Assembly (NCBI RefSeq): GCF_008035925.1
Contig: NZ_CP036264.1
Coordinates: 4,524,402-4,588,401 of the forward strand
Direction: 5' to 3'
DNA length: 64,000 nucleotides
DNA from: Stieleria maiorica
GTDB taxonomy: Bacteria > Planctomycetota > Planctomycetia > Pirellulales > Pirellulaceae
Shown piece by piece: positions 1 to 64,000 of the stretch; position 1 is the first letter of the stretch; each line of letters starts with the position of its first letter. The translations under genes were made by a program, and so were the position numbers. The notes beneath the pieces are model-generated. The model was not told the DNA's origin. It searched no databases and saw nothing but the letters and a program-made list of their open reading frames with translations.

Positions 1-555
1 TCATCGACCGGTGGCATCTTGGTCCAAACCGAGGGAAAGTCGAATATCGCGGACACGCAAACGGCAACCTTCGAATTCGATGATTTTAACGCCCAGTGGA
101 CCCACCGCACTTGGGGTTCGCCGACCGATCCCGACTATCCCTGGGCGCTGTTTATCTATGGCGACAAGGGGACGTTAAAGGCCAGCACGATGCGGGCGGA
201 CTATATCCCGCAAGACAACCGCGCCGAGCCGATCCACTTTGACTGTTTCTTTGAACGCGAAAAGTACCCCGAAGATCTGACGGAAAAGGACATCGAGCTG
301 AATGCCGCGCCTGCAACCCGGCTTCACATGCTTGATTTTCTACAGGCGATCGAAGACCGCAGTCGTCCGGTGGCGGACATCGAAGAAGGCCACATATCGA
401 CGGCCAGCTGCATCTTGGCAAACCTTTCGATGCGGTTGGGCGGGCGGCCGCTGCAATACGATCCGCAGAACCGCCTGGTCATCGGAGACGAGGAAGCAAC
501 CGAAATGCTCCGTCGCGGCTATCGCGCCCCTTGGAAACATCCGTTTGTGGGATGA
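1..555 (+). CDS. Gfo/Idh/MocA-type oxidoreductase, C-terminal part (gene enters from the left edge)
   Basis: The frame is open from base 1 and ends at a TGA at 553-555, so about 184 C-terminal residues are seen and the N-terminal NAD(P)-binding fold is outside the window. The visible part has the beta-sheet-rich look of the C-terminal domain of this family: a DFNAQWTHRTWG stretch, a block that tests the effect on the protein of a residue change in extracted sugars (GDKGTLKAS), and a tail with a conserved ADIEEGHISTASCILANLS helix, which in this family packs near the active site. Such enzymes oxidise or epimerise sugars and cyclitols. A ribulokinase follows 137 bases downstream on the same strand, which fits a sugar-catabolic setting. 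The substrate cannot be read from this fragment. Confidence 0.8.
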   Translation, partial: SSTGGILVQTEGKSNIADTQTATFEFDDFNAQWTHRTWGSPTDPDYPWALFIYGDKGTLKASTMRADYIPQDNRAEPIHFDCFFEREKYPEDLTEKDIELNAAPATRLHMLDFLQAIEDRSRPVADIEEGHISTASCILANLSMRLGGRPLQYDPQNRLVIGDEEATEMLRRGYRAPWKHPFVG

Positions 556-691
556 TTTCGCTGCCGAGGGAATCGGAACCGGAGGCTTGCCCGTCGTCGC
601 TCTGCCGGCAGCTTGCTAGACTGTCGGCCATTTGGCGCACACCGATTGTCTGGGATGGCGCCTCATTCGTAGCTCGATCGAACGGAAACCG

Positions 692-2305
692 ATGACCGCT
701 GTAAACGAACCCGTTGCGTTGGGACTGGACTTTGGGACCGAGTCGGTGCGAGCCGTGCTCGTTGATCGCAACGGACGCGAGTTGGCTGTCTGTGAAAGTG
801 CCTATCGTCATGGGCAAATCACTGACACCCTGCCGACCAGCGGTGCGGTGCTGCCGACGCACTTCGCGTTGCAAAACCCCGCCGACTGGATCGAATCGGC
901 GGCCGAAGCGACACGCAACGCAATCGAGCGTTCGGGGATCGACGTGGACCGTATCGTCGGCATCGGAGTCGACTTCACCAGCTGCACGATGTTGCCGACT
1001 TGCGTCGACGGCACGCCGCTGTGCGAACTAGATCGATTTCGGCAGACACCGTTGGCGTGGCCCAAGCTGTGGAAACATCACGGAGCGATCGAACAAACCG
1101 AGCGGATGAATCGGATCGCCAAAGAACGTAACGAACCGTTCATGGACCGATACGGTGGAACGATCGGGTTGGAGTGGTTCTTTCCCAAGTTGCTGGAAAC
1201 GATCGACAAGGCGCCCGACGTTGCCGAAGCCGCGGAGGTTTGGGTCGAAGCGGGAGATTGGTTCGTCTGGCAGCTGGTCGGCTGCGACGCCGCGGATTTG
1301 CCACGGTCCACTTGCCAAGCCGGATACAAGGCGTTGTGGTCCGCGGATTCGGGTTACGCATCCGATCAGTACTTCGCCGCGGTTGATGCGAGGCTCGCTG
1401 AAGCGGCGCGGGAGAAGATGCCCGGGCGAATGTTGTCGCCGGGACAATCGGCCGGGCCGCTGTGCGGGGAGCTTGCCGATCGGCTGGGATTACCCGCGGG
1501 AATCGCGGTCGCCGCGGCCACCATCGACGCCCATTCCGCCGTGCCGGGCGTTGGTGAAGCGGAACCGGGAACGCTGGTGATGGTGATGGGAACCAGCAGC
1601 TGCCACATGCTCAATGCGATCGAGGGCAAGCCGGTCGACGGGGTCGCGGGAATCGTCGAAGGCGGCATTTTGCCCGGGCTGTTCGGTTATGAAACCGGAC
1701 AAGCTGCGGTCGGAGATGCTTTTGCGTGGTTGTTGAAACTGTTGAACCTGGATTCCTTCGAACAGCTCGGCAAGCACGCGATCGCCTTGCCGGCCGGCGC
1801 CGAAGGCGTGATGTGTTTGGATTGGATGAATGGCTGTCGCACGCCGTTGATGGATGGGGCGGTCAAGGGCGCGTTCAGTGGATTGACGCTGGCGACGACA
1901 CCGGCACACATGTACCGGGCACTGCTGGAAGCATCTGCATTTGGAGTGCGTTGGATCGTCGATGTGCTTCGCGAGGGTGGAATACCGGTGCAGCGATTCG
2001 TCGCCAGCGGAGGTTTGCCGCATCACAATCCGGCCATTGTTCAGGTCTATGCCGACGTGTTGGGCAGCGAGATCGAAGTCCACCCGTCTGAGCAAGGCCC
2101 GGCGATCGGAGCGGCGGTTTTGGGCATGATCGCTGCCGGTGAGTCCAAGAGCGGGTTTGCAAGTGTTGCTGATGCGGCACGCGCGATGGCCGGCGTGCCG
2201 GAATCGGAAAAGAAGATCGTGAAACCAAATCTTGACGACCAAGCAAGCTATCATGAACTCTATCGCCGCTATCGAAACCTGGCCGAAGCGATCCGAACGC
2301 TGTAG
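692..2305 (+). CDS. araB: Ribulokinase (FGGY carbohydrate kinase family)
   Basis: Phosphorylates ribulose (usually L-ribulose) with ATP in the cytoplasm. The 537-residue protein opens with the FGGY phosphate-binding motif GLDFGTESVRAVLVD (about residues 10-24), which in its D-F-G-T/S-E/D-S-V-R-A form is typical of ribulokinases rather than xylulo- or glycerokinases. The C-terminal half has the ATP-site segment ASGGLPHHNPAIVQVYADVL and a conserved EQGPAIGAAVLG. Length matches AraB (about 540-570). A TTG further upstream (632) would add 20 residues, but the ATG at 692 places the kinase motif at the usual distance from the N-terminus. Co-directional with the oxidoreductase before it; no araA or araD is in the window, so the pathway is inferred. 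Confidence 0.9.
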   Translation: MTAVNEPVALGLDFGTESVRAVLVDRNGRELAVCESAYRHGQITDTLPTSGAVLPTHFALQNPADWIESAAEATRNAIERSGIDVDRIVGIGVDFTSCTMLPTCVDGTPLCELDRFRQTPLAWPKLWKHHGAIEQTERMNRIAKERNEPFMDRYGGTIGLEWFFPKLLETIDKAPDVAEAAEVWVEAGDWFVWQLVGCDAADLPRSTCQAGYKALWSADSGYASDQYFAAVDARLAEAAREKMPGRMLSPGQSAGPLCGELADRLGLPAGIAVAAATIDAHSAVPGVGEAEPGTLVMVMGTSSCHMLNAIEGKPVDGVAGIVEGGILPGLFGYETGQAAVGDAFAWLLKLLNLDSFEQLGKHAIALPAGAEGVMCLDWMNGCRTPLMDGAVKGAFSGLTLATTPAHMYRALLEASAFGVRWIVDVLREGGIPVQRFVASGGLPHHNPAIVQVYADVLGSEIEVHPSEQGPAIGAAVLGMIAAGESKSGFASVADAARAMAGVPESEKKIVKPNLDDQASYHELYRRYRNLAEAIRTL

Positions 2306-2395
2306 TGTCGGGCGGGCCAGCGAGACTCCTATTCGGTCATCGTGAAGAATCATCGGTTGCGGCGCACGGGAACAACACAACCGGGCGGAACGACA

Positions 2396-4417
2396 ATGGT
2401 TAAGACGATTCACCAAACCCGTCTTGCGGGATTGCCGTGCAAACTGATGATCTGGACTGGGCTCGCGATGGCGTGCTCGTCCACACTGCACGGGATTGAT
2501 GCACAACAACCTTCGGACCAGCACTTACCCGCTACGATCACGGAACTCATTGACGAGTGGTTTTGGCCGGATCCGTACAGCCATCTCGGACACGTTCGAA
2601 ACAACGGACCGGGATGGGAGTTCGTTCGCATTGCGAGCGATCCCCAAGCTGGTTCGGACGCCCGATTGTCGGCCGACCAAATCCGTTTGATCAGCGCGAT
2701 TGCGAAGAACGCGAGTGAAAACGGAACCTCGGGGCGTGTCGCCGAGCGAGAGCAGCGGTGGCGCGATGCAGAACGCGACGCGAGAAAGTTGCTCAACCAG
2801 ACGCAACAGCAACGCGTCGACCAGTTGGTCATCCAGCGGCGGGGATACCGCGCCTTTTCAGATCCGGAAATGGTGGAGGAACTGACCCTGACATCCGAAC
2901 AGAGCTCAATGATCAGAGCGGCTATCAAACGCCACGCGACGCGGGTTGCGGAGAATGCACGTGAACTGACCGTCAGGGAAGGCCGACTTCGTGACCAGGA
3001 GGATGTGGACGGCGAGCAACTGAAAACTCAATCGATGGCACTGAATCGAGAAAGGGTGCAGCGGGGTTGGCTGTCGCATCGTCAGGTCTGGTCCGACATT
3101 CGGATGATCTTGTCGATCGATCAGGCTCGCTTGTTTGAAGAGCTGCGCGGAACGCGACCGGGCGGGAACGAGACGACCTCGCCGACAGTAGATCGCCGCG
3201 AATCCCGTTGCCGCATCGTTAAGAACCAGTTGCGTCAACGTCTCCGCTCGGATCTTAAGACGCCCGAAAACCAACATCCCGGATCGGTGATGATGACTTG
3301 CTACGGCAAGAAGCCACCAACCGAGGGCTCGCCGCGGGACCTGTTTCAATCGATGGTCCCGCAGACGTACCAGGATTACATCTTGATGCATCCAAAACTT
3401 CATCAATTGGAGTTTGATCGCCAAGCATCGGTCGATGTTGCCGAGTCCACGTTCGAATATGTCGATGAATCGATTCCGGAGTCGTTGGATGCCGCGATCG
3501 ACTTGATGTTGAAGGCCCGTGTTCAAACGGCCCGTCTTGCGGCGGAAGTGATTCGCCAACGCCGCGATCGGCTTTCAACCGAGCAGTGGATCCGAATCGT
3601 CGAAGGCTATCAATTTGTTCCCGCGATTCGCGAGCAGTATCCGATCGGGGTGAAGGTAAATGTTTGGGGGCACGGCGCGATCCCATTCGGATTTCTACTG
3701 CTGGATAATCCCAAGATCGCCGGTATCACCGTACAAATGCGAACGCTGCTGGACGGGAAAACGATGGCAACGACGCCCGACAGCGGTTGGCGACAGAATC
3801 TGCCCGACGTGTTGCTAGGCAAGCAGCCGATCGGAAATCACACGATCGAATATCAGGCGGACTACAGATTGACGGTGGGGCGTGAGGTCATCACGGGGCA
3901 ATGCCGCTCCGGCGAGATCGATTTTCAAGTCATTGCCGATCAACCCGATGCGCTTGCCGCAACGATGACGGATGCGTTGCATGCGCAGGTGTCTGCTTCG
4001 ATCCGCGCGTTGCCGATCAGCCAAGGGCGGGAGCGAACGTATTCCACTCCGGCGGGACAGGGCAAGTTCCGACCCGTGGCGAAGCTCCGGATTCCCTACT
4101 TGGAACTCACGGACCCGTTGCCGGTCGCATTGGCGATGAAGGTCGATGTCTATTTCGACGACGCCGATCAGCCCCATTCTCGTCCGGAATGGATCGTCCC
4201 GGCAGGAAAGGTCAGCCGATACGAGGTCGAAGGGATGATCGGTGACGGACGCTTGATCGATGCGTTGTCCCGCAGGGCGGACGGCGACGGTTTGGTTGAC
4301 GCGACCATCGTCTTAATTCCCGATCGTAGCACGGCATTGTCACACGCGTTAATCGAGTCGTATTATCCCGAAACGATCAAGGTGCAAGCGCAGTGGCAAC
4401 TCTTGTCCGGCGGGTGA
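2396..4417 (+). CDS. Large secreted protein of unknown function
   Basis: 673 residues. I do not recognise a family. The N-terminus (KTIHQTR, then a hydrophobic stretch around MIWTGLAMACSS, then a small-residue site near GIDA) reads as a Sec signal peptide, so the protein is probably exported. The first third is helical and charged, with recurring LT.EQ/LS.DQ segments (LSADQIRLISAI, LTLTSEQSSMI, LSIDQARLFEEL) that look like repeats of one helical module. The C-terminal half has beta-rich segments (YPIGVKVNVWGHGAIPF and later). A GTG at 2342 would give an N-terminal extension of 18 polar residues before the signal peptide, so the ATG at 2396 is preferred. It stands alone between ribulokinase and a phosphatase. 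Confidence 0.7.
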   Translation: MVKTIHQTRLAGLPCKLMIWTGLAMACSSTLHGIDAQQPSDQHLPATITELIDEWFWPDPYSHLGHVRNNGPGWEFVRIASDPQAGSDARLSADQIRLISAIAKNASENGTSGRVAEREQRWRDAERDARKLLNQTQQQRVDQLVIQRRGYRAFSDPEMVEELTLTSEQSSMIRAAIKRHATRVAENARELTVREGRLRDQEDVDGEQLKTQSMALNRERVQRGWLSHRQVWSDIRMILSIDQARLFEELRGTRPGGNETTSPTVDRRESRCRIVKNQLRQRLRSDLKTPENQHPGSVMMTCYGKKPPTEGSPRDLFQSMVPQTYQDYILMHPKLHQLEFDRQASVDVAESTFEYVDESIPESLDAAIDLMLKARVQTARLAAEVIRQRRDRLSTEQWIRIVEGYQFVPAIREQYPIGVKVNVWGHGAIPFGFLLLDNPKIAGITVQMRTLLDGKTMATTPDSGWRQNLPDVLLGKQPIGNHTIEYQADYRLTVGREVITGQCRSGEIDFQVIADQPDALAATMTDALHAQVSASIRALPISQGRERTYSTPAGQGKFRPVAKLRIPYLELTDPLPVALAMKVDVYFDDADQPHSRPEWIVPAGKVSRYEVEGMIGDGRLIDALSRRADGDGLVDATIVLIPDRSTALSHALIESYYPETIKVQAQWQLLSGG

Positions 4418-4552
4418 AAACATTCAAGATAGCGGACCGGCAATTTGCGAATTGGCTTTGATCGTCAGCGTCAAAAATGTTAAGAAACTGGGCAGTCCGT
4501 CGACGAACGGGTATCGCCGGGAGAAGATCGAGTCAGGGTTGGCTGAGAAGAA

Positions 4553-5242
4553 ATGCGTACACTCGCGATCGGAGACATTCACGGATGCTACCAGTCGCTG
4601 AAGCGGTTGGAGACGGCCACCAAATTGACGGCGGACGACCGGATCGTGGTGCTGGGCGATTTCGTCGATCGGGGCCCCGACACCCGAAGCGTGTTGGACT
4701 GGATGATCGACCGAAAAGACCACGGGTTGATCGCACTGCGCGGTAACCACGAGCTGATGATGCTGGCCGCCCGCCGCTCGGAGGATCGCCATCAAGAATG
4801 GTTGTCCTGTGGCGGCGACGCAGTTCTAGACTCCTATGGCGTTGATCACGTCGAACAGATTCCGGATCGACATTGGGACTTTGTGGCCGACGAGCTTGTA
4901 GCGTACCACGTCGGCAAGAACCACTTTTTTGTCCACGCCAACGCCTATCCCGAAATGGACTTGGATGAGCAACCCAGCTACATGCTCTATTGGGAACGGG
5001 CGGCCGAGCGAGCCCCCCATCGTTCCGGGCGAGTCATGGTTTGCGGACACACTCCGCAGCGGAATGGGATTCCGCTGGATATGGGCCACGCCGTATGCAT
5101 CGACACGGCGGCTTGCCGGGGCGGCTGGCTGACCTGTCTGGATGTCGACGCCGGATACTGTTGGCAGGCTAACGAGCAGGGAGATGTGCGTGGATTCTGG
5201 TTGGACCAAGGGCCCTGCGGCGCTCGGTTGGAACGGGCGTGA
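4553..5242 (+). CDS. Metallophosphoesterase of the PPP Ser/Thr phosphatase type
   Basis: 229 residues with the three metal-binding blocks of the PPP family in order: GDIHGCY (7-13), GDFVDRG (35-41) and GNHEL (64-68), plus a C-terminal VCGHTPQ that supplies a further metal-binding histidine. These ligands hold two metal ions that hydrolyse phosphomonoesters. Length and motif spacing fit bacterial PrpA/PrpB-like protein phosphatases or short ApaH-like enzymes; the substrate (phosphoprotein or dinucleotide) cannot be decided. No signal peptide, so cytoplasmic. A Ser/Thr kinase lies 14 kb away, but nothing links the two. Confidence 0.88.
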   Translation: MRTLAIGDIHGCYQSLKRLETATKLTADDRIVVLGDFVDRGPDTRSVLDWMIDRKDHGLIALRGNHELMMLAARRSEDRHQEWLSCGGDAVLDSYGVDHVEQIPDRHWDFVADELVAYHVGKNHFFVHANAYPEMDLDEQPSYMLYWERAAERAPHRSGRVMVCGHTPQRNGIPLDMGHAVCIDTAACRGGWLTCLDVDAGYCWQANEQGDVRGFWLDQGPCGARLERA

Positions 5243-5269
5243 GCCGAGGACGAGGCGGTCGGCCAGATG

Positions 5270-5336
5270 CCAGCACGTGGCGTGAGCCAGTGGCAGACAT
5301 TGGGAGTTGAGTTGATCACGGGCCGCTCGCTGACGC
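5270..5336. repeat. Dispersed repeat, copy 1 (CCAGCACGTGGCG type)
   Basis: The 123-base gap between the phosphatase and the sulfatase stop contains a segment that recurs at 25822-25884. Shared blocks are CCAGCACGTGGCGT, AGCCAGTGGCAG, TTGGGAG and TCACGGGCCG, then TCGCTGAC. The two copies differ by scattered substitutions and a 2-base length difference. It sits between two convergent genes. Confidence 0.7.
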
Positions 5337-5365
5337 GTCCCGCTGGCATCGGATGCAAGGGCGAC

Positions 5366-6721
5366 TTACCGGCTGCCGTGAAACGCCTGCATCTCACTCA
5401 GCAATCGCGCGACGACGTCAGGGTATTGGCTGGCCACGTCGGTTTGTTCGCCCAAGTCCGATTCCAGATCAAACAACAGCGGCGTTTCGTACCGCGTCGT
5501 CGGTCGTCGTCGCCGCGTGATCGGATCAGTCGGCGGAGTACTCGCGACGTGGATCTTGTAGCGGCCCGAGCGAAAGGCATTCTGGTGGTAGGCCCAAGTG
5601 TTCCGTGGGCTCGGTGCACCATCGAGCAGCGTCGGACTCAGATCCGTCGAGACGTAACCGGGTTTGTCGGCCGGTGGGTTTCCGCCGGTCAGGGCCGCAA
5701 ACGTGGCGTACAAGTCCAGATTCGCAGCGATCCCATCTACCGTCGCGGGTTGGATCGTCCCTGGCCAGTAAAAGATCGCCGGGACACGCTGTCCGCCTTC
5801 CCAAGTCGTCGCCTTTTCGCCGCGCAACGGACCGGCGGTTCCGCCGTGCGGCCCGAAGCAAGACCATGGCCCATTGTCGCTGGTAAAGATGATCAACGTT
5901 TCCTTTTCGATTCCCGATCGACGGACCGCATCAACCACTTCACCGACCGACCAATCAATCTCTTCGACGACGTCACCGAACCGCCCTCCGGCACTCCTGT
6001 TTTGAAATTCCGGCGAGGCAAAGATCGGGGCGTGCGGCATGTTGTGGGCCAAGTACAAAAAGAAGCGTTCGTTTTTCTGGCTCTCGATCCACTTCACCGC
6101 CTCTTGCGTGTATCGCCGCGTCAACAATTCCTGGTTGACGGGAAATTCCACGACCTCTCGCCCACGGATCAGCGGCACAGGGAACGAAAACTTGTCACAG
6201 GTATCGAAGACCTCGCGTGTTTGCTTCTTCCCCGGCGGCGGCGGCACATCGTTGCTGCCGGGCGTTCCGTAGTGATAGTCAAACCCGCACTCCAGCGGAT
6301 GCATCGGGTCGACGGTAAAGTCTTTCGGATAGCCGGCCAAATGCCACTTGCCCAGGATCGCCGTTGCGTAGCCTTGACGCTTGAGCATCGCGGGCATCAA
6401 CGCGCTGCGATCCTCTTTCAAACCGTTCGCCGGGCGCGGGATGAAAACCGGGTGCCGTCCGCTCATCAATCCTTTTCGGCTCGGGACGCAGGTGGAACCG
6501 GAGGAGTAGAAACTCGTCCAGCGCTGGCCCGCAGCGGCAATCTGGTCAATGTTCGGCGTTTTGTTCTTCGTGTTTCCGTAGCAGGCCAAATCGCCGTAGC
6601 CCATGTCATCGACGAAAATCAAAATGATGTTCGGCGGCGACGGTTTGGCGATCGCGACCGCCGATGACAAGGCGACCACGGAGAACAGAACCAGACTCGG
6701 TAGCACGGAGGAACGTTTCAT
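5366..6721 (-). CDS. Secreted sulfatase (arylsulfatase family)
   Basis: 451 residues. Hydrolyses sulfate esters, most likely on algal or other sulfated polysaccharides. A signal peptide covers about residues 1-25 and ends before KPSPPN. The metal-binding block IILIFVDDMGYGDLACYG follows, and the sulfatase signature CVPSR (C78) carries the cysteine converted to formylglycine. Later segments GKWHLAGYP, TSDNGPWS and RGEKATTWEGGQRVP are also typical. A second sulfatase gene lies directly upstream on the same strand (18-base gap), so both may be read together. Start ATG gives an ideal signal peptide. The exact substrate is unknown. Confidence 0.93.
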   Translation of the reverse strand: MKRSSVLPSLVLFSVVALSSAVAIAKPSPPNIILIFVDDMGYGDLACYGNTKNKTPNIDQIAAAGQRWTSFYSSGSTCVPSRKGLMSGRHPVFIPRPANGLKEDRSALMPAMLKRQGYATAILGKWHLAGYPKDFTVDPMHPLECGFDYHYGTPGSNDVPPPPGKKQTREVFDTCDKFSFPVPLIRGREVVEFPVNQELLTRRYTQEAVKWIESQKNERFFLYLAHNMPHAPIFASPEFQNRSAGGRFGDVVEEIDWSVGEVVDAVRRSGIEKETLIIFTSDNGPWSCFGPHGGTAGPLRGEKATTWEGGQRVPAIFYWPGTIQPATVDGIAANLDLYATFAALTGGNPPADKPGYVSTDLSPTLLDGAPSPRNTWAYHQNAFRSGRYKIHVASTPPTDPITRRRRPTTRYETPLLFDLESDLGEQTDVASQYPDVVARLLSEMQAFHGSR

Positions 6722-6739
6722 GGTGGGGCGGAGCGTCGG

Positions 6740-8293
6740 TTAGAGTGCGTCGTAGATCTTCAGCGGAAAGTTCGGCTGGACGGTTCGGTCGTTGATGAAC
6801 GCTTGTTCGAGTCGCTGGACGATTTCGGGATGTTCCTTCGCCAGATCATTGGTTTCCGCGGAGTCGTCGGTCAGATTGTAGAGTTCCCAGTCGGCGGCTT
6901 GTTTGCGGTTGATGTCGCGACGAATCGCTTTCCAATCGCCATCTCGCACGGCAACGATTCCACCGTAACCGTTGAAGTTCCAAATCAGAGGCTTGTCACG
7001 CTTGGTTTCCTTTCCTTGGACCAATCCGACCAAACTGACGCCGTCCAGCACTTGTTGTTTGGGTAACGGGGCTTCGGCAATTTCCGCCAACGTGGGGAAC
7101 CAGTCAGGGAAATACGAGGGAAACTCGGTTTCGCTTCCCTTGGCGACTTTACCCGGCCAACGCACCAGACAAGGAATCCGGATGCCGCCTTCGTAGCAAC
7201 TGCCCTTGTATCCGTTCAGACCTCCGTTGGAATTGAAGAACGTGCATGCGGCACCGCCGACGTGGAATTCAGGGTTGCGGCTTCCGTGGGTCGGACCATT
7301 GTCGGACGTGAAAATCACAATCGTGTCGTCACGCAACCCGTGCTTGTCCAGTTGGTCCAAGATGGTGCCGACATGTTGGTCCAAGTCAGAAATCATCGCG
7401 GCATAGGCGGCTCTGGGTCTGGGGTGTGGCAGGTAGCCGTTCTCGCCGCGATAGGGGCCGTGTTGGTCGTCCCACTCGGCCGGGTACTGATCGATCCATT
7501 CCTGCGGTGGTTGCATCGCGACGTGTGGTTCGACGAACGGGCAATACAAAAAGAAGGGTTTGTCTTTGTTCTGGTCCAGAAACTTGACGGCTTCTTTGAG
7601 AATCAAATCCGGCGCGTAGGCTTGCGCCCGGTAGTCATCGGCGACCACCGCACCGTCCGGTTTGCGGTCGTGCCCCGGGATCGGGTACTTATTGATCAGG
7701 ACCTCTTTTTCGTCGCTATCGAGAAACGGCGGGTAGTAGCTGTGTGCGTTGCGTTGGCAGTTGTATCCGAAGTATCGATCGAAGCCCTGTTTGATCGGCG
7801 ATCCGGTCGTGTTGGACGGCCCCAAACCCCACTTGCCGAACGCGCCGGTCGCATAACCCGCATCTTGAAGCACTTCGGCGATGGTGACGATTTGTTCTGT
7901 GATCGGAAACTGGCCGGGGTAGATCCGTCCGTTACCGGAGTCCCGGTTGGTGCGGATTTCGGCATGTCCGAGATGCTGGCCGGTCATCAGCGTGCAGCGG
8001 GCCGGGGCACACACTGGTGCTCCGGTGTAATGTTGCAGGAACCGCATGCCGTCTCGGGCCAGGGTATCGATGTTCGGCGTGCGGATTTTTTCTTGACCAT
8101 AGCATCCCAGTTCACCGTAGCCGAGATCGTCCGCCAGAATGAAGACGATGTTGGGGGATTTGGCCGCAGCAAACTGCGGGATCAATCCGGCCGCAAGAAT
8201 AGCCGTCCATACAAAAAAGACGCGCGAAGATGACATGGGCAGTTCGTTGTGTGGGGGCAAGAGTTTGGCGGGACGAAACAGATCAACGATCAT
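6740..8293 (-). CDS. Secreted sulfatase (arylsulfatase family), second of a pair
   Basis: 517 residues from the first ATG. The sulfatase signature is CAPAR (C95), the Cys-type site for formylglycine. NIVFILADDLGYGELGCYG supplies metal ligands, and GKWGLGPSNTTG, TSDNGPTHGS and a GGIRIPCLVRWPG block follow. A signal peptide begins at the second methionine (residue 20, position 8236). I kept 8293 because a GAGG lies 4 bases upstream of it, while the ATG at 8236 has no evident ribosome site; if 8236 is used the protein has 498 residues and a cleaner signal peptide. Placed 18 bases upstream of the other sulfatase gene. Confidence 0.92.
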   Translation of the reverse strand: MIVDLFRPAKLLPPHNELPMSSSRVFFVWTAILAAGLIPQFAAAKSPNIVFILADDLGYGELGCYGQEKIRTPNIDTLARDGMRFLQHYTGAPVCAPARCTLMTGQHLGHAEIRTNRDSGNGRIYPGQFPITEQIVTIAEVLQDAGYATGAFGKWGLGPSNTTGSPIKQGFDRYFGYNCQRNAHSYYPPFLDSDEKEVLINKYPIPGHDRKPDGAVVADDYRAQAYAPDLILKEAVKFLDQNKDKPFFLYCPFVEPHVAMQPPQEWIDQYPAEWDDQHGPYRGENGYLPHPRPRAAYAAMISDLDQHVGTILDQLDKHGLRDDTIVIFTSDNGPTHGSRNPEFHVGGAACTFFNSNGGLNGYKGSCYEGGIRIPCLVRWPGKVAKGSETEFPSYFPDWFPTLAEIAEAPLPKQQVLDGVSLVGLVQGKETKRDKPLIWNFNGYGGIVAVRDGDWKAIRRDINRKQAADWELYNLTDDSAETNDLAKEHPEIVQRLEQAFINDRTVQPNFPLKIYDAL

Positions 8294-8297
8294 GTGA

Positions 8298-8301
8298 CCT
8301 C
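8298..8301 (-). promoter_or_regulatory. Ribosome binding site candidate deciding the sulfatase start
   Basis: On the minus strand GAGG lies 4 bases before the ATG at 8293. The alternative ATG at 8236 lacks such a site, although it fits the signal peptide better. The spacing is short, so the call is tentative. Confidence 0.35.
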
Positions 8302-8462
8302 GACTGTCTCGGCCGATTGTACTCGATACGCGACGTCAAATCCGTAGCCCTGTCGCGCCGGATCGCCGTTCTTCTGCGATGGCAAGCCGAGTCAGTGGCG
8401 GTCAGCGAAGTATCACGTGCTACAGTTCATGGACGACCACCCACATCGCGAGTGCACGTTCC

Positions 8463-9221
8463 ATGTCCACGTTTGCAACTCCCCCATCGGTAAGCTGCCC
8501 GTCAACCCCTGCAGGATCGGCACATGCTGCACGACCGTTGCGCGAGTCGGTTGAAGAGGATCGCTACGAGCCGCGTTTTCGCGTGGTCGCTGGTGGCCAG
8601 GACAGCGGCATCGAATGTCAACTTTCGGTCCCGCTGAATGCGGCGGGCGACTTTCGCGTCCCCTGCCAGTTGCTGGACCTCAATTCCAGCGGTTGTGCGA
8701 TACGTTATCGCCATCCGCGGCCGCTCGGGACATCATCGACGTCGACGGTGCTGGAGATGAAGAACCTGGCGAATTCGGATTCCGTGCAAATGCTCGTTCG
8801 CGTTTGCTGGGTTCGACAAGCCGGGATCGATCAATACGAAAGCGGCTTGTACTTTCGCCGCTCGCTGCCCGAAACGTTGATTCCCCAGGGGATTCGCGCC
8901 GGCCAACTCAGTCGCCGAGTGGCCAAGCGAGAATCGGTGGACGTTGCCGTTACGGTTCGGCAATCCCAGCCACGGATTCATGCGACCGGGCGAGTTGTTT
9001 CGATCAGTCACACCGGCGTCCAGATCGTCTCGCCGAGTGGGTTGACCATCGGGGAGAAGCTGATGTTGCAGTTGGACAATGGCAAGGCCGCCGTCGGTGT
9101 GACGGTCTGGAGTTCGCGACAGGAGACGCAACTCGATGGGGCAGCATTCGCTTCAGGGATCGCGTTCATCCAAGCGGGAATGGGGCGTCAGTTTCATGAC
9201 GACGTGCTCGGTCTCGCCTGA
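8463..9221 (+). CDS. Tandem PilZ-like domain protein
   Basis: 252 residues, no signal peptide. Two consecutive PilZ-like units can be seen. Unit 1 has RYEPR (an RxxxR arginine motif) and LDLNSSGCAIR (DxNxxG in place of the usual D/NxSxxG). Unit 2 has RRVAKR followed by VVSISHTGVQIV (SxSxxG). PilZ domains bind cyclic di-GMP through these two motifs, so a role as a c-di-GMP effector is inferred; both motifs are slightly off consensus, so binding may be weak in one or both. A probable diguanylate cyclase is encoded just downstream on the opposite strand. ATG 8463 was chosen over 8379 because the extra 28 residues are low-complexity and out of character. Confidence 0.7.
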   Translation: MSTFATPPSVSCPSTPAGSAHAARPLRESVEEDRYEPRFRVVAGGQDSGIECQLSVPLNAAGDFRVPCQLLDLNSSGCAIRYRHPRPLGTSSTSTVLEMKNLANSDSVQMLVRVCWVRQAGIDQYESGLYFRRSLPETLIPQGIRAGQLSRRVAKRESVDVAVTVRQSQPRIHATGRVVSISHTGVQIVSPSGLTIGEKLMLQLDNGKAAVGVTVWSSRQETQLDGAAFASGIAFIQAGMGRQFHDDVLGLA

Positions 9222-9240
9222 AAAGCAGTTTTGCACAAGT

Positions 9241-9375
9241 CCGAAGCGCAAGCGAGTCGATCCGCCTAAACGAGCCCGAAGCGTGAGCGAGTGGATCGCG
9301 AGAGATACTTGACTTCACTCTCCGTCGACACTCAGAAAGGTAACTCCCTCGCTGGCGCGTCGGGCTTGTCGTTGG
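9241..9375. repeat. Dispersed planctomycete repeat with imperfect inverted arms
   Basis: In the 240-base gap between two convergent genes, GCCCGAAGCGTGAGCGAG (about 9272-9289) faces CTCGCTGGCGCGTCGGGC (about 9349-9366). The two are imperfect reverse complements. A further related block, CCGAAGCGCAAGCGAG, lies at about 9241-9256. The same core (GCCCGACGCGTGAGCGAG) forms the perfect palindrome at 32496-32549. Confidence 0.65.
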
Positions 9376-9461
9376 AAACTCAGGCGTCGCGCTTGGCGTC
9401 CGGGCAGTTGACGCAATCCACGAACCACCCGTGAACGCGAACATCGAATTGGAATGCAGCA

Positions 9462-11720
9462 CTATTCGGCACGGCTGATAATTTCGCCCATCAGGTAACA
9501 GCGGAAACTGGCGACGAGTTGGGCGACGGCGTCATTCAATTCACGTCGGCGTCGATCGCGGTTGCGAATCGGCTTGATTTCCACGTGAACCTTGGTGCTG
9601 CACCCGGGCGTTGCCTTTTCGGTCAACAGTTCGTCTTTCTGCGCTTCACTGAGTGTCAGCACGGCGTGCAGTGAGATCTTGTGATCGATCCTGCGACGTC
9701 CACCCTGGCTGGAACCCGATAGGACTTTCAGCGAGAGTTGGTTTTCATCGACGTTGACGATTTCTGCGTGGTGGTCGGCGATGAATCCACGTAGTTTCTC
9801 GATGACCAGATCGACGGGCACGGGCGTCAGGATGTCGACTTTCGTTGCGGCGGCCTCTTCGTTGCCCATCAACCAGTCGAACCAACCGGTCCGCGGAGTC
9901 GACTCGGCGACTTCGGACATCTTGCCCAACCCGAGCTGAACGACGCGGTTGCGGCCGTTGTCCTTGGCCTTCAGCAGGGCGCGGTCGGCGCGGGCCAAGA
10001 CGGTTTCGGCACTGTCGCCGGACTGGAATTCGGTCACACCAAAACTGGCGGTGATGCATTCTCCGCCGAGTGCTTCGATCGGCGTCGATTCGAGCATCTG
10101 CCGCAGCGCTTCGGCGCATTTGGCACCGGTGGCGTTGTCGCAGGCGTTGGCCAGCAGCAGGAACTCTTCACCGCCGTAACGTGCCACCAAATCGCCATCA
10201 CGGCTTTGTGTCCGCAGGATGTTTGCGAACACCTTTAGCGCTTCGTCACCGGCGGGATGGCCGAAGGTGTCGTTGATCCGTTTGAAGTGGTCCAAGTCGC
10301 AGATGACGAGTGCAAACGTCGGCCCGCCGGTGACAGTTGCGGTGACCATTTCTTCCAGCGTCGTGTCGAAGTGGGCGCGATTGGCGACACGTGTCAGGCC
10401 ATCCAGACGCGTCTGTTTGTGCAACGTGTCGAGTCGGCGTTCCAGATGTTCTCGATCGGACAGATCATGCACGACAATCACGGTCCCGTGGGATCCGGGT
10501 TGTTCGCCGTGGACCGGCGCGACTTCGACATGCACGGATACCGGATCGGTGCCCACCGCATCGATGATCATCGCGCGACGGACGGCTTGTCCGGTTCGGA
10601 AGCACTCCTGCAGCGGGCAGATTGTTTCGTCATCGCGATCGCGGTCGGAGTCGCGCATCCGCAACGCGGCGGCTGACCAGTGCTTGCCGATCATGGCCTC
10701 GGCCGGCAGATCGGTCAAACGTTCCATCGCCACGTTCCATTGTGAAACGTTGCCTTCGGCATCGGTAAACGCGACGCCGTCTTTGAGTGTGGCGAGCAGC
10801 CTTTGATTGAACAGCGTTTCGCGGCGGACGACCTCTTTCGCGCGATGGGTCTTGGCGATGCAGGGGTTGGCCGCCCCGGTCCAAAACGCCTCGGAATCTT
10901 CGGGCCGCAGCTGCTGCAGCCAACGGTGGACCATCGATCCCTGCAAGATCTCCGGACGGGCCTCCAACAGCCGGCTGAAATCATGAACCAGATTCGGGTC
11001 GAATTGGGTGCCGCTGGACTGAACCAATTCGGTGATCGCACGATCACGACTCATCGCCGGCCGGTAAACGTGTTCGGTCGTCATGGCGTCAAAGGCATCG
11101 GCGATCGCAAGCATGCGTGCCCCCAGCGGCAGTGCATCGCCACGCGGTGTTTCGCCGTCGCGTCGACTGTCGTACCACGTATTGCAGTAGCGGATGATCG
11201 CCAACAGATCGGGATCGGCGGTGCACCCGCGCAGGATCTCGCATCCGATGCTCGGACAAGTGTCCATCGCAAGTTGCTCGTCGACGGTCAATTTTCCCGG
11301 CTTGCGGAGCACCCGATCGGGAATGCCGATCTTGCCGACGTCGTGCAACAGCGCCGCGACTTCGATACGGTCGCGAAGCTCACCGTCCAGCCCCATTTGT
11401 TCTGCCCAGCTGCTACAGAACAACGCCACACGCAATCCGTGTGCCGCGGTCGCGGGGTGTTTGGTCCGCAATGCGTAGAACAGGGACGTCGCGATGCCCA
11501 ATCGAACGACCGCCAAGCGATTTTCGGCCTCTCGTTCGGGCCGCTCAGGCGGAGATTCCGCGACCGCTTCGGACGCGATCTGTAGTTTCGCCAGCAGGTC
11601 GCTCACACAGGTGGTCGCATTCTGGCCGGCCGGATTCGGGCTGGGAGCGGCCCCCGCGGTGGGAACGACGGTGCTGAAGGGACTATTGTGGGGTTCAAAT
11701 GGAGTCTGAGACTGAGTCAT
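9462..11720 (-). CDS. Signalling protein: degenerate HD-GYP-like domain, PAS domain and GGDEF diguanylate cyclase
   Basis: 752 residues. An HD-type region spans about residues 70-230 and keeps HGLRVALF and LLHDVGKIGIPD, but the later metal ligands of HD-GYP enzymes are altered: TCPSIGCEIL stands where T-H-P-x-x-G is expected, and YCNTWYDSRRDGETP where HHE.DG.GYP is expected. A PAS-like segment follows (about 305-440). The GGDEF domain contains CDLDHFKRINDTFGHPAGDEAL and ARYGGEEF (GGEEF at about 516), with RDGD five residues before it matching the RxxD inhibitory site, so it should make c-di-GMP from GTP. The last 150 residues (WFDWLMGNEE onward) I do not recognise. No membrane segment. The ATG at 11720 is preferred to a TTG three codons upstream. 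Confidence 0.88.
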   Translation of the reverse strand: MTQSQTPFEPHNSPFSTVVPTAGAAPSPNPAGQNATTCVSDLLAKLQIASEAVAESPPERPEREAENRLAVVRLGIATSLFYALRTKHPATAAHGLRVALFCSSWAEQMGLDGELRDRIEVAALLHDVGKIGIPDRVLRKPGKLTVDEQLAMDTCPSIGCEILRGCTADPDLLAIIRYCNTWYDSRRDGETPRGDALPLGARMLAIADAFDAMTTEHVYRPAMSRDRAITELVQSSGTQFDPNLVHDFSRLLEARPEILQGSMVHRWLQQLRPEDSEAFWTGAANPCIAKTHRAKEVVRRETLFNQRLLATLKDGVAFTDAEGNVSQWNVAMERLTDLPAEAMIGKHWSAAALRMRDSDRDRDDETICPLQECFRTGQAVRRAMIIDAVGTDPVSVHVEVAPVHGEQPGSHGTVIVVHDLSDREHLERRLDTLHKQTRLDGLTRVANRAHFDTTLEEMVTATVTGGPTFALVICDLDHFKRINDTFGHPAGDEALKVFANILRTQSRDGDLVARYGGEEFLLLANACDNATGAKCAEALRQMLESTPIEALGGECITASFGVTEFQSGDSAETVLARADRALLKAKDNGRNRVVQLGLGKMSEVAESTPRTGWFDWLMGNEEAAATKVDILTPVPVDLVIEKLRGFIADHHAEIVNVDENQLSLKVLSGSSQGGRRRIDHKISLHAVLTLSEAQKDELLTEKATPGCSTKVHVEIKPIRNRDRRRRELNDAVAQLVASFRCYLMGEIISRAE

Positions 11721-12006
11721 TATGCTCAAAATCGGAGAAGTGACGACGAGAAGACCGGCTACTGGAAACCATAGGTCACGTGGGTGTGCAGGACGTCAAA
11801 ATCGTGTCAATCTCCCTTGTCGCCCGATCGATACAATCCGAACGAGAGTCGTGATGCGTGCCCCCCGTCGCGGCGGAGCTTTCCTTTCAAAGCTTGCGAT
11901 TTGCTGTCACCCCACCTACCATGGAAGGGTCTGCTGGGCGAAGGGTGTCGCCGGAATGAAGGCAGCAAACACCGGCCTGTGACGCTTCTCTTTTGGTATC
12001 GACACC

Positions 12007-12555
12007 GTGAGTCTTTCTGACATCGACCGAATCTTGCTGCAACGCTGCATCGACGGAGCGCCGCGGGCGTGGCAGGATTTTGTGGAACGTTTCTTGGGGT
12101 TGGTGATCCACGTCGCCAATCACACGGCTGAATCACGCGGGATCGCGCTGGACGAATCCACCCGAGACGATCTGGTGGCCGAGGTGTTTATGGTCTTGCT
12201 GGCTTCGGATCGGGGGGTTTTGAGACGATTTCGCCGCGACAGCTCCCTGGCGACTTACTTGACCGTTATCGCCCGGCGCGTGATCGCCCGGCGGCTGCAC
12301 CGGGACGGCACACGAAGCCGGTTGTCCGTCACCGCTGCCGAACCGGCGACGCATCAGACCGCCGATCGAATCGAAAACCGCGAAGAAGTGGAACGTTTGA
12401 TGGCTCGGCTCAGCCCCGAAGAATCCGACATCGTCCGGATGTACCATTTGGAAGGCATGTCCTACCAGCAAATCAGTCAGGCGGTCGGCATGGCGGAAAA
12501 CTCGATCGGGCCCTTGCTCAGCCGGGCTCGACAGAAAATGCGCGAGGGTGCTTAA
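12007..12555 (+). CDS. RNA polymerase sigma factor, ECF-like sigma-70 family
   Basis: 182 residues. Region 2 includes RDDLVAEVFMVLLASDRGVLRRFRRDSSLATYLTVIARRVIARR (about residues 57-100), where DLVAEVF and the F...SSLATYL stretch match the core-binding and -10-recognition helices. Region 4 is LSPEESDIVRMYHLEGMSYQQISQAVGMAENSIGPLLSRARQKMR, a helix-turn-helix for -35 binding. GTG start. The next gene, a Tat-exported oxidoreductase, begins 6 bases after the stop, so the two are almost certainly in one transcript; no anti-sigma factor is next to it. The long linker between regions 2 and 4 is typical of planctomycete ECF types. Confidence 0.9.
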   Translation: MSLSDIDRILLQRCIDGAPRAWQDFVERFLGLVIHVANHTAESRGIALDESTRDDLVAEVFMVLLASDRGVLRRFRRDSSLATYLTVIARRVIARRLHRDGTRSRLSVTAAEPATHQTADRIENREEVERLMARLSPEESDIVRMYHLEGMSYQQISQAVGMAENSIGPLLSRARQKMREGA

Positions 12556-12561
12556 GGATCG

Positions 12562-13812
12562 ATGAGCAAGCCAAAGGACAACTCCGCGTCGTCGGTCGCA
12601 CGCCGGAGTTTCATCAAGGACAGCGGGTTGATGATCGCCGGCGGTGCGATCGGTGGTGCCATCGCGGTCGGGAAAGCGGTCCATGGCGGCAACGACGCGC
12701 CGATCAAGGTTGCGATCGTGGGCTGTGGCCGCCGCGCACGGGAACTGTCCGACGCCATTTGGTCCGTCGACGACGAAACGGTTCAGTTAGTCGCGTTGGC
12801 CGATTGTTTCCCATCACAAACCCAATCGATGTACCGCAGCCTGAAAGGGCGTTACCCCGAGTCGATCGCCGGTGATTGCATTCGCGCCGGCGGGACGGAT
12901 CCCCTGACCCAGGTGCTGGATTCCGACGCCGACATCGTTTACGTCACAACACCGCCGGTCGATCGTCCCGGTTACTTTCGACGCATCGTCGATGCGGGAA
13001 AGCACGTCTTTTTGGAAAAACCGCTGGCCGCCGATGTCGGCGGTGTTCTTGAAACGATCGAAACCGCAAACGCAGCCAAGGCGGCCGGCTTGTCCGTGCA
13101 CGTCGGATTCCAGCGCCGCTATGACGCTCGCTACCAGGACGTGATCGCTCGCATCGGTAAGGGCGTGATCGGAACCCCCGTTTTCGCCCGAGCGTTTTGC
13201 AACGCCGGATCCTTGCGACCGCCGGTTCGCGTGGCCAGAGAGTCCGAGCTGGATTTCCAACGCCGAAACTGGAACCATTTTCAATGGACCGGCGGCGATT
13301 TTCTGGTCGAACAACACGTCGGGGGTCTCGATGCAATCCGCTGGGCGCTTGGTCAAAGCCCGGTCGTGGCCCAGGGACAAGGCGGTTGGGGAACGTTGGA
13401 CACCGCCGAACAGCAATCAACCGGCGACGATCGAATCGGCCAAGTCTTCGATCACCACACGGTCGAATACGAATTCGCAGACGGCGTCGTGTTGATGTCG
13501 CAGTGTCGTCGGGTTTCCAAGGCGTGGAACAACACCAGCGAACATGTCCACGGAACCCTGGGGCGTGCCGATTTGTCCGCTGGAAAGATCTACGCTCGAG
13601 ACGGAAGCGTGATTTGGAAGTCCGAGAAACCCTGTTCGCTAAAATCCGCTACCGTTGCCCAACAACAGGCCTTCCTGCGCTCGGTCCGTCGTGGGGCGGC
13701 TGAGAATCAGGTGGAATCAGCCGCCGCGAGCACGCTGATGGCGATGCTGGGACACCAGGCGACCCGCACCGGGAAACGAGTGCGGATGGACAAGCTGATC
13801 AACCAAGCGTAG
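12562..13812 (+). CDS. Tat-exported Gfo/Idh/MocA family oxidoreductase
   Basis: 416 residues. A twin-arginine leader ARRSFIKDSGLMIAGGAIGG (about residues 13-33) points to export of the folded, cofactor-loaded enzyme. The Rossmann segment VAIVGCGRRARELSDAIW (about 50-67) binds NAD(P), and GKHVFLEKPLAAD contains the E-K-P catalytic lysine block of this family. HVGFQRRYD and the glycine-rich VEQHVGGLDAIRWAL segment are also characteristic. It starts 6 bases after the sigma factor gene. The substrate is unknown; these enzymes act on sugars, and many planctomycete copies are exported. Confidence 0.9.
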   Translation: MSKPKDNSASSVARRSFIKDSGLMIAGGAIGGAIAVGKAVHGGNDAPIKVAIVGCGRRARELSDAIWSVDDETVQLVALADCFPSQTQSMYRSLKGRYPESIAGDCIRAGGTDPLTQVLDSDADIVYVTTPPVDRPGYFRRIVDAGKHVFLEKPLAADVGGVLETIETANAAKAAGLSVHVGFQRRYDARYQDVIARIGKGVIGTPVFARAFCNAGSLRPPVRVARESELDFQRRNWNHFQWTGGDFLVEQHVGGLDAIRWALGQSPVVAQGQGGWGTLDTAEQQSTGDDRIGQVFDHHTVEYEFADGVVLMSQCRRVSKAWNNTSEHVHGTLGRADLSAGKIYARDGSVIWKSEKPCSLKSATVAQQQAFLRSVRRGAAENQVESAAASTLMAMLGHQATRTGKRVRMDKLINQA

Positions 13813-13828
13813 CGGAAACTCGATAAGA

Positions 13829-13854
13829 GCAATGATGGAGCAATTCATCATTCG
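13829..13854. terminator. Possible bidirectional terminator between convergent genes
   Basis: AATGATG (13831-13837) and CATCATT (13846-13852) form a 7-base inverted repeat with an 8-base loop, in a 55-base gap between convergent stops. Followed on the plus strand by TTTCCCCCC. The stem is A+T rich and short, so this is only a candidate. Confidence 0.3.
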
Positions 13855-13867
13855 CTTTCCCCCCATT

Positions 13868-14425
13868 TCAAATCCGATTCGGGGTGAAACCATCGGCGCC
13901 GCCGGTCAACGGCATGTGGGTGTAATCGGTCACCATCCATTCGCCGTCGGGCTGTTGCTGAAACGTCAGAACCACACGCCGGGGAACGCGGATGTTTCTC
14001 ACCCCGCCCCGGTTCATGCTGGCGGTAACCGACGCGTCCAGATCGACGGTCGCTTCGGGAGGCAGGCTGCCGGTCACCATGTTGATTTGAATGTTCCGCA
14101 CGCCGATCCGATGAAACTCGTAATTGGGCAATTCGCTCAGTGCCCGTTGGCGTGTGGCGCGGTCGGCGATGTGGATGACCGCCGATTCATGATCGTTTTG
14201 CTCCACCGCCTCGGCCGTCGCGTAGATGGCTTGAAGAATCTTTTCACGATCGGTGACGATGGAATCCGCGACATAAAATGACACCGGGATCAACAGAGCG
14301 GTTGCCAGGCTCGCCACCCCAAGTCGTTTGTTGCCCGTTTGCAACCAGCCATACAGCAGGCCCGCGACGACACCGCCGACCATGATCGAGATCAACAGCG
14401 GCTTTTCCGCCAATATGGTCCACAT
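13868..14425 (-). CDS. Small membrane protein of unknown function
   Basis: 185 residues. Two hydrophobic helices near the N-terminus (LLISIMVGGVVAGLLYGWL and LGVASLATALLIPVSFYVA) are separated by a short basic loop, and a soluble C-terminal domain of about 120 residues follows (from DREKILQAIYATAEAVEQNDHES to the end). The tail has an NTF2-like feel (an alpha helix, then strands such as RRVVLTFQQQPDGEWMVTDY), but I cannot assign it. It begins 26 bases after the SNF2 helicase stop on the same strand and could be its operon partner. The ATG at 14425 was chosen because the sequence before it overlaps the helicase and looks random. Confidence 0.7.
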   Translation of the reverse strand: MWTILAEKPLLISIMVGGVVAGLLYGWLQTGNKRLGVASLATALLIPVSFYVADSIVTDREKILQAIYATAEAVEQNDHESAVIHIADRATRQRALSELPNYEFHRIGVRNIQINMVTGSLPPEATVDLDASVTASMNRGGVRNIRVPRRVVLTFQQQPDGEWMVTDYTHMPLTGGADGFTPNRI

Positions 14426-14451
14426 CGTCTGGGCCCTCGTCGCGTTGGGGG

Positions 14452-17400
14452 TTAGCGATCGCCCGCTTTGATCAGACGAATCAAATCTTCGGTGTCCATC
14501 TTCGCCGCGCGGTCGGTTCCGTCCAGAACACCGGCGACCAATTCGCGTTTGTCGGCGTGCATCTCCAAAATCTGTTCTTCGATCGTGCCGGAGGCGACCA
14601 AGCGATAGACGGTGACCGGTCGGTCTTGTCCGATTCGGTGCGCACGGTCGGTGGCTTGGTCTTCGACGGCCGGGTTCCACCAGGGGTCTAAGTGTATGAC
14701 GTAATCAGCGGCGGTAAGGTTCAAACCGGTCCCGCCGGCCTTGAGCGAAATCAAGAAAAGTTCTCCGTCACCCTCTTGAAACGCATCCACCCTTCGCTGT
14801 CGCTCTTTTGCCGGGGTCGCCCCGTCCAGGTATTGGTATTTGATCCCGCGTTCTTCCAGCAATTCGCGGATCAGTCCAAGGTGTTTGACGAATTGGCTGA
14901 AGATCAATGCGCGGTGTTCGCCGTCGCGTAATTCATCGATCAGCGAATTCAGCAAGTTCAATTTAGCGCTGCCCTTGTCCCACATGCGGTCGACCAGGCG
15001 AGGGTGACAGGCCAGTTGTCGCAGCTTGGTCAGCCAGGCCAGCGTCCGCATGCGGTGTTCACCGGGCTTGGCTTCACCGCCACCGGAAAGCTCCGCGAGC
15101 GCGGCGACGCGGGCCTCGTCGTAACGCATCCGCTCTTCGGGGCTGAGGTGCGCTTGCAGGGTGATCTCGGTGCGGGGCGGCAACTCCGTGAGCACCTTTT
15201 CTTTCGTCCGTCGCAAGATGAACGGCCGGACCAGGCGGGCCAAGGATTGACGCCGCTCGGGGTCTTTATGACGCTCGATCGGGTCGGCAAATCGGTTTCG
15301 GAACCGGTCCCACGATCCCAGCAACCCGGGGCTGATGGTGCGGAGCAGACTCCACAGTTCGCCGAGGTGGTTTTCCAGCGGCGTCCCCGACAACGCGATC
15401 CGCCAATCGGCATCCAGATCTCGGATCGCACGTGACGTTTTGGTTTGGGCATTTTTGATGAACTGTGCCTCGTCCAAAACCAACGTGTTCCAGCGTTTGG
15501 ACGCGAAGCGTTTTGCATCCCGTTGGACCAGTTGATAGCTGACGATGACCAGATCGCCGGCGCGAGCTTCGTCGATGACCTGTTGACGATTGCCTTCGCG
15601 ATACAGGACCGGATTGAGTTCGGGAGCGAAACGTTGAGTTTCTCGGACCCAGTTTTCACCGACGCTGGTCGGCGCGACGACCAAGGTCGGACCGCCGGCG
15701 CCACGATCGACCAAGACGCCAAGGGTTTGCACCGTCTTACCGAGACCCATGTCGTCGGCCAGAATTCCCCCGACGCCCCAGCGGCTCAGCCGGGCCAACC
15801 AACGGTAACCGTCCAGCTGGTAATCACGGAAGTCGACGACCAACCCGTCGGGTTTGATGGGATGGTAGTCGGCCAGCGAGTCCAGATTTTCGACCACCTG
15901 ACTCCAACGCGCGGAGACTTCCAAGGTGACGTCGGTGCCCAGCAATTCCTGCACCGCGGGGACGGCGGCGTCGGCGACTTTTAACTCCCCGCGTTCGGCG
16001 ACCAGGGTATCGCCGAGCTGTTCGAGCCGTTTTCGGAACGCGTCACTGATCTTTGCGAACTCGCGATCGCCGACGCGGACGAGCGCGCGACGTTCGGTGA
16101 CGGCGGTCAGCAGGTCTTCCAAATTGACATCTTGTCCCGCGACCGAAATCGTTCCCGATAGGCCGAACCAATCTTTGGAATCGTCGATCTGGACGCGGAG
16201 TGCCGAGGGAGTGATCTCACCGCGGACACGAATCGTCTCGCCTTCAGGCCAGATCATTCGCGGTGCCTCGTCGCCGGCATCATACAATCGCGCCAATAAA
16301 TCCAATGCCTGTTCGTCGCTTTGCGCGACCCATCCGTAGGGTTCTTCCGGGGCGAGCTGATTGATCTGGAACCGGTTGATCACGTCGCCCGCGTGCTCAC
16401 GTTCTGCCTTGGTGTCACGCACCAATCGAATCGGGCCTTGGTCGGTGATCCCAGGCATGATCGCGGGTTCTTCGCCGGGGCGAATCATGCCCTGAAGACG
16501 TGAATCGAACATCGACAAACGGACGAACATTCCCGCGCCACCCCGCGGCCGCAACTCCAACACCATCTCGGCCTTGATCTCCTCCAACGGACCGGCCAAT
16601 TGGTCGGGCAAATCGACACGCACCAGCGATCCGATCTGACCGATGTTCATCGTCAACTGATGCGCCGCATCGTCATCGAGCAAGACTTCGTGCAAATCAC
16701 TCTTCAGCAGGTACGAAATCAAACGGGTCGCCCTGCGGTCGCGCAGCGCGCAGGTGATCAAGCGATTGCCGTTGGTTTCCGCGATCAACACGACCGGTTG
16801 GGCGGGATGGAGGTTGCCCAAGACCAGTTCGCATTGATTGATGTCGATGTCGATCCCGGGCACCTGCAGGGCGACGCGGTAGAGCGTCTTGCGTTTGGCC
16901 GGATCCGATTCGCGTTCGATTTGCGTTTCGCCCGAACGTTCTTCGTCATCAAGTGAATCGATTTCAACCGGTTGCAGCGAGACGGACAGTTCGCCGCGAG
17001 AGACTTCGATCGGGGTGGCCGAGGCATCGTCCCAAGCGACGTTGGGGTGCCCGACCAACAGATCCACCGACTGGAACAGGTGGTAGTACTCCCGATTCAC
17101 CTCGGAGCTGCCTTGAGACGTCAACGCGGCGATTTGGCTGTCGACCGGGGTGCCTTCTCCGTCACGGCGGAGCAGATCAAAGGCGGGGGTTTGGCGTCCC
17201 TTGGACCAGCCCTTGGAGTTCTTCTTGAGCCGCTGGACGAACGGATTGATGCTGACCGGGCCGTAAAGTTGATTGTTCGAAATCTTCACGCGCCACTGCA
17301 CACGCGACGCGGCGTCTTCCTCTTTGGCGTGAGCCTCGTTGGTCAGCTTGAGCAATTGATTGACCACATCGCGTCCGGCGGCGACGGTGTCGGTTTTCAG

Positions 17401-17832
17401 TTCGCTAAGAAACAGCAACACCTCTTCGCTGTTTCGTCGCGAAATCTGTTCGTGCACCCACCACGCGACCGCCAACGTGCAACTGCAGCGGCCACGTCCG
17501 TTGTGCCGCGATTGGGCGCGTTCGAATTCCGCACAGTCGCAACTGACCGAGGCCCGCAGCGACATGTCCAATGGTGAATCGGGTGTCGGGTCGGAATCAC
17601 CGTCCAGGTCGGGTTCGACTTGCAGGGTGACCAGGTATGGCAGTTTTCGCCCGGGACGCATCCGGAACTCAAAGCTCATCTTTCCGTCGCTTTGAGAAAA
17701 CTTTGGCGTCTCGACACGCAGCATCGCCGCGCGTTTGTCCAGCGATTGGTCGTGATCATCCACCAGCCGCGAAACGGCTTCGCCGAGCAACAATCCAAAC
17801 GCTGCCGGCAAATTGTCCGTCATCAATTCCAT
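14452..17832 (-). CDS. SNF2/RapA-family DNA-dependent ATPase (DEAD/DEAH helicase fold) with SWIM-like zinc motif
   Basis: 1126 residues. The C-terminal half carries the SNF2 motor: ADDMGLGKTVQTL (Walker A, about residue 695), LVLDEAQFIKN (Walker B as DEAQ), ALSGTPLENHLGELW, then the second lobe with FSQFVKHL, LKAGGTGLNLTAADYVIHLDPWWNPAVEDQATDRAHRIGQ (motifs V and VI). Near residue 105 a Cys cluster CDCAEF...CSCTLAV resembles a SWIM zinc motif but with C-x-C where C-x-H is usual. Such proteins translocate on DNA to remodel nucleoprotein complexes. Start ATG 17832 is preferred over an adjacent TTG. Divergent from the ferredoxin gene (183-base gap). Confidence 0.92.
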   Translation of the reverse strand: MELMTDNLPAAFGLLLGEAVSRLVDDHDQSLDKRAAMLRVETPKFSQSDGKMSFEFRMRPGRKLPYLVTLQVEPDLDGDSDPTPDSPLDMSLRASVSCDCAEFERAQSRHNGRGRCSCTLAVAWWVHEQISRRNSEEVLLFLSELKTDTVAAGRDVVNQLLKLTNEAHAKEEDAASRVQWRVKISNNQLYGPVSINPFVQRLKKNSKGWSKGRQTPAFDLLRRDGEGTPVDSQIAALTSQGSSEVNREYYHLFQSVDLLVGHPNVAWDDASATPIEVSRGELSVSLQPVEIDSLDDEERSGETQIERESDPAKRKTLYRVALQVPGIDIDINQCELVLGNLHPAQPVVLIAETNGNRLITCALRDRRATRLISYLLKSDLHEVLLDDDAAHQLTMNIGQIGSLVRVDLPDQLAGPLEEIKAEMVLELRPRGGAGMFVRLSMFDSRLQGMIRPGEEPAIMPGITDQGPIRLVRDTKAEREHAGDVINRFQINQLAPEEPYGWVAQSDEQALDLLARLYDAGDEAPRMIWPEGETIRVRGEITPSALRVQIDDSKDWFGLSGTISVAGQDVNLEDLLTAVTERRALVRVGDREFAKISDAFRKRLEQLGDTLVAERGELKVADAAVPAVQELLGTDVTLEVSARWSQVVENLDSLADYHPIKPDGLVVDFRDYQLDGYRWLARLSRWGVGGILADDMGLGKTVQTLGVLVDRGAGGPTLVVAPTSVGENWVRETQRFAPELNPVLYREGNRQQVIDEARAGDLVIVSYQLVQRDAKRFASKRWNTLVLDEAQFIKNAQTKTSRAIRDLDADWRIALSGTPLENHLGELWSLLRTISPGLLGSWDRFRNRFADPIERHKDPERRQSLARLVRPFILRRTKEKVLTELPPRTEITLQAHLSPEERMRYDEARVAALAELSGGGEAKPGEHRMRTLAWLTKLRQLACHPRLVDRMWDKGSAKLNLLNSLIDELRDGEHRALIFSQFVKHLGLIRELLEERGIKYQYLDGATPAKERQRRVDAFQEGDGELFLISLKAGGTGLNLTAADYVIHLDPWWNPAVEDQATDRAHRIGQDRPVTVYRLVASGTIEEQILEMHADKRELVAGVLDGTDRAAKMDTEDLIRLIKAGDR

Positions 17833-18000
17833 ACTCAAACTCGGTTCCTTTTTTCGATCTGCCGTTTTCCAGGTCGGTGATCAGTGCTATGCGACTTTCA
17901 ATGACATTGGCCAACCCGCTATTCTAACGCTACGTTGCTCGGTTGCGATGCCAACCGGGCCTCGAATACCGGTTCAGCCAAAGATTCTTCACAAACTTTC

Positions 18001-18006
18001 AAGGAG
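18001..18006 (+). promoter_or_regulatory. Strong Shine-Dalgarno site for the ferredoxin gene
   Basis: AAGGAG 9 bases before the ATG at 18016. This decides the start of the ferredoxin and rules out the longer reading frame beginning at 17935. Confidence 0.75.
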
Positions 18007-18015
18007 TGGATACGA

Positions 18016-18384
18016 ATGCCAAAATTAACTGTCGACGGTGTGGGCACCTTTGATGTCGCCGAAGGGAAACGTCTGGTCCAGGCACTCGTCCAGGATGCCC
18101 AAACGGATCAACTGCACGCGTGCGGGGGCGTGGCAAAATGTACCACGTGCCGCGTCCAGTTCACCGACGGCGAACCCCCAACAATGACGGAGGCCGAGCG
18201 GGACACGTTGGCGGTGCGTGAAATCAACGCCGAAGGTGTCCGATTGAGCTGCCAAATTCAATGCGACCACGACATGAGTGTCAAGCTGATCAGCCGCTTG
18301 GAAGGAAGCGGCCGCAAAGACCAGGGATCGCCCGTCGCCGACACGATTCAACCCGAACCGGTCTGGATCAAGAAAGACGCCTAA
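18016..18384 (+). CDS. [2Fe-2S] ferredoxin, plant/adrenodoxin-like
   Basis: 122 residues. The cluster-binding cysteines are in ACGGVAKCTTCRV (C-x5-C-x2-C) and LSCQIQCDHD, the order expected for a [2Fe-2S] ferredoxin. The N-terminal half is the beta-grasp strand pair (PKLTVDGVGTFDVAEGKRLVQAL). It carries electrons between redox enzymes in the cytoplasm; no partner reductase or oxygenase is in the window. A good AAGGAG precedes the start. Its stop overlaps the stop of the convergent kinase gene by 4 bases, leaving no room for a separate terminator. Confidence 0.9.
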   Translation: MPKLTVDGVGTFDVAEGKRLVQALVQDAQTDQLHACGGVAKCTTCRVQFTDGEPPTMTEAERDTLAVREINAEGVRLSCQIQCDHDMSVKLISRLEGSGRKDQGSPVADTIQPEPVWIKKDA

Positions 18385-19886
18385 TACGTTCCCGCCGGTC
18401 GCCGCTCTTTACCGGCGAGCACCTTGATCAACCCGGCGCGAAGCTCCTTGACCTTCAATGGCAGCGCCAACAGCTGCCGCCGGGGGCCGCGGCGGGCTTC
18501 GGAGATGATTCGCACTTGGCGGCGGTCGACCAGCAAAATGGACGGGATTTCACTGGTGTGTTCATCGCTGGCGAATTTGTTGTACGCCTCCAATGCCAGC
18601 GTCCCCAACTCCGCGGCGCTGAAGATTACACAATCCGCTGCGGGGTCGTCGCCCGGTTGGAAACGCGACAGCGCTCGGTTGGGGTCTTGGGTGATCAACA
18701 CACGATAGCCGCGCGATTTCAACCGCTCGCGGATCGCGTTTTGCAGCGCCGCCTTCGATTCCACCAACATCACGACATAACCTTCGCCTTCGTCGGTCGG
18801 TACATCGTCGTCCTCGTAATGATCGCCCCCTCCCGGCGTTTGCGAATCCAAGTTGGTTTTGCCGGGGCCCTTTTCCAGAATGTCCATCACCTTGCGAACT
18901 TCGGCTTGAAGAGCGGCGGACGACTGGATTCTCTTCTCGGGGCTGAACTCCATCATCTTGCCGAGCAACTGCGTGACGACTCCCGGGACATCGGGGACAT
19001 ATTGGTTGATCGGCTTGATTTCCTGGAACCTGGAGACGTTCAACCGCGCGAGCCGGTCGCGTGTTTCTGTCAGCGCGGGTTGGCCGGACAACATGTGGTA
19101 AAGCATGTTGCCGGCGAAGAACACGTCACTGCGCGGGTCATCCTTGCGGACTCCCGTGCCGCGTTCCAAAGCGGCGTAATCGATGGCCCGTGCGTTGGGA
19201 CAATCCGCGATTTCTTCGGGGTTCTTTCGATCACTCAGCGCCGCCAGCCCGAAGTCCACCAGCTTGGCCTTGCCGTCGGAGGAAATCAGTACGTTGGAGA
19301 GTTTTAAGTCGCGGTGTGAGATCCCCATGCTTGCCGCATGAGCGAGGCCGGAAGCGATCTCATGGATCAACCGCAGCGCCAACTTGGGCGGCAGTTTGCC
19401 GCGCAGCCGGACAAGTTCACGCAGCGTTTGCCCTTCGACGAACTCCATCACCAGGAACGGGTTTCTGGGATCGGAAACGACCTCGTAAATGCTGACGATG
19501 TGCGGATGCCGCAGCTTCAACCCCATGCTTCCTTCGCGGAGGAACTGCTCCATCTCTTTCGGCTCGTCCCGAAACCGCTTTCGCAGCACTTTGATGGCGA
19601 AAACCTGGTCGCCTTTGCTGGCCCGGTAGACCCGGGCGAACGTCCCTGCACCGATCAGATAAAGCACCTTGTACTCCCCGTAGAAGTACCCGATGCGGTC
19701 GCCGCGGAGGATCTTTTCGGTTTGCAGCGTGGTGACCAATCCGCGTCGCTGCATTTGCTTGATCACTGAATCAAGCGTGATTTCCGTTCCGCCAAGCTCA
19801 CCCATCGCGTGATCCACCTGCCGGCGTTCGGCAAGCCCGAGATCTCCGATTCGACGAGCAAATTCCTCTGGAGTCGGTTGTTCCAT
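18381..19886 (-). CDS. Serine/threonine protein kinase with a receiver-like C-terminal domain
   Basis: 501 residues. The kinase domain (about 65-330) shows the glycine loop GAGTFARVYRA, the ATP lysine in FAIKVLRKRF, the catalytic loop HRDLKLSNVLIS and the metal-binding DFGLAAL. An N-terminal segment (1-60) may be a small recognition helix bundle. After a linker, residues from about 375 onward (YVVMLVESKAALQNAIRERL... to the end) have the alternating strand/helix pattern of a response-regulator receiver. The acidic pocket (LVES) and phospho-acceptor Asp (CVIFSAAEL) are not conserved, so it is a pseudo-receiver. No transmembrane helix is seen, unlike many PASTA-type kinases. Confidence 0.9.
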   Translation of the reverse strand: MEQPTPEEFARRIGDLGLAERRQVDHAMGELGGTEITLDSVIKQMQRRGLVTTLQTEKILRGDRIGYFYGEYKVLYLIGAGTFARVYRASKGDQVFAIKVLRKRFRDEPKEMEQFLREGSMGLKLRHPHIVSIYEVVSDPRNPFLVMEFVEGQTLRELVRLRGKLPPKLALRLIHEIASGLAHAASMGISHRDLKLSNVLISSDGKAKLVDFGLAALSDRKNPEEIADCPNARAIDYAALERGTGVRKDDPRSDVFFAGNMLYHMLSGQPALTETRDRLARLNVSRFQEIKPINQYVPDVPGVVTQLLGKMMEFSPEKRIQSSAALQAEVRKVMDILEKGPGKTNLDSQTPGGGDHYEDDDVPTDEGEGYVVMLVESKAALQNAIRERLKSRGYRVLITQDPNRALSRFQPGDDPAADCVIFSAAELGTLALEAYNKFASDEHTSEIPSILLVDRRQVRIISEARRGPRRQLLALPLKVKELRAGLIKVLAGKERRPAGTY

Positions 19887-20069
19887 TGTTGCAAGAGGTT
19901 AGAGAGCGGAGCGACGAGTGGCACAGGCAAAAACGTGCCCGACGGGACAGTCTACACCAACAAACGCCGAATCGTCCCGGGTGTCATCACCGTGAACACA
20001 AAATCTACCGCCACCGCGAACCCATTTTTCCACAAGGGAGGGTCCAGGGGGGCTGAAAGGGGCATTGGG

Positions 20070-22067
20070 CTACATCCGCTCGACCACTTCGATCCCGATC
20101 AGTTCCAACGCCTGCTTGATCACCCGGCCGGTCAGCACGACCAGTGCCAGCCGGGTGTTTTGGATTTGCTCGGTTTCAGCATTCAACACGTGACATTGGT
20201 CGTTGAATTTCGAGAACGCTTCAGCCGTCGAATAGACGTAATCGACCAAATGATTGGGGCGATAATCGTCATAGACGTTTTGAAGCGCTTCTTGGAACTG
20301 AAGCAATTGCAACCCGAGGGCCCGTTCGGCGTCTTCTGTCAGCGTGATGCCGGACTGCTTGACCCGCTCGACGACCTCGTCGGCGGTCACTCCGTTACGG
20401 CGCAAGATGCTGGTCGTACGGGCAAAACTGTACTGTGCGTAGGTCGACGTATTGCCCGAAAGCGCCACCATTTTGGATAGGTTGAACTTGTAGTCGCTGG
20501 TCCGATCGTGGGCCAGATCGGCATACTTGATCGCACCGATGCCGACGCGTTCGGACACCAGCCGTTTTTCCTGCTCGTCCATCGGAGGATCCAGCTTTAC
20601 CAGGCGATCAGGATTGCAAACGACTTCATAGGCTGCCTGGACGGCGTCATCCAACAGGCTTTCCAAGCCGATCAACGATCCGCTTCGCGTCTTCATCGGA
20701 CGCCCGTCTTCACCCAACACGGTGCCGAAACTGACATGCACCAGTTTTGCATCGGTCAGATCCGTCGCCTCGGCAACGGCAAACAGTTTTTCAAAGTGTT
20801 CGCTTTGTCGGGCATCGACCACGTACAAGACTTCGTCGGGCTGGAACGTTTCTTGTCGATAGCGCAGGGTTGCCAGGTCGGTGGTGGCATACAAGTACGC
20901 GCCGTCGCTCTTTTGGATGATCATCGGCGCGTCGAATTGATCCAAGAAGATACAGATCGCTCCGTCGCTTTCGCTGGCCAATCCGCGTGCTTTGAGATCG
21001 TCAACGATTTCAGCGAGCATCGGGTGGTAAAATGATTCGCCCAGCGTGTGATCAAACGTGACGTTCAATCGCGAGTAGATACGATTGATCTCGTCTTTGC
21101 AGTGCGGAAGGAACTGTTCCCAAAGCGCGAGGTTTTCCGGATCATCGGCATGCAACTTTGACGTTTCGTCCAGAACCGCGGCGCCGATGTTCGGGTGCGC
21201 TTGGGCGCGTTGTTTCATCACAGGATCGTTGTCGGTCGCAGCGATTGCTTTCCGCGCGGACTTCAAGTCGGATTTGACCGAAGCAATCTTCTTGGCCAAC
21301 GAATCAGCGGATTTGCGTTTCTTTTTAGCTTCTTTCCCTACGGCACTCTCGGCCTCGTGAATCGCCGCGGCGTGTAAGTCTTCCAGACGTGCGATCTCGG
21401 CTTCGTACTTGGGCACGTTTTCGATCGCTTTGTGATAGCCCATCAGTTGATGAACGATGCGATACAGCTTGGCCAATTCCGGCACGGGGTCTTTACGAAC
21501 GACTTCGGGATCGCCGAAGTGTTTGTAGCCGTAAATGATGATTCCGAATTGAGTGCCCCAGTCGCCCAGGTGGTTGTCGGTGATGACTTCATGACCGAGA
21601 AACTTAAGCGTCTTGGCCAGGCAGTTGCCGATCACCGTGGTGCGAATGTGCCCCACATGCATCGGCTTGGCGACGTTGGGCGAGGAGTAATCGATCAGGA
21701 TTGTTTTGGGCGAACCGACGGGGCGGATGCCACAGCGCTGGTCGGCCAGCATTTCCGACAGCCGGTCCTGAATAAAACCGTCTTTCAGTCGCAGATTGAT
21801 GAAACCCGGCCCGGCGATTTCGGGCGTCTCACACACGTCGTCCAACCGCAGCTGCTCGATCACGTCGGCGGCGACCTGGCGTGGATTCGAGCCGGCAACC
21901 AGCTTTCCGATCGGCATCGCGCAATTGGCTTGGTAATCCCCGAACTTGGGATTTCCGGCCGGGCGAATCATCCCGGCATATCGATCCAGGTCTTCAATCT
22001 GGGAAGCGAACGGGCATCGCGAAAGAGCGTCGGCGAAACGCTCGGTCAACAGCGAGGGGAGATGCAT
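20070..22067 (-). CDS. argS: Arginyl-tRNA synthetase with an inserted coiled-coil segment
   Basis: 665 residues against roughly 550-590 for most bacterial ArgRS. Charges tRNA-Arg with arginine. The HIGH motif is MHVGH (136-140) after SSPNVAKP; ITDNHLGDWGTQFG follows, and the KMSKS-like loop is PMKTRSGSLIG. The C-terminal anticodon-binding domain holds TYAQYSFARTTSILRR and the closing LELIGIEVVERM. About 85 residues (roughly 215-300), rich in Lys/Glu/Ala and helical, interrupt the catalytic domain. ATG 22067 was chosen because upstream codons lack the conserved N-terminal additional domain. Confidence 0.95.
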   Translation of the reverse strand: MHLPSLLTERFADALSRCPFASQIEDLDRYAGMIRPAGNPKFGDYQANCAMPIGKLVAGSNPRQVAADVIEQLRLDDVCETPEIAGPGFINLRLKDGFIQDRLSEMLADQRCGIRPVGSPKTILIDYSSPNVAKPMHVGHIRTTVIGNCLAKTLKFLGHEVITDNHLGDWGTQFGIIIYGYKHFGDPEVVRKDPVPELAKLYRIVHQLMGYHKAIENVPKYEAEIARLEDLHAAAIHEAESAVGKEAKKKRKSADSLAKKIASVKSDLKSARKAIAATDNDPVMKQRAQAHPNIGAAVLDETSKLHADDPENLALWEQFLPHCKDEINRIYSRLNVTFDHTLGESFYHPMLAEIVDDLKARGLASESDGAICIFLDQFDAPMIIQKSDGAYLYATTDLATLRYRQETFQPDEVLYVVDARQSEHFEKLFAVAEATDLTDAKLVHVSFGTVLGEDGRPMKTRSGSLIGLESLLDDAVQAAYEVVCNPDRLVKLDPPMDEQEKRLVSERVGIGAIKYADLAHDRTSDYKFNLSKMVALSGNTSTYAQYSFARTTSILRRNGVTADEVVERVKQSGITLTEDAERALGLQLLQFQEALQNVYDDYRPNHLVDYVYSTAEAFSKFNDQCHVLNAETEQIQNTRLALVVLTGRVIKQALELIGIEVVERM

Positions 22068-22164
22068 TGCTTTTCTAGAACATCCGACCAGTGGAAACGA
22101 ACGACGTCGCGGGACAGCGTTGACGCGGAAAGGGTGGCAGCGTTGAAGGGAACGGAAGAACGGA

Positions 22165-22623
22165 TCAGTCGGTCTGTTCGATACCCAGCTCGGCGAGTGG
22201 GATCGGCGTTCCGTCGGCCCACAGCGACTCCAGGTCGTAAAATTCACGGGTTTCGTCATCGAACAGGTGCACCACGACGCTGCCGTAGTCGAGCACGATC
22301 CAGCGGCTTTCGTCGTACCCTTCGATGCCGTAGCGTTTTTCGCCCATGCCTTTTTCCAGGGCGTCGTCGATCTGCTCGCTGATCGCGTGCAGCTGGCGAC
22401 GACTTTGCCCGGTCACCAGGACGAACAGGTCAAATTCCGCCGACTGACCGCAAACGTCGATCACCACGACCTGTTTGCCGTTGTTATCCAACGCCACTCG
22501 GGCCGCCGTGGCTGCGATTTTTCGGCTTTCGTTGGTACCGTGGGGACGGATTGCCCGTGACGGAGCGACCATCGGGTTCATGGGATCGGGACGTTCGGGT
22601 TGCTGAGGTTTCTGTTCGGTCAT
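22165..22623 (-). CDS. rsfS: Ribosome silencing factor RsfS (Iojap family)
   Basis: 152 residues. RsfS binds ribosomal protein L14 on the large subunit and blocks subunit joining when nutrients are short. The family core is clear: DVCGQSAEFDLFVLVTGQSRRQLHAISEQI, then GEKRYGIEGYDESRWIVLDYGSVVVHLFDDETREFYDLESLWAD. An extra N-terminal tail of about 35 residues rich in Pro/Gln precedes the domain. It ends 97 bases upstream of the argS start on the same strand, so co-transcription is possible. The ATG at 22623 was taken because the upstream DNA is repeat-like and lacks coding character. Confidence 0.93.
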   Translation of the reverse strand: MTEQKPQQPERPDPMNPMVAPSRAIRPHGTNESRKIAATAARVALDNNGKQVVVIDVCGQSAEFDLFVLVTGQSRRQLHAISEQIDDALEKGMGEKRYGIEGYDESRWIVLDYGSVVVHLFDDETREFYDLESLWADGTPIPLAELGIEQTD

Positions 22624-23008
22624 GGGGCAAAGTCTATCAGTTTTGTTTTTTCTGTCACGGGTCAGCGAGGACCGGGCGATCAGGGCCCGGACAAGAGGGG
22701 GCCCGGGCAAGAGGGGGCCCGGACAAGAATGCGGGGATGGGGGCAACATTGCAGCGTGGGCGGCTATTACACTGGTATTCCGTCGTCGACGAGACGATCA
22801 ACTCAGGCCGGGACTGAAATTCGCGACACCGTGAATCGACGCCTCAGCAGCGAAGGGGGGAGTATTCTACGCCCGTTGTGTCAACCGTTGCGTCTGATCC
22901 AATGCGTGCCAACCAATTCCCCCTGTCGTCTGCTCAGCCTGGTCCCTCCCACCACCGGGATTGATTCCGCCATCCCGGCAACCCCGTCCCTACCTCAGGA
23001 ACCATTCA
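22624..23008. other. Divergent intergenic region with a 16-base tandem repeat
   Basis: 385 bases between rsfS and a Gfo/Idh/MocA gene, which diverge. It must hold both promoters, but I can pick out no clear -35/-10 pair. The only distinct structure is a tandem run at 22683-22730: three units of GGGCCCGG followed by (A/G)CAAGAG, at a period of 16 bases. GGGCCC is itself palindromic. Confidence 0.5.
22683..22730. repeat. Short tandem repeat, three units of 16 bases
   Basis: GGGCCCGG starts at 22683, 22699 and 22715, each followed by (A/G)CAAGA. The unit differs at one base between copies. Placed about 60 bases upstream of rsfS. Confidence 0.8.
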
Positions 23009-24349
23009 ATGAACGACAATAACGATAAATCCACTTCCCAAGTCCCCGATTCCACGCCGACAAGACGTCAATTTTTGAAGGCGGGTTCGGCGGTGTCTGC
23101 CGGAATCACCGGTGCGACGGTGCTGCCCCGTGCCGTCCGCGGGGCCGAACCCAAAGACCAAGGCGGAAGTGATATCGTGCGGATCGGGATCGTCGGCTTG
23201 GGAGGACGCGGCACCGGGGCGCTCAGCGACACGATGTCGATCAACGAGCATATCAAACTGGTCGCGACGGCCGACATCGACGAAAATAAACAACGCGTCT
23301 TGGGACGGCTTGAAAAACAATTCGGCGACAAAGTGGACGTCCGCCCCGACAAGAACTACGTCGGGATCGACGCCTACAAACGCATCCTGGACGACCCCGA
23401 GATCGACCTGGTCCTGATGACCACCCCACCGGGATTCCGCCCCCAATATGTGATGGAAGCGGTCGACGCGGGGAAACACGTCTTCGCCGAAAAACCGTCC
23501 TGCGTCGATCCGGCCGGCTATCGAATCTGTTTGCAGGCGCACGAAAAAGCGATTGCCAATCGCACCGCCATCGTCACCGGCACCCAGTACCGCCGTCAAA
23601 CCAATTACGTCGAAGCGATCCGACAAATCCACGAAGGCGCGATCGGCGACGTGATCAACATGACCGCCCGCTATTGCAGCACGGGGATCTGGCACAAGAC
23701 ACGTAAAGAAGGCATGTCCGACACCCAGTACCAGATCTACAACTGGATGCACTTCATCTGGCTGTCCGGCGACCAGATCGCCGAGCAAGCCGTGCACAAC
23801 ATCGATGTGATGAACTGGGTGATGCAAGGACCGCCCGTCGAGGCCTACGGAAGCGGCGGACGCTTCACGCGCCCCGAAGGCAGCGAAATGTGGGACAGCA
23901 ACTCCATCGATTACACCTATTCCGGGGATCGAAAAGTCGCTTTCATGTGCCGCCAGATCCCGGGATCGCAAAGCGACGTCAGCAACCAAATCTTCGGAAC
24001 GAAAGGCACCGCTACGATCTACGGCAGCAACGGCGGCGCGTCGATCAAGGACCGCGACGGCAACGAATTGTGGTCGATGAAAGGCGACATCCAGTCGGCC
24101 TACCGACAGGAACACAAGGATTTGGTCGATTCGATTCGCGCCAGCGATCCGATCGTCGAACTCAAAGAAACCGCGACCAGCTCGATGACCGCCGTGCTCG
24201 GACGCGTCGCGGCCTACACCGGTCAACGGGTGACCTGGGACTTCCTGACCAACGAGTCCCAGTTGGACCTGTTCCCCGCTGATTTCGACTACAACGGGCC
24301 GCGCCCCGAGCCCTCATTCGCCATTCCCGGAAAGACGAAGCTGATCTAG
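23009..24349 (+). CDS. Tat-exported Gfo/Idh/MocA family oxidoreductase
   Basis: 446 residues. TRRQFLKAGSAVSAGITGATV (about residues 20-40) is a twin-arginine signal with RRxFLK. The NAD(P)-binding segment IRIGIVGLGGRGTGALSD comes after it (VRIGIVGLGGRG), and GKHVFAEKPSCVDPAGYR carries the family E-K-P motif. TGTQYRRQTNYVEAI and AEQAVHNIDVMNWVM are typical of the large planctomycete group of exported oxidoreductases. CAGGA 8 bases before the ATG supports this start over an in-frame TTG at 22961. Its stop codon overlaps the stop of the convergent DUF481 gene. Confidence 0.92.
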   Translation: MNDNNDKSTSQVPDSTPTRRQFLKAGSAVSAGITGATVLPRAVRGAEPKDQGGSDIVRIGIVGLGGRGTGALSDTMSINEHIKLVATADIDENKQRVLGRLEKQFGDKVDVRPDKNYVGIDAYKRILDDPEIDLVLMTTPPGFRPQYVMEAVDAGKHVFAEKPSCVDPAGYRICLQAHEKAIANRTAIVTGTQYRRQTNYVEAIRQIHEGAIGDVINMTARYCSTGIWHKTRKEGMSDTQYQIYNWMHFIWLSGDQIAEQAVHNIDVMNWVMQGPPVEAYGSGGRFTRPEGSEMWDSNSIDYTYSGDRKVAFMCRQIPGSQSDVSNQIFGTKGTATIYGSNGGASIKDRDGNELWSMKGDIQSAYRQEHKDLVDSIRASDPIVELKETATSSMTAVLGRVAAYTGQRVTWDFLTNESQLDLFPADFDYNGPRPEPSFAIPGKTKLI

Positions 24350-25623
24350 AACTTGACCAACAGTAACAGCGAATAATAAACGTCGTTGGGCTTGGCCCCT
24401 TGCGGCGTGCTGTCGTATCGGTCCGTTAACGCCAATTTCAAGGAAAGATTGTCAGTGTCGTCCAGCAGGATCTCCCAAGCGACGTCACTGACAAGTCGAT
24501 AATCCGAGAAATCTTCCCAGGCCGGGAAATAGTCGACTTTCGCCTTCATCTTGTTGTAGCGATTGAGTTGATACTCGGCCTCGGCGCCGAACACCGCTTC
24601 CGGCTTCCAGGAATCGTCCGGTGCACCAATCTCTTTCGACGCACCGGCACCAAACTTGGTCGCCAGAAGTGCGTCGTCGGTGCGGACGAAGTGGTATCCC
24701 AGACCACTGTTGAGGTTCAGCCGCGAGTCAAAGGCCTTGAATTGGTCCCACTCGGCACCGAATTTCCCAAACGCCGACCATCGCGAATCCTCGAACAGAC
24801 GGTCATAGTCCAAGTTCAGCCGCCCATTGTCTTCGGTTGTGACCCCGCGATTGGTGGCTTTGCGATAATCAAAGTCGATGCCCAACGTGTAACGGTCGGT
24901 CTTGCGTTTCATCTCCAAACCGGTCTGAAGCGCCAACGTTCGAGAGTTACCGCTGCTGCCATCAAGCCCCAATTCGGCATGGTTCTTCCAACCCCGAGTC
25001 ACCCAGCGCCAGGGGACCTGGTACCAGGCCTCCGTCTCCTCTGCCAGGGGGGCTGGTTCGACCGCCTCACCGCTGGCGATCGCTTGACCGATCGGTGTCG
25101 ATGGGGCAGGTGCAGGGACGGACTCGGGCGCGGGCCGATTCGTATTGACGGCAGGTGCGTTGACAACCGGGGAATTCGCGGGGGGAGCAACCGGGAAGGC
25201 CAGTTCGGACGTCGCGGGCAGCGGAGACATCGGCAACCCGGGATAGGAGACAGTCGCGATTTCGCCCGGTCCGGCTTGGTACGCCGCCGGCTGAACGTCC
25301 GCCAATGACACTTCGGTCGCTTCGGTGGCGCTCGGAAATTCGGAATCGGGCGGCGCTGCGATTTCAGCCCCGGGCGGCGCTGCGATTTCAGCCCCGGGCG
25401 GTGGGAAACTGAACGCTGGTCCCTCCTGTGCCTTCTGTTCGGGTGGCTTGCCACGGAAAGTCGGCAGCCCCAGCCGCCAGAGCGGCGTGTCCGCCATGGC
25501 GACGCGTTCGGGAAGCAATCCGCCCCAGACCAGCAAGCAGCCCAACAAGACCAACGCAGCCAAAGCTCCCGCTCTTCGTAAACCGCCTGGTCTACCCGTC
25601 TTAGCCATCTGAAGAATTCCCAT
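24346..25623 (-). CDS. DUF481-family outer-membrane beta-barrel protein with proline-rich linker
   Basis: 425 residues. An N-terminal hydrophobic stretch (AGALAALVLLGCLLVWGGLL) acts as signal peptide or anchor. A Pro/Ala-rich low-complexity region follows, with a direct duplication of PPGAEIAA (about residues 75-95). The C-terminal 220 residues match DUF481 (YdiY-like): WKNHAELGLDGSSGNSRT, then alternating amphipathic strands, ending in YSLLLLVKF with the terminal aromatic residue common in outer-membrane barrels. Function in this family is unknown. Starts at 25623 (ATG) or 25608 (ATG) are both possible. Confidence 0.82.
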   Translation of the reverse strand: MGILQMAKTGRPGGLRRAGALAALVLLGCLLVWGGLLPERVAMADTPLWRLGLPTFRGKPPEQKAQEGPAFSFPPPGAEIAAPPGAEIAAPPDSEFPSATEATEVSLADVQPAAYQAGPGEIATVSYPGLPMSPLPATSELAFPVAPPANSPVVNAPAVNTNRPAPESVPAPAPSTPIGQAIASGEAVEPAPLAEETEAWYQVPWRWVTRGWKNHAELGLDGSSGNSRTLALQTGLEMKRKTDRYTLGIDFDYRKATNRGVTTEDNGRLNLDYDRLFEDSRWSAFGKFGAEWDQFKAFDSRLNLNSGLGYHFVRTDDALLATKFGAGASKEIGAPDDSWKPEAVFGAEAEYQLNRYNKMKAKVDYFPAWEDFSDYRLVSDVAWEILLDDTDNLSLKLALTDRYDSTPQGAKPNDVYYSLLLLVKF

Positions 25624-25821
25624 GACGTCCAAATCACGTGCAATGAATCGTAGTGTCCACCCAAGCAACGGGTTTACAAAGACTCAGTGGTCATGTCAGG
25701 GCCGATCCACGACGCCGGCTGCCGATCTTTCCGCTTTTTGTCGCTCCCAGGCCTTTTCGCGATCAAGCCGATGGCGCCGAACGTGGAAAACGTGTCAAGC
25801 GTGCGGTCGGTCGGGTCAATC

Positions 25822-25884
25822 CCAGCACGTGGCGTCAGCCAGTGGCAGGGTTTGGGAGGGTTTTGTCACGGGCCGTTCGCTGAC
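25822..25884. repeat. Dispersed repeat, copy 2 (CCAGCACGTGGCG type)
   Basis: Same element as 5270-5336: CCAGCACGTGGCGT, AGCCAGTGGCAG, TTGGGAGG, TCACGGGCCG and TCGCTGAC in order and at nearly the same spacing. Confidence 0.7.
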
Positions 25885-25918
25885 CGGCCGGTTGAATCCA
25901 TTAGCCGTATAACGCGAG

Positions 25919-26125
25919 CCCAATGCCACCCACTTTCTGAGCCGACGGCGCTAGCCGCGGCGAACCTTGGGTTTCCCTTCGAGCTTTCTGAGCCGACGGC
26001 GCTAGCCGCGGGCCTTGGACTGACCTTCGAGCTTTATGAACCGACGGCGCTAGCCGCGGGCCTTGGATTGACCTTCGAGACTTGTAAGGCCCGAGGCTAG
26101 CGCCTACAGCTCAGTTTGTGATCGG
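25919..26125. repeat. Repeat element with three tandem GCCGACGGCGCTAGCCGCG units
   Basis: The core GCCGACGGCGCTAGCCGCG occurs at 25941 and 25992, and as ACCGACGGCG... at 26040, giving periods of 51 and 48 bases, with CCTTGG(A/G)(T/C)TGACCTTCGAG(C/A) between units. The outer flanks are CCAATGCCACC on the left and GGCTAGCGCCTACAG...GTTTGTGATCG on the right. A single-unit copy with the same flanks lies inverted at 52040-52140. Confidence 0.85.
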
Positions 26126-26240
26126 ATTAAATCAACAGGCCGTGGCGTCTCCCGCTGGCAGCGGTCGCCAATACCTGCCCCGCGGTCGATTCGACCGATA
26201 GCCGCTAGGCATTTGCCGCGGGGAAAGTTAGGATTTTGGC

Positions 26241-26600
26241 ATGAGCGAGAAACAATTCAGTCATCGAATGCGTCAATTGCGAAACCTGGTCGTGATGGCA
26301 TTGGCCGACGGGACGATCGGCGAACGCGAAGTCGCCTATGTCGCCCAGCGTTGCCATGATCTGGGGTTGGGCGAAGCGGAATTGCATCGGGCGATCCGAT
26401 TCGGCCTTGGCGACGATGCGGCATTGGAACTGCCGACCGACCAGCAGGAACGCAACGAATTGATGGTCGATTTGGTGCGGATGATGGCTGCCGACGGAAA
26501 ACTGGATGAAAGCGAAAAACGCCTGTTCGCGCTCGCAGCTGCCAAGATGGAAATCTCGTCCGAGCAGCTCAATCAATTGCTCGACCAATCAATGGAATAG
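26241..26600 (+). CDS. TerB-like domain protein
   Basis: 119 residues, all helical. Two repeats of an acidic A-D-G motif are visible: LADGTIGEREVAYV and MAADGKLDESEKRLFA. These are the metal-binding loops found in TerB/TerB-like (tellurite-resistance, DjlA-like) domains. Function in single-domain copies is not established. ATG start. The stop is 5 bases before coaB, so it probably heads a four-gene operon (TerB-like, coaB, pyrD, ABC-F). Confidence 0.72.
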   Translation: MSEKQFSHRMRQLRNLVVMALADGTIGEREVAYVAQRCHDLGLGEAELHRAIRFGLGDDAALELPTDQQERNELMVDLVRMMAADGKLDESEKRLFALAAAKMEISSEQLNQLLDQSME

Positions 26601-26605
26601 GCGAC

Positions 26606-27256
26606 GTGGCAAAGATTCTGATCACGTCGGGACCGACGCGGCAGTACCTTGACCCGGTGCGTTACATCTCCAACGCGTCGAGCGGTCGGATGGGCGCCGC
26701 ATTAGCCGAAACAGCGCTGCGACTGGGCCACGAGGTGGTGATCGTGACCGGCCCCGTCCCCACCACGTATCCGTCAGCCGCCCAAGTCGTTCCCGTGGTA
26801 ACCACCGACGAAATGCTGGCCGCCAGTCAATCATGGTTCGCACGCTGTGACGGCGCGATCGGGGCCGCTGCACCGTGTGACTACATGCCACGGATCGTCG
26901 AAACCGAAAAGATCGCCAAGACCGGCGCCCCGTTGACGCTGCAACTGATCGAAACCCCGGATGTCGTCGCGACACTCGGACAAGCCAAGCGTGACGACCA
27001 ATGGGTGGTCGGATTTGCGCTCGAAACGAATGATCGCCGGTTTCGCGCGACGGTCAAACTGGAAAAGAAACACTGTGACATGATCATCAGCAACGGCCCC
27101 ACGGCAATCGATTCCGATGTGAACGATGTCGAACTGTTGGACATCACCGGCGAAGTCGTTGCCCGTGTCAAAGGAACCAAACAAGAAGTCGCCGACGTGC
27201 TGATCGCGGAGATCGATCGCCGATTGATTCGCAAAACGATCGCGTCGGGCAAGTAA
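26606..27256 (+). CDS. coaB: Phosphopantothenate-cysteine ligase, stand-alone
   Basis: 216 residues. Joins 4'-phosphopantothenate to cysteine in coenzyme A synthesis. In most bacteria this is the C-terminal half of the CoaBC fusion, with a CoaC flavoprotein before it; here the protein begins directly at the ligase domain: ILITSGPTRQYLDPVRYISNASSGRMGAALAE, the nucleotide-binding motif of this family. VGFALETND and the KKHCDMIISN block (usually K-x-x-D-xx-VAN) follow. GTG start, 5 bases after the TerB-like gene. No coaC is in the window, so it must be elsewhere. Confidence 0.9.
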   Translation: MAKILITSGPTRQYLDPVRYISNASSGRMGAALAETALRLGHEVVIVTGPVPTTYPSAAQVVPVVTTDEMLAASQSWFARCDGAIGAAAPCDYMPRIVETEKIAKTGAPLTLQLIETPDVVATLGQAKRDDQWVVGFALETNDRRFRATVKLEKKHCDMIISNGPTAIDSDVNDVELLDITGEVVARVKGTKQEVADVLIAEIDRRLIRKTIASGK

Positions 27257-27265
27257 CTCAACGAT

Positions 27266-28186
27266 ATGACTGCAACACAAACAATCGACTTAACGACCGC
27301 GTTGGGGCGGCTGACGCTTCCCAACCCGATCATGGTCGCCTCGGGCACCTTCGGATACGCACGGGAAATGGAACACGTCGTCGACGTGTCGCGTCTGGGT
27401 GGGGTGCTTCCCAAAACAATCACCGCCGAACCGCGGATCGGCAACACCCCGTGGCGGACGGTCGAAACCTCGGCCGGTTTGCTCAATGCGATCGGCTTGG
27501 ACAACGACGGCGTCGATGCTTTCATCGAACACCACCTTCCCTACCTGCAATCACTGTCTGTCCCGATCGTCGTCAGCGTGGCCGGACGGACGCAAGACGA
27601 TTTTGTCTCTTTGGCCCGACGGATCGGCGAGTTCGGCGTCGCTGCGGTGGAACTGAATCTGTCCTGCCCGAACGTCAGCGGCGGGGTCGATTTTGGAACC
27701 AACGCGACCAGCTGCCACGACGTCGTGGCGGCCGCGCGCGAGGCCTGTTCCGTTCCGATCCTGGCCAAGTTGACTCCCAACGTAACCCGCATCGCCGACA
27801 TCGCCAAAGCCGCTGCCGAAGCGGGCGCTGACGCCGTCTGTCTGATCAACACGGTCCTGGCGATGGCCGTCGATTGGCGCCGACGACGCCCGATACTGGG
27901 CAACGGCATGGGGGGCATGAGCGGCCCGGCCATCAAGCCGATCGCACTGCGATGCGTTCATCAAGTCGCCTCCGCGGTCGACGTGCCGATCATCGGGATC
28001 GGCGGTATCGCGACGATCGATGACGTGATGCAGTTCCTGGTCGCCGGTGCGTCCGCGGTGCAAATCGGAACGGCCAACTACTACGACCCGACTGTTTCGA
28101 CGCGATTGGTCGACCAATTGCCATCTGCCCTGGCCGAACTCGAGGCCACCTGTGTTGCCGATGTCGTCGGCACACTCAAGGTCTGA
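27266..28186 (+). CDS. pyrD: Dihydroorotate dehydrogenase, class 1 (1B-like)
   Basis: 306 residues. Oxidises dihydroorotate to orotate in pyrimidine synthesis, with [19 protein letters not shown] opens the barrel; [18 protein letters not shown] contains the active-site N-x-S-C-P-N, whose Cys is the catalytic base of class 1 enzymes. [41 protein letters not shown] and [12 protein letters not shown], ending with [11 protein letters not shown], bind FMN phosphate. The absence of an N-terminal membrane helix and a Cys rather than Ser base fit class 1; class 1B would need a PyrK partner, not seen here. Starts 9 bases after coaB. Confidence 0.94.
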
Positions 28187-28210
28187 TCGGACAGAAAGGA
28201 ATCAACCGCG

Positions 28211-30040
28211 ATGGCACTGTTGACGATTGCAGACGTGACGATTGGGTTTGCCGGACCACCTCTGTTGGACGGCGTGACGGCCCAAATCGAACCCGGCCAA
28301 CGGATCGGCTTGTTGGGCCGAAACGGCGCCGGCAAGACAACGCTGCTGAAACTCCTGGCCGGCGATTTGCAACCCGATCACGGCGAAATTCAACTCGGCG
28401 AGCAAACCCGCGTTGCCCGATTGACGCAAGATGTGCCGTCGGACCTGACGGGAACCATCAGCGAGATCGTGCTCGCCGGTATCCCGACCGCCACAGTCGA
28501 AGATCCGACGACGCGGTGGGAAGCCGAACACGCCGTTGAAACCACGCTCTCACGCATGCAGCTGGACGGATCTCTTCGATTCGAAGCGCTCTCCAGCGGG
28601 ATGAAGCGTCGTGTGCTGTTGGCCAAAGCGATCGTCGCCCAACCGGACATCCTGTTGCTGGACGAACCGACCAACCACTTGGATATCGAGTCTATTTTGT
28701 GGCTGGAAGACTTTCTGTCCCGTTGGGACAAAACACTGATCTTCATCACGCACGACCGTTCGTTTTTGCAATCGTTGGCGACACGGATTTGGGAAGTCGA
28801 TCGCGGGCGATTGTTTGATTGGTCCTGCGACTACCAGACCTTCCTCGTCCGCAAAGAACAGGCGCTGCAAGCGGAAGAAAAACAGAACGCGCTGTTCGAT
28901 AAACGGTTGGCCGAGGAGGAGGCGTGGATTCGTCAAGGAATCAAGGCACGCCGCACGCGTAACGAAGGGCGTGTTCGTGCACTCAAAGCGATGCGTCTGG
29001 AACGCAGCAAGCGGCAAAACCGCGTCGGCAATGCGAAGCTGGAACTGCAAGACGCGAAACGCAGCGGCGTCCTGGTCGCCGAACTGACCGACGTCAGTTT
29101 CGCCTACGGTGATCACACCATCATCGATCAGTTTTCGACCGAGTTGATTCGCGGCGACAAGGTCGGCATCATCGGTCCCAACGGCGCCGGCAAGTCGACG
29201 TTGTTAAAGCTGATGCTGGGAAAGCTGAAACCCGAATCCGGCTGCGTCCGCCTGGGGACCAATTTGGAAATCGCGTATTTCGACCAGCTGCGAGACACGT
29301 TGGACCCGGAAAAGACGGTCCAGGAAAACGTCGGTGACGGCAGCGAGCAAATCAAGGTTGGCGGAAAGTCCAAACACGTGCTGGGCTACCTGCAAGATTA
29401 CCTGTTCACCCCGGAGCGGGCACGCACCAAAGTTAAATTCCTCTCCGGTGGAGAGTGCAATCGCGCGTTGTTGGCAAAACTGATGACCAAGCCGGCCAAC
29501 GTGTTGGTGATGGACGAACCGACGAACGACTTGGACGCCGAAACACTGGAACTGCTCGAGGAATTGTTGGCCGATTTTCAAGGCACGTTGTTGCTGGTCA
29601 GCCACGACCGGACGTTTTTGAACAACGTCGTCACCAGCACGATCGTGTTTGAGGACGACACCGTCCGTCAGTACGTCGGTGGCTATGACGATTGGCGGGC
29701 TGCCGTGGCACGACGAGACGCTGCGGGTAACGGTCGTCGACCTACGGGGAAAGCCGACTCAAACCCGCAAAAGACTGATCCGGTGAAGACGAAAGCGGCA
29801 CCGCCCGTTTCTGACACTGCAAAGCGAAAACTGTCGTACAAAGAAAAACGCGAACTCGAAGCGTTGCCGGAAAGGATCGAAACCCTCGAACAACAAATCG
29901 CAGCGTTGCATGCGGCGATGGCCGAGCCGAGTTATTACCAATCCGGTGGAGACAAGATCGCTGCTGATGCGGCACAACTGGCGTCCGCCGAAGAAGAGCT
30001 TGCGGCGGCCTATCAGCGCTGGGAAGAGCTTGAAGAATAG
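28211..30040 (+). CDS. ABC-F family ATP-binding protein, Uup-like
   Basis: 609 residues with two ABC ATPase cassettes and no membrane segments. Walker A sites are GRNGAGKTT (about residue 38) and GPNGAGKST (about residue 323); Walker B/D-loop segments are LLLDEPTNHLD and LVMDEPTNDLD. The second signature is a regular LSGGE; the first is LSSGM. A charged linker between cassettes (RRTRNEGRVRALKAMRLER) and a C-terminal coiled-coil (from about residue 530) fit Uup, whose tail binds DNA and acts in ribosome or DNA transactions. It is the last gene of the probable operon and is followed directly by a strong hairpin. Confidence 0.92.
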   Translation: MALLTIADVTIGFAGPPLLDGVTAQIEPGQRIGLLGRNGAGKTTLLKLLAGDLQPDHGEIQLGEQTRVARLTQDVPSDLTGTISEIVLAGIPTATVEDPTTRWEAEHAVETTLSRMQLDGSLRFEALSSGMKRRVLLAKAIVAQPDILLLDEPTNHLDIESILWLEDFLSRWDKTLIFITHDRSFLQSLATRIWEVDRGRLFDWSCDYQTFLVRKEQALQAEEKQNALFDKRLAEEEAWIRQGIKARRTRNEGRVRALKAMRLERSKRQNRVGNAKLELQDAKRSGVLVAELTDVSFAYGDHTIIDQFSTELIRGDKVGIIGPNGAGKSTLLKLMLGKLKPESGCVRLGTNLEIAYFDQLRDTLDPEKTVQENVGDGSEQIKVGGKSKHVLGYLQDYLFTPERARTKVKFLSGGECNRALLAKLMTKPANVLVMDEPTNDLDAETLELLEELLADFQGTLLLVSHDRTFLNNVVTSTIVFEDDTVRQYVGGYDDWRAAVARRDAAGNGRRPTGKADSNPQKTDPVKTKAAPPVSDTAKRKLSYKEKRELEALPERIETLEQQIAALHAAMAEPSYYQSGGDKIAADAAQLASAEEELAAAYQRWEELEE

Positions 30041-30075
30041 TCGCCGTCGATTCGCAAAACCGAATCGACGGCGAC
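30040..30075 (+). terminator. 15-base-pair hairpin at the end of the ABC-F gene
   Basis: The arms GTCGCCGTCGATTCG (30040-30054) and CGAATCGACGGCGAC (30061-30075) are perfect complements with a six-base loop. The hairpin begins at the last base of the stop codon. No U-run follows, so it could be a Rho-assisted or mRNA-stabilising structure rather than a simple intrinsic terminator. Confidence 0.6.
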
Positions 30076-30347
30076 CGGTGGGCGTCGTGCCCCGAGGGCC
30101 CATCCATCGGACGCGAATCTAGCGTTTCAACGGTTTGAAAACAGATCAATCGTTGATTTGATTTGAAATTTTCTTAACGTTTTCCGGTGCGCATCAACTT
30201 CGATGACAACGCGCCATCGGATGTGGTCATATTTGTCGCGCTAGCAGCGTCAAAACTTGCGGCCACCCCCAGCGGGCTGCGGAAACCCCACAAGAGCAGT
30301 CGAGTGGTTCGTCAATCTTATCGGTCGCTCGTAAACGAAACGCGCCG
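30076..30347. other. Intergenic gap between convergent genes
   Basis: Beyond the hairpin I see nothing recognisable here. A+T rises around 30130-30190 (TTGATTTGAAATTTTCTTAACG). Confidence 0.4.
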
Positions 30348-32261
30348 TCACAAGGTCGGAGGACCTTCAATTGCTTCTTCGTTCATCGGCGGCGAACCAG
30401 AGATCAACAGCACGTCACTGGAACGAAGCAACGATCCTTTCTCTAAGTGCACGTTCTTGGTCGCGATGGTGTACTCCACGAGTGCCGCGTAGTAGCGTGA
30501 TTGCGATTCACTGACACGGCGTTGGGCGTCGAGCAGCTGATCAAAGTTGATCGGCAATCCGGCTTGCTGGGACGTTTCCAATGCCGCCAGCGCATCGGCC
30601 GCGGCATGGTAACGATTCAGGTTGGTTTCGACTTGCGCGTAAGCCCGATCGCACTCGGCCACCATGGAGGTCAAATCGTGGATGATTTGACGCTGCTGTT
30701 GTTCCAAGATCGCCCGCTCGCGCGCCACTTGAAGTTTTGCATGTCGAACGGCCAAATGCCCTTGGCGAAACCCGACGGGCAATTTCAACTCCAAACTCGC
30801 TTCGTACTCCTGCAGGTCGAACGAGGCCAGGTCAGAGATCGCCGAATCGCTTCCACCGAGGTTCTTGTCCAAGCCGCGAAGACGATACATGGTGACGAAG
30901 TCCAGAGACGGCATCAGAAAGTTTTTTGCCGCCAGCAACTCCATTTCCCGTTGCTTGATCTTCAATCGCTGTTGCTGCAACTCGCTTCGCAGCAGGACCG
31001 CCTCGGTCGAAATCGATTGCCAATCAAACTCGATTTTTGCGACCGAAGGATCATCGCTGGGGCGTAGCATCGCTCCATCGTTGATCGGCATTCCCAGGAT
31101 CAACCGCAATCGCCGCTCGGACGCTTGCACGCCGCCGACCCCGGCGAATGCCCCGCCGGTGGTCGAGTTCCCGTTCTGTGTTCGCATCGATGGCTTTCCC
31201 GCGATGGCATCTTGGTACTCGCTGCGAAAGCGAAAGTATTGCTCGCGAGCCAATGCTTCGGCAGCACCCGATTGGCGATTACTGGTTTTCTGGGCCTCGT
31301 AACTTCTCCACGTTTGCTCGCTCCGCAGCATCGCGTCGCGTTTCGCGTCGGCATCGCGATAGGCGAAGTACAGGTCCCAGTAGGCATTGACCACGTTGCT
31401 GACGTAGTCGCGAACGCCTTGTTCGAATTTTGCCGATGTGATCTCGCTGTTGACTTTGGCGATCAACACGCCGTTGTAGACGCCGGGCAGGGCGGACGGT
31501 CCCGCAATCCGGTTGAACTGTAATCCACCGCCTTGCAGCAACGGTTGCCTCGCCTCGGCATGCAGTTGCGTTTGCCAGGCGCTGTCGGTCAGATTTCCGG
31601 TCGCGTTATTGGCGTCATAGTCGGTCACACTGCGGACGGAAAATTGTGCCCCGGTGGGCGTCCGCTTGGTCAACTGAAAGACATAGTCGTGGGTGTCTTG
31701 CTTGAAGGCGTTGGCACCACCACCAAAAAAACGATTGTTGAACCGGCGGTCGTTGTTTTGCCATTTGCCGAAGGCGTAGAGCTGTGTGTCGAATGCACTC
31801 AATGCCGCTTCGACACTCTCTTGCGGATCCAAGCGTTGCAGCGGCTCGCTGTACTCTGATTGAACTTGATCAGGCGCACGCAACACGCTCGCACCCAGAT
31901 CGCGCAGAACACTTCGGTTTTGCAACGCGATCGCTAGCGCTGATTCGAGCGTCAGATCACGGATCGGTGCCGATTCGATTTCCTCCACCGATCGCAATGT
32001 CAATGGCGCCGGCACTTCGTCAACCGTGATCGCCGCTGCCATCGTGTCGGATTGGATCTGGCACATGATCGCATCGACGCAATCGGTCCGCTGTCCGATC
32101 GTCTCTCGGATGCTGTGATACTTGTGGCATCCCGGGCCGCTGATGGCGATGACCAAGGCCAGGAAAACGTGGGCCCATGGAAGCACGCGCAGCCGGATGC
32201 ATTCAGGCCGGAGGCCTGCAGCAGGTTGGTTGGTAACGACTGGTATCGATCGATGCGGCAA
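30348..32261 (-). CDS. TolC-family outer-membrane efflux lipoprotein
   Basis: 637 residues from a TTG. The N-terminus has a hydrophobic run ending ISGPGCHK, a lipobox-like site, so it may be lipid-anchored like OprM. The mature protein shows the long coiled helices of TolC: repeats such as LTLESALAIALQNRS (usually the first helix in these proteins), LLRSELQQQRLKIKQREMELLAAKN and LAALETSQQAGLPINFDQLLDAQRRVSESQSRYYAALVEYTIA, a duplicated helix-barrel pattern. It would form an outer-membrane channel for an efflux pump or type I system; an RND pump gene set lies 14 kb away, not adjacent. An in-frame GTG at 32186 would give a shorter, cleaner signal, so the start is uncertain. Confidence 0.85.
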   Translation of the reverse strand: MPHRSIPVVTNQPAAGLRPECIRLRVLPWAHVFLALVIAISGPGCHKYHSIRETIGQRTDCVDAIMCQIQSDTMAAAITVDEVPAPLTLRSVEEIESAPIRDLTLESALAIALQNRSVLRDLGASVLRAPDQVQSEYSEPLQRLDPQESVEAALSAFDTQLYAFGKWQNNDRRFNNRFFGGGANAFKQDTHDYVFQLTKRTPTGAQFSVRSVTDYDANNATGNLTDSAWQTQLHAEARQPLLQGGGLQFNRIAGPSALPGVYNGVLIAKVNSEITSAKFEQGVRDYVSNVVNAYWDLYFAYRDADAKRDAMLRSEQTWRSYEAQKTSNRQSGAAEALAREQYFRFRSEYQDAIAGKPSMRTQNGNSTTGGAFAGVGGVQASERRLRLILGMPINDGAMLRPSDDPSVAKIEFDWQSISTEAVLLRSELQQQRLKIKQREMELLAAKNFLMPSLDFVTMYRLRGLDKNLGGSDSAISDLASFDLQEYEASLELKLPVGFRQGHLAVRHAKLQVARERAILEQQQRQIIHDLTSMVAECDRAYAQVETNLNRYHAAADALAALETSQQAGLPINFDQLLDAQRRVSESQSRYYAALVEYTIATKNVHLEKGSLLRSSDVLLISGSPPMNEEAIEGPPTL

Positions 32262-32761
32262 GAGTCTGAATCATGGGCGGCAAGGGATCGGGGCAGAGTC
32301 GCTCCAATCCATATAGTCGATCTAGGTATAGCTTTCGTCATTTATCGAACCTGTGCCCGACAATCCTGAGCCGAATCCGATCGATTCGCTTAACTGGGAC
32401 GACACCTTGCTTGGTCCAGTCGTGTCATTGGGGGTAGTGGAACGCGCCGACGGCTTGGCGGTCTCATCAAAATTGCCAATCCATGTGATCATGCCAGCCC
32501 GACGCGTGAGCGAGGGGCGCCGCTTGGCCCCTCGCTCACGCGTCGGGCTAGCATTGGAGGCCTGAAGTCGAATTCACGGTCATCCGCCCAGGCCCCGACC
32601 TGCACGATTCTTTCGATCGCCGTGAAACCCTGTTTCACGCTTGCGGCGTTGTGATCGCTAGAGTCATCGTGACCATCAAGGATGGCTGCTCTGCGAAGTT
32701 TTGCCAACGGTGTTCCGAATACCAAGTGTGTGTACCACTGGAACACCCGGGACCCAAAACC
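32262..32761. other. 500-base divergent intergenic region with a perfect palindrome
   Basis: Lies between the TolC-like gene and a plus-strand gene of unknown function, so it should hold both promoters. The one clear structure is the 23-base-pair palindrome at 32496-32549. Small frames across it are products of the repeat. Confidence 0.5.
32496..32549. repeat. Perfect 23-base inverted repeat of the GCCCGACGCGTGAGCGAG family
   Basis: Left arm 32496-32518 begins AGCCCGACGCGTGAGCGAG and continues GGGC; right arm 32527-32549 is its exact complement. The loop is eight bases. Related imperfect copies lie at 9241-9375. It could fold as a very stable hairpin in RNA or a cruciform in DNA. Confidence 0.9.
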
Positions 32762-33583
32762 ATGCCGTCGCTCCGTTTGAAACTCACCGCCCTCCTGGCC
32801 GCCGCCGCGGTCGGTCCCTACGTCGCGACCGAAACCGACGTCGGGCGTAAGACGATGTCCACGGTCCGTTCTCTCTTTGACGGGGCTGCATCGACCGCAG
32901 ATTCGCTGTCGGGGATGGCGCCGGGAATTTCGACGAACGAACAGGAGCGGACGAGCGGCTATGCCAACCATTCGCACTACGAGATCGAAAAACTGCGTCA
33001 GGTCGGCTCCGATCGGTACCGCTACGATACCGAACTGGCACGAAAGTTGGGTGCGATCCCCCAAGATCCAGCTGAGGAACCGACGCTCAGCGGTTACCAA
33101 GTGAAAGACCTCCGCGAGGTGTTGCGATTTGATATCGGTCCCGACTGGGTGGTCAACCGATTCTCGCGTGTCAGCACTGTGCTGGCGGATCTAAAACTGA
33201 AAGGGTTGCGGGTGCCGGTGGTGACCGGGATCATGGCCGATGATGTGGCGGGAACCCTGACGTTCTATTTCGACCACTCCGATCGATTGCAGCGATTGAC
33301 CTTTCATGGTTTCACCGGTGACCCGGCAAGATTTGCGGAGATCATGACGGCGTATTTCGGTTTGGCTCGCGAACCGGCGTTGGAGGCCGGCGCGTTTACG
33401 AAGCGTTGGAACGGTCGGCCGGTTCATTTCATGCGTCTGACTCACGCGCCGGTCGTCTATAGCAATGCCGTTCACCAAAAGTACACGGTGTTCCTGGAAC
33501 TGAATCAACCCGACTTGGCGTACGGGATCAGTGAAGAAGCGCGGAAAATCGTGATTTCGGACCGCCACACAGGTCGCTGGTAG
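32762..33583 (+). CDS. Protein of unknown function with N-terminal hydrophobic segment
   Basis: 273 residues; I do not recognise it with confidence. The N-terminus (LRLKLTALLAAAAVGPYVATETDVG) could be a signal peptide or anchor. A Gly/Ser-containing linker follows, and the rest reads as an alternating alpha/beta domain: EVLRFDIGPDWVVNRFSRVST, LRVPVVTGIMADDVAGTLTFYFDHSDRLQRLTFHGFTGDPARF. An RH-containing basic C-terminus ends the protein. It is 69 bases before the AI-2E-family permease and co-directional. Similar architecture is known to me only as a planctomycete hypothetical family. Confidence 0.7.
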   Translation: MPSLRLKLTALLAAAAVGPYVATETDVGRKTMSTVRSLFDGAASTADSLSGMAPGISTNEQERTSGYANHSHYEIEKLRQVGSDRYRYDTELARKLGAIPQDPAEEPTLSGYQVKDLREVLRFDIGPDWVVNRFSRVSTVLADLKLKGLRVPVVTGIMADDVAGTLTFYFDHSDRLQRLTFHGFTGDPARFAEIMTAYFGLAREPALEAGAFTKRWNGRPVHFMRLTHAPVVYSNAVHQKYTVFLELNQPDLAYGISEEARKIVISDRHTGRW

Positions 33584-33652
33584 CATCACGATGCCGTCCG
33601 GCCGTATGATGCGGCCACACTGATTCTCAAGTTACCCCAAGGCATCTGTGCG

Positions 33653-35257
33653 GTGAATTCAGAACCTCCCGAAACCCCCGATGGCGATCCGGATCCGCGG
33701 GACGAATCGCCGTCGGTAACGGCGTCCGATTTGCAGTCGACGTGTGGCGATGCGAACGAATCCGACTTGGCTTCCGAAGCGGTCGGGGTTTCGCCGCGGG
33801 CGGCTGCGTTGGAAAAACTGCCTTCCTTGGCACGGATCACCTCGGTGATCATGTTGATCGCCGGCATCCTGGTCGTCGGGCTGTTGTTCTACAAGGTCAT
33901 GGTGGGGTTCTTCATCCCACTGTTCATGGCTGCCGCATTGGTGGTGATCTTTCGGCCGGTGCACGAGTGGATTCTGAAAAAGCTGCGGGGGCGACGACGA
34001 ACAGCCGCGATCGCGACCACGTCGGTGATCCTGTCGATTGTGCTGCTACCGATCATCCTGCTGTTGACGGTGGCGATCGGTCAATTGACCGGGCTGGTCA
34101 GCCGCACGGACCTGGACGATTTGAAGGCCGCGTTCGAACGTGGCCGAACTCGACTGGGGTTGGAACTGCAACACGCCGATCGATTCCGCCGCCTCGATCA
34201 ACTGGCCGGGATGATGGACCAGATCGAACAGCCCGAATTGGTTCGCGCGCAGATTGCCGAATCCAAGGAGCTGATCGCGTTTCTGGAATCCGAAGTCGTC
34301 GGGGCATCACCCACCGGCGAAACCGGCGAGATTGCGAAGGAACAATTGACTCAGTTCGCCGAGATTGTGGAGCAACTGGAGTCGGTCCAACAGTCCGATG
34401 CGACCGCTGACAGCGTCGCGGCGGATAGAATCATGGTGGAAGAGCGATTTCACCGCGGATCGGTCGTCGCGTCGGCGGCTATTCACGCCTGGATGAACGC
34501 CAAGCTGGGCGGATCGTTCCGCACCGAAGTCAAGTTGCTGACCAACCCCAGTGAAAAGGATTTGGCCGAAGCGATCCGCGCGGTGCGTGAATACCTTCAA
34601 CCGCGATTCGTCAAGCTGTCCGGAGTGACCGGTCGCGTCGTTGTCCAGGTCGTGATCGGCATGTTGATCATGGTGATCTCCATCTACTTCTTCTTCGTCG
34701 ATGGCCCGGCGATGGTGCGGACATTGATGCGGCTCAGCCCCCTCGACGACGCATATGAATTGCGTCTGCTAGGTGAGTTTGAAAAGACCAGCCGAGCGGT
34801 GGTGTTGGCGAGCATCTTGAGCGCGGTCGTACAGGGCTTTCTCGCCGCAATCGCCTTCTTCTTCTGCGGCTTTGAATCGTTCATTTTGTTGTTCATGGTG
34901 ACCACCGTGATGGCTTTGATTCCGTTTCTCGGTGCGGCATCGGTGTGGGTGCCGTGCGCCATTTATCTGGCCGCTGTCGATCAAAGCTATGGATCCGCGA
35001 TCTTCCTGGCCATCTACGGCGCCGCCGTCGTTTCGTCGATCGACAACGTGATCAAAGCTTACGTGCTGCACGGCCACTCCGAACTGCATCCCCTGGTCGC
35101 GCTGCTAAGCGTCCTGGGCGGCGTCCCCGTCTTTGGCCCCATCGGAATCCTGATCGGCCCGATGGTCGTCGTCTTCTTGCAAACGCTGCTGGAAATTTTG
35201 AACCACGAACTGGAACTGCGCGACGCGCCCAAACAAGAATCGGTCACTTCTGGTTGA
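33653..35257 (+). CDS. AI-2E family (PerM/YdiK-like) membrane transporter
   Basis: 534 residues. Helices at about residues 65-110 (ITSVIMLIAGILVVGLLFYKVMVGFFIPLFMAAALVVIF), a helix near residue 120-145 with LSIVLLPIILLLTVAIGQL, a soluble stretch of about 180 residues with coiled-coil character, then at least four more helices (VVIGMLIMVISIYFFFVDG, VVLASILSAVVQGFLAAIAFF, FILLFMVTTVMALIPFLGAA and others). The P-F-L-G-A motif and terminal GPMVVVFLQTLLEIL are typical of this family, whose members export small molecules or act as Na+/H+ antiporters; the soluble insert is longer than usual. GTG start. The N-terminal 60 residues are acidic and disordered. Confidence 0.88.
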   Translation: MNSEPPETPDGDPDPRDESPSVTASDLQSTCGDANESDLASEAVGVSPRAAALEKLPSLARITSVIMLIAGILVVGLLFYKVMVGFFIPLFMAAALVVIFRPVHEWILKKLRGRRRTAAIATTSVILSIVLLPIILLLTVAIGQLTGLVSRTDLDDLKAAFERGRTRLGLELQHADRFRRLDQLAGMMDQIEQPELVRAQIAESKELIAFLESEVVGASPTGETGEIAKEQLTQFAEIVEQLESVQQSDATADSVAADRIMVEERFHRGSVVASAAIHAWMNAKLGGSFRTEVKLLTNPSEKDLAEAIRAVREYLQPRFVKLSGVTGRVVVQVVIGMLIMVISIYFFFVDGPAMVRTLMRLSPLDDAYELRLLGEFEKTSRAVVLASILSAVVQGFLAAIAFFFCGFESFILLFMVTTVMALIPFLGAASVWVPCAIYLAAVDQSYGSAIFLAIYGAAVVSSIDNVIKAYVLHGHSELHPLVALLSVLGGVPVFGPIGILIGPMVVVFLQTLLEILNHELELRDAPKQESVTSG

Positions 35258-35318
35258 TCGTTGTTGACTTCAGAACGTTACGGCAGATCCTCATTTTCCT
35301 GTCGATACTTCTGCTTCG

Positions 35319-35353
35319 GTTTTTCTGCCCCCCATTTTTCTGTCCCTCCCATG
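35319..35353. repeat. Short C-rich repeat (TTTTTCTGCCCCCCAT type) abutting the M32 gene start
   Basis: TTTTTCTGCCCCCCAT is followed by TTTTTCTGTCCCTCCCAT. On the other strand it reads ATGGGGGGCAGAAAAA, close to the 15-base unit ATGGGGGGCAGAATG repeated at 62780-62812. The second unit ends at the ATG of the carboxypeptidase. Confidence 0.55.
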
Positions 35354-36871
35354 CCTTTCAACGAATCCCAATTCGAATCCGTCTGCTCCACCGCGCGTCA
35401 AGCGGCGATTTTCCAATCCGCCGCCGACGCATTGGAATGGGACGAGCGGACCGGCATGCCACTGGCCGCCGGTGGGTATCGCGCCCAGCAGGTCAGCACA
35501 CTTCGGTCGTCGGCGCACCAGCTGCGCACCGACGACGTGTATGGCGATGCGTTGCAAACGCTGTTGGATCAGATCGGCGATCTGGATCCGCATTCCGATC
35601 AAGCGGCCACGGTTCGTGGACTCCATCGTGATTTCGTGCGTGACAAGAAACTGCCGATTGACCTGGTCACTCGATTGAGTGTCGCGACGGTGCGAGGGCA
35701 GCAGGTCTGGGACGATGCCCGGAAACGGGATTCGTTTGATGCGTTTCAGCCGGCGCTCGACGAGATCATTCGACTCAAACGCGATGCCGGTGCGCGGATG
35801 GCCGAAGGGACCTCGCACAGTGTTTACGAGGCGTTGTTGGACGAATACGAACCGGATGCTCAAGTCGACCAGCTCAACCCGGTCTTTAGCGAACTGAAAC
35901 AACAGCTCAGCGAGTTGATTGTGGCGGTGACCGATTCGCCCCAACAACCCAACATCACGCCGCTGCAACGTGATTTCGCGATTTCGTCGCAACGGGAATT
36001 CAGCCGCAATGTCGCCGGATGGGTCGGCTTTGATTTCGCACGCGGCCGCTTGGACGAAACCAGCCATCCGTTCTGCACGACCTTGGGGCCGAACGACTGC
36101 CGCATCCTGACGCGTTATGAATCCAATTGGCTGCCCAGTGGATTGTTCGGGACGCTGCACGAAGCCGGTCATGGGATGTACGAACAGGGGCTTCGATCCG
36201 ATTGGTTTGGGTTACCACCGGGCAACTTTGTTTCGTTGGGGATTCATGAATCGCAATCGCGGTTGTGGGAAAATCAAGTCGGACGCAGCCGTCCGTTTTG
36301 GGAGTGGTTGTACCCGAAAGCGGTTGGTGCGTTTCCGGAACAATTGTCGTCAACAGAGCTGGATGAGTTCTACTTTGCGATCAATCAAGTCCGTCCGAGT
36401 CTGATCCGAGTCGAAGCGGACGAAGCGACGTACAACCTGCACATCTTGATTCGATTTGAGCTGGAACAAGCGCTGATCAATGACGAGTTGTCGACCAGCG
36501 ATCTGCCGGATGCGTGGAACCGGCAATACAAGGAATGCTTGGGGATCACGCCGCCATCGAATGCCGATGGGGTCCTGCAGGATGTGCACTGGAGCGCCGG
36601 CTTGTTCGGCTACTTCCCGACGTACACGCTGGGCAACCTGGCCGCCGCACAGCTATTCGATGCCGCCTCCGACGCCCTGGGGAATCTAGACACGATGCTG
36701 TCGCGTGGCGAATTCGCGCCTTTGCTGGAATGGTTGCGTGACAACGTGCATCGCCACGGGCGATGTTACAGCGGCTCCGAGTTGGTCGAAAACGCAACCG
36801 GCAGCCCGCTCTCGTCAACGCACCTGATGCGGTATCTGGAAAACAAACTTCGCCCGCTCTACGGAATCTAA
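35351..36871 (+). CDS. Carboxypeptidase Taq (M32) family metallopeptidase
   Basis: 506 residues, the usual length of this family. The zinc site HEAGH (residues 270-274, in FGTLHEAGHGMYEQGL) supplies two histidines and the catalytic Glu; the third ligand is the Glu in LGIHESQSRLWEN. RTGMPLAAGGYRAQQV near the N-terminus and the C-terminal SAGLFGYFPTYTLGNLAAAQLF are also family marks. It removes C-terminal residues from peptides in the cytoplasm. ATG 35351 gives the standard N-terminus; upstream in-frame codons read across the C-rich repeat and are not conserved. Confidence 0.94.
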   Translation: MPFNESQFESVCSTARQAAIFQSAADALEWDERTGMPLAAGGYRAQQVSTLRSSAHQLRTDDVYGDALQTLLDQIGDLDPHSDQAATVRGLHRDFVRDKKLPIDLVTRLSVATVRGQQVWDDARKRDSFDAFQPALDEIIRLKRDAGARMAEGTSHSVYEALLDEYEPDAQVDQLNPVFSELKQQLSELIVAVTDSPQQPNITPLQRDFAISSQREFSRNVAGWVGFDFARGRLDETSHPFCTTLGPNDCRILTRYESNWLPSGLFGTLHEAGHGMYEQGLRSDWFGLPPGNFVSLGIHESQSRLWENQVGRSRPFWEWLYPKAVGAFPEQLSSTELDEFYFAINQVRPSLIRVEADEATYNLHILIRFELEQALINDELSTSDLPDAWNRQYKECLGITPPSNADGVLQDVHWSAGLFGYFPTYTLGNLAAAQLFDAASDALGNLDTMLSRGEFAPLLEWLRDNVHRHGRCYSGSELVENATGSPLSSTHLMRYLENKLRPLYGI

Positions 36872-37367
36872 CCCTCCCAACCCTCAAGTGCACTTAGGTC
36901 CAGTGCAGAACCGTTGTCCCAATTGTTCTCCGGTGACCGCCCCGCGCCATCACCCCCATCTCTCAATTGGTGCCACCCATCATTCAACCGATCGGGGCTC
37001 GATTTGCTAGCAGCCACACGCCGCGTGTTCGGCTGCCGAGATTGATGGGTGGCACCAATCGGGAACGAGGGCTAGCAATTTGCTAGCAGCCACAACGTGG
37101 TCATCACGATCGCGGTTGGTGGGTGGCATCAATCAGATGCCAAGACGGTGCGATGGCGTAACAGCTGGGCCAACTCTCGAGCGTCCTCGGGTGCGTCGTT
37201 AACGCCGCCGAGTAACACGTATTCAAACGTCAACCGCAGCCCGCTCGCACCAGTTGGTGCCACCCATCAATCAATCCTCGCACCAATTGAGAATGCGCTC
37301 AGCCGAGGCGGCTGGGGGGGAACAATTGGGACAATGGTTCTTCATTCCTCTGGTACCTGCCAACGGA
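36872..37367. other. 496-base gap between convergent genes, rich in repeats
   Basis: No gene seen. Holds the repeat cluster at 36966-37271. Confidence 0.5.
36966..37271. repeat. Cluster of TTGGTGCCACCCATCA repeats with a 76-base tandem duplication
   Basis: ATTGGTGCCACCCATCA occurs at 36966 and 37253 (as GTTGGTGCCACCCATCAAT), and its complement at 37041-37060 and, less perfectly, 37116-37133. ATTTGCTAGCAGCCACA is repeated exactly at 37002 and 37078, each followed about 40 bases later by the GGGTGGCA(C/T)CAAT block, so these two units are a diverged 76-base tandem duplication. Confidence 0.75.
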
Positions 37368-37562
37368 TCACTTGGTCAGCACCAGCTTGCCCTGTCGGGT
37401 GCTCTGCAAACGATACAGCTTGCCCTCGTATTCGATCCAAACTTCATCCCCACAGCGTGCCAAGTCCACAAAACGCACAATCTTCCGGAGCGAATTCTCC
37501 AAATTGGCTCCGGCCAGCTCGGACAGGCTGGAGTCTGGTTTGTCGGCAGAATTGGAAGACAT
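37368..37562 (-). CDS. hemP: Hemin uptake protein HemP, short form
   Basis: 64 residues. The C-terminal half DEVWIEYEGKLYRLQSTRQGKLVLTK closely follows the HemP core (I-x-H/Y-x-G-x-x-Y-x-L-R/Q-x-T-x-x-G-K-L-I/V-L-T-K). HemP proteins are small cytosolic factors linked to haem acquisition, usually iron-regulated. The ATG at 37562 has no clear ribosome site; an in-frame ATG about 32 codons upstream exists but would add an unconserved tail. Two Fur-box-like palindromes lie upstream at 37609-37625 and 37783-37799. No TonB-dependent haem receptor is near; the divergent neighbour is a PEP-CTERM/DUF1559 gene. Confidence 0.8.
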   Translation of the reverse strand: MSSNSADKPDSSLSELAGANLENSLRKIVRFVDLARCGDEVWIEYEGKLYRLQSTRQGKLVLTK

Positions 37563-37608
37563 CGGGTAGGCCAAAAACGGGGGGGTGAGTCGCTGCGCGG
37601 CAACATTG

Positions 37609-37625
37609 TTGCGAGTCAGTCTCAA
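37609..37625 (-). promoter_or_regulatory. Fur-box-like palindrome, proximal to hemP
   Basis: TTGCGAGTCAGTCTCAA. In the 7-1-7 layout it matches 11 of 14 positions of TGAGAAT-N-ATTCTCA by my count. It lies 46 bases upstream of the hemP start. A smaller palindrome, GCAACATTGTTGC, overlaps it at 37600-37612. Confidence 0.4.
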
Positions 37626-37782
37626 TAACAAACCCGCATTTTTACTTTTTGTCAACATTCGCTGCGAAAACTTTTTACCCCCATTTTTGCGGTGCGATCC
37701 GAATTCCCGGAAACAGAGCATGACAATTTTGTCCAAAGGATGGGCTTTCGCACCGCCTGGAGTCCGATTACATTTTCCGTTG

Positions 37783-37799
37783 TTGAGACCTGATCTCAA
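37783..37799. promoter_or_regulatory. Fur-box-like palindrome between hemP and the PEP-CTERM/DUF1559 gene
   Basis: TTGAGACCTGATCTCAA: perfect 6-base arms around five bases, the spacing of Fur operators (TGAGA-N5-TCTCA). It matches 10 of 14 positions of the 7-1-7 consensus by my count. It is 220 bases from the hemP start and 172 bases from the divergent GTG, so it could serve either gene. Confidence 0.45.
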
Positions 37800-37971
37800 T
37801 AGCTTTTGCAGGTAGCAAGCCAGGCCATTCGCCGCCGCGTGGGCGTCTTTGGAGAGACGCGTTTTCACTGCGGTCGCGATCACGACCCAGCGAGCAAGAA
37901 CGAAGCTTCGACCCCCGTCGCACTGGGCGACGTGCGGGCAGTTTTTGCTCTTTGCATCGTGAGGTTTAACT

Positions 37972-39750
37972 GTGCATTGGTGTCAGCGTGTTTTCTTGCC
38001 GGTCGCCATCGGCATTGCGTCGATCGCAACCGCGTCGGTTGCCCGAGCAGCCATCTTTACTCCCGGCGATGCGGTGCCGGATGTCAACGGCGAAGTTTTC
38101 ACTTGGTCCGAATCCCAGGCCAACAGCAGTTTCGTGTTTTGGGACACGTTCGATGGATTCGCAGGCAGTACCCTGCCCGGGTTTCTTCCTGCGGGCACAT
38201 CGCCGACGGCCAATGACAGCTTTGGCGATGGTGGACCGATCAGTTCGCTGACGTTTGAATCCAATCAATCGTTGGCGTCCAGCGGGAACGCCTATGGAGG
38301 CTTGTTCGGCCCCGGAGACAGTTCCAGCTTTCTGACCGATGCCTTCGCGACCGTCCGTTCGGGGACCTCCGGCGGCGGGTTCACGCGGATCGTCGCCCAG
38401 TTTGAAACCTTGGGATCCGAACTCGATTACTCATCAGTCTTGCTGAGCGCTTCGGCGGCGACCGCTGGAACGATCGCGCCGAGTTTCGTGATCGAAACCG
38501 CCCGCGTCTCTTTAGGCGGAACCTTCGGCGGTGAAGGCGTCAGCTTTCTCGCACTGTGGGACTTGAATTCGTCACAACCGGAGTATCGATTTGATTTCAA
38601 CGCGCAATCCACCAGCATGTCGCTGGACCGGTTTCGCGTCGACACGTTCACACAAAGCACGCCCTTCGTCACACCCTCCGCAGTGCCTGAACCGGGAAGT
38701 TTGGCTGTGTTGGGCATGGTTGCCGGAGGTCTGGTCCTTCGACGTCGACGGCGTACAAGTCGTCGTGGAGTCAGCGGATCGGTTTCCCCTTCAGGAAACG
38801 TCTTGACGCGATCGTCCCGCCATGCATTCACGCTCGTGGAGCTGCTGGTTGTGATCGCGATCATCGGAATCATGGTCGGTTTATTATTGCCCGGTGTCCA
38901 AGCGGCACGGGAAGCGGCGCGACGGATGTCGTGCAGCAATAATTTGAAACAAATCGGATTGGCGATGCACAACTACGACAACGTCAACGGTTGTTTGCCG
39001 CCGAGTGCGATGGGGATTCGCGTCGGCGGGACCAGCCAACGCCCAGTCCACCGGGCAGGATTGACAGCGTTCGTTGCGATTTTGCCCCATGTGGAAGAAG
39101 ACGCCTTGTTCGCGGAGTTTGATCTGAATGCCGATGCGTGGGCGGCGCAAAACGAAACGCCGGCCAAGAAAACGCCGGAAGTCTATTTGTGCCCATCGAT
39201 GTCGTTGCCCGATAGCGGCGGCCCCGCCAATGGATACTCCAGCTATGCGATTTCCACCGGTACAAAAAAGTATCGCAATCAAATGCACAATGGTGCCATT
39301 GTGGACGCGATGAACGTGTTTCAAAGCGAACGCGTGTTGGCGGGAATCTCCGAGGCATTGTCTTGGTTGTCCTGGGTTGATGTGGACGACATCTCCAATG
39401 CCGACGGAACGTCGAACACGCTGTTGGCCGGTGAGTTTGGTGTCCAGGTTCGAGAAACGTCTTCACTGCCGTTTCCCTATCCGGGATCCGGCGGCCAGAG
39501 CGCGGGCAAATGGGCGATCAGTTACCCCTATCATTCCACCGCATCAACGTTCGGCAGTTTCAATGCCAAGACGATTTCGCTGTTCGACATCCCGTCTTAC
39601 GAATCATTTCGCGGCCCGCATGCAGCCGGCGTTCAGTTCGTTTTGAGCGACGGCAGCGTGCGTTTCTTGACCGAATCGGTCGATGCGGTCACCTTGCATC
39701 GATTGACCAGTCGCAATGATGGCGAAGTACTGGACAAGGCTCCCTGGTGA
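37972..39750 (+). CDS. PEP-CTERM protein fused in frame to a DUF1559 (prepilin-like) protein
   Basis: 592 residues with no stop between two complete modules. Residues 1-27 are a Sec signal peptide ending ASVARAA. Residues 28-237 are a beta-rich secreted domain typical of PEP-CTERM proteins. VPEPG at 238-242 is followed by a hydrophobic helix and an RRRRR cluster, the whole sorting tag that normally ends a protein. After a basic linker comes a type IV prepilin-like leader, [20 protein letters not shown] (F286), and a DUF1559 domain to the end, with [26 protein letters not shown] and a terminal [15 protein letters not shown] start with GAGG 7 bases upstream. An internal TTG at 38803 with AGGA before it could start the second module separately. 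Confidence 0.85.
38793..38796 (+). promoter_or_regulatory. Internal ribosome-site candidate before the DUF1559 module
   Basis: AGGA with a 6-base spacer to an in-frame TTG at 38803, eight codons before the F of the prepilin leader. It would let the DUF1559 half be made as a separate protein. Confidence 0.35.
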
Positions 39751-39765
39751 TTCACGGCGTTTCTG

Positions 39766-40203
39766 ATGCAAAGTCACATTGTCCAGCGAGCGACCGCCTT
39801 CGGTTTAACGCTGTTGACGGTCCTGGTTGGATGCTCTTCGCCCACCCGGCCATCGGTTTCGGCCAGTGGTACGGTTGTCGTCGACGGCGAACCCTTGTCG
39901 GGGGCCGTGATTACGTTGGAACCGATGCGTGGCACCACCGGTCCCAACGCATCAGTACCAGTGTTTGACGGGGCCTTCGAGATCCCCGCGAGCGCCGCGT
40001 TGCACGGTGGCACGTATCGGGTTCACGTGGCAATGATCCCCGCCGAAATACTCGCCGGTCTTCCCGACCCGCAATCCAAATCGCTGCCGCCCGCCGGTGC
40101 CGTCATCGATCCTGCATTCGACGCCGATAGCAACCTGACCTGCCAATTGATCCCTGATCAAACGAACACGCTGACATTCGCAGTTAAGTTCTTAAAACGA
40201 TGA
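39766..40203 (+). CDS. Small lipoprotein with a transthyretin/Cna-like fold
   Basis: 145 residues. LTLLTVLVGCSS is a lipobox, giving a lipid-anchored cysteine at about residue 23. The mature part starts SASGTVVVDGEPLSGAVITLEP, the pattern of carboxypeptidase-regulatory-like beta-sandwich domains, and continues with GGTYRVHVAMIP. In planctomycetes such small lipoproteins commonly follow DUF1559 genes, as here (15 bases after). The same gene pairing occurs at 53845-55280. Function unknown. Confidence 0.75.
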   Translation: MQSHIVQRATAFGLTLLTVLVGCSSPTRPSVSASGTVVVDGEPLSGAVITLEPMRGTTGPNASVPVFDGAFEIPASAALHGGTYRVHVAMIPAEILAGLPDPQSKSLPPAGAVIDPAFDADSNLTCQLIPDQTNTLTFAVKFLKR

Positions 40204-40264
40204 GAGCCCCAAACGATAGGCCCCTCGCCTGTTCGCACGGTTTCGCCCATCCCCACCTCCATCA

Positions 40265-41977
40265 ATGAAGTCCATCCCAATGAAACCTCTGTCGTTGATC
40301 CGTCGCACCGTCTTTCTTCAAGCAGCCGCCATCGCGTCCTGCTTACTCATTTCCCCGACCGCCAAAGCGCACATGGCCTGGCTGGCGACCGATGACCAAG
40401 GACATGCAATCCTGTGGTTTGGCGAATCGCCGCAAGACCGCACGTACCACATGCCCGCCCCCATCGCAGGGATCAAATTGTCCGGCGGCCCCAAGAGCAT
40501 CACGACGGAAGCGGTCGACACCGAGACGCTGATCGGAATCCGCAGCATCAACCCGCTAAACGCGGCCGATGAGATCGCCGGTCACGTCACCTATGGTGTG
40601 TATCACGGGACAAAACTGACGTATCACGTCGAACATTTACCCCTGCGGGCGCCGAAACAATGGCCAGTTGAACCGCGATCCGACGCACCATTGCAATCAA
40701 TCGTTACCCTGTCATCCGGCGGCGGTTTACAGGTCACGATTGTTGCCAATGGTAAACCCGCCGAAGACGTCCAAGTGAAACTCTTGGGCGCCCACGGCGA
40801 AGAAAAAGCATCCGCCAAGACGGATATCGCGGGGATCGTGACGTTCAAACACGATGTCGTCCAGCCCGGACTGAATGCAATCGTCGCCGGCATGACTGAC
40901 GAACACGGAAGCGGAACACTTGACGGCAACAAATACAACAGCACTACCGATTACCTGACGGCGACCTTCCGAATCCCCGGAGAAGTCCCCGCCGCGAAGC
41001 CTGCCGAAAAACAACCCCAACGCCCCGACATGGAAACCGATCGCAGCGCATCGATCGTTCCGTCCGAGCTGCCGGAGCTGCCCGAAGAGCTGACCAGTTT
41101 TGGTGCGGCGATCGCCGGTAACACGCTTTACGTCTACGGTGGCCACACCGGCAACGCCCACTCCTATTCGACAGAAGAACAGTCTGATCGGTTTTGGGGC
41201 TTGGACCTGTCCAAGGGAAAAGCCGGATCGTGGAAGCAGTTGCCCGGTGGCCCATCGCTTCAAGGTCTGGCCTTGGTCGCTTATAAGAACCGTCTGATTC
41301 GGATCGGAGGATTCACGGCGGTCAACGGCCTGGGCGAAGAGCATGACTTGCGCTCACAAGCCTCCGTCACCGAGTACAACCCCGAAACCGAGACGTGGAC
41401 GGATTTGCCGGAACTGCCCGAAGCCCGTTCTTCGCTGGACGCGGCCGTCCTGGGGGACCACGTTTACGTATTCGGCGGTTGGCGTCTGGATGGACAGAGC
41501 AGCGAGAGTCAATGGCATCAGACCGCATGGTCGCTTGACTTGAGTCAGCCCGAAGCCGCGTGGCAGCCGGTCAAAACGCCACCGTTCAAACGCCGAGCCA
41601 TCACCGTAGCCGCGCACGACGAAAAACTTTTCGTCATCGGCGGGATGAATTCCGATGGGAAACCCACCACGCGTGTCGACGTCTATGATCCCGAGCAACA
41701 AACCTGGAGCGAGGCGCCGTCGCTGCCGGGCAGCGGGATGGCGGGTTTCGGGGCAGCCTCGTTTGCAACCGGCGGCAAGCTCTACGTCAGCACCATGGAC
41801 GGATTGCTGCACCGACTGTCCGGCGATGGTCAACGTTGGGAAACGATTGCCAAAGGCCCGCTGGCACGGTTCTTTCACCGCATGTTGCCGACCGGCGAGA
41901 ACACGCTGCTGATGGTCGGGGGAGCGAACATGCAGATCGGAAAGTTCACCCGCATCGATCAGATTCAAATTCACTAG
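40265..41977 (+). CDS. Secreted protein with a DUF4198/NikM-like domain and Kelch repeats
   Basis: 570 residues. A signal peptide ends near PTAKA (about residue 37), and the mature protein starts HMAWLATDDQGHAILWFGES, similar to the N-terminus of DUF4198/NikM-type metal-uptake proteins, where an N-terminal His binds metal. A beta-sandwich (SGGGLQVTIVANGKPAEDVQVKLLGAHGE) completes that half to about residue 240. The C-terminal half has Kelch blades with V-Y-G-G-H / V-F-G-G-W / VIGGMNSDG / MVGGANM motifs (TLYVYGGHTGN, HVYVFGGWRLDG), at least four. A metal or sugar ligand for the propeller is possible. It follows the lipoprotein by 61 bases. Confidence 0.8.
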   Translation: MKSIPMKPLSLIRRTVFLQAAAIASCLLISPTAKAHMAWLATDDQGHAILWFGESPQDRTYHMPAPIAGIKLSGGPKSITTEAVDTETLIGIRSINPLNAADEIAGHVTYGVYHGTKLTYHVEHLPLRAPKQWPVEPRSDAPLQSIVTLSSGGGLQVTIVANGKPAEDVQVKLLGAHGEEKASAKTDIAGIVTFKHDVVQPGLNAIVAGMTDEHGSGTLDGNKYNSTTDYLTATFRIPGEVPAAKPAEKQPQRPDMETDRSASIVPSELPELPEELTSFGAAIAGNTLYVYGGHTGNAHSYSTEEQSDRFWGLDLSKGKAGSWKQLPGGPSLQGLALVAYKNRLIRIGGFTAVNGLGEEHDLRSQASVTEYNPETETWTDLPELPEARSSLDAAVLGDHVYVFGGWRLDGQSSESQWHQTAWSLDLSQPEAAWQPVKTPPFKRRAITVAAHDEKLFVIGGMNSDGKPTTRVDVYDPEQQTWSEAPSLPGSGMAGFGAASFATGGKLYVSTMDGLLHRLSGDGQRWETIAKGPLARFFHRMLPTGENTLLMVGGANMQIGKFTRIDQIQIH

Positions 41978-42058
41978 CGCGATGACATGACACGCCCAAT
42001 AGGACAGCTGGGACCTATCACTCCTAGGCGTCCTATCGGTCCCCGGAGCGTTTGTAGC

Positions 42059-42685
42059 TTATTCGGCAGTAGAAGCCGCTCGGCCTGGATCGTTGACGCC
42101 TTCGCTAAGTACCACCGCCGGCGAGATGAACGACAGGCCTTGCGTGTTGGTGGTGTCGACCATCACGGTTTCGACCACCGGCTGCGTGACCTTGGTCCCG
42201 GCCTGCCACTCGACGATAAAACTTGCCCCTGCCCCACCGGCCTTGTCATCGCGGGCGATCACGAACTCGGTCGCCGCCAAGGGACTCAGTCGCAAGGTTT
42301 TTTTCAGCAGCGACCGCAGTTCTTTCCCGGCGGTGTCGAAGTAGCGAACTGAGGTGACCGCGATCTCGTTGTCGACATCCGTGTTGCGGATGTTCAACGT
42401 CACCGTCAGCGGATACGGTTCCCCTTTTTGATGGTAGACGTGCGAATAAGCCGGAACGTAAAGCCGTTGTCCTTGGACCGGGTGCCAGGGCAATGTGTCC
42501 ACCTCCATCCGAGCTTCATCACGCAAGCTGGGCGATTGGTAGGGGGTCTTGGCGGCCATCGAGCGTAACCGAAACTCGACAAAGATCACGATCAAAACGA
42601 TCGGCACCACGACCAACAGAAAAATCAGCAGCTTGATCTGCCGCGAAATCTTTTCCGCTTGCTCTTCGGTGATTCGGTTGGACAC
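42059..42685 (-). CDS. DUF3124-like membrane-anchored protein
   Basis: 208 residues. One N-terminal helix (LLIFLLVVVPIVLIVIFVEF, about residues 20-39) anchors the protein; the rest is outside the membrane. LYVPAYSHVYHQKGEPYPLTVTLNIRNTDVDNEI and VRYFDTAGKELRSLL fit DUF3124, a family of unknown role. GTG start with AGGG 6 bases upstream. Convergent with the Kelch gene across 81 bases that include a short GGGACC/GGTCCC inverted repeat. Confidence 0.75.
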   Translation of the reverse strand: MSNRITEEQAEKISRQIKLLIFLLVVVPIVLIVIFVEFRLRSMAAKTPYQSPSLRDEARMEVDTLPWHPVQGQRLYVPAYSHVYHQKGEPYPLTVTLNIRNTDVDNEIAVTSVRYFDTAGKELRSLLKKTLRLSPLAATEFVIARDDKAGGAGASFIVEWQAGTKVTQPVVETVMVDTTNTQGLSFISPAVVLSEGVNDPGRAASTAE

Positions 42686-42859
42686 TTGATCCCTCTCGGT
42701 GTGACGTTTGACCGGCCCATCGGCGGCAAACTCCGCCTTCCCAGATCATCGCCAAGGTTTCCCAGTCGGTACGGTTTGACAATTGACGCGCCCACCCGTT
42801 CGGTGAACAAGGCGGGCGACGCAACACTCATCTTGAAGGTACCACACCGGGTCGCCGAT

Positions 42860-43189
42860 TCAATCGGGAATCTCGACGCCCGCAATGACCGTTTCCGGCG
42901 AGGCTTCGAATTTCTCGCGACAATGATCGCTGCACAAGTGTGCTTTGTACCCGTGCAGTTCGGCGGAGTACTTTTCGTCTCCGTCCATCGCCAGACTGCA
43001 AACGTAACACTTTTTGATCACGTGATCTTCGCTGCCGTCAAGCAGGTCCGCCTTTTTGAGCGCCGTCAGCGTGGCCTCGCTTGGCGGGGTTGCCGTCGGA
43101 GCAGGCGTCGCGGTTGTTTCCGTGTCCCCGGCGCACCCGGGGAGCCCCAGCAGAAGCAGCGCAAGTGTCAGAATTGAGAATGACTTCAT
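42860..43189 (-). CDS. YHS-like cysteine-rich lipoprotein
   Basis: 109 residues. LLLLGLPGCAGD is a lipobox. The C-terminal half, KKCYVCSLAMDGDEKYSAELHGYKAHLCSDHCREKFEASPE, has C-x2-C and C-x3-C pairs around a helix, like YHS and TRASH metal-binding domains, so it probably binds a transition metal at the cell surface. A Pro/Thr-rich linker separates it from the anchor. Lies in the metal-related cluster upstream of a DUF3124 protein and downstream of a DUF4198 protein on the same strand. Confidence 0.78.
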   Translation of the reverse strand: MKSFSILTLALLLLGLPGCAGDTETTATPAPTATPPSEATLTALKKADLLDGSEDHVIKKCYVCSLAMDGDEKYSAELHGYKAHLCSDHCREKFEASPETVIAGVEIPD

Positions 43190-43250
43190 GGTTTTGTCTC
43201 GTTGAAAAAGGTGGCTCGATCTGATGGCCACCTGGCTGTAACACGCCGCG

Positions 43251-43320
43251 TGGACGTAGCGACGCTCGCCAGAGAGCGGAAAATGTGGGTGATCCACCCT
43301 CCGGCGAAGGTAGCTACGAT
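43251..43320. repeat. Dispersed TAGCTACCTTCGCC repeat, copy A
   Basis: GACGTAGCGACGCTCGCCAGAG, then GGTGATCCACC and CGGCGAAGGTAGCTACGATT. Inner arms CGCCAGA/CCGGCG can pair. Related to 45331-45406 (copy B) and 63785-63856 (copy C). Between two minus-strand genes. Confidence 0.75.
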
Positions 43321-43366
43321 TGTCAGGCTAATCACAGTATTCCGTGTGCAACGGGGGCCTGTCCAG

Positions 43367-44185
43367 CTAGTTCCCCATCGCCCAAGGCGTTTGATTCGCA
43401 ACGTGAACGGTGATCGTGGATGCGTAGCTGGTGTAGTCGTATTCGTCGGTTCGTTCATCTTCGGCCTTGTGGTGGGCGACGATCAAGTAGCGGCGTCCGA
43501 CGTCGGGAACGAAATTCGCTTCGCCCCGGTCATCGGCACGGACTTCGTATTCCGGGTCAAATTCGCCCGACAGCTCTTGGCCTTCGGGGATAAAGCTGAC
43601 CACGACGTCCGGCAACGGCTTGCCATGGTGCAGCACCACGACGGTGATCGGCCGTCCGACGACGGTTTCACTGATCGGACAGCTCTGTAACACTAATTCA
43701 AAGGGCAGTCCATCAGGCTGCGAGTGAATTGGTTGGTCGACGGACGCCGAATCCAGCGAATCGGCGACCAGAAAGTATGTCTTGGCGGTTCGGACGCTGC
43801 GAACGGGCCGGCCGTGATTCATCACCCGCTGAAGCGATTGAACGACACAATGGACGCCCGGTTGCGACACGGCGATTGGGGTTGTCCAGTAACCCTCCTT
43901 CTCCGCCGACGCCGTCGCGAACAGCTGCTTTCGTAGATCATTGCGTGTGCCATCGGGCGCCCGGTGGTCGAGCGAAACCCAGTCCACCGTGACCCGACCG
44001 GCCAGCTTGAAATCGCGGTGGTGATTCCCGTGATTGCCCAAACGCAGATCCACCTGGACGTTTTCACCGGTTCGAACGATCGGCGAATCGGTTTGAAGCC
44101 AGACGTCGTGGGCGGAGCCAAGGCACGGAACGATCAACAGACAAAGGGGAGCGAGGAAACGTGGAAAAGTTAACATCATCGTCAT
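43367..44185 (-). CDS. DUF4198 (NikM-like) secreted protein
   Basis: 272 residues. A signal peptide ends at GSA, exposing HDVWLQTDSP as the mature N-terminus, the N-terminal-His start typical of NikM-like metal-binding domains. The first beta-sandwich continues with GENVQVDLRLGNHGNHHRDF (His-rich loop), and the second has GRPITVVVLHHGKPLPDVVVSFIPEG and later the DDRGEANFVPD segment typical of DUF4198, ending HKAEDERTDEYDYTSYASTITVHV. Probably periplasmic metal (Ni or Co) handling; no energising CbiQ/CbiO genes are in the window. Confidence 0.85.
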   Translation of the reverse strand: MTMMLTFPRFLAPLCLLIVPCLGSAHDVWLQTDSPIVRTGENVQVDLRLGNHGNHHRDFKLAGRVTVDWVSLDHRAPDGTRNDLRKQLFATASAEKEGYWTTPIAVSQPGVHCVVQSLQRVMNHGRPVRSVRTAKTYFLVADSLDSASVDQPIHSQPDGLPFELVLQSCPISETVVGRPITVVVLHHGKPLPDVVVSFIPEGQELSGEFDPEYEVRADDRGEANFVPDVGRRYLIVAHHKAEDERTDEYDYTSYASTITVHVANQTPWAMGN

Positions 44186-44239
44186 TTTGGTTTTCAGTGA
44201 GTAACAGGAAGGATCGATCGAAAGGACATTGAGTAAGCG

Positions 44240-45463
44240 TTAAAACGAAGGGGACACTTCTTGGCCGTTGCGGGTCCCCAAGGCGCGCCAGACATCCAAT
44301 TGAATGCTTTCGTTGATGAAGTCCACCGACCCGTCGCAGCGGGCCACATGGACGCCGCCGGGGTGATTGCTGCGGGCTCCGAAGACGCCCCAGCCACACG
44401 ATTGCATATCCGGGATGCCGCTTTGGGGAGGATGGTAGTGGGTATAGCTGGTCCAGTACTCGCGGCCATTGATCCAGCCCGCCCCGCGTTGGCCGGACCA
44501 ACCGCGATGCAGGCCACTGGCGCGCGTGTCAGTTTCCAGCTCTCGCGGGTCTTGCGGCAAGACATACCCTCGCATCCCGGGCTCGGTCGGCGGCATGGAG
44601 CGGCTGATGAAGTCACAGCGAACGTTCATCATCGTTCGTCTCCGCATCACGTCGACCGTCGGTTCGGCCGGCGACTGTTCCGGCACCCCGAGTAAATGCT
44701 CGGAAAACGCCGCCGTGTGACTGAGCCCATCCAACACAGCCTCAAATCCGATCTTGGCGTTGATCCAAAGCACTCCATCGGTGGCGACACGTGTGTCGTA
44801 CAGCGTCCCCACCCCCGTGCCGCTGTTCATCGCATAATTGGTACCGGAATAGGTTTGCGTGGGACCGCGACCGGAAAGCGATGTCACAAAGAACGTGCGA
44901 TCAAAGTTCTCACTGGGACACGCCAAGGTCGCAATCGCGGATGCCGCCGCGTCGTCATGTGGTGCCACCAATTGCCCCGGACAGCAACCCACGTGCAAAG
45001 GACGATCGAAATGGATCATGTCCAGCATGTTGCCTTGTTCATAGTGCGGCGCCATCTGGGCGAACACAGAAAAATTGCCGGCCGTGCTCGATCCATTGGT
45101 GTAGTTTGCCGGCAGTTTGCGGAACGCACTTTCATAATTGTGCATCGCCAGCGTGATCTGTTTCAGGTTGTTGCTGCATTGCATCCGCCGCGCCGCTTCG
45201 CGGGCCGCTTGGACAGCCGGCAACAGCAGACCGACCAGAATGCCGATGATCGCGATGACGACCAGCAATTCAACCAGCGTGAACGCGTGGCGAAGCCTGG
45301 TCGGCCGATGGCGGCAAGTTAAAGGACGGCACTTTGACGTCGCGATGCTCGCCAGAGTGTGGACATTACAGGGGATCCATCTTCTGGCGAAGGTAGCTAC
45401 GTTTGACCGGGGAATCAGGACGATTGATGTACAAGGTGACTCTGTGTAGCGGAGGGGCGACAT
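44240..45463 (-). CDS. DUF1559 prepilin-like protein with an atypical leader
   Basis: 407 residues from the nearest possible ATG. The prepilin segment [20 protein letters not shown] is followed by [26 protein letters not shown], and near the end [22 protein letters not shown], the signature of the DUF1559 family. These proteins probably form surface pseudopilins. No ATG, GTG or TTG exists within 60 codons upstream of F61, and the 5' codons run through the dispersed repeat at 45331-45406 (peptide [24 protein letters not shown]). The ATG at 45463 also lacks a ribosome site, so the gene's true start is uncertain or damaged. Confidence 0.78.
45331..45406. repeat. Dispersed TAGCTACCTTCGCC repeat, copy B, inside the 5' end of a DUF1559 gene
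   Basis: TTTGACGTCGCGATGCTCGCCAGAG and GGATCCATCTTCTGGCGAAGGTAGCTACG, split here for length, parallel copies A and C block by block. It lies in the codons before the prepilin leader of the DUF1559 gene. Confidence 0.8.
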
Positions 45464-45829
45464 GTCGGATGGGTTGATTGTGGAGGACTGAATCACGAAT
45501 GAGTGGACGGCCAGGCGCGCAACGCCAGCGGTCTGCGTGGCAAGGGATTGCCGCGAAGTAAAAGTCGGGTGGACGTCGCAACGTGAGCAAGCCCAGGTCG
45601 CTTCCGCGTCGACGGTGAAGACCACACTGGTGTGAGGAGCGAGCCTTCAATCGTCAACGCGGACGCGGTGATTCCTGCGTGCAAGCGGCCCCTGTCGGAT
45701 CGAAACACGACCGACAAAAAACGCCTCAGCGCAGCGACGAGCCGAACATTGCGAATGGATGGAGAGTAAGAGGCGGCTAAAGGTTGACGTGACTGTCAAA
45801 CCTCGGCGGCGCAGCATCGAACGGCGTCT
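45464..45829. other. 366-base gap upstream of a DUF1559 gene
   Basis: I see no gene and no clear promoter. A 74-codon minus-strand frame (45493-45717) has no family resemblance and is not called. Confidence 0.35.
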
Positions 45830-46495
45830 CTACGGCACCGGCGGGTCGGGGTGACGGACCACGGCGTAGGCCCGGTCGTTGTCCAGTGCGAGATAGTAGA
45901 GCAGCGGAGCGGTGATCGAGATGACTTCCCCAGGCTGCAATTCAACGAAAACACCCGACAACAGGGACCAAACAAGATCGATCCCGTGGCAGCGGGCTGC
46001 GTCTTCCAATCGTACGACTCGCAGAGCGTCGGACGCTTTCTCCGAGCCGGCGGTATTGGTGGAATCAATTGGGTCCGTCGCACATTGACCGGTCGCTTGC
46101 GAACAGCAGCAGCACGATTTCGCTTTGGCTGGACGCGTTGACACTTCGGCGACGGCCAATCCCGGCGACATCGCCAGAACCCGCGCCACCAAAAACTCCG
46201 GCGGTCGCACGCCGTTTTCACGTGCCCACTGAAGTTTTTCCCGGTCGCTGTGGCAACAGCATTTGTCCCAACAGTAGTCGGCGGTGACGCAGCCACAGGG
46301 GCAGTTTTCACAGGGAAAACGACCGTTTTTCTTGGGTGGAGGAGCTGCAATCGGAACTCCGATCATTCCACACGCCAACACCACCAACAGGGTACTGCTG
46401 ATATAGCGACGCGGTGCGGACGATCGAAGTCGATGTAGCAAAAACAATGCGGGGTCCAAGCCTCGCGGCGTGCCAAAACATGGCTCGCTCCTCAC
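45830..46495 (-). CDS. Cysteine-rich protein of unknown function with an N-terminal hydrophobic segment
   Basis: About 221 residues from a GTG; the true start is uncertain (in-frame TTGs follow). A hydrophobic stretch (STLLVVLACGMIGVPIA) is followed by two Cys clusters: FPCENCPCGCVTADYCWDKCCCH and AKSCCCCSQATGQC. Fifteen or so Cys in 70 residues suggest metal binding outside the cytoplasm. The C-terminal third (EVISITAPLLYYLALDNDRAYAVVRH) looks like a folded domain of unknown type. It lies between the DUF1559 gene and the RND operon on the same strand. Confidence 0.62.
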   Translation of the reverse strand: MRSEPCFGTPRGLDPALFLLHRLRSSAPRRYISSTLLVVLACGMIGVPIAAPPPKKNGRFPCENCPCGCVTADYCWDKCCCHSDREKLQWARENGVRPPEFLVARVLAMSPGLAVAEVSTRPAKAKSCCCCSQATGQCATDPIDSTNTAGSEKASDALRVVRLEDAARCHGIDLVWSLLSGVFVELQPGEVISITAPLLYYLALDNDRAYAVVRHPDPPVP

Positions 46496-46579
46496 AGCCG
46501 CTACTCTACTCCAGTCATCCGCTTGCGTAAATCCGCAACCGCGAACTCTCCGATGCGGTCCGCTGCCGCATCAGCAAAA

Positions 46580-49500
46580 TTAAGCCGGCGTTCCTTCGAT
46601 CACCGCTTTCTCCGGTTCTGGTTCGGATGGCGTTGTCGCCCCCTCGTTCGTCCGGACCGAATCGGAATCATCCTTCGGTCTGCCTTTGGCGAACCGTCGC
46701 AGGATGACGTAGAACACGGGCGTCAGGAACAGACCACAGAGGGTCACGCCCAACATGCCGGCAAACACCGCGGTGCCCAGCACCCGACGCATCTCAAACC
46801 CGGCTCCGGTGGCAACCAACAGCGGAACCACGCCCAGAATGAACGAGAACGCGGTCATCAAAATCGGTCGCAAACGCAATCGGCAGGCCGCGATCGCGGC
46901 ATCGAAGCGATTCTTTCCGGCATCCTCTTCCGCCTTGGCGAACTCCACAATCAGAATGGCGTTCTTACACGCCAAACCGATCAGGACGATAAAGCCGATT
47001 TGAGTCAGCACATTGTTGTCCATGTCTCGGAACCAGACGCCGACCAACGCGAACAGCAAACACAGCGGAACGATCAAAATGATCGCCAGCGGCAATAGCC
47101 AACTTTCGTATTGGGCCGCCAGGGCCAGGAAAACAAATAGCACGGCCAACGGAAACAGAAACACAATCGTGTTGCCGGCCTGCTTTTCCTGAAACGCGAT
47201 CTCCGTCCAAGCGTATCCAAACCCCGGCGGCAGATTCTGGTCGGCCAGGGCTTCCATGGTCGCCAGTGACTGGCCGGTGCTGAAACCCGGTGCGGTGCTG
47301 CCGTTCAGGTCGGCCGAGGGGAACAAATTGAATCGCACCAAGCGATCCGGCCCCGCCGTCTGTTTGACATCGACAACCGATCCCAACGAAACGCTTGCCC
47401 CGCGGGCGCTGCGGGTGCGGATCTTCAAAATGTCGCTGGCGTCGTCACGAAACTCGGGTTCCGCCTGGGCCGTGACGCGATAGGTTCGTCCCAAGAAGTT
47501 GAAGTCGTTGACGTACATCGACCCCAGATAGATCTGCAGCGCGTCGAACACGTTACTGACCGGCACGTCCAACATCTGAGCTTTCGTGCGATCGACATCG
47601 GCATACACCTGAGGCACATTCGCCCTCAGATTGGTGAAGACCTGCATCACGCCGGGCTGTTCGTTCGCGGCGGCCAACATGGTGTCGGTGACCTGTCCCA
47701 ACGTGTCCGTCCCCGCTCCGCTGCGGTCTTGGACGTACATCTTGAACCCGCCGCCGCGACCGATGCCTCGAATCGGAGGTGGCGGGATGATCAGAATCTG
47801 GGCCTCGTTGATTTGCGCCACGCCGCGCCGCATGTCGTCGACGATGGCTTGAACGCTTCGCCCCCGCTCGGCACGCTCCTTGGCATCCTCCAGCGGCAAG
47901 AAGGTCACCGCCGCATTGGGCTTGATCGTAAAGGTTGCTCCGGACAGTCCGGCGATCCCGACGGCATGTTTGACGCCATCGATCTCTTGGCCGATTTCCG
48001 CCACGCGGCGGACAACGGCGTCGGTACGGGACAGCGACGCACCGTCGGGAAGATTGATCGCGACGATCACGTAACCTTGATCCTGGTCGGGAATGAACCC
48101 GGTCGGGACCAGTCCAAAACTCAGCCCCGTACAGACCAGCAGCACGCCGTACAGGACCATCGCGACACCGGTCTTTTTGACGATTCGCCCGATCACCCTC
48201 CCATACAGGTTGCCTGCGAAATCAAACGTTCGATTGAACAGCCGAAAAAACCAACCGAACAGAAAATCGACCACCCTGCCGACACGGTTTTTCGGTGCGT
48301 CTTTGGGCTTCAACAGGATCGCGCACAAGGCAGGACTGAGCGTCAGCGAGACGAAAGTCGAAATCGCCGTCGAAATTGAAATCGTTAGCGCAAACTGTTG
48401 GTAGAACTGCCCACTGATCCCCGGGACAAACACGGTCGGGACGAACACGGCGATCAACACCAGCGTCGTGGCGATCAACGCCGATCCGACTTCGTCCATC
48501 GCCTTGTGAGTCGCTTCCCGCGCAGTCATTCCCTCGGCGATCAACCGCTCCACGTTTTCGACGACCACGATCGCATCGTCGACCACGATCCCGATCGCCA
48601 ACACCAGCCCGAACAAGGAAAGCGTGTTCAAGGTCACGCCGAGAAACTGCATGACGGCAAACGTTCCGATCAAGGAGATCGGGATTGCGATCACGGGAAT
48701 AATCGTCGGACGCCAGCCGTGCAGGAACAGAAACACGGTCAACACCACGAACAGCGTCGTGATGAACAGCGTCTGAAACACCTCGCTGATCGATTCTTCG
48801 ACGTAATCGGTCGGGTTGTAGGCGATCTCGTACCCCAGCCCCTCGGGGAACTCCTCGCTCATCTCCGCCATCACCCCTTTGACCTCGGCAGCGGTGTCCA
48901 CGGCGTTGGTGCCCGGGCGTTGATAGATCAGCACGGCGACCGCGGGCTTTCCATCCAGATAACTCTGTCGCGAATAGTCCTGCGCCCCCAATTCAATCCG
49001 AGCGACATCGCGCAACCGCGTCACCCGCCCGTCGCTGCCGCGTTTGACAATGATTTCCCCGAATTCGTCTTCTCGAATCAAGCGACCTTGGGTCGTGACA
49101 TTCAATTGGAAATCGCCGGCGTCATCAATCGGAGGTTGGCCGATCACTCCGGCGGCAACCTGCACGTTCTGTCCGCGAATCGCTTGCACGACCTCGCCGG
49201 CGGTCAGGTCGACGTGGGTCATCTTTTCGATATCCAACCAAACACGCATCGCGTATTCGTTGCCGCCGGCGATGCGGATCTCGCCGACGCCGTCCAACCG
49301 CATCAGCGCATCACGCACCCGCAGAAACGCATAGTTGCTGATGTACAACTGGTCGCGACTGTTGTCGGGCGAATTCAAGTGCACGACCATCAACATGTCG
49401 GGAATTTGCTTGGTCGTCGTGACGCCGATCTGACGCACCTGTTCGGGCAAACGCGACTCGGCGATCGCCACGCGGTTTTGCACCAACACCTGGGCGTCGT

Positions 49501-49807
49501 CCAAGTCGGTCCCGAGCTTGAACGTGACGGTCAACTGCATGGTCCCGTCGGAGCTGGATGACGATTCCATGTACAGCATGTCGTCCACGCCGTTCATTTC
49601 TTGTTCGATCGGCGTTGCGACGGTGTCCGCGATGACCTGCGGCGTCGCTCCCGGGTACGATGCCCGCACCAGCACGGTCGGCGGCGCGACGTTTGGATAC
49701 TGCGAGACCGGCAGGGAAAAATAGACGATCCCGCCGACCAACACGATCAAGAAGGACAGCACCGCGGCAAAGATCGGACGCTCGATAAAGAAGTGGGGAA
49801 ATTTCAT
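46580..49807 (-). CDS. RND multidrug efflux permease, HAE1/AcrB family
   Basis: 1075 residues. KFPHFFIERPIFAAVLSFLIVLVGGIVYFSLP is the first transmembrane helix; large periplasmic loops (residues about 50-330 and 570-880) and two sets of helices follow. AIGIVVDDAIVVVENVERLI holds the paired Asp of the proton relay. The second half repeats the helix set, with the LVALTQYES/LAALFVFLALAAQYESWLLPLAI segment typical of AcrB. A proton-driven trimer pumping lipophilic compounds through the membrane. Its start overlaps the stop of the adaptor gene by ATGA, so the two are translated together. ATG 49807 was chosen for this reason. Confidence 0.95.
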   Translation of the reverse strand: MKFPHFFIERPIFAAVLSFLIVLVGGIVYFSLPVSQYPNVAPPTVLVRASYPGATPQVIADTVATPIEQEMNGVDDMLYMESSSSSDGTMQLTVTFKLGTDLDDAQVLVQNRVAIAESRLPEQVRQIGVTTTKQIPDMLMVVHLNSPDNSRDQLYISNYAFLRVRDALMRLDGVGEIRIAGGNEYAMRVWLDIEKMTHVDLTAGEVVQAIRGQNVQVAAGVIGQPPIDDAGDFQLNVTTQGRLIREDEFGEIIVKRGSDGRVTRLRDVARIELGAQDYSRQSYLDGKPAVAVLIYQRPGTNAVDTAAEVKGVMAEMSEEFPEGLGYEIAYNPTDYVEESISEVFQTLFITTLFVVLTVFLFLHGWRPTIIPVIAIPISLIGTFAVMQFLGVTLNTLSLFGLVLAIGIVVDDAIVVVENVERLIAEGMTAREATHKAMDEVGSALIATTLVLIAVFVPTVFVPGISGQFYQQFALTISISTAISTFVSLTLSPALCAILLKPKDAPKNRVGRVVDFLFGWFFRLFNRTFDFAGNLYGRVIGRIVKKTGVAMVLYGVLLVCTGLSFGLVPTGFIPDQDQGYVIVAINLPDGASLSRTDAVVRRVAEIGQEIDGVKHAVGIAGLSGATFTIKPNAAVTFLPLEDAKERAERGRSVQAIVDDMRRGVAQINEAQILIIPPPPIRGIGRGGGFKMYVQDRSGAGTDTLGQVTDTMLAAANEQPGVMQVFTNLRANVPQVYADVDRTKAQMLDVPVSNVFDALQIYLGSMYVNDFNFLGRTYRVTAQAEPEFRDDASDILKIRTRSARGASVSLGSVVDVKQTAGPDRLVRFNLFPSADLNGSTAPGFSTGQSLATMEALADQNLPPGFGYAWTEIAFQEKQAGNTIVFLFPLAVLFVFLALAAQYESWLLPLAIILIVPLCLLFALVGVWFRDMDNNVLTQIGFIVLIGLACKNAILIVEFAKAEEDAGKNRFDAAIAACRLRLRPILMTAFSFILGVVPLLVATGAGFEMRRVLGTAVFAGMLGVTLCGLFLTPVFYVILRRFAKGRPKDDSDSVRTNEGATTPSEPEPEKAVIEGTPA

Positions 49808-51273
49808 GAGCGGCTTCCCTCCGTCGCGTTCCCTGCGGACTTCGGCTCGGTTGCCTTGTTGCCGGTTTCGCCGACACGCGCCTTGCGTCGCGTGGTCATC
49901 GTCAACGGGGTCAGCTCCGGCATCGGATCCGGCGCCGGAGAGATCCACTCGCTTTCCGGCACCGGTTCGTAATCATCCGGCAGCCCGTCCTCGACCACTT
50001 CGATGGTTCCTTCCACCGTTTGTACCTTTTGATCCGGTCGAGACTGCAGCAGGCCCTCGATCACCAATGATTCGTCGCCCTCCAACCCCTCGCGGACCAC
50101 CCGCAATCCGTCCACGATCGGTCCGGGTTTGATCGCTCGACGCTTGATCACGCCGTCGACCACGACGTACACATATTGGGACGATTGGTCGGTGCCGATC
50201 GCCGCATCGGGGATCAGCACCGCTTTGGCCGCGGCGCTGCCGGGGATCCGGACGCGGGCAAACATGCCCGGCAACAACAATTGATCTTCATTGGCAAACA
50301 CACACCGAGCGCGCATGCTGGCCGTGTCGATATCAAAACGATTGTCGACAAAGTCCATGTGGCCGCGATGCGGGAATCCCGCTTCGTCGACTAGCCCGAT
50401 AAAGACCGGGTTTTTTGCAACACGCGAACTCTCGCGTTTGCCCGATTTGGCTAACCGCATGTATTTCAAAACGTCTTGTTCGCTGGCGTCAAACACACAG
50501 TAAATCGGCTGCATCGACGTGATCGTGGTCAGCAACGACGACGTGCTGGTTCCGCCGGCGATCAAGTTCCCTTCGGTGACCACCTTTCGGCTGATCCGAC
50601 CGGTCACCGGCGCCCGGATGCGGGTGTATTGAAGATTTAACTCTGCGGTTTCAACCCCGGCCTCGGCCAACTCGATTTCCGCCTGCGCCGTCGCGATCGC
50701 CGCCTCGGCCGAACTGACGGCCGCCTTGGCCCCCTCGATGTCCGCCTTGGCTTGCAAAAACTCTGCCTCTCGTTCGTCCAGTTCTTCTTGCGACGTCGCA
50801 CTGCGTTGGTTCAACGCTTGGGCACGTTTGTACCGCAAGTCCGCCAGATTCAATTGTGCATCCGACTGCAACGACCGAGCCGTGGCCTCGTCGCGCATCG
50901 CGGTGGCCTGTTTCAATTTCGACTGTGACTGCTGCAGCGTGGCCTTGGCGGCGTTCAGCTCCGCCTCGAAGGGCCGCGGATCAATGACAAACAGCAGATC
51001 CCCTTCCTCGACGATTTGTCCTTCATCAAAGTGAACCGATTGCAGATAGCCGCCGACACGGGCGCGCACCTCTACCAAATCGACCGCTTCCAAGCGTCCC
51101 GTGTAGGCGTCCCACTCGACAATTTGCTTGACAATCGGTTTTGCTACCGTGACCGACGGATCCGGTCGCTGCGAAGGCCCTGAGGGGGCACGATTGCAAC
51201 CGGCCCACAACACCATCAACGCGATCCCGGTGGCCGACCCGAGTTTCGCAGCAACATCCAACATCTTCTTCAC
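49804..51273 (-). CDS. RND efflux periplasmic adaptor, lipoprotein (AcrA family)
   Basis: 489 residues. MVLWAGCNRAP is a lipobox. A biotinyl-lipoyl half-domain (KQIVEWDAYTGRLEAVDLVEVRARVGGYLQSVHFDEGQIVEEGDLLFVID) is followed by a coiled-coil hairpin (about 100-230, ALNQRSATSQEELDEREAEFLQAKADIEGAKAAV), the second lipoyl half (LNLQYTRIRAPVTGRISRKVVTEGNLI) and a beta-barrel. It links the permease to an outer-membrane channel. C-terminal extension (from about 430) rich in Pro/Glu is unusually long. Overlaps the doxX-like gene start and the permease start by ATGA at both ends. Confidence 0.95.
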   Translation of the reverse strand: MKKMLDVAAKLGSATGIALMVLWAGCNRAPSGPSQRPDPSVTVAKPIVKQIVEWDAYTGRLEAVDLVEVRARVGGYLQSVHFDEGQIVEEGDLLFVIDPRPFEAELNAAKATLQQSQSKLKQATAMRDEATARSLQSDAQLNLADLRYKRAQALNQRSATSQEELDEREAEFLQAKADIEGAKAAVSSAEAAIATAQAEIELAEAGVETAELNLQYTRIRAPVTGRISRKVVTEGNLIAGGTSTSSLLTTITSMQPIYCVFDASEQDVLKYMRLAKSGKRESSRVAKNPVFIGLVDEAGFPHRGHMDFVDNRFDIDTASMRARCVFANEDQLLLPGMFARVRIPGSAAAKAVLIPDAAIGTDQSSQYVYVVVDGVIKRRAIKPGPIVDGLRVVREGLEGDESLVIEGLLQSRPDQKVQTVEGTIEVVEDGLPDDYEPVPESEWISPAPDPMPELTPLTMTTRRKARVGETGNKATEPKSAGNATEGSRS

Positions 51274-51704
51274 GCCGATTCCTCAGTAGGCTTCCCGCCC
51301 GATCGGATCTTTTTGGCAACGACGTGATCCAGCGAAAAGATCCCCGGACCGGTCGCTGCCAGTGACACATAAACCAACAAATACATCGCCGCCAATTCCT
51401 TGACTTTCCAAGGATCCGCGCCGTGCACGACGAACAACGCCACGATCATCGTGAACGCCAGCGGCAGCGTCGCCAACCGCGTTGCGAGCCCGATGATCAG
51501 CAACAAGGAACATCCGACTTCCGCCCCGATCGCCATCACCAGACTCAGCTTGCTGCCCAATCCGATCGGATCCGGAAAGCTCTCGGACATCTCGCCAAAA
51601 CCATTCAGTTTGGCCAGTCCATGGACCAGCATCAAACAGCCGATGCCGACCCGCAGCACCAGCAATCCGGCAGATAGCGTTTTATTGTGATTCAAAGTCA
51701 ACAT
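51270..51704 (-). CDS. DoxX-family membrane protein
   Basis: 144 residues, four helices. SAGLLVLRVGIGCLMLVHGLAKLNGFGEM and LSLVMAIGAEVGCSLLLIIGLATRLATLPLAFTMIVALFVVH match DoxX. Members act in electron transfer or redox stress at the membrane; here it is the first gene of a doxX-adaptor-permease operon with ATGA overlaps, so its role may be linked to the efflux pump. A short hairpin, CCTGCTT/AAGCAGG, sits at 51726-51746 in the likely 5' leader. Confidence 0.88.
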   Translation of the reverse strand: MLTLNHNKTLSAGLLVLRVGIGCLMLVHGLAKLNGFGEMSESFPDPIGLGSKLSLVMAIGAEVGCSLLLIIGLATRLATLPLAFTMIVALFVVHGADPWKVKELAAMYLLVYVSLAATGPGIFSLDHVVAKKIRSGGKPTEESA

Positions 51705-51725
51705 CGTTTATTCCTAACAGAATCC

Positions 51726-51746
51726 CCTGCTTCGCCGAAAAGCAGG
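51726..51746 (-). promoter_or_regulatory. Leader hairpin upstream of the doxX-RND operon
   Basis: CCTGCTT (51726-51732) and AAGCAGG (51740-51746) are exact complements with a 7-base loop, 22 bases before the DoxX start. A leader mRNA hairpin or an operator site; weak evidence. Confidence 0.3.
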
Positions 51747-52184
51747 AATGGCCCGGCTATAGTTCGCGCGGCGGTTTCTTGGATAACCCTGTTCCAACGG
51801 ATGTCTTTCTGGAAAAAGGTCAATTCGTAGAATAAATATCGATCGAAGTACTCAAACGATCCGCTGCAAGGCTACGCGGCGCGCCCCCGAAAGCACGCGG
51901 GACATTGAAATGAATCCACGCTTGGGTTTGACGGCAATGCCGCTAACTTAAGCTCTGCGAAGCCCGCTCGCGCTGGCGCGAACCGGCTAATGTCGAACGA
52001 ATATCAGCCGTTTGGCGCGAGTCCGATGCGACCTACTTTCGATCACAAACGGGGCCGTAGGCGCTAGCCTCCGTCCTTACGAGTAGGTCAATCCAAGGCC
52101 CGCGGCTAGCGCCGTCGGCTCACGAAGTAGGTGGCATTGGACGCTAGCCTACGGGCCCATCCCTCCTTGCTGCCAAATCGCACC
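51747..52184. other. Divergent gap with dispersed repeats
   Basis: 438 bases between doxX and the MDP-1-like gene. Contains the inverted repeat copy at 52040-52140 and other blocks of the same type (GGCGCGAACCGG, TTGGCGCGAGTCCG at 51973-52030). No gene seen and no clear promoter. Confidence 0.5.
52040..52140. repeat. Inverted single-unit copy of the GCCGACGGCGCTAGCCGCG repeat
   Basis: On the minus strand it reads CCAATGCCACC, then GAGCCGACGGCGCTAGCCGCG, GGCCTTGGATTGACC, GGCTAGCGCCTACGG and GTTTGTGATCG, in the same order as at 25919-26125 but with only one core unit. Confidence 0.85.
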
Positions 52185-52697
52185 ATGACGCTTCCCGAAT
52201 TGATCGTCTTTGATCTCGACTTCACTCTTTGGGACTGCGGCGGAACGTGGTGTGATTGCCTTTCACCGCCGTTCCAGATTCGACGAGGTCGGATTGTCGA
52301 TCGCAGCGGCCGGCACGTACGCTTCTACACCGGCGTGATCTCGATCCTGGACCATTGCGACGAACAACGAATCCCCACCGCGTTGGCGTCCAGAACGGAG
52401 CAACCGGAGTGGGCAAAGGAACTGTTGCGTCTCTTGGAGGCGACACACCGATTCGCCTTTTCAGAGATCTATCCTTCGTCCAAACTAAAACACTTCGCCG
52501 CACTCCATCGGACGACCGGGATCGAATTTGAATCAATGCTGTTCTTCGACGACGAGATGCGGAACATCCGCGAGGTATCACAGCTTGGTGTCACCAGCGT
52601 GATGGTCGATGACGGATTGACGCTCGAAGTATTTGATCACGGGCTACGGCAATTTGCTGCGAACGCCAGCTCGGATCGGGGGAACGCAAAAGGGTAG
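52185..52697 (+). CDS. HAD-family phosphatase resembling magnesium-dependent phosphatase 1 (MDP-1)
   Basis: 170 residues. IVFDLDFTLWDCGG carries the HAD nucleophile motif DxD-x-T at residues about 9-13; the spacing DLDFTLW is the MDP-1 form. ALASRTEQPEWAKELLRLL has the second motif (T/S), and MLFFDDEMRNIREVSQLGVTSVMVDDGL the DD metal-binding motif. MDP-1 is thought to dephosphorylate protein tyrosine or fructosamine phosphates. ATG 52185 gives the motif its usual position near the N-terminus. The next gene starts 4 bases after the stop. Confidence 0.88.
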   Translation: MTLPELIVFDLDFTLWDCGGTWCDCLSPPFQIRRGRIVDRSGRHVRFYTGVISILDHCDEQRIPTALASRTEQPEWAKELLRLLEATHRFAFSEIYPSSKLKHFAALHRTTGIEFESMLFFDDEMRNIREVSQLGVTSVMVDDGLTLEVFDHGLRQFAANASSDRGNAKG

Positions 52698-52701
52698 TAC
52701 A

Positions 52702-53718
52702 ATGGATTTCTATGTCGCAAAGAGCACCTACAACACCTCGGGTGGAAGCTGTCTGTACGGATACGCGGGAGACTTATTGACTGCACACATCGATGACTAT
52801 GGAACCGCGATCAAAGAAATCGAAGTGGTGGCTTGTCTCCGCAGCAAGACCCGGAAATTTCGCCCGACGCTGGAAGGCTTGTTCGACCAGTTCCACGCCT
52901 ACATCGACTCCTTGCCGCGAATCACGTTTCAACGCAAAAACAAGCGTGTGAAGATCGAGTTCCGGAGCGAACACTTCACTGCCGACGACGAAGAATCGCG
53001 GAACGCAACGCCCGAGCAACAGATGACGGCGGCGGACGAGGTTGCCCAGGCTCTGGCGATGCTTCGAAAGCGGATCAAACCCTCCGACGATTTCGACGTG
53101 GAGCGGTTTCTCGCCCACGCGTCAAAGGTCTTGGCGACAAAAATCGAGAATCCAGTCCAAAGCGAACGGGTTCGACAGGCGGCAATCGCAAAGCGACTTG
53201 CGATACGTGACGCCAAGTCGCCATGGGAACGACTGGAAATCGAGTGGGAACGGTTCCACCCCAATGCCCGCGATATCCTGGACGAACCGTATTACTGGGA
53301 ATGCGCTGACGACCTTGCACCCAACGGCAACGACACCGGGGCTGACCTGTTGGAAGATTTTCGCCGATGGAATAAGAAGCATCCCCGGACTTCACCCATT
53401 AAGTTCCTTGACGGTTTGATAAAAGCGTGGGGGATCGATCCGATCGATTGGGACATCACCGACCGAGCGGTCGTCGCTCAACTGGACGCGGACCAGCCGA
53501 TTCCACTGAATGTGTGCAACGAAGCTGCAATCGCGTTGGCGTTCTCGGTCATCAAGGTGCGAGGGACGTGCCCGCCTGATGTCGCTGAACGGGGATTGGC
53601 GGCGATCACTCGAACGGAAACTCTGGTCCATCGAAGTCGACTCGACCAATCAGTGAAGAAGCGGTGGGATCTGTCGCTCGCCAAACTGCGAAGCAAACTC
53701 GCATCCTTCACTCCCTAG
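52702..53718 (+). CDS. Protein of unknown function, possible operon partner of MDP-1-like phosphatase
   Basis: 338 residues; I do not recognise it. No signal or membrane segment; it is mostly charged and helical (RKNKRVKIEFRSEHF, QQMTAADEVAQALAMLRKRIKPSDDFDVERFLAHASKVL). DFYVAKSTYNTSGGSCLYG at the start suggests a beta-strand domain. The distance to the preceding stop (4 bases) and AGGG upstream support co-translation with the phosphatase. The codon use is slightly different from its neighbours by eye (more A/T at third positions), which could mean later arrival. Confidence 0.65.
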   Translation: MDFYVAKSTYNTSGGSCLYGYAGDLLTAHIDDYGTAIKEIEVVACLRSKTRKFRPTLEGLFDQFHAYIDSLPRITFQRKNKRVKIEFRSEHFTADDEESRNATPEQQMTAADEVAQALAMLRKRIKPSDDFDVERFLAHASKVLATKIENPVQSERVRQAAIAKRLAIRDAKSPWERLEIEWERFHPNARDILDEPYYWECADDLAPNGNDTGADLLEDFRRWNKKHPRTSPIKFLDGLIKAWGIDPIDWDITDRAVVAQLDADQPIPLNVCNEAAIALAFSVIKVRGTCPPDVAERGLAAITRTETLVHRSRLDQSVKKRWDLSLAKLRSKLASFTP

Positions 53719-53844
53719 GCTTTGTCCCTCGACCCGTAGCGGAAGCCGCGAAGGCTTTCGCCTCGCAGCATCCACACGGGAAAAGCCGAAATTCTTGGCG
53801 AATTCCGCTACCACATACAACCCTTGCCGGGATTAGGGACAAAG

Positions 53845-54264
53845 CTAGTGTTCCGGCTGACTTTCGATCACCAGTTCGATCGGGGTTTGTTCATTCTCCG
53901 CGATCTCGACCGTCAAATCGCTGGTGTAGTAGTCCGCATAGCGACGGGGCACGGTTTGGCCATGGCGGTGTGCTTCTTTCGCCAAGTCTTCGGTCATGAC
54001 GATTTGCACCACCACCACTTCGTACGATCCCGGCGGCAGACCGATCTCGCCCTGTTGGTCGGTTGGCGCGAAGCTGCCGGTCGCTGCGATGCGACTGGCG
54101 AAACGTTGTTGGTCACTCTGCCGTCGAAATTCGATGCTGCCGGCGGTGACCGGGGTCCCATCGTCGAATCGAATCGTACCGGAGGTGGGGCCGGTCGGGC
54201 TTCCGCAGCCGGCAAACGCGACAACGAGCGTCGCCCACGCAATGGTTTGCAAGACGCGTGTCAC
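53845..54264 (-). CDS. Small lipoprotein with a transthyretin-like fold
   Basis: 139 residues. [10 protein letters not shown] is a lipobox. [21 protein letters not shown] and [15 protein letters not shown] follow the pattern of the carboxypeptidase-regulatory-like domain. GTG start overlaps the DUF1559 stop as GTGA, so the two are co-translated. This repeats the DUF1559-lipoprotein pairing at 37972-40203. Confidence 0.78.
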
Positions 54265-55280
54265 GGTACCAGTTCAACCACACGCGCGTCGCGTCGATTG
54301 GCCAGAGAGCCCAGCAGTTTTGTGTCCAACTCCGGATTGACGAATCGAACACTGCCATCGACGAACGCAAAATGGACGCCGCCGGGGTGCCAGCTGCCGA
54401 ACGAAAACATATCGGCCATCACATCGTGCGGGCCGCTGGCCAGTCGCAATCCCGGTCCGGCAAGACGACACGATGCGGGCAGGTGATCGCCGTCGTAGGC
54501 CGGTGAGTCGACGGGGAACTGTCCCAAGCCGCTTGCGGGGATGAATTTTTCGCCGAACAAGAATGTGTTCGAGGTCCCGTCGCGAACCGATGCCATTCGG
54601 ATCCGATCCATCGGGCTGACCGCTTTGGCATCCTTGCAATTGGGCCGGACGCTGATGATGACGCCCGTTCCGTTGCCGCCGAAATAGAAATCCGTCGGCT
54701 CGCCGATCGCACCCGGCGTCAGGTCACCGTGGTTGCCTGCATAGTCACAGAGGGCTCCAGGGACATCCAGCGAAACGTCGACCGGACGCGGTGGAACGGG
54801 GCAGCCGCACGGCAGCCGACCTCCCCCGCCCATCATCGTCGTGCGCAAGCTGCGGGTGCCCAGCGGTTGGGTGCCACTGCGCCGCGACGGACAAAGAAAA
54901 ACGTCCGGGACGACCGTCCGCACGTTTTCAGCGTGTTGGTGCCAGGGCTTGGAGAAATCCCACTTTTGGGCCAGCGCGACCTGTTCCAAATACGGCATCA
55001 CACGGGCCAGCCAAGTCGGTGTTTCCAGTCCGCACTGGTCGGACGGAGCCGCGTCGGGCCGCGATTCATACCTCGCGGGCGGAAAATATCCAAATGCATC
55101 GTGATGCAGCTGTGTCGCAAGCGCAAGCTGCTTTACCCGATTGGAACAATCGGTCCGCCGGGCGGCTTCCCGTGCCGCCTGGACCGATGGCAGTAACAAT
55201 GACACCAGAATGCCGACGATTCCGATGACCACCAGCAATTCGATCAGCGTGAATGCTCGTCGAGAGCGAATTGGATTCAT
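54261..55280 (-). CDS. DUF1559 prepilin-like protein, regular type
   Basis: 339 residues. Short basic leader [44 protein letters not shown], with the F-T-L-x-E motif at residues 10-14, then [27 protein letters not shown] and a C-terminal [18 protein letters not shown]. Cys pairs are visible in the middle. Predicted to be exported and processed like a type IV prepilin; exact role unknown. Its ATG leader of eight residues is the normal form and a useful reference for the two unusual DUF1559 genes in this window. Confidence 0.9.
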
Positions 55281-55364
55281 GGTATAGCCTAGAGCTTTGT
55301 CGATTCGGAAGTCGGGTCCGTCCGTGGGGGGATTGTAATTAATCCGGAGCGGAATTGCGCAATC

Positions 55365-56927
55365 CTACGATGGATCTCGGAAACTTTGGACCCAGCGAGA
55401 ATTCGTCGCCAACAGCCCCCGCACGACCGAGCGCACTTCGTCAATCTCGAAAGGGTCGTGTTCCAACTCGTGCTCGAGCAGTTCAAGCTTTTTGCGGACC
55501 AGGTACCCCTGCATGCTCTGGTAGCGACGAACCTCGCCACGCCGCAGGAAGGTCCCGACCTCCAGCCGGCGACTCCATTCCTCCCAAACCGGAAGCCAAA
55601 ATAGGGCGTGATCGACATCGCCACTGTTGGCCGCCGAGAGACATTCGGCACGCGCGAGCGAGATTTCGTCCAGGCATTCATTCGGTGACGGATAGTAGGC
55701 GTAACAGGCGACGACGCTGAGCGCCACCAGTCCGGTCAACATCGTGCCGCCGATGACGCCGCGGGGCACGATGATGTCGAATCGTCGCCGCATGACCGGT
55801 TCCTCGTCGATCGGTGTCTTTGATGCCAGACGTGCTTCGTCGATCCCCACCGCTCGAGCAATGACGCCGATCAACGCGAATCCGGCCAGCACTGCCAGGG
55901 CGATCATGCCCGCGATGTCCGCCTGTTTGCCGACCGCGGAAACCGAACCGGCCCACAAATCGGTGTGATAGGCCGATAGCGGGTTGGCATAGATGTCGAA
56001 GGCATGTGTGTGCCCGGCCGGCTCAACCCCCGGCGGTACCAGCGGCTTGTTGATCCCATAGGAAATCCCGACCACGATCAGCAATAGCGTCGTCAACCAC
56101 ACGGCCGAAGATTTCCATCCGTAGTGTCGGGCGAACCAGAACGGAGTCGCCAGATTCAAGCCAGTCCCCAGGATCAACAGCGTGAATGCTGCGCCGGGTG
56201 AATTCGCATGCTGAAACATCATGCCGAGTTGGCTCATCGCCAGCATCGGTGTCGCGTAGATCGGGACCGCCACCGCCAACATCGTCAAAGGGGCCAACGG
56301 ATCGTCGCGTTCGACGCTGTGTTGCATCGCGCCATAGGGAAGCACCGCCGCCAACACGGCCAGTCCGGAAAGCGCCAAGAACGTCAGTGCGAGTGGTTTT
56401 CCGCTGGCATCGCGAGCCATCATCATGACCGACGCCGCCAATCGACGCGGGCCGATCAATCCCTGTTCGCTTGGCGGGTTGTCGTCCGCCCAGGGTGAAC
56501 CCTGGCGGCCGAAGGCGTCCCACAGCAATCCCAGTGCGGTGACGATGAACAGTGAACCGACGGCGAACAGGATGATCACCAGCGGACGACTGAGCGTCAG
56601 CCCGTACAGTAACGACAGCGGGTTGAACAGCGGTGCCGAGAGTGCGAAGGCCGACATCGCCCCCGGTTTCACGCCGGACTTTCGCATCTGGATCAAAATC
56701 GGAAGCACACCGATCGAACAGACCGGCAGCAACATTCCGATCAGCCACGATTGGGGCAGACTGCGGAGCGAGTCGCCGCCGAACAGTCGCCGCGTGCCGT
56801 CACGACCAACGTAGTAACGCAGGATCGCAGCGATCAGCAGTCCGACCAATAGTGTCGGCGAGGCGGCGATCAGACCTTGGGCGACACGTGTCAAACCGCC
56901 CAGTAACATTGCCGTGGGGGAGTTCAT
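55365..56927 (-). CDS. UPF0718/ArsP-type permease
   Basis: 520 residues with about ten helices in two sets. The first set (GLIAASPTLLVGLLIAAILRYYV) and LLPVCSIGVLPILIQMRKSGVKPG hold the family motif P-x-C-S-x-G-V-L-P, where the Cys may bind a metal or organoarsenical. The second set includes MLAVAVPIYATPMLAMSQLGMMFQHANSPGAAFTLLILGTGLNLATP. A C-terminal soluble stretch (about 400-520) with ECLDEISLARAECLSAA is unusual. Last gene of a five-gene overlapping operon, starting within the stop of the lipoprotein gene. Confidence 0.85.
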   Translation of the reverse strand: MNSPTAMLLGGLTRVAQGLIAASPTLLVGLLIAAILRYYVGRDGTRRLFGGDSLRSLPQSWLIGMLLPVCSIGVLPILIQMRKSGVKPGAMSAFALSAPLFNPLSLLYGLTLSRPLVIILFAVGSLFIVTALGLLWDAFGRQGSPWADDNPPSEQGLIGPRRLAASVMMMARDASGKPLALTFLALSGLAVLAAVLPYGAMQHSVERDDPLAPLTMLAVAVPIYATPMLAMSQLGMMFQHANSPGAAFTLLILGTGLNLATPFWFARHYGWKSSAVWLTTLLLIVVGISYGINKPLVPPGVEPAGHTHAFDIYANPLSAYHTDLWAGSVSAVGKQADIAGMIALAVLAGFALIGVIARAVGIDEARLASKTPIDEEPVMRRRFDIIVPRGVIGGTMLTGLVALSVVACYAYYPSPNECLDEISLARAECLSAANSGDVDHALFWLPVWEEWSRRLEVGTFLRRGEVRRYQSMQGYLVRKKLELLEHELEHDPFEIDEVRSVVRGLLATNSRWVQSFRDPS

Positions 56928-57370
56928 GGGGACGCTCCTTTCAACGAAGCCAATTGTTCGGTGGAGTTTGCCAGCGTTTGCTCGATCAAGTCACACAATG
57001 CCGCTGCTTGTTTGCGATTGGACTCGCTCCATTCGTTGCCGGCCGTGCGGAGATTCGCAGCCAAGGAGGCGGCGGCACTGTCGATCGGAATCCAGGCTTG
57101 TTCTGACAAGTCAGTGTCAGCCGCGATCTCGGGGATCCAATTGACGATGTCGGCAAGCTGGTCACGTTGCCGTTGAATCTCGGCGGGGTCCGAATCCGCG
57201 CCGTCAAGCCGATGTTGAATCTTCGCGACGGCGTCGGCCAGACCATCGGGCCAGTGCGCCGCGACTTCGTGATCGTGTTCGAAATGCGACGCCTTGGGAG
57301 CGTCGTCGCTGGTGCATCCGGCAAGGGTCGTGGTGATTGCCACCAACAGGACGAGAGTTCGGCACATCAT
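56924..57370 (-). CDS. Lipoprotein of unknown function
   Basis: 148 residues. TTTLAGCTSD is a lipobox. The mature part starts HFEHDHEVAAHWPDGLADAVAKI, a His-containing acidic stretch, and is mostly helical. Overlaps MoxR and the permease by ATGA at both ends, so it is translated as part of this operon. No family recognised. The EHDHE run might bind metal, matching the ArsP-like gene after it. Confidence 0.72.
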   Translation of the reverse strand: MMCRTLVLLVAITTTLAGCTSDDAPKASHFEHDHEVAAHWPDGLADAVAKIQHRLDGADSDPAEIQRQRDQLADIVNWIPEIAADTDLSEQAWIPIDSAAASLAANLRTAGNEWSESNRKQAAALCDLIEQTLANSTEQLASLKGASP

Positions 57371-58350
57371 TTGTACTCCGGTGCGGGAACCGTCTTCATG
57401 ATCCGATCGATCACCGCGTCGACCGATTCACCACGAGTCAACAATCGAACGGACAAGACGCTGTGGGCGACGTCTGCCACATCGGTCGGGGTCACGAAGT
57501 CACGCCCCTTCAACAGCGCCCAGGCCTGGCAAATCGCCTGCCAGTGCATCATGCCACGTGGACTGACGCCCAATTCCACCGCATCGTCGTCGCGGCTCGC
57601 TTCGGCCAGATCGATGATGTATTCGGCGACACGATGATGGACACGGACCGCTTGAGTTTGCCGTTGAAGCCCGTGCAGATCGTCAAGCGAAAGTGGCGAT
57701 GCGGTCGGCGGCGCGTTGCTCCCTTGCCCGTTCGCCGAATCGTGAACCTCTCGTTGCAGCAGGCGTCGTTGGGCATCGCGATCGGGATATCCCAGACGTA
57801 GCTTGATCGAAAACCGATCCAATTGGGCCTCGGGCAACGGATACGCGCCGTGTGAATCAATCGGGTTCTGCGTCGCGATCACAAAGAAGGTGGGCGACAG
57901 CGGCTGGGGAGTACCATCGATGGTGACCTGCCGTTCGGCCATTCCCTCCAGCAGAGCGCTTTGCGTTCGCGGCGTGGTCCGGTTCAGCTCGTCGGCCAAA
58001 AGCACGTCGGCAAACATCGGCCCCGGATGAAATTCGAACTCGCGCGTCTTCTGATTGAACATACTGAAGCCCGTGATGTCGGCCGGCATCAGGTCCGGCG
58101 TGCATTGCACGCGTGCCAGACGTCCGTGGATGGCTTCGGCGATCGCTTTGGCAAGCGTCGTTTTTCCGGTTCCCGGTAAATCGTCCAACAGCAAGTGTCC
58201 GCGCGAAAGCAGGCAGGCGATGACCAGGTCAATTTGGTCCTCTTTGCCAAACAGCACACTGCGGAGATAGCTTCGTATCGACGCGACGCCGGACGGGACG
58301 GGGGGACGGATCGGATGGTCGGAGAGTGTTGAGTCGGCGGTCAGATTCAT
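57367..58350 (-). CDS. MoxR-family AAA+ ATPase
   Basis: 327 residues. Walker A is LLDDLPGTGKTTLAKA (about residues 54-69), Walker B is VLLADELNRTTP, and sensor regions LLEGMAERQVTIDG and FFVIATQNPIDSHGAYPLPEAQLDRFSIKL follow. MoxR ATPases act as chaperones for VWA, DUF58 or transglutaminase partners; both of the last two are encoded directly upstream. Overlaps both neighbours by ATGA. Confidence 0.94.
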   Translation of the reverse strand: MNLTADSTLSDHPIRPPVPSGVASIRSYLRSVLFGKEDQIDLVIACLLSRGHLLLDDLPGTGKTTLAKAIAEAIHGRLARVQCTPDLMPADITGFSMFNQKTREFEFHPGPMFADVLLADELNRTTPRTQSALLEGMAERQVTIDGTPQPLSPTFFVIATQNPIDSHGAYPLPEAQLDRFSIKLRLGYPDRDAQRRLLQREVHDSANGQGSNAPPTASPLSLDDLHGLQRQTQAVRVHHRVAEYIIDLAEASRDDDAVELGVSPRGMMHWQAICQAWALLKGRDFVTPTDVADVAHSVLSVRLLTRGESVDAVIDRIMKTVPAPEYK

Positions 58351-60614
58351 GACGTCGCCTCCTTCGTGAGTGTGGTGATGGTTCGGACATGCAGCAAATC
58401 GACCAGCCGGGTTTCGGCTTTCATGGTCGTCTCGTCGACCTGCCCAAAGAACACGGTATCGGCGGAGTTTGCGAATTGGCGGGCCGCGTCAGCGATCATC
58501 GCGTCGGCGCGAGTGAGTTCTTCCAGCCAGACGCGTTGAGACTTACCGATCGGGCGGCGTTTTCCGGACAATCGAGCCCGCCACTCGATGATTTGAATTG
58601 CCAAACGGATGCGTCGACGGGGGCGAAGCGGCCGGCCGAATCTCCAAACGGCCGAGAGCATCCAGTCCATCCAAGTCAATCGCGTGAGATAGCCGACGGC
58701 CAGAACAAACGTTCCTATGAGAAAATACGGCCACGACGCCGCAGCAGATCGCCGGGCAAGCAATCCCCATGAAGGCGAATAAACGGGTGCCCGATACCCC
58801 GGTGTCGGTTCGATTTCGATCCAACGCCCATCGTCGAGTTGGACTTCCGCCCAAACGTGCACGTCCCGGGGCAAAACCGACGCATGACCGGCGGCAAAAT
58901 CGAAGGCATCAGGGCGCACGTAAAAGCCCGTGACCAGACGCGATGTCAATCCAAGTCGCCGCGCCAGCAACGCCGCCGTCGTGGCAAACAGATGATCGCC
59001 GCCGCGACGTGTCCGCAGAAACTGCTCGACCGACGTCGCCGTTTGTTCGACCGAGCGGTCGAGTGTGAACTCGTTGCGAAGTATCGCGACGCAGGCGTTC
59101 AATTGATCGGCCGGATGAGAGTGATGTGCGGTCGCGTTCCGGACCAATGCATCCAGGTCGGAGGCGGCCGACGGGGCAAGCCTGTCGTCGAGCTTCTCTA
59201 CTGGTCTGCTCGCCGATTTCGCGACCAGATGTGTTCGGATCTCGTCCTCCATCGTTTTGACGCTTGCCACGTGCACCACCGTCAGCGGAGGCACTTTCTC
59301 GCGGCCGGGCATATAAAAACTGCCGTCGCGGGAGATGCCGAAAAAGTCTTGCCGATCGATGTCTTTGATATGAACGCCAACGGTCATCATCGGCGCAGGA
59401 ATCCGCTGGGAATCCAGTCGCAGAACCTTCAGCAATCCCACGGAGGTCGCGTCCGCGTTGGACCTCTGGAAGATGCGCATCACCGGATCGAAGAACCACG
59501 ACGCCCGATTGATGTCGACACGAGTGAGCGCATCACGTTTCAGATCGGCCGACTGGCTCCAGTCGTGTCCGTCGAAGGTATCGTAGCGATGCATCGCCAG
59601 ACGGATTCCTGTCGGGCCATCCCACTGAACGACGCTGTCTTCGGAGGCGTCGTCGAAATGACGGTGCTTTTTTGGCGGCACCCGCTCGGTCGAAAACGTC
59701 CCGCCGCCCTGCTCGCTTTTCGCGGCCTGTTCGTGCGTCGGGATCATGTTCTCGTTTCCCATGGCCTGTCTGCGTTCCCATTTGTTTCGCAACTTCTTTG
59801 GCTCGCCGATCATGTCGTTAAACATGTCGAACAACGTCGACTCGGTCGATTCCAAGAACAGGTCCGAATCCACCGCGCCAAACGATTCAGCATGGTCCTT
59901 GGCCGCGATCGCGGCATCGCCGGTCCCCACGCCATCGCGTGCCGCCGGGTCGGACCACACGCTTCCGCCGCTGGCAGGCATGAAGCCCCCTGCCAACCGG
60001 TTGGATTTCCAGACGGCATCCTTGATGGAAAACACAGTGGCGCCCAGCACCAACACCATCATGACCAGAACCGTCGGTTGCAACGCCCAATGACGCTCGA
60101 CGGCGGCCGGCATCGCCAGATCCAGACGCTCCCAATGGTTCGCGACCAGATGCCAAACACAAATCAGGATCCAGAGCAACGGAAAGACGATGGCAAATCG
60201 ATCATCCGAAATCGATGCGCAGAACAATACCAGAAATCCGCTTAAGATTAACGCCAGCGATCGAATTCGGTCGGTCGTTGCGCTGGTCGCCATCGCAAGT
60301 GAAACGGCGCCGAATACCGTGAGCGCCGACATTTCAAAGGCGATCGGAGAACCAAAGGCACGTGCCACGATCGCAAACCCGATCGGTGTGCACCCCAGCA
60401 ACATGGCGGCGGGAATCACCAGGCGACTGAGTTTTTCCCGCGGACCGCTGCTCAATTGCACGACGATCGCAACAGCCGACACCGTCACTAGTGTGGCCAT
60501 TTCAGCGACAAACCACTGCCGCGATTCGACATAGAACCGCAGCGGAACAAGCGAGGCGATTGCAAGCAGCGCCAGCAAGAGCGTCTCGATTCGTTTACGC
60601 GACCAGGGTTGCAT
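58347..60614 (-). CDS. TgpA-like membrane protein with a transglutaminase-like domain lacking the catalytic triad
   Basis: 755 residues. N-terminal helix bundle (about residues 10-200) as in TgpA/DUF3488, an outer domain, then a transglutaminase-like fold. In the canonical fold a G-x-C-x-x-F-A motif precedes the H and D. Here it reads RGGDHLFATTA, giving D540 at the Cys position; the His is kept in DVHVWAEV (H586), and the last acid is E602 in WIEIEPTPGY in place of Asp. A further helix follows, then a cytoplasmic tail. Probably not a Cys-dependent enzyme. Start ATG 60614 overlaps the DUF58 gene end by 20 bases. Confidence 0.85.
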   Translation of the reverse strand: MQPWSRKRIETLLLALLAIASLVPLRFYVESRQWFVAEMATLVTVSAVAIVVQLSSGPREKLSRLVIPAAMLLGCTPIGFAIVARAFGSPIAFEMSALTVFGAVSLAMATSATTDRIRSLALILSGFLVLFCASISDDRFAIVFPLLWILICVWHLVANHWERLDLAMPAAVERHWALQPTVLVMMVLVLGATVFSIKDAVWKSNRLAGGFMPASGGSVWSDPAARDGVGTGDAAIAAKDHAESFGAVDSDLFLESTESTLFDMFNDMIGEPKKLRNKWERRQAMGNENMIPTHEQAAKSEQGGGTFSTERVPPKKHRHFDDASEDSVVQWDGPTGIRLAMHRYDTFDGHDWSQSADLKRDALTRVDINRASWFFDPVMRIFQRSNADATSVGLLKVLRLDSQRIPAPMMTVGVHIKDIDRQDFFGISRDGSFYMPGREKVPPLTVVHVASVKTMEDEIRTHLVAKSASRPVEKLDDRLAPSAASDLDALVRNATAHHSHPADQLNACVAILRNEFTLDRSVEQTATSVEQFLRTRRGGDHLFATTAALLARRLGLTSRLVTGFYVRPDAFDFAAGHASVLPRDVHVWAEVQLDDGRWIEIEPTPGYRAPVYSPSWGLLARRSAAASWPYFLIGTFVLAVGYLTRLTWMDWMLSAVWRFGRPLRPRRRIRLAIQIIEWRARLSGKRRPIGKSQRVWLEELTRADAMIADAARQFANSADTVFFGQVDETTMKAETRLVDLLHVRTITTLTKEATS

Positions 60615-61815
60615 CGCGCACCTCCGTCCAAAAGGCGAGACACTGTGTCGCCAAACCGCGATCACGACGAATCAAACGGTGGGTGTGACCGTCCGACAAG
60701 CGGCGATTTTGTGACGGGTCGCAAATGCAAACCGTGACATCGCCGCGGTTGTCTGACGAGATCGTGATCGAGGCATGACCGTGGACCGGGATCGCAGTCC
60801 GCGAATCGACGCCCCCATCGACCGGGACATCGGCCAGTGCGTCCATCATCTGGACGAACCCTTCCCAGCCACGTCGGACGGGGATTCGCCGGTTACCGAC
60901 GTGCACCTGCAACGGGACCGTAGATTGATGCAGATTCGCCATCACGCTGGCAGCGACGCGGATGCGGTCGGAGAGTTCCGCTGGATTTGCCGAGCGATGA
61001 TTCACGTCCAAAATCACGTGCACGCTGGGACATTGCGGGCCGCTCCGTTCGGTCACGACCAATTCACCCGACCGCGCCGTGGCGATCCAATTGACTTGAC
61101 GCAAACAATCTCCCTGGCGGTACTCTCGCACGCCAATAAAGTCCCCTGTACGCCCGACACGGTTGCCTTCCCCGGTTTCAGCGACTCGACGTCCGGTCAT
61201 CGCGGTCTGGCCGGTGATCGGAAAGACCTTGGGCCACACGGTGATCGGGGAGAGATCGTTGAGTTTGCGTTTGGCCGTCCAGATTCCGAACGGGAACGAG
61301 CAGGTCAGCACCGCATCCCCATCGGGATAGCGGCCCCTCAATTGCGGTCGGATCGAGAATCGGTAGGTCGATGTCGCCAAGGACCGAACGAAGGCCAGCG
61401 CAACGGTGGGGACATCGGTGTGGTCGGCGGAGTGATTGGATCGATCCAAAAAACCTTCGATCGCGAGCCCCCAAACGGGTAGCGGCAGACGATTGCGAAC
61501 CGCCAATCGCAACTCACACGATTCATCTTCGTGAACCTGACGCTGCGCGGCAGTCAAGGAACACGTGACGACCCGAACGGCGATCGCCGGCCAGAGCATC
61601 CCGATCGCGATCACGGTGGCAAGCGTCACCGCCATGGTCCATCCGATCGGCGCAAAATACATGCCGACAATCACGCTGGCCACGGTCGCCAAGACGAACC
61701 ACCCGACCGGCTCTTTCAACCAATAAACAAAACGATTAGCCCAGGGACAAAAGTCGGTCGTCAACAAACGGACGGCCCAACGCTTGTCCTCGGGCGCGCC
61801 ATGGACGATCGCCAT
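60595..61815 (-). CDS. DUF58-domain protein (VWA-like) with two N-terminal helices
   Basis: 406 residues. Two hydrophobic helices (WFVLATVASVIVGMYF and WTMAVTLATVIAIGMLWPAIAV) lead to a membrane-anchored domain. GDFIGVREYRQGDCLRQVNWIATARSGELVVTERSG is the DUF58 hallmark. DUF58, MoxR and TgpA-like genes are often together in bacteria. It heads the operon, ATG start; the Cys/His-rich gene ends 55 bases before it. Likely partner for MoxR ATPase. Confidence 0.9.
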   Translation of the reverse strand: MAIVHGAPEDKRWAVRLLTTDFCPWANRFVYWLKEPVGWFVLATVASVIVGMYFAPIGWTMAVTLATVIAIGMLWPAIAVRVVTCSLTAAQRQVHEDESCELRLAVRNRLPLPVWGLAIEGFLDRSNHSADHTDVPTVALAFVRSLATSTYRFSIRPQLRGRYPDGDAVLTCSFPFGIWTAKRKLNDLSPITVWPKVFPITGQTAMTGRRVAETGEGNRVGRTGDFIGVREYRQGDCLRQVNWIATARSGELVVTERSGPQCPSVHVILDVNHRSANPAELSDRIRVAASVMANLHQSTVPLQVHVGNRRIPVRRGWEGFVQMMDALADVPVDGGVDSRTAIPVHGHASITISSDNRGDVTVCICDPSQNRRLSDGHTHRLIRRDRGLATQCLAFWTEVRDATLVA

Positions 61816-61870
61816 GAGTGCGCACCTCGGGTACGAAGCAATGAACGGGGAGATAGAAGCGAGAAGTCAT

Positions 61871-62410
61871 CTAGACTCGTGGCGGTCCCCGTACCGAGAT
61901 GCTACGACAAAGACGTTCAACCGCGCGGACCGTTTTTCGAACGTGAACCGAAGTCTGCACCGAGATTTCGGGTGCGAGCGCCGTCGGTTGGACAATGAAG
62001 GCTGCGTGTCGTGACGCAAAGAAACTCTGACAGACGCTGCACCGATCCGAATCATGACCGTCCGGGCAACCGTGATCACTGCCGTCGGTGTGTGCCTCCG
62101 GCGTCCGCTCTGTCGTGCACGAGGAACTTGAATGGTGAGCGTGCGATGCCCCATCGGCGTGTGAGTGGTGGCAACAAGCGTGCCGCGGTGATTCAGGCCG
62201 TGTGGCTTCGACTTCAATCCGCTGGCAACACGCGTGGTTTGCCTCCACGCAACCGACGTGCGTCCAGCCGGCAAGGTTGCCGATCAGCAACGATGCGATG
62301 CACAGGTAAACGCAGCTATGGCGGAGCAGAAACAAAGCCTGGTTCAACCACAAAATCGAAGAAGAAAACCCGCCGACGAGACGAGTCGCCGGCGGTGACG
62401 CCACCTGCAA
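61871..62410 (-). CDS. Cysteine- and histidine-rich protein of unknown function
   Basis: About 179 residues from a TTG; start uncertain, with several in-frame GTG/TTG choices. A hydrophobic stretch (CVYLCIASLLIGNLAG) near the N-terminus suggests membrane anchoring or export. Then CVEANHACCQRIEVE, ACCHHSHADGASHAHHSS and DHGCPDGHDSDRCSVCQSFF give over twenty Cys/His in 90 residues. CSVCQSF resembles motifs in small metal-linked proteins such as DUF2946, but I cannot confirm it. It is read in the same direction as, and 55 bases before, the DUF58-MoxR-permease operon. Confidence 0.62.
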   Translation of the reverse strand: MQVASPPATRLVGGFSSSILWLNQALFLLRHSCVYLCIASLLIGNLAGWTHVGCVEANHACCQRIEVEATRPESPRHACCHHSHADGASHAHHSSSSCTTERTPEAHTDGSDHGCPDGHDSDRCSVCQSFFASRHAAFIVQPTALAPEISVQTSVHVRKTVRAVERLCRSISVRGPPRV

Positions 62411-62920
62411 TCCGAACGCGGCACATGATCAAGTTTCATCGCACTGGTACGGGCGGTCAATGCGTTGGGTTCAGGAACACACGAGCCTACGCGAAATCTT
62501 CATTGCAAAAATGATTCCCGAGGACGCACATCATTGGTCATTCGCGACCCTTCGCCATCATACACGGTATTATTCTGCAATGCACTATCGATTTGCATCC
62601 GCAAGCGGTGTGCATCCGCAATGATTGGCTGCAATGCGAGCGACATCGTTCGGATCGCGCACGGGGCCCCTCCTGTGGAGGAGGACAGGTAAGTTGATGG
62701 AGGTCATTTTCCTGCCTCCGAAATCTTCCTACCGCTCCTCCCGGATACTTCATCCGGGGTTGTCGGCCGGATTCAGCAGATGGGGGGCAGAATGATGGGG
62801 GGCAGAATGATGTTGCGGGCGAGGGCTTGCGCCAGACGGCTGAATTAGCAATACGATTCACGTTCCGAGTTATGAAGCGAGGAGCGGGCGTGGCATCGCC
62901 GATGCCGATGGCGTTTTCCG
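62411..62920. other. 510-base gap with tandem and dispersed repeats
   Basis: No gene called. A minus-strand frame at 62538-62975 is open but made partly of the repeat. Holds two exact 15-base units at 62780-62809. A promoter for the Cys/His-rich gene and the operon should lie near 62420-62500, but I see no clear one. Confidence 0.4.
62780..62812. repeat. Tandem repeat of ATGGGGGGCAGAATG
   Basis: Two perfect 15-base units (62780-62794, 62795-62809) and the start of a third (ATG). Related on the other strand to 35319-35353. Confidence 0.85.
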
Positions 62921-63394
62921 CTACCGCTTGAATGCCCGTTGCATCAGGTAGTTGGTCATTTGAACGCCCCGACACTGGACGGTTTGCTCGCGGGCGACTT
63001 CGAACCCCACGGACAGAAAGAATGGCTTGGCGGTGATGCTCGACTCCGTCGTCATTCGATAGATTTCGTTGTCGGTTGCGTCTTGGAACAGACGTTCGAC
63101 CAACCGCCGTGCGATTCCCAATCGTTGATGGTCTGCGGAGACAAAGAGACGGTCGAGATGCCCTTGGCGGGTCATGTCCGTGAATCCGACGATCTGTGAT
63201 CCCTCAACCGCGACATACGCGAAACGATCGTCGAATCGGTCCGCCCATTGGTCACCATTGATCAATGACGGAGCCCAAGCGTCGATCTGCTCCGACGAAT
63301 AATCGCGAACATTGATCCGGTGAACCGTCTCATGAAACAATTGCAGACAGGCATCGGTATCGGTCCGTGCCAGTTCTCGTAAACTGATCGTCAT
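62921..63394 (-). CDS. GNAT-family N-acetyltransferase
   Basis: 157 residues. GHLDRLFVSADHQRLGIARRLVERLF is the acetyl-CoA-binding V/I-x-x-x-Q/R-x-x-G-x-G/A loop with a Q-R-L-G-I-A-R variant. RELARTDTDACLQLF at the start and FFLSVGFEVAREQTVQ near the end complete the fold. Substrate unknown. Divergent from the CsaA-like gene with a 44-base gap. Confidence 0.86.
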   Translation of the reverse strand: MTISLRELARTDTDACLQLFHETVHRINVRDYSSEQIDAWAPSLINGDQWADRFDDRFAYVAVEGSQIVGFTDMTRQGHLDRLFVSADHQRLGIARRLVERLFQDATDNEIYRMTTESSITAKPFFLSVGFEVAREQTVQCRGVQMTNYLMQRAFKR

Positions 63395-63438
63395 TGTGAC
63401 TCCTGCAAGATTTCTCCCCGATCATCGGTTTTTCGCCA

Positions 63439-63777
63439 ATGGGCGTCATCACCTGGCAAGAATTTGAAAACGTTGACCTGCGTGCCGGCACGATCACCTC
63501 GGTGGACGATTTTCCGCAGGCTCGAAAGCCGGCCTATAAGATCCGAGCCGATTTCGGACCGGATCTGGGAACGAAGCAAACCAGTGCCCAGGTGACCGCA
63601 AACTATTCCAAAGAGGACCTGCTTGGGCGCCAGATCATCGCGGTGGTGAACTTTCCCGCCAAGCAGATCGGTCCCTTCATGTCCGAATTTCTGTTGGTCG
63701 GATTCTACCGCGAAGATGGATCGGTCGTGCTGGCAGTTCCGGAGCGTGGCGTTCCCAACGGTGCAAAACTGGCATGA
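63439..63777 (+). CDS. csaA: CsaA-like tRNA-binding protein
   Basis: 112 residues, the length of Csa[30 protein letters not shown] is the OB-fold tRNA-binding domain start (also found in MetRS C-termini), followed by [36 protein letters not shown]. In other bacteria CsaA binds unfolded proteins or tRNA. ATG start, no signal peptide. Confidence 0.9.
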
Positions 63778-63784
63778 CACTATT

Positions 63785-63856
63785 GAATCGTAGCGACCTT
63801 CGCCAGAAGGTGGGTCCACGGTCATTCCCACGCTCTGGCGGGAACATCTGCGTCAA
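63785..63856. repeat. Dispersed TAGCTACCTTCGCC repeat, copy C, inverted
   Basis: TCGTAGCGACCTTCGCCAG at 63788, then GGTGGGTCCACGG and CACGCTCTGGCGG, ending AACATCTGCGTCAAA. The reverse complement of copies A and B. Right after the CsaA-like gene. Confidence 0.8.
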
Positions 63857-63923
63857 AATGGCGCCGTCAAGCAAGTCGCCTGGCCGGGATGTCAGCCGAG
63901 GGCAGTCGCCCTACACTACGGTA

Positions 63924-64000
63924 ATGAACGAACTTCGCACGTTGCAATTCGATGATCTGGACGCCGCGGTCCGCGAGGCGCGTGCGCTGCACGCGAGCGG
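63924..64000 (+). CDS. Start of a DUF1569-like gene (cut by the right edge)
   Basis: Twenty-five codons are visible from the ATG: NELRTLQFDDLDAAVREARA, then LHASG. The L-x-F-D-x-L-D-x-A-x-x-E pattern is how DUF1569-family proteins begin, as I recall them; the family is related to DinB-type four-helix bundles. Too short to be sure. Confidence 0.5.
   Translation, partial: MNELRTLQFDDLDAAVREARALHAS

Follow-up and report, generated by a model that had tools for sequence, protein, structure and literature searches.

The closest described systems come from Proteobacteria, where haem-receptor genes activated by HemP/HmuP carry a site in their 5′UTR termed the HmuP-responsive element (HPRE; Amarelle 2019, as quoted in PMC9131926). 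The HPRE of C. violaceum chuR is CCCGCAAGCCAGCCGACAGCCAGCCAGCG, and action in the 5′UTR through the HemP-family protein ChuP has been proposed (de Lima et al. 2022, PMC9131926). Fur-controlled hemP promoters are also documented, as in S. maltophilia hemP-hemA (PMC9241770) and C. violaceum chuPRSTUV (PMC9131926). Planctomycetes encode dozens of copies of another protein family, DUF1559, with 74 in R. baltica (PMC2754498).

The locus analysed here brings these elements together. The window, a stretch of 64,000 nt, covers bases 4524402-4588401 of the 9.89 Mb single-contig genome of the planctomycete Stieleria maiorica (NZ_CP036264.1). We consider it likely that the 410 bp that separate hemP from a divergent surface-protein operon form a two-layer iron switch, with Fur acting on both promoters and HemP acting through the leader of the surface operon.

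On one side of the gap lies hemP (37368-37562, minus strand), encoding a small regulator of 64 aa. It belongs to the HemP/HmuP family, since the Pfam hemP domain (PF10636) scores 41.2 bits against a cut-off of 25 and the protein ends in KLVLTK, in line with the C-terminal KLxLTK of the family. Fur box 1, TTGCGAGTCAGTCTCAA, is located 46 bp before hemP at 37609-37625. A putative hemP promoter, TTGACA-17-TTTGTT (37627-37655, minus strand), was assigned by inspection and ends one base before box 1. Its -10 hexamer is weak (3/6) and a consensus promoter scan did not pick it up; the positions are putative because comparison with relatives gave no settled common -10/-35 pattern near the box. Fur box 2, the perfect palindrome TTGAGACCTGATCTCAA (37783-37799), heads the leader of the divergent operon, the same placement that it has before the leader element in relatives. 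The 5′ leader itself (37801-37907, plus strand) is a diverged HPRE-like element that retains the architecture in its minimum free energy (MFE) fold.

The first gene behind this leader (37972-39750, plus strand) is a single fused ORF of 592 aa for a PEP-CTERM and DUF1559 (pseudopilin-like) surface protein, matching PF07596, PF07963 and PF07589. A PEP-CTERM signal at aa 237-261 is followed in the same frame by the prepilin/DUF1559 protein, and an internal start within the ORF is possible. At a related locus, L117, the two parts are separate ORFs, so the window has either a fusion or a lost stop. Two further plus-strand ORFs would belong to the same operon: a small lipoprotein-like ORF (LTVLVGC; 39766-40203), which matched no Pfam family and has a 60% identical neighbour in the L117 operon, and a gene for a secreted protein identified by domain search as DUF4198-like with a Kelch beta-propeller (40265-41977). 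At L117 the PEP-CTERM, DUF1559, lipoprotein, Kelch and hemP genes all run in one direction behind a single box.

The two palindromes had been proposed as Fur boxes by a first-pass annotation, and both are present at the coordinates given above. That annotation counted 11 (37609) and 10 (37783) matches to the 7-1-7 consensus; our recount against TGATAATNATTATCA lowered these to 9 and 8 of 14. Its TGAGA-N5-TCTCA layout holds for the site at 37783 and fails in the left half of the site at 37609, which reads TGCGA. Against the E. coli 7-1-7 consensus neither site is remarkable, as 336 15-mers in the window score at least 8, and this yardstick was dropped as too weak to part the sites from background. 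If the 8-9 of 14 matches were all the evidence, the palindromes could be chance sequences without function. We consider this scarcely credible: the exact pattern TTGMGA-N5-TCTCAA occurs at two places in the 64-kb window against 0.01 expected, a number reached by none of 100 shuffles, and a box is kept before hemP in many genera. In the whole 9.89 Mb genome the exact pattern occurs at only four places, and a reversed control pattern gave no match in the same sequence. Besides 37609 and 37783, the exact sites lie before feoAB and before a leader RNA at 6666571; the former, TTGAGAATCACTCTCAA at 1548935, is 62 bp before feoA. A palindromic Fur-type sequence is thus over-represented relative to chance.

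The genome also encodes a protein that could read these sites. Its Fur-family protein L003 has Fur as the best PDB match (3.7e-21) and matches the NCBIfam Fur equivalog models below their cut-offs. There is a second Fur-family protein, L004, and genomes of the family encode proteins of 220-270 aa with a FeoA domain, which might be DtxR-like; a Zur/PerR-type or DtxR/IdeR-type protein might therefore read the boxes in place of Fur. We hold this to be quite improbable, given that the feoAB and hemP partners are iron genes, that L003 matches Fur best and that the window's motif resembles Fur boxes and not DtxR boxes. The four exact sites in the genome, together with the conservation described below, support the reading of both palindromes as predicted Fur binding sites.

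In order to determine how widely the box is kept, hemP loci were collected from a large share of the 108 matching genomes of the family. The HemP proteins were of different kinds, and type A, the window's (...RCGDEVWIE...YRLxxTRQGKLILTK; n = 39), was compared with the 32 others (type B). An upstream box matching TTGAGA-N5-TCTCAA at 10 or more of 12 positions was found before 30/39 type A hemP genes, in many genera, and before 4/32 of the others, compared with 11 of 1420 mononucleotide shuffles (0.8%); the genomes are related, so these counts are not independent. A wider HMM-based extraction gave upstream boxes for 31/38 type A genes versus 26/74 of the rest. Boxes were also seen upstream of a third planctomycete kind of HemP, ending in LIL(Q/H/Y/F)K (L054, L062, L064, L124, L146, L147 and others), and the leader element was not detected at those loci.

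The first-pass annotation had named enrichment of the motif before other iron genes as a check on the Fur reading, and the partners of the box bear it out, in this genome by the feoA site and across the family as follows. Among 30 perfect palindromes in 60 family genomes, with partners counted by hand from coordinates, 8 are no more than about 260 bp from feoA and 5 stand before hemP. Others flank DUF1559 genes (L231, L233), a PEP-CTERM-like ORF (L230), a DUF4198 gene (L221) and a gene for a small protein (L227). This small protein (L227:2724-3098) and its homologue in the window's genome (L031:5591-5949) both have a Fur-type box just upstream, are 36% identical between two genera and gave no Pfam or NCBIfam match; the pair is a candidate new Fur target. 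About 35 kb away in the window's genome (L029:8827-12423; genome 4596826-4600422) there is another hemP, accompanied by TonB and by a TonB-dependent receptor in divergent orientation. No such box was found at this canonical hemP-TonB-receptor locus (best 8/12), and its regulation seems to be different.

As a type of site, a Fur box in front of hemP is nothing unusual. As in the Proteobacterial promoters, a palindromic Fur-type operator precedes a HemP-family gene in a genome that encodes Fur. The present locus differs in having two operators in a divergent region, in its lineage motif, TTGAGA-N5-TCTCAA, in belonging to the phylum Planctomycetota, and in its partner, a DUF1559/PEP-CTERM/Kelch operon and not a TonB receptor. 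This partnership recurs. A DUF1559 or Kelch/DUF4198 homologue adjoins 23/39 type A hemP genes, nearly always divergently, versus 4/32 of the non-type-A genes; a divergent TonB-dependent receptor stands beside 14/32 type B genes. Kelch/DUF4198 homologues are found beside hemP at L109, L117, L122, L127, L128 and L184. For 16/39 type A genes no DUF1559/Kelch homologue was seen within the stretch examined, and at L119, the closest hemP of the same genus, the box is present with no divergent DUF1559 gene and no leader element. The suggestion that the PEP-CTERM/DUF1559 gene takes part in an iron response is strengthened by these neighbourhoods and by boxes before other DUF1559, PEP-CTERM and DUF4198 genes, and gene order and motif together support a divergent surface gene belonging to the same response as hemP. 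Since the surface proteins occupy the place of the TonB haem receptor in Proteobacteria and at other planctomycete hemP loci, the DUF1559/PEP-CTERM/Kelch proteins probably serve haem or iron capture, judging by context alone.

A common leader element emerged on the divergent side when the boxes were aligned, before the published HPRE was brought in. Behind the Fur box, relatives have GCAAGCCA-hairpin-AGCCAGCCA and then a DUF1559, PEP-CTERM or DUF4198/Kelch gene. The consensus is AGC(A/C)AGC(C/G)A, a hairpin of variable length and AGCCAGCCACG; the element lies 16-49 nt past the Fur box at about 30 loci and is also found behind boxes at loci that have no hemP, before the same kinds of genes. From 31 copies we propose a structure with a closing helix, two GC steps parted by 2×2 internal loops, and a hairpin. 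In this structure 75% of cells pair, compared with 66 ± 1.3% in shuffled sequences and 27-44% when the structure is slid, and two-sided changes number 51 versus 26.6 ± 4.4 in shuffles, although the more complete structure was drawn up manually on the basis of individual folds, so the pair counts lean towards it. The four GC pairs are invariant and consequently uninformative by themselves; RNAalifold on a MAFFT alignment recovered these four alone. An Rfam search with the planctomycete copies returned chance microRNA matches only and no family above chance.

A covariance model, R1, found 22 copies in 9/41 genomes, one to three per genome. Six matches were outside the training set; in three of them a box stands 20-34 nt upstream, where about 1% would be expected, and DUF1559 follows most of the six. 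A general leader of DUF1559 genes was rejected, as the element occurs just 1-3 times per genome where it occurs at all. The window's genome contains good copies at 6666571 and 7651053 (49 and 46 bits). At the latter (L037:5054-5144), one of the loci that have no hemP, box and leader element precede a DUF1559 gene.

The published HPRE CCCGCAAGCCAGCCGACAGCCAGCCAGCG has the same core as the planctomycete element, and the same GC-step fold is predicted for it. In planctomycete relatives the core GCAAGCCA...AGCCAGCCA is found in leaders of genes linked to HemP, and these leaders share with the HPRE, as far as it is described in the account quoted in PMC9131926 (Amarelle 2019), the 5′ leader position, the partnership with hemP, Fur control and the predicted fold. 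They differ in the next gene, which encodes a DUF1559, PEP-CTERM or DUF4198/Kelch protein and not a haem TonB receptor, and in a hairpin of 8-70 nt with a closing helix; the window's copy differs further in having AGCGAGCAA as its 3′ arm. We scanned about 85,000 genomes with the pattern AGCAAGCCAN{4,34}AGCCAGCCACG and obtained 70 loci, 23 planctomycete and 47 other. In the planctomycete set hemP is divergent at 180-420 bp in 19/23, and a DUF1559 gene comes next in 19/23, mostly with a box. Named records with such a locus belong to the Pirellulaceae (Rhodopirellula/Allorhodopirellula, Roseimaritima, Stieleria and Mariniblastus). Outside planctomycetes, the alphaproteobacterium Tardiphaga (L296) has a divergent hemP, the element and then a TonB receptor, Stappia (L325) has a divergent hemP beside the element, and in L356 a TonB receptor directly follows it; a TonB receptor after the element was seen only in the proteobacterial L296 and L356. 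R1 scores these three at 20-24 bits, and all the other non-planctomycete matches were taken as chance.

HmuP/HemP proteins have been described as DNA-level activators in Bradyrhizobium and Burkholderia, and the leader might accordingly be a DNA site at which HemP or another factor binds the direct repeats AGCMAGCCA. This is unlikely in our judgement, because hairpins of very different sequence and length are kept in the spacer with covariation, the element sits downstream of the box, in the region where transcripts are expected to begin, and C. violaceum ChuP did not bind DNA probes (PMC9131926). We favour an RNA structure. Under the switch that we propose, iron-loaded Fur on 37609-37625 and 37783-37799 would close both divergent promoters, and iron shortage would lift Fur and open them. 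HemP, made from one side, would then raise DUF1559/PEP-CTERM/Kelch expression by acting on the surface operon's 5′ leader, whose counterpart in relatives is the structured equivalent of the HPRE.

The second layer depends on the window's diverged leader still working. Its 5′ arm, AGCAAGCCA at 37814-37822, is perfect, whereas the 3′ arm is AGCGAGCAA in place of AGCCAGCCA and the hairpin is long. The MFE fold contains the closing helix (37801-37806/37902-37907) and the GC steps (37890-37891 and 37894-37895). Pair probabilities are 0.8-0.9 for the helix and about 0.36 (0.35-0.38) for the GC steps, and the stability of the fold does not exceed that of shuffled sequences (z -0.5). R1 did not detect this leader (1.7 bits), which places it outside the HPRE model, and the GC steps are lost from the centroid fold. 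These last two results suit an arrangement in which ordinary boxes place hemP and the divergent operon under Fur alone, the leader having decayed here and HemP being inactive on it. We give this arrangement a substantial but less than even chance. The perfect 5′ arm, the well-paired closing helix and the presence of the GC-step pairs in the MFE fold speak against it, as do the same variant arms kept at similar spacing by L117. From these models, HemP action on the window's surface operon is possible.

Its partner operon and HPRE-like leader set the locus apart as a new form of the HemP circuit: a predicted HemP/HPRE circuit of Planctomycetota whose output would be DUF1559-type surface proteins. 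For a broader claim we judge the chances to be even: that a planctomycete Fur-plus-HemP/HPRE cascade drives DUF1559/PEP-CTERM/DUF4198-Kelch proteins and not a TonB receptor, that part of the DUF1559 family serves haem or iron acquisition, as would follow if these surface proteins are the cascade's output, and that the HPRE is an ancient structured RNA common to Proteobacteria and Planctomycetota. To our knowledge, DUF1559 proteins have no known role. A Fur box and a HemP target element before a defined DUF1559 subset would supply low iron and haem as a condition, HemP as a regulator and a site that can be mutated, and would tie this huge family to iron or haem use. For the HPRE, the analysis supplies a structural model and extends its range beyond Proteobacteria. 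At one locus (L030:8572-8880) a Fur box and a good HPRE-like leader (49 bits) are followed solely by an ORF of about 43 aa for a secreted peptide (MHFKQIVSVLLLAIFLLSLSVFSAVHAGKG...), which may be a remnant or else a small peptide under regulation.
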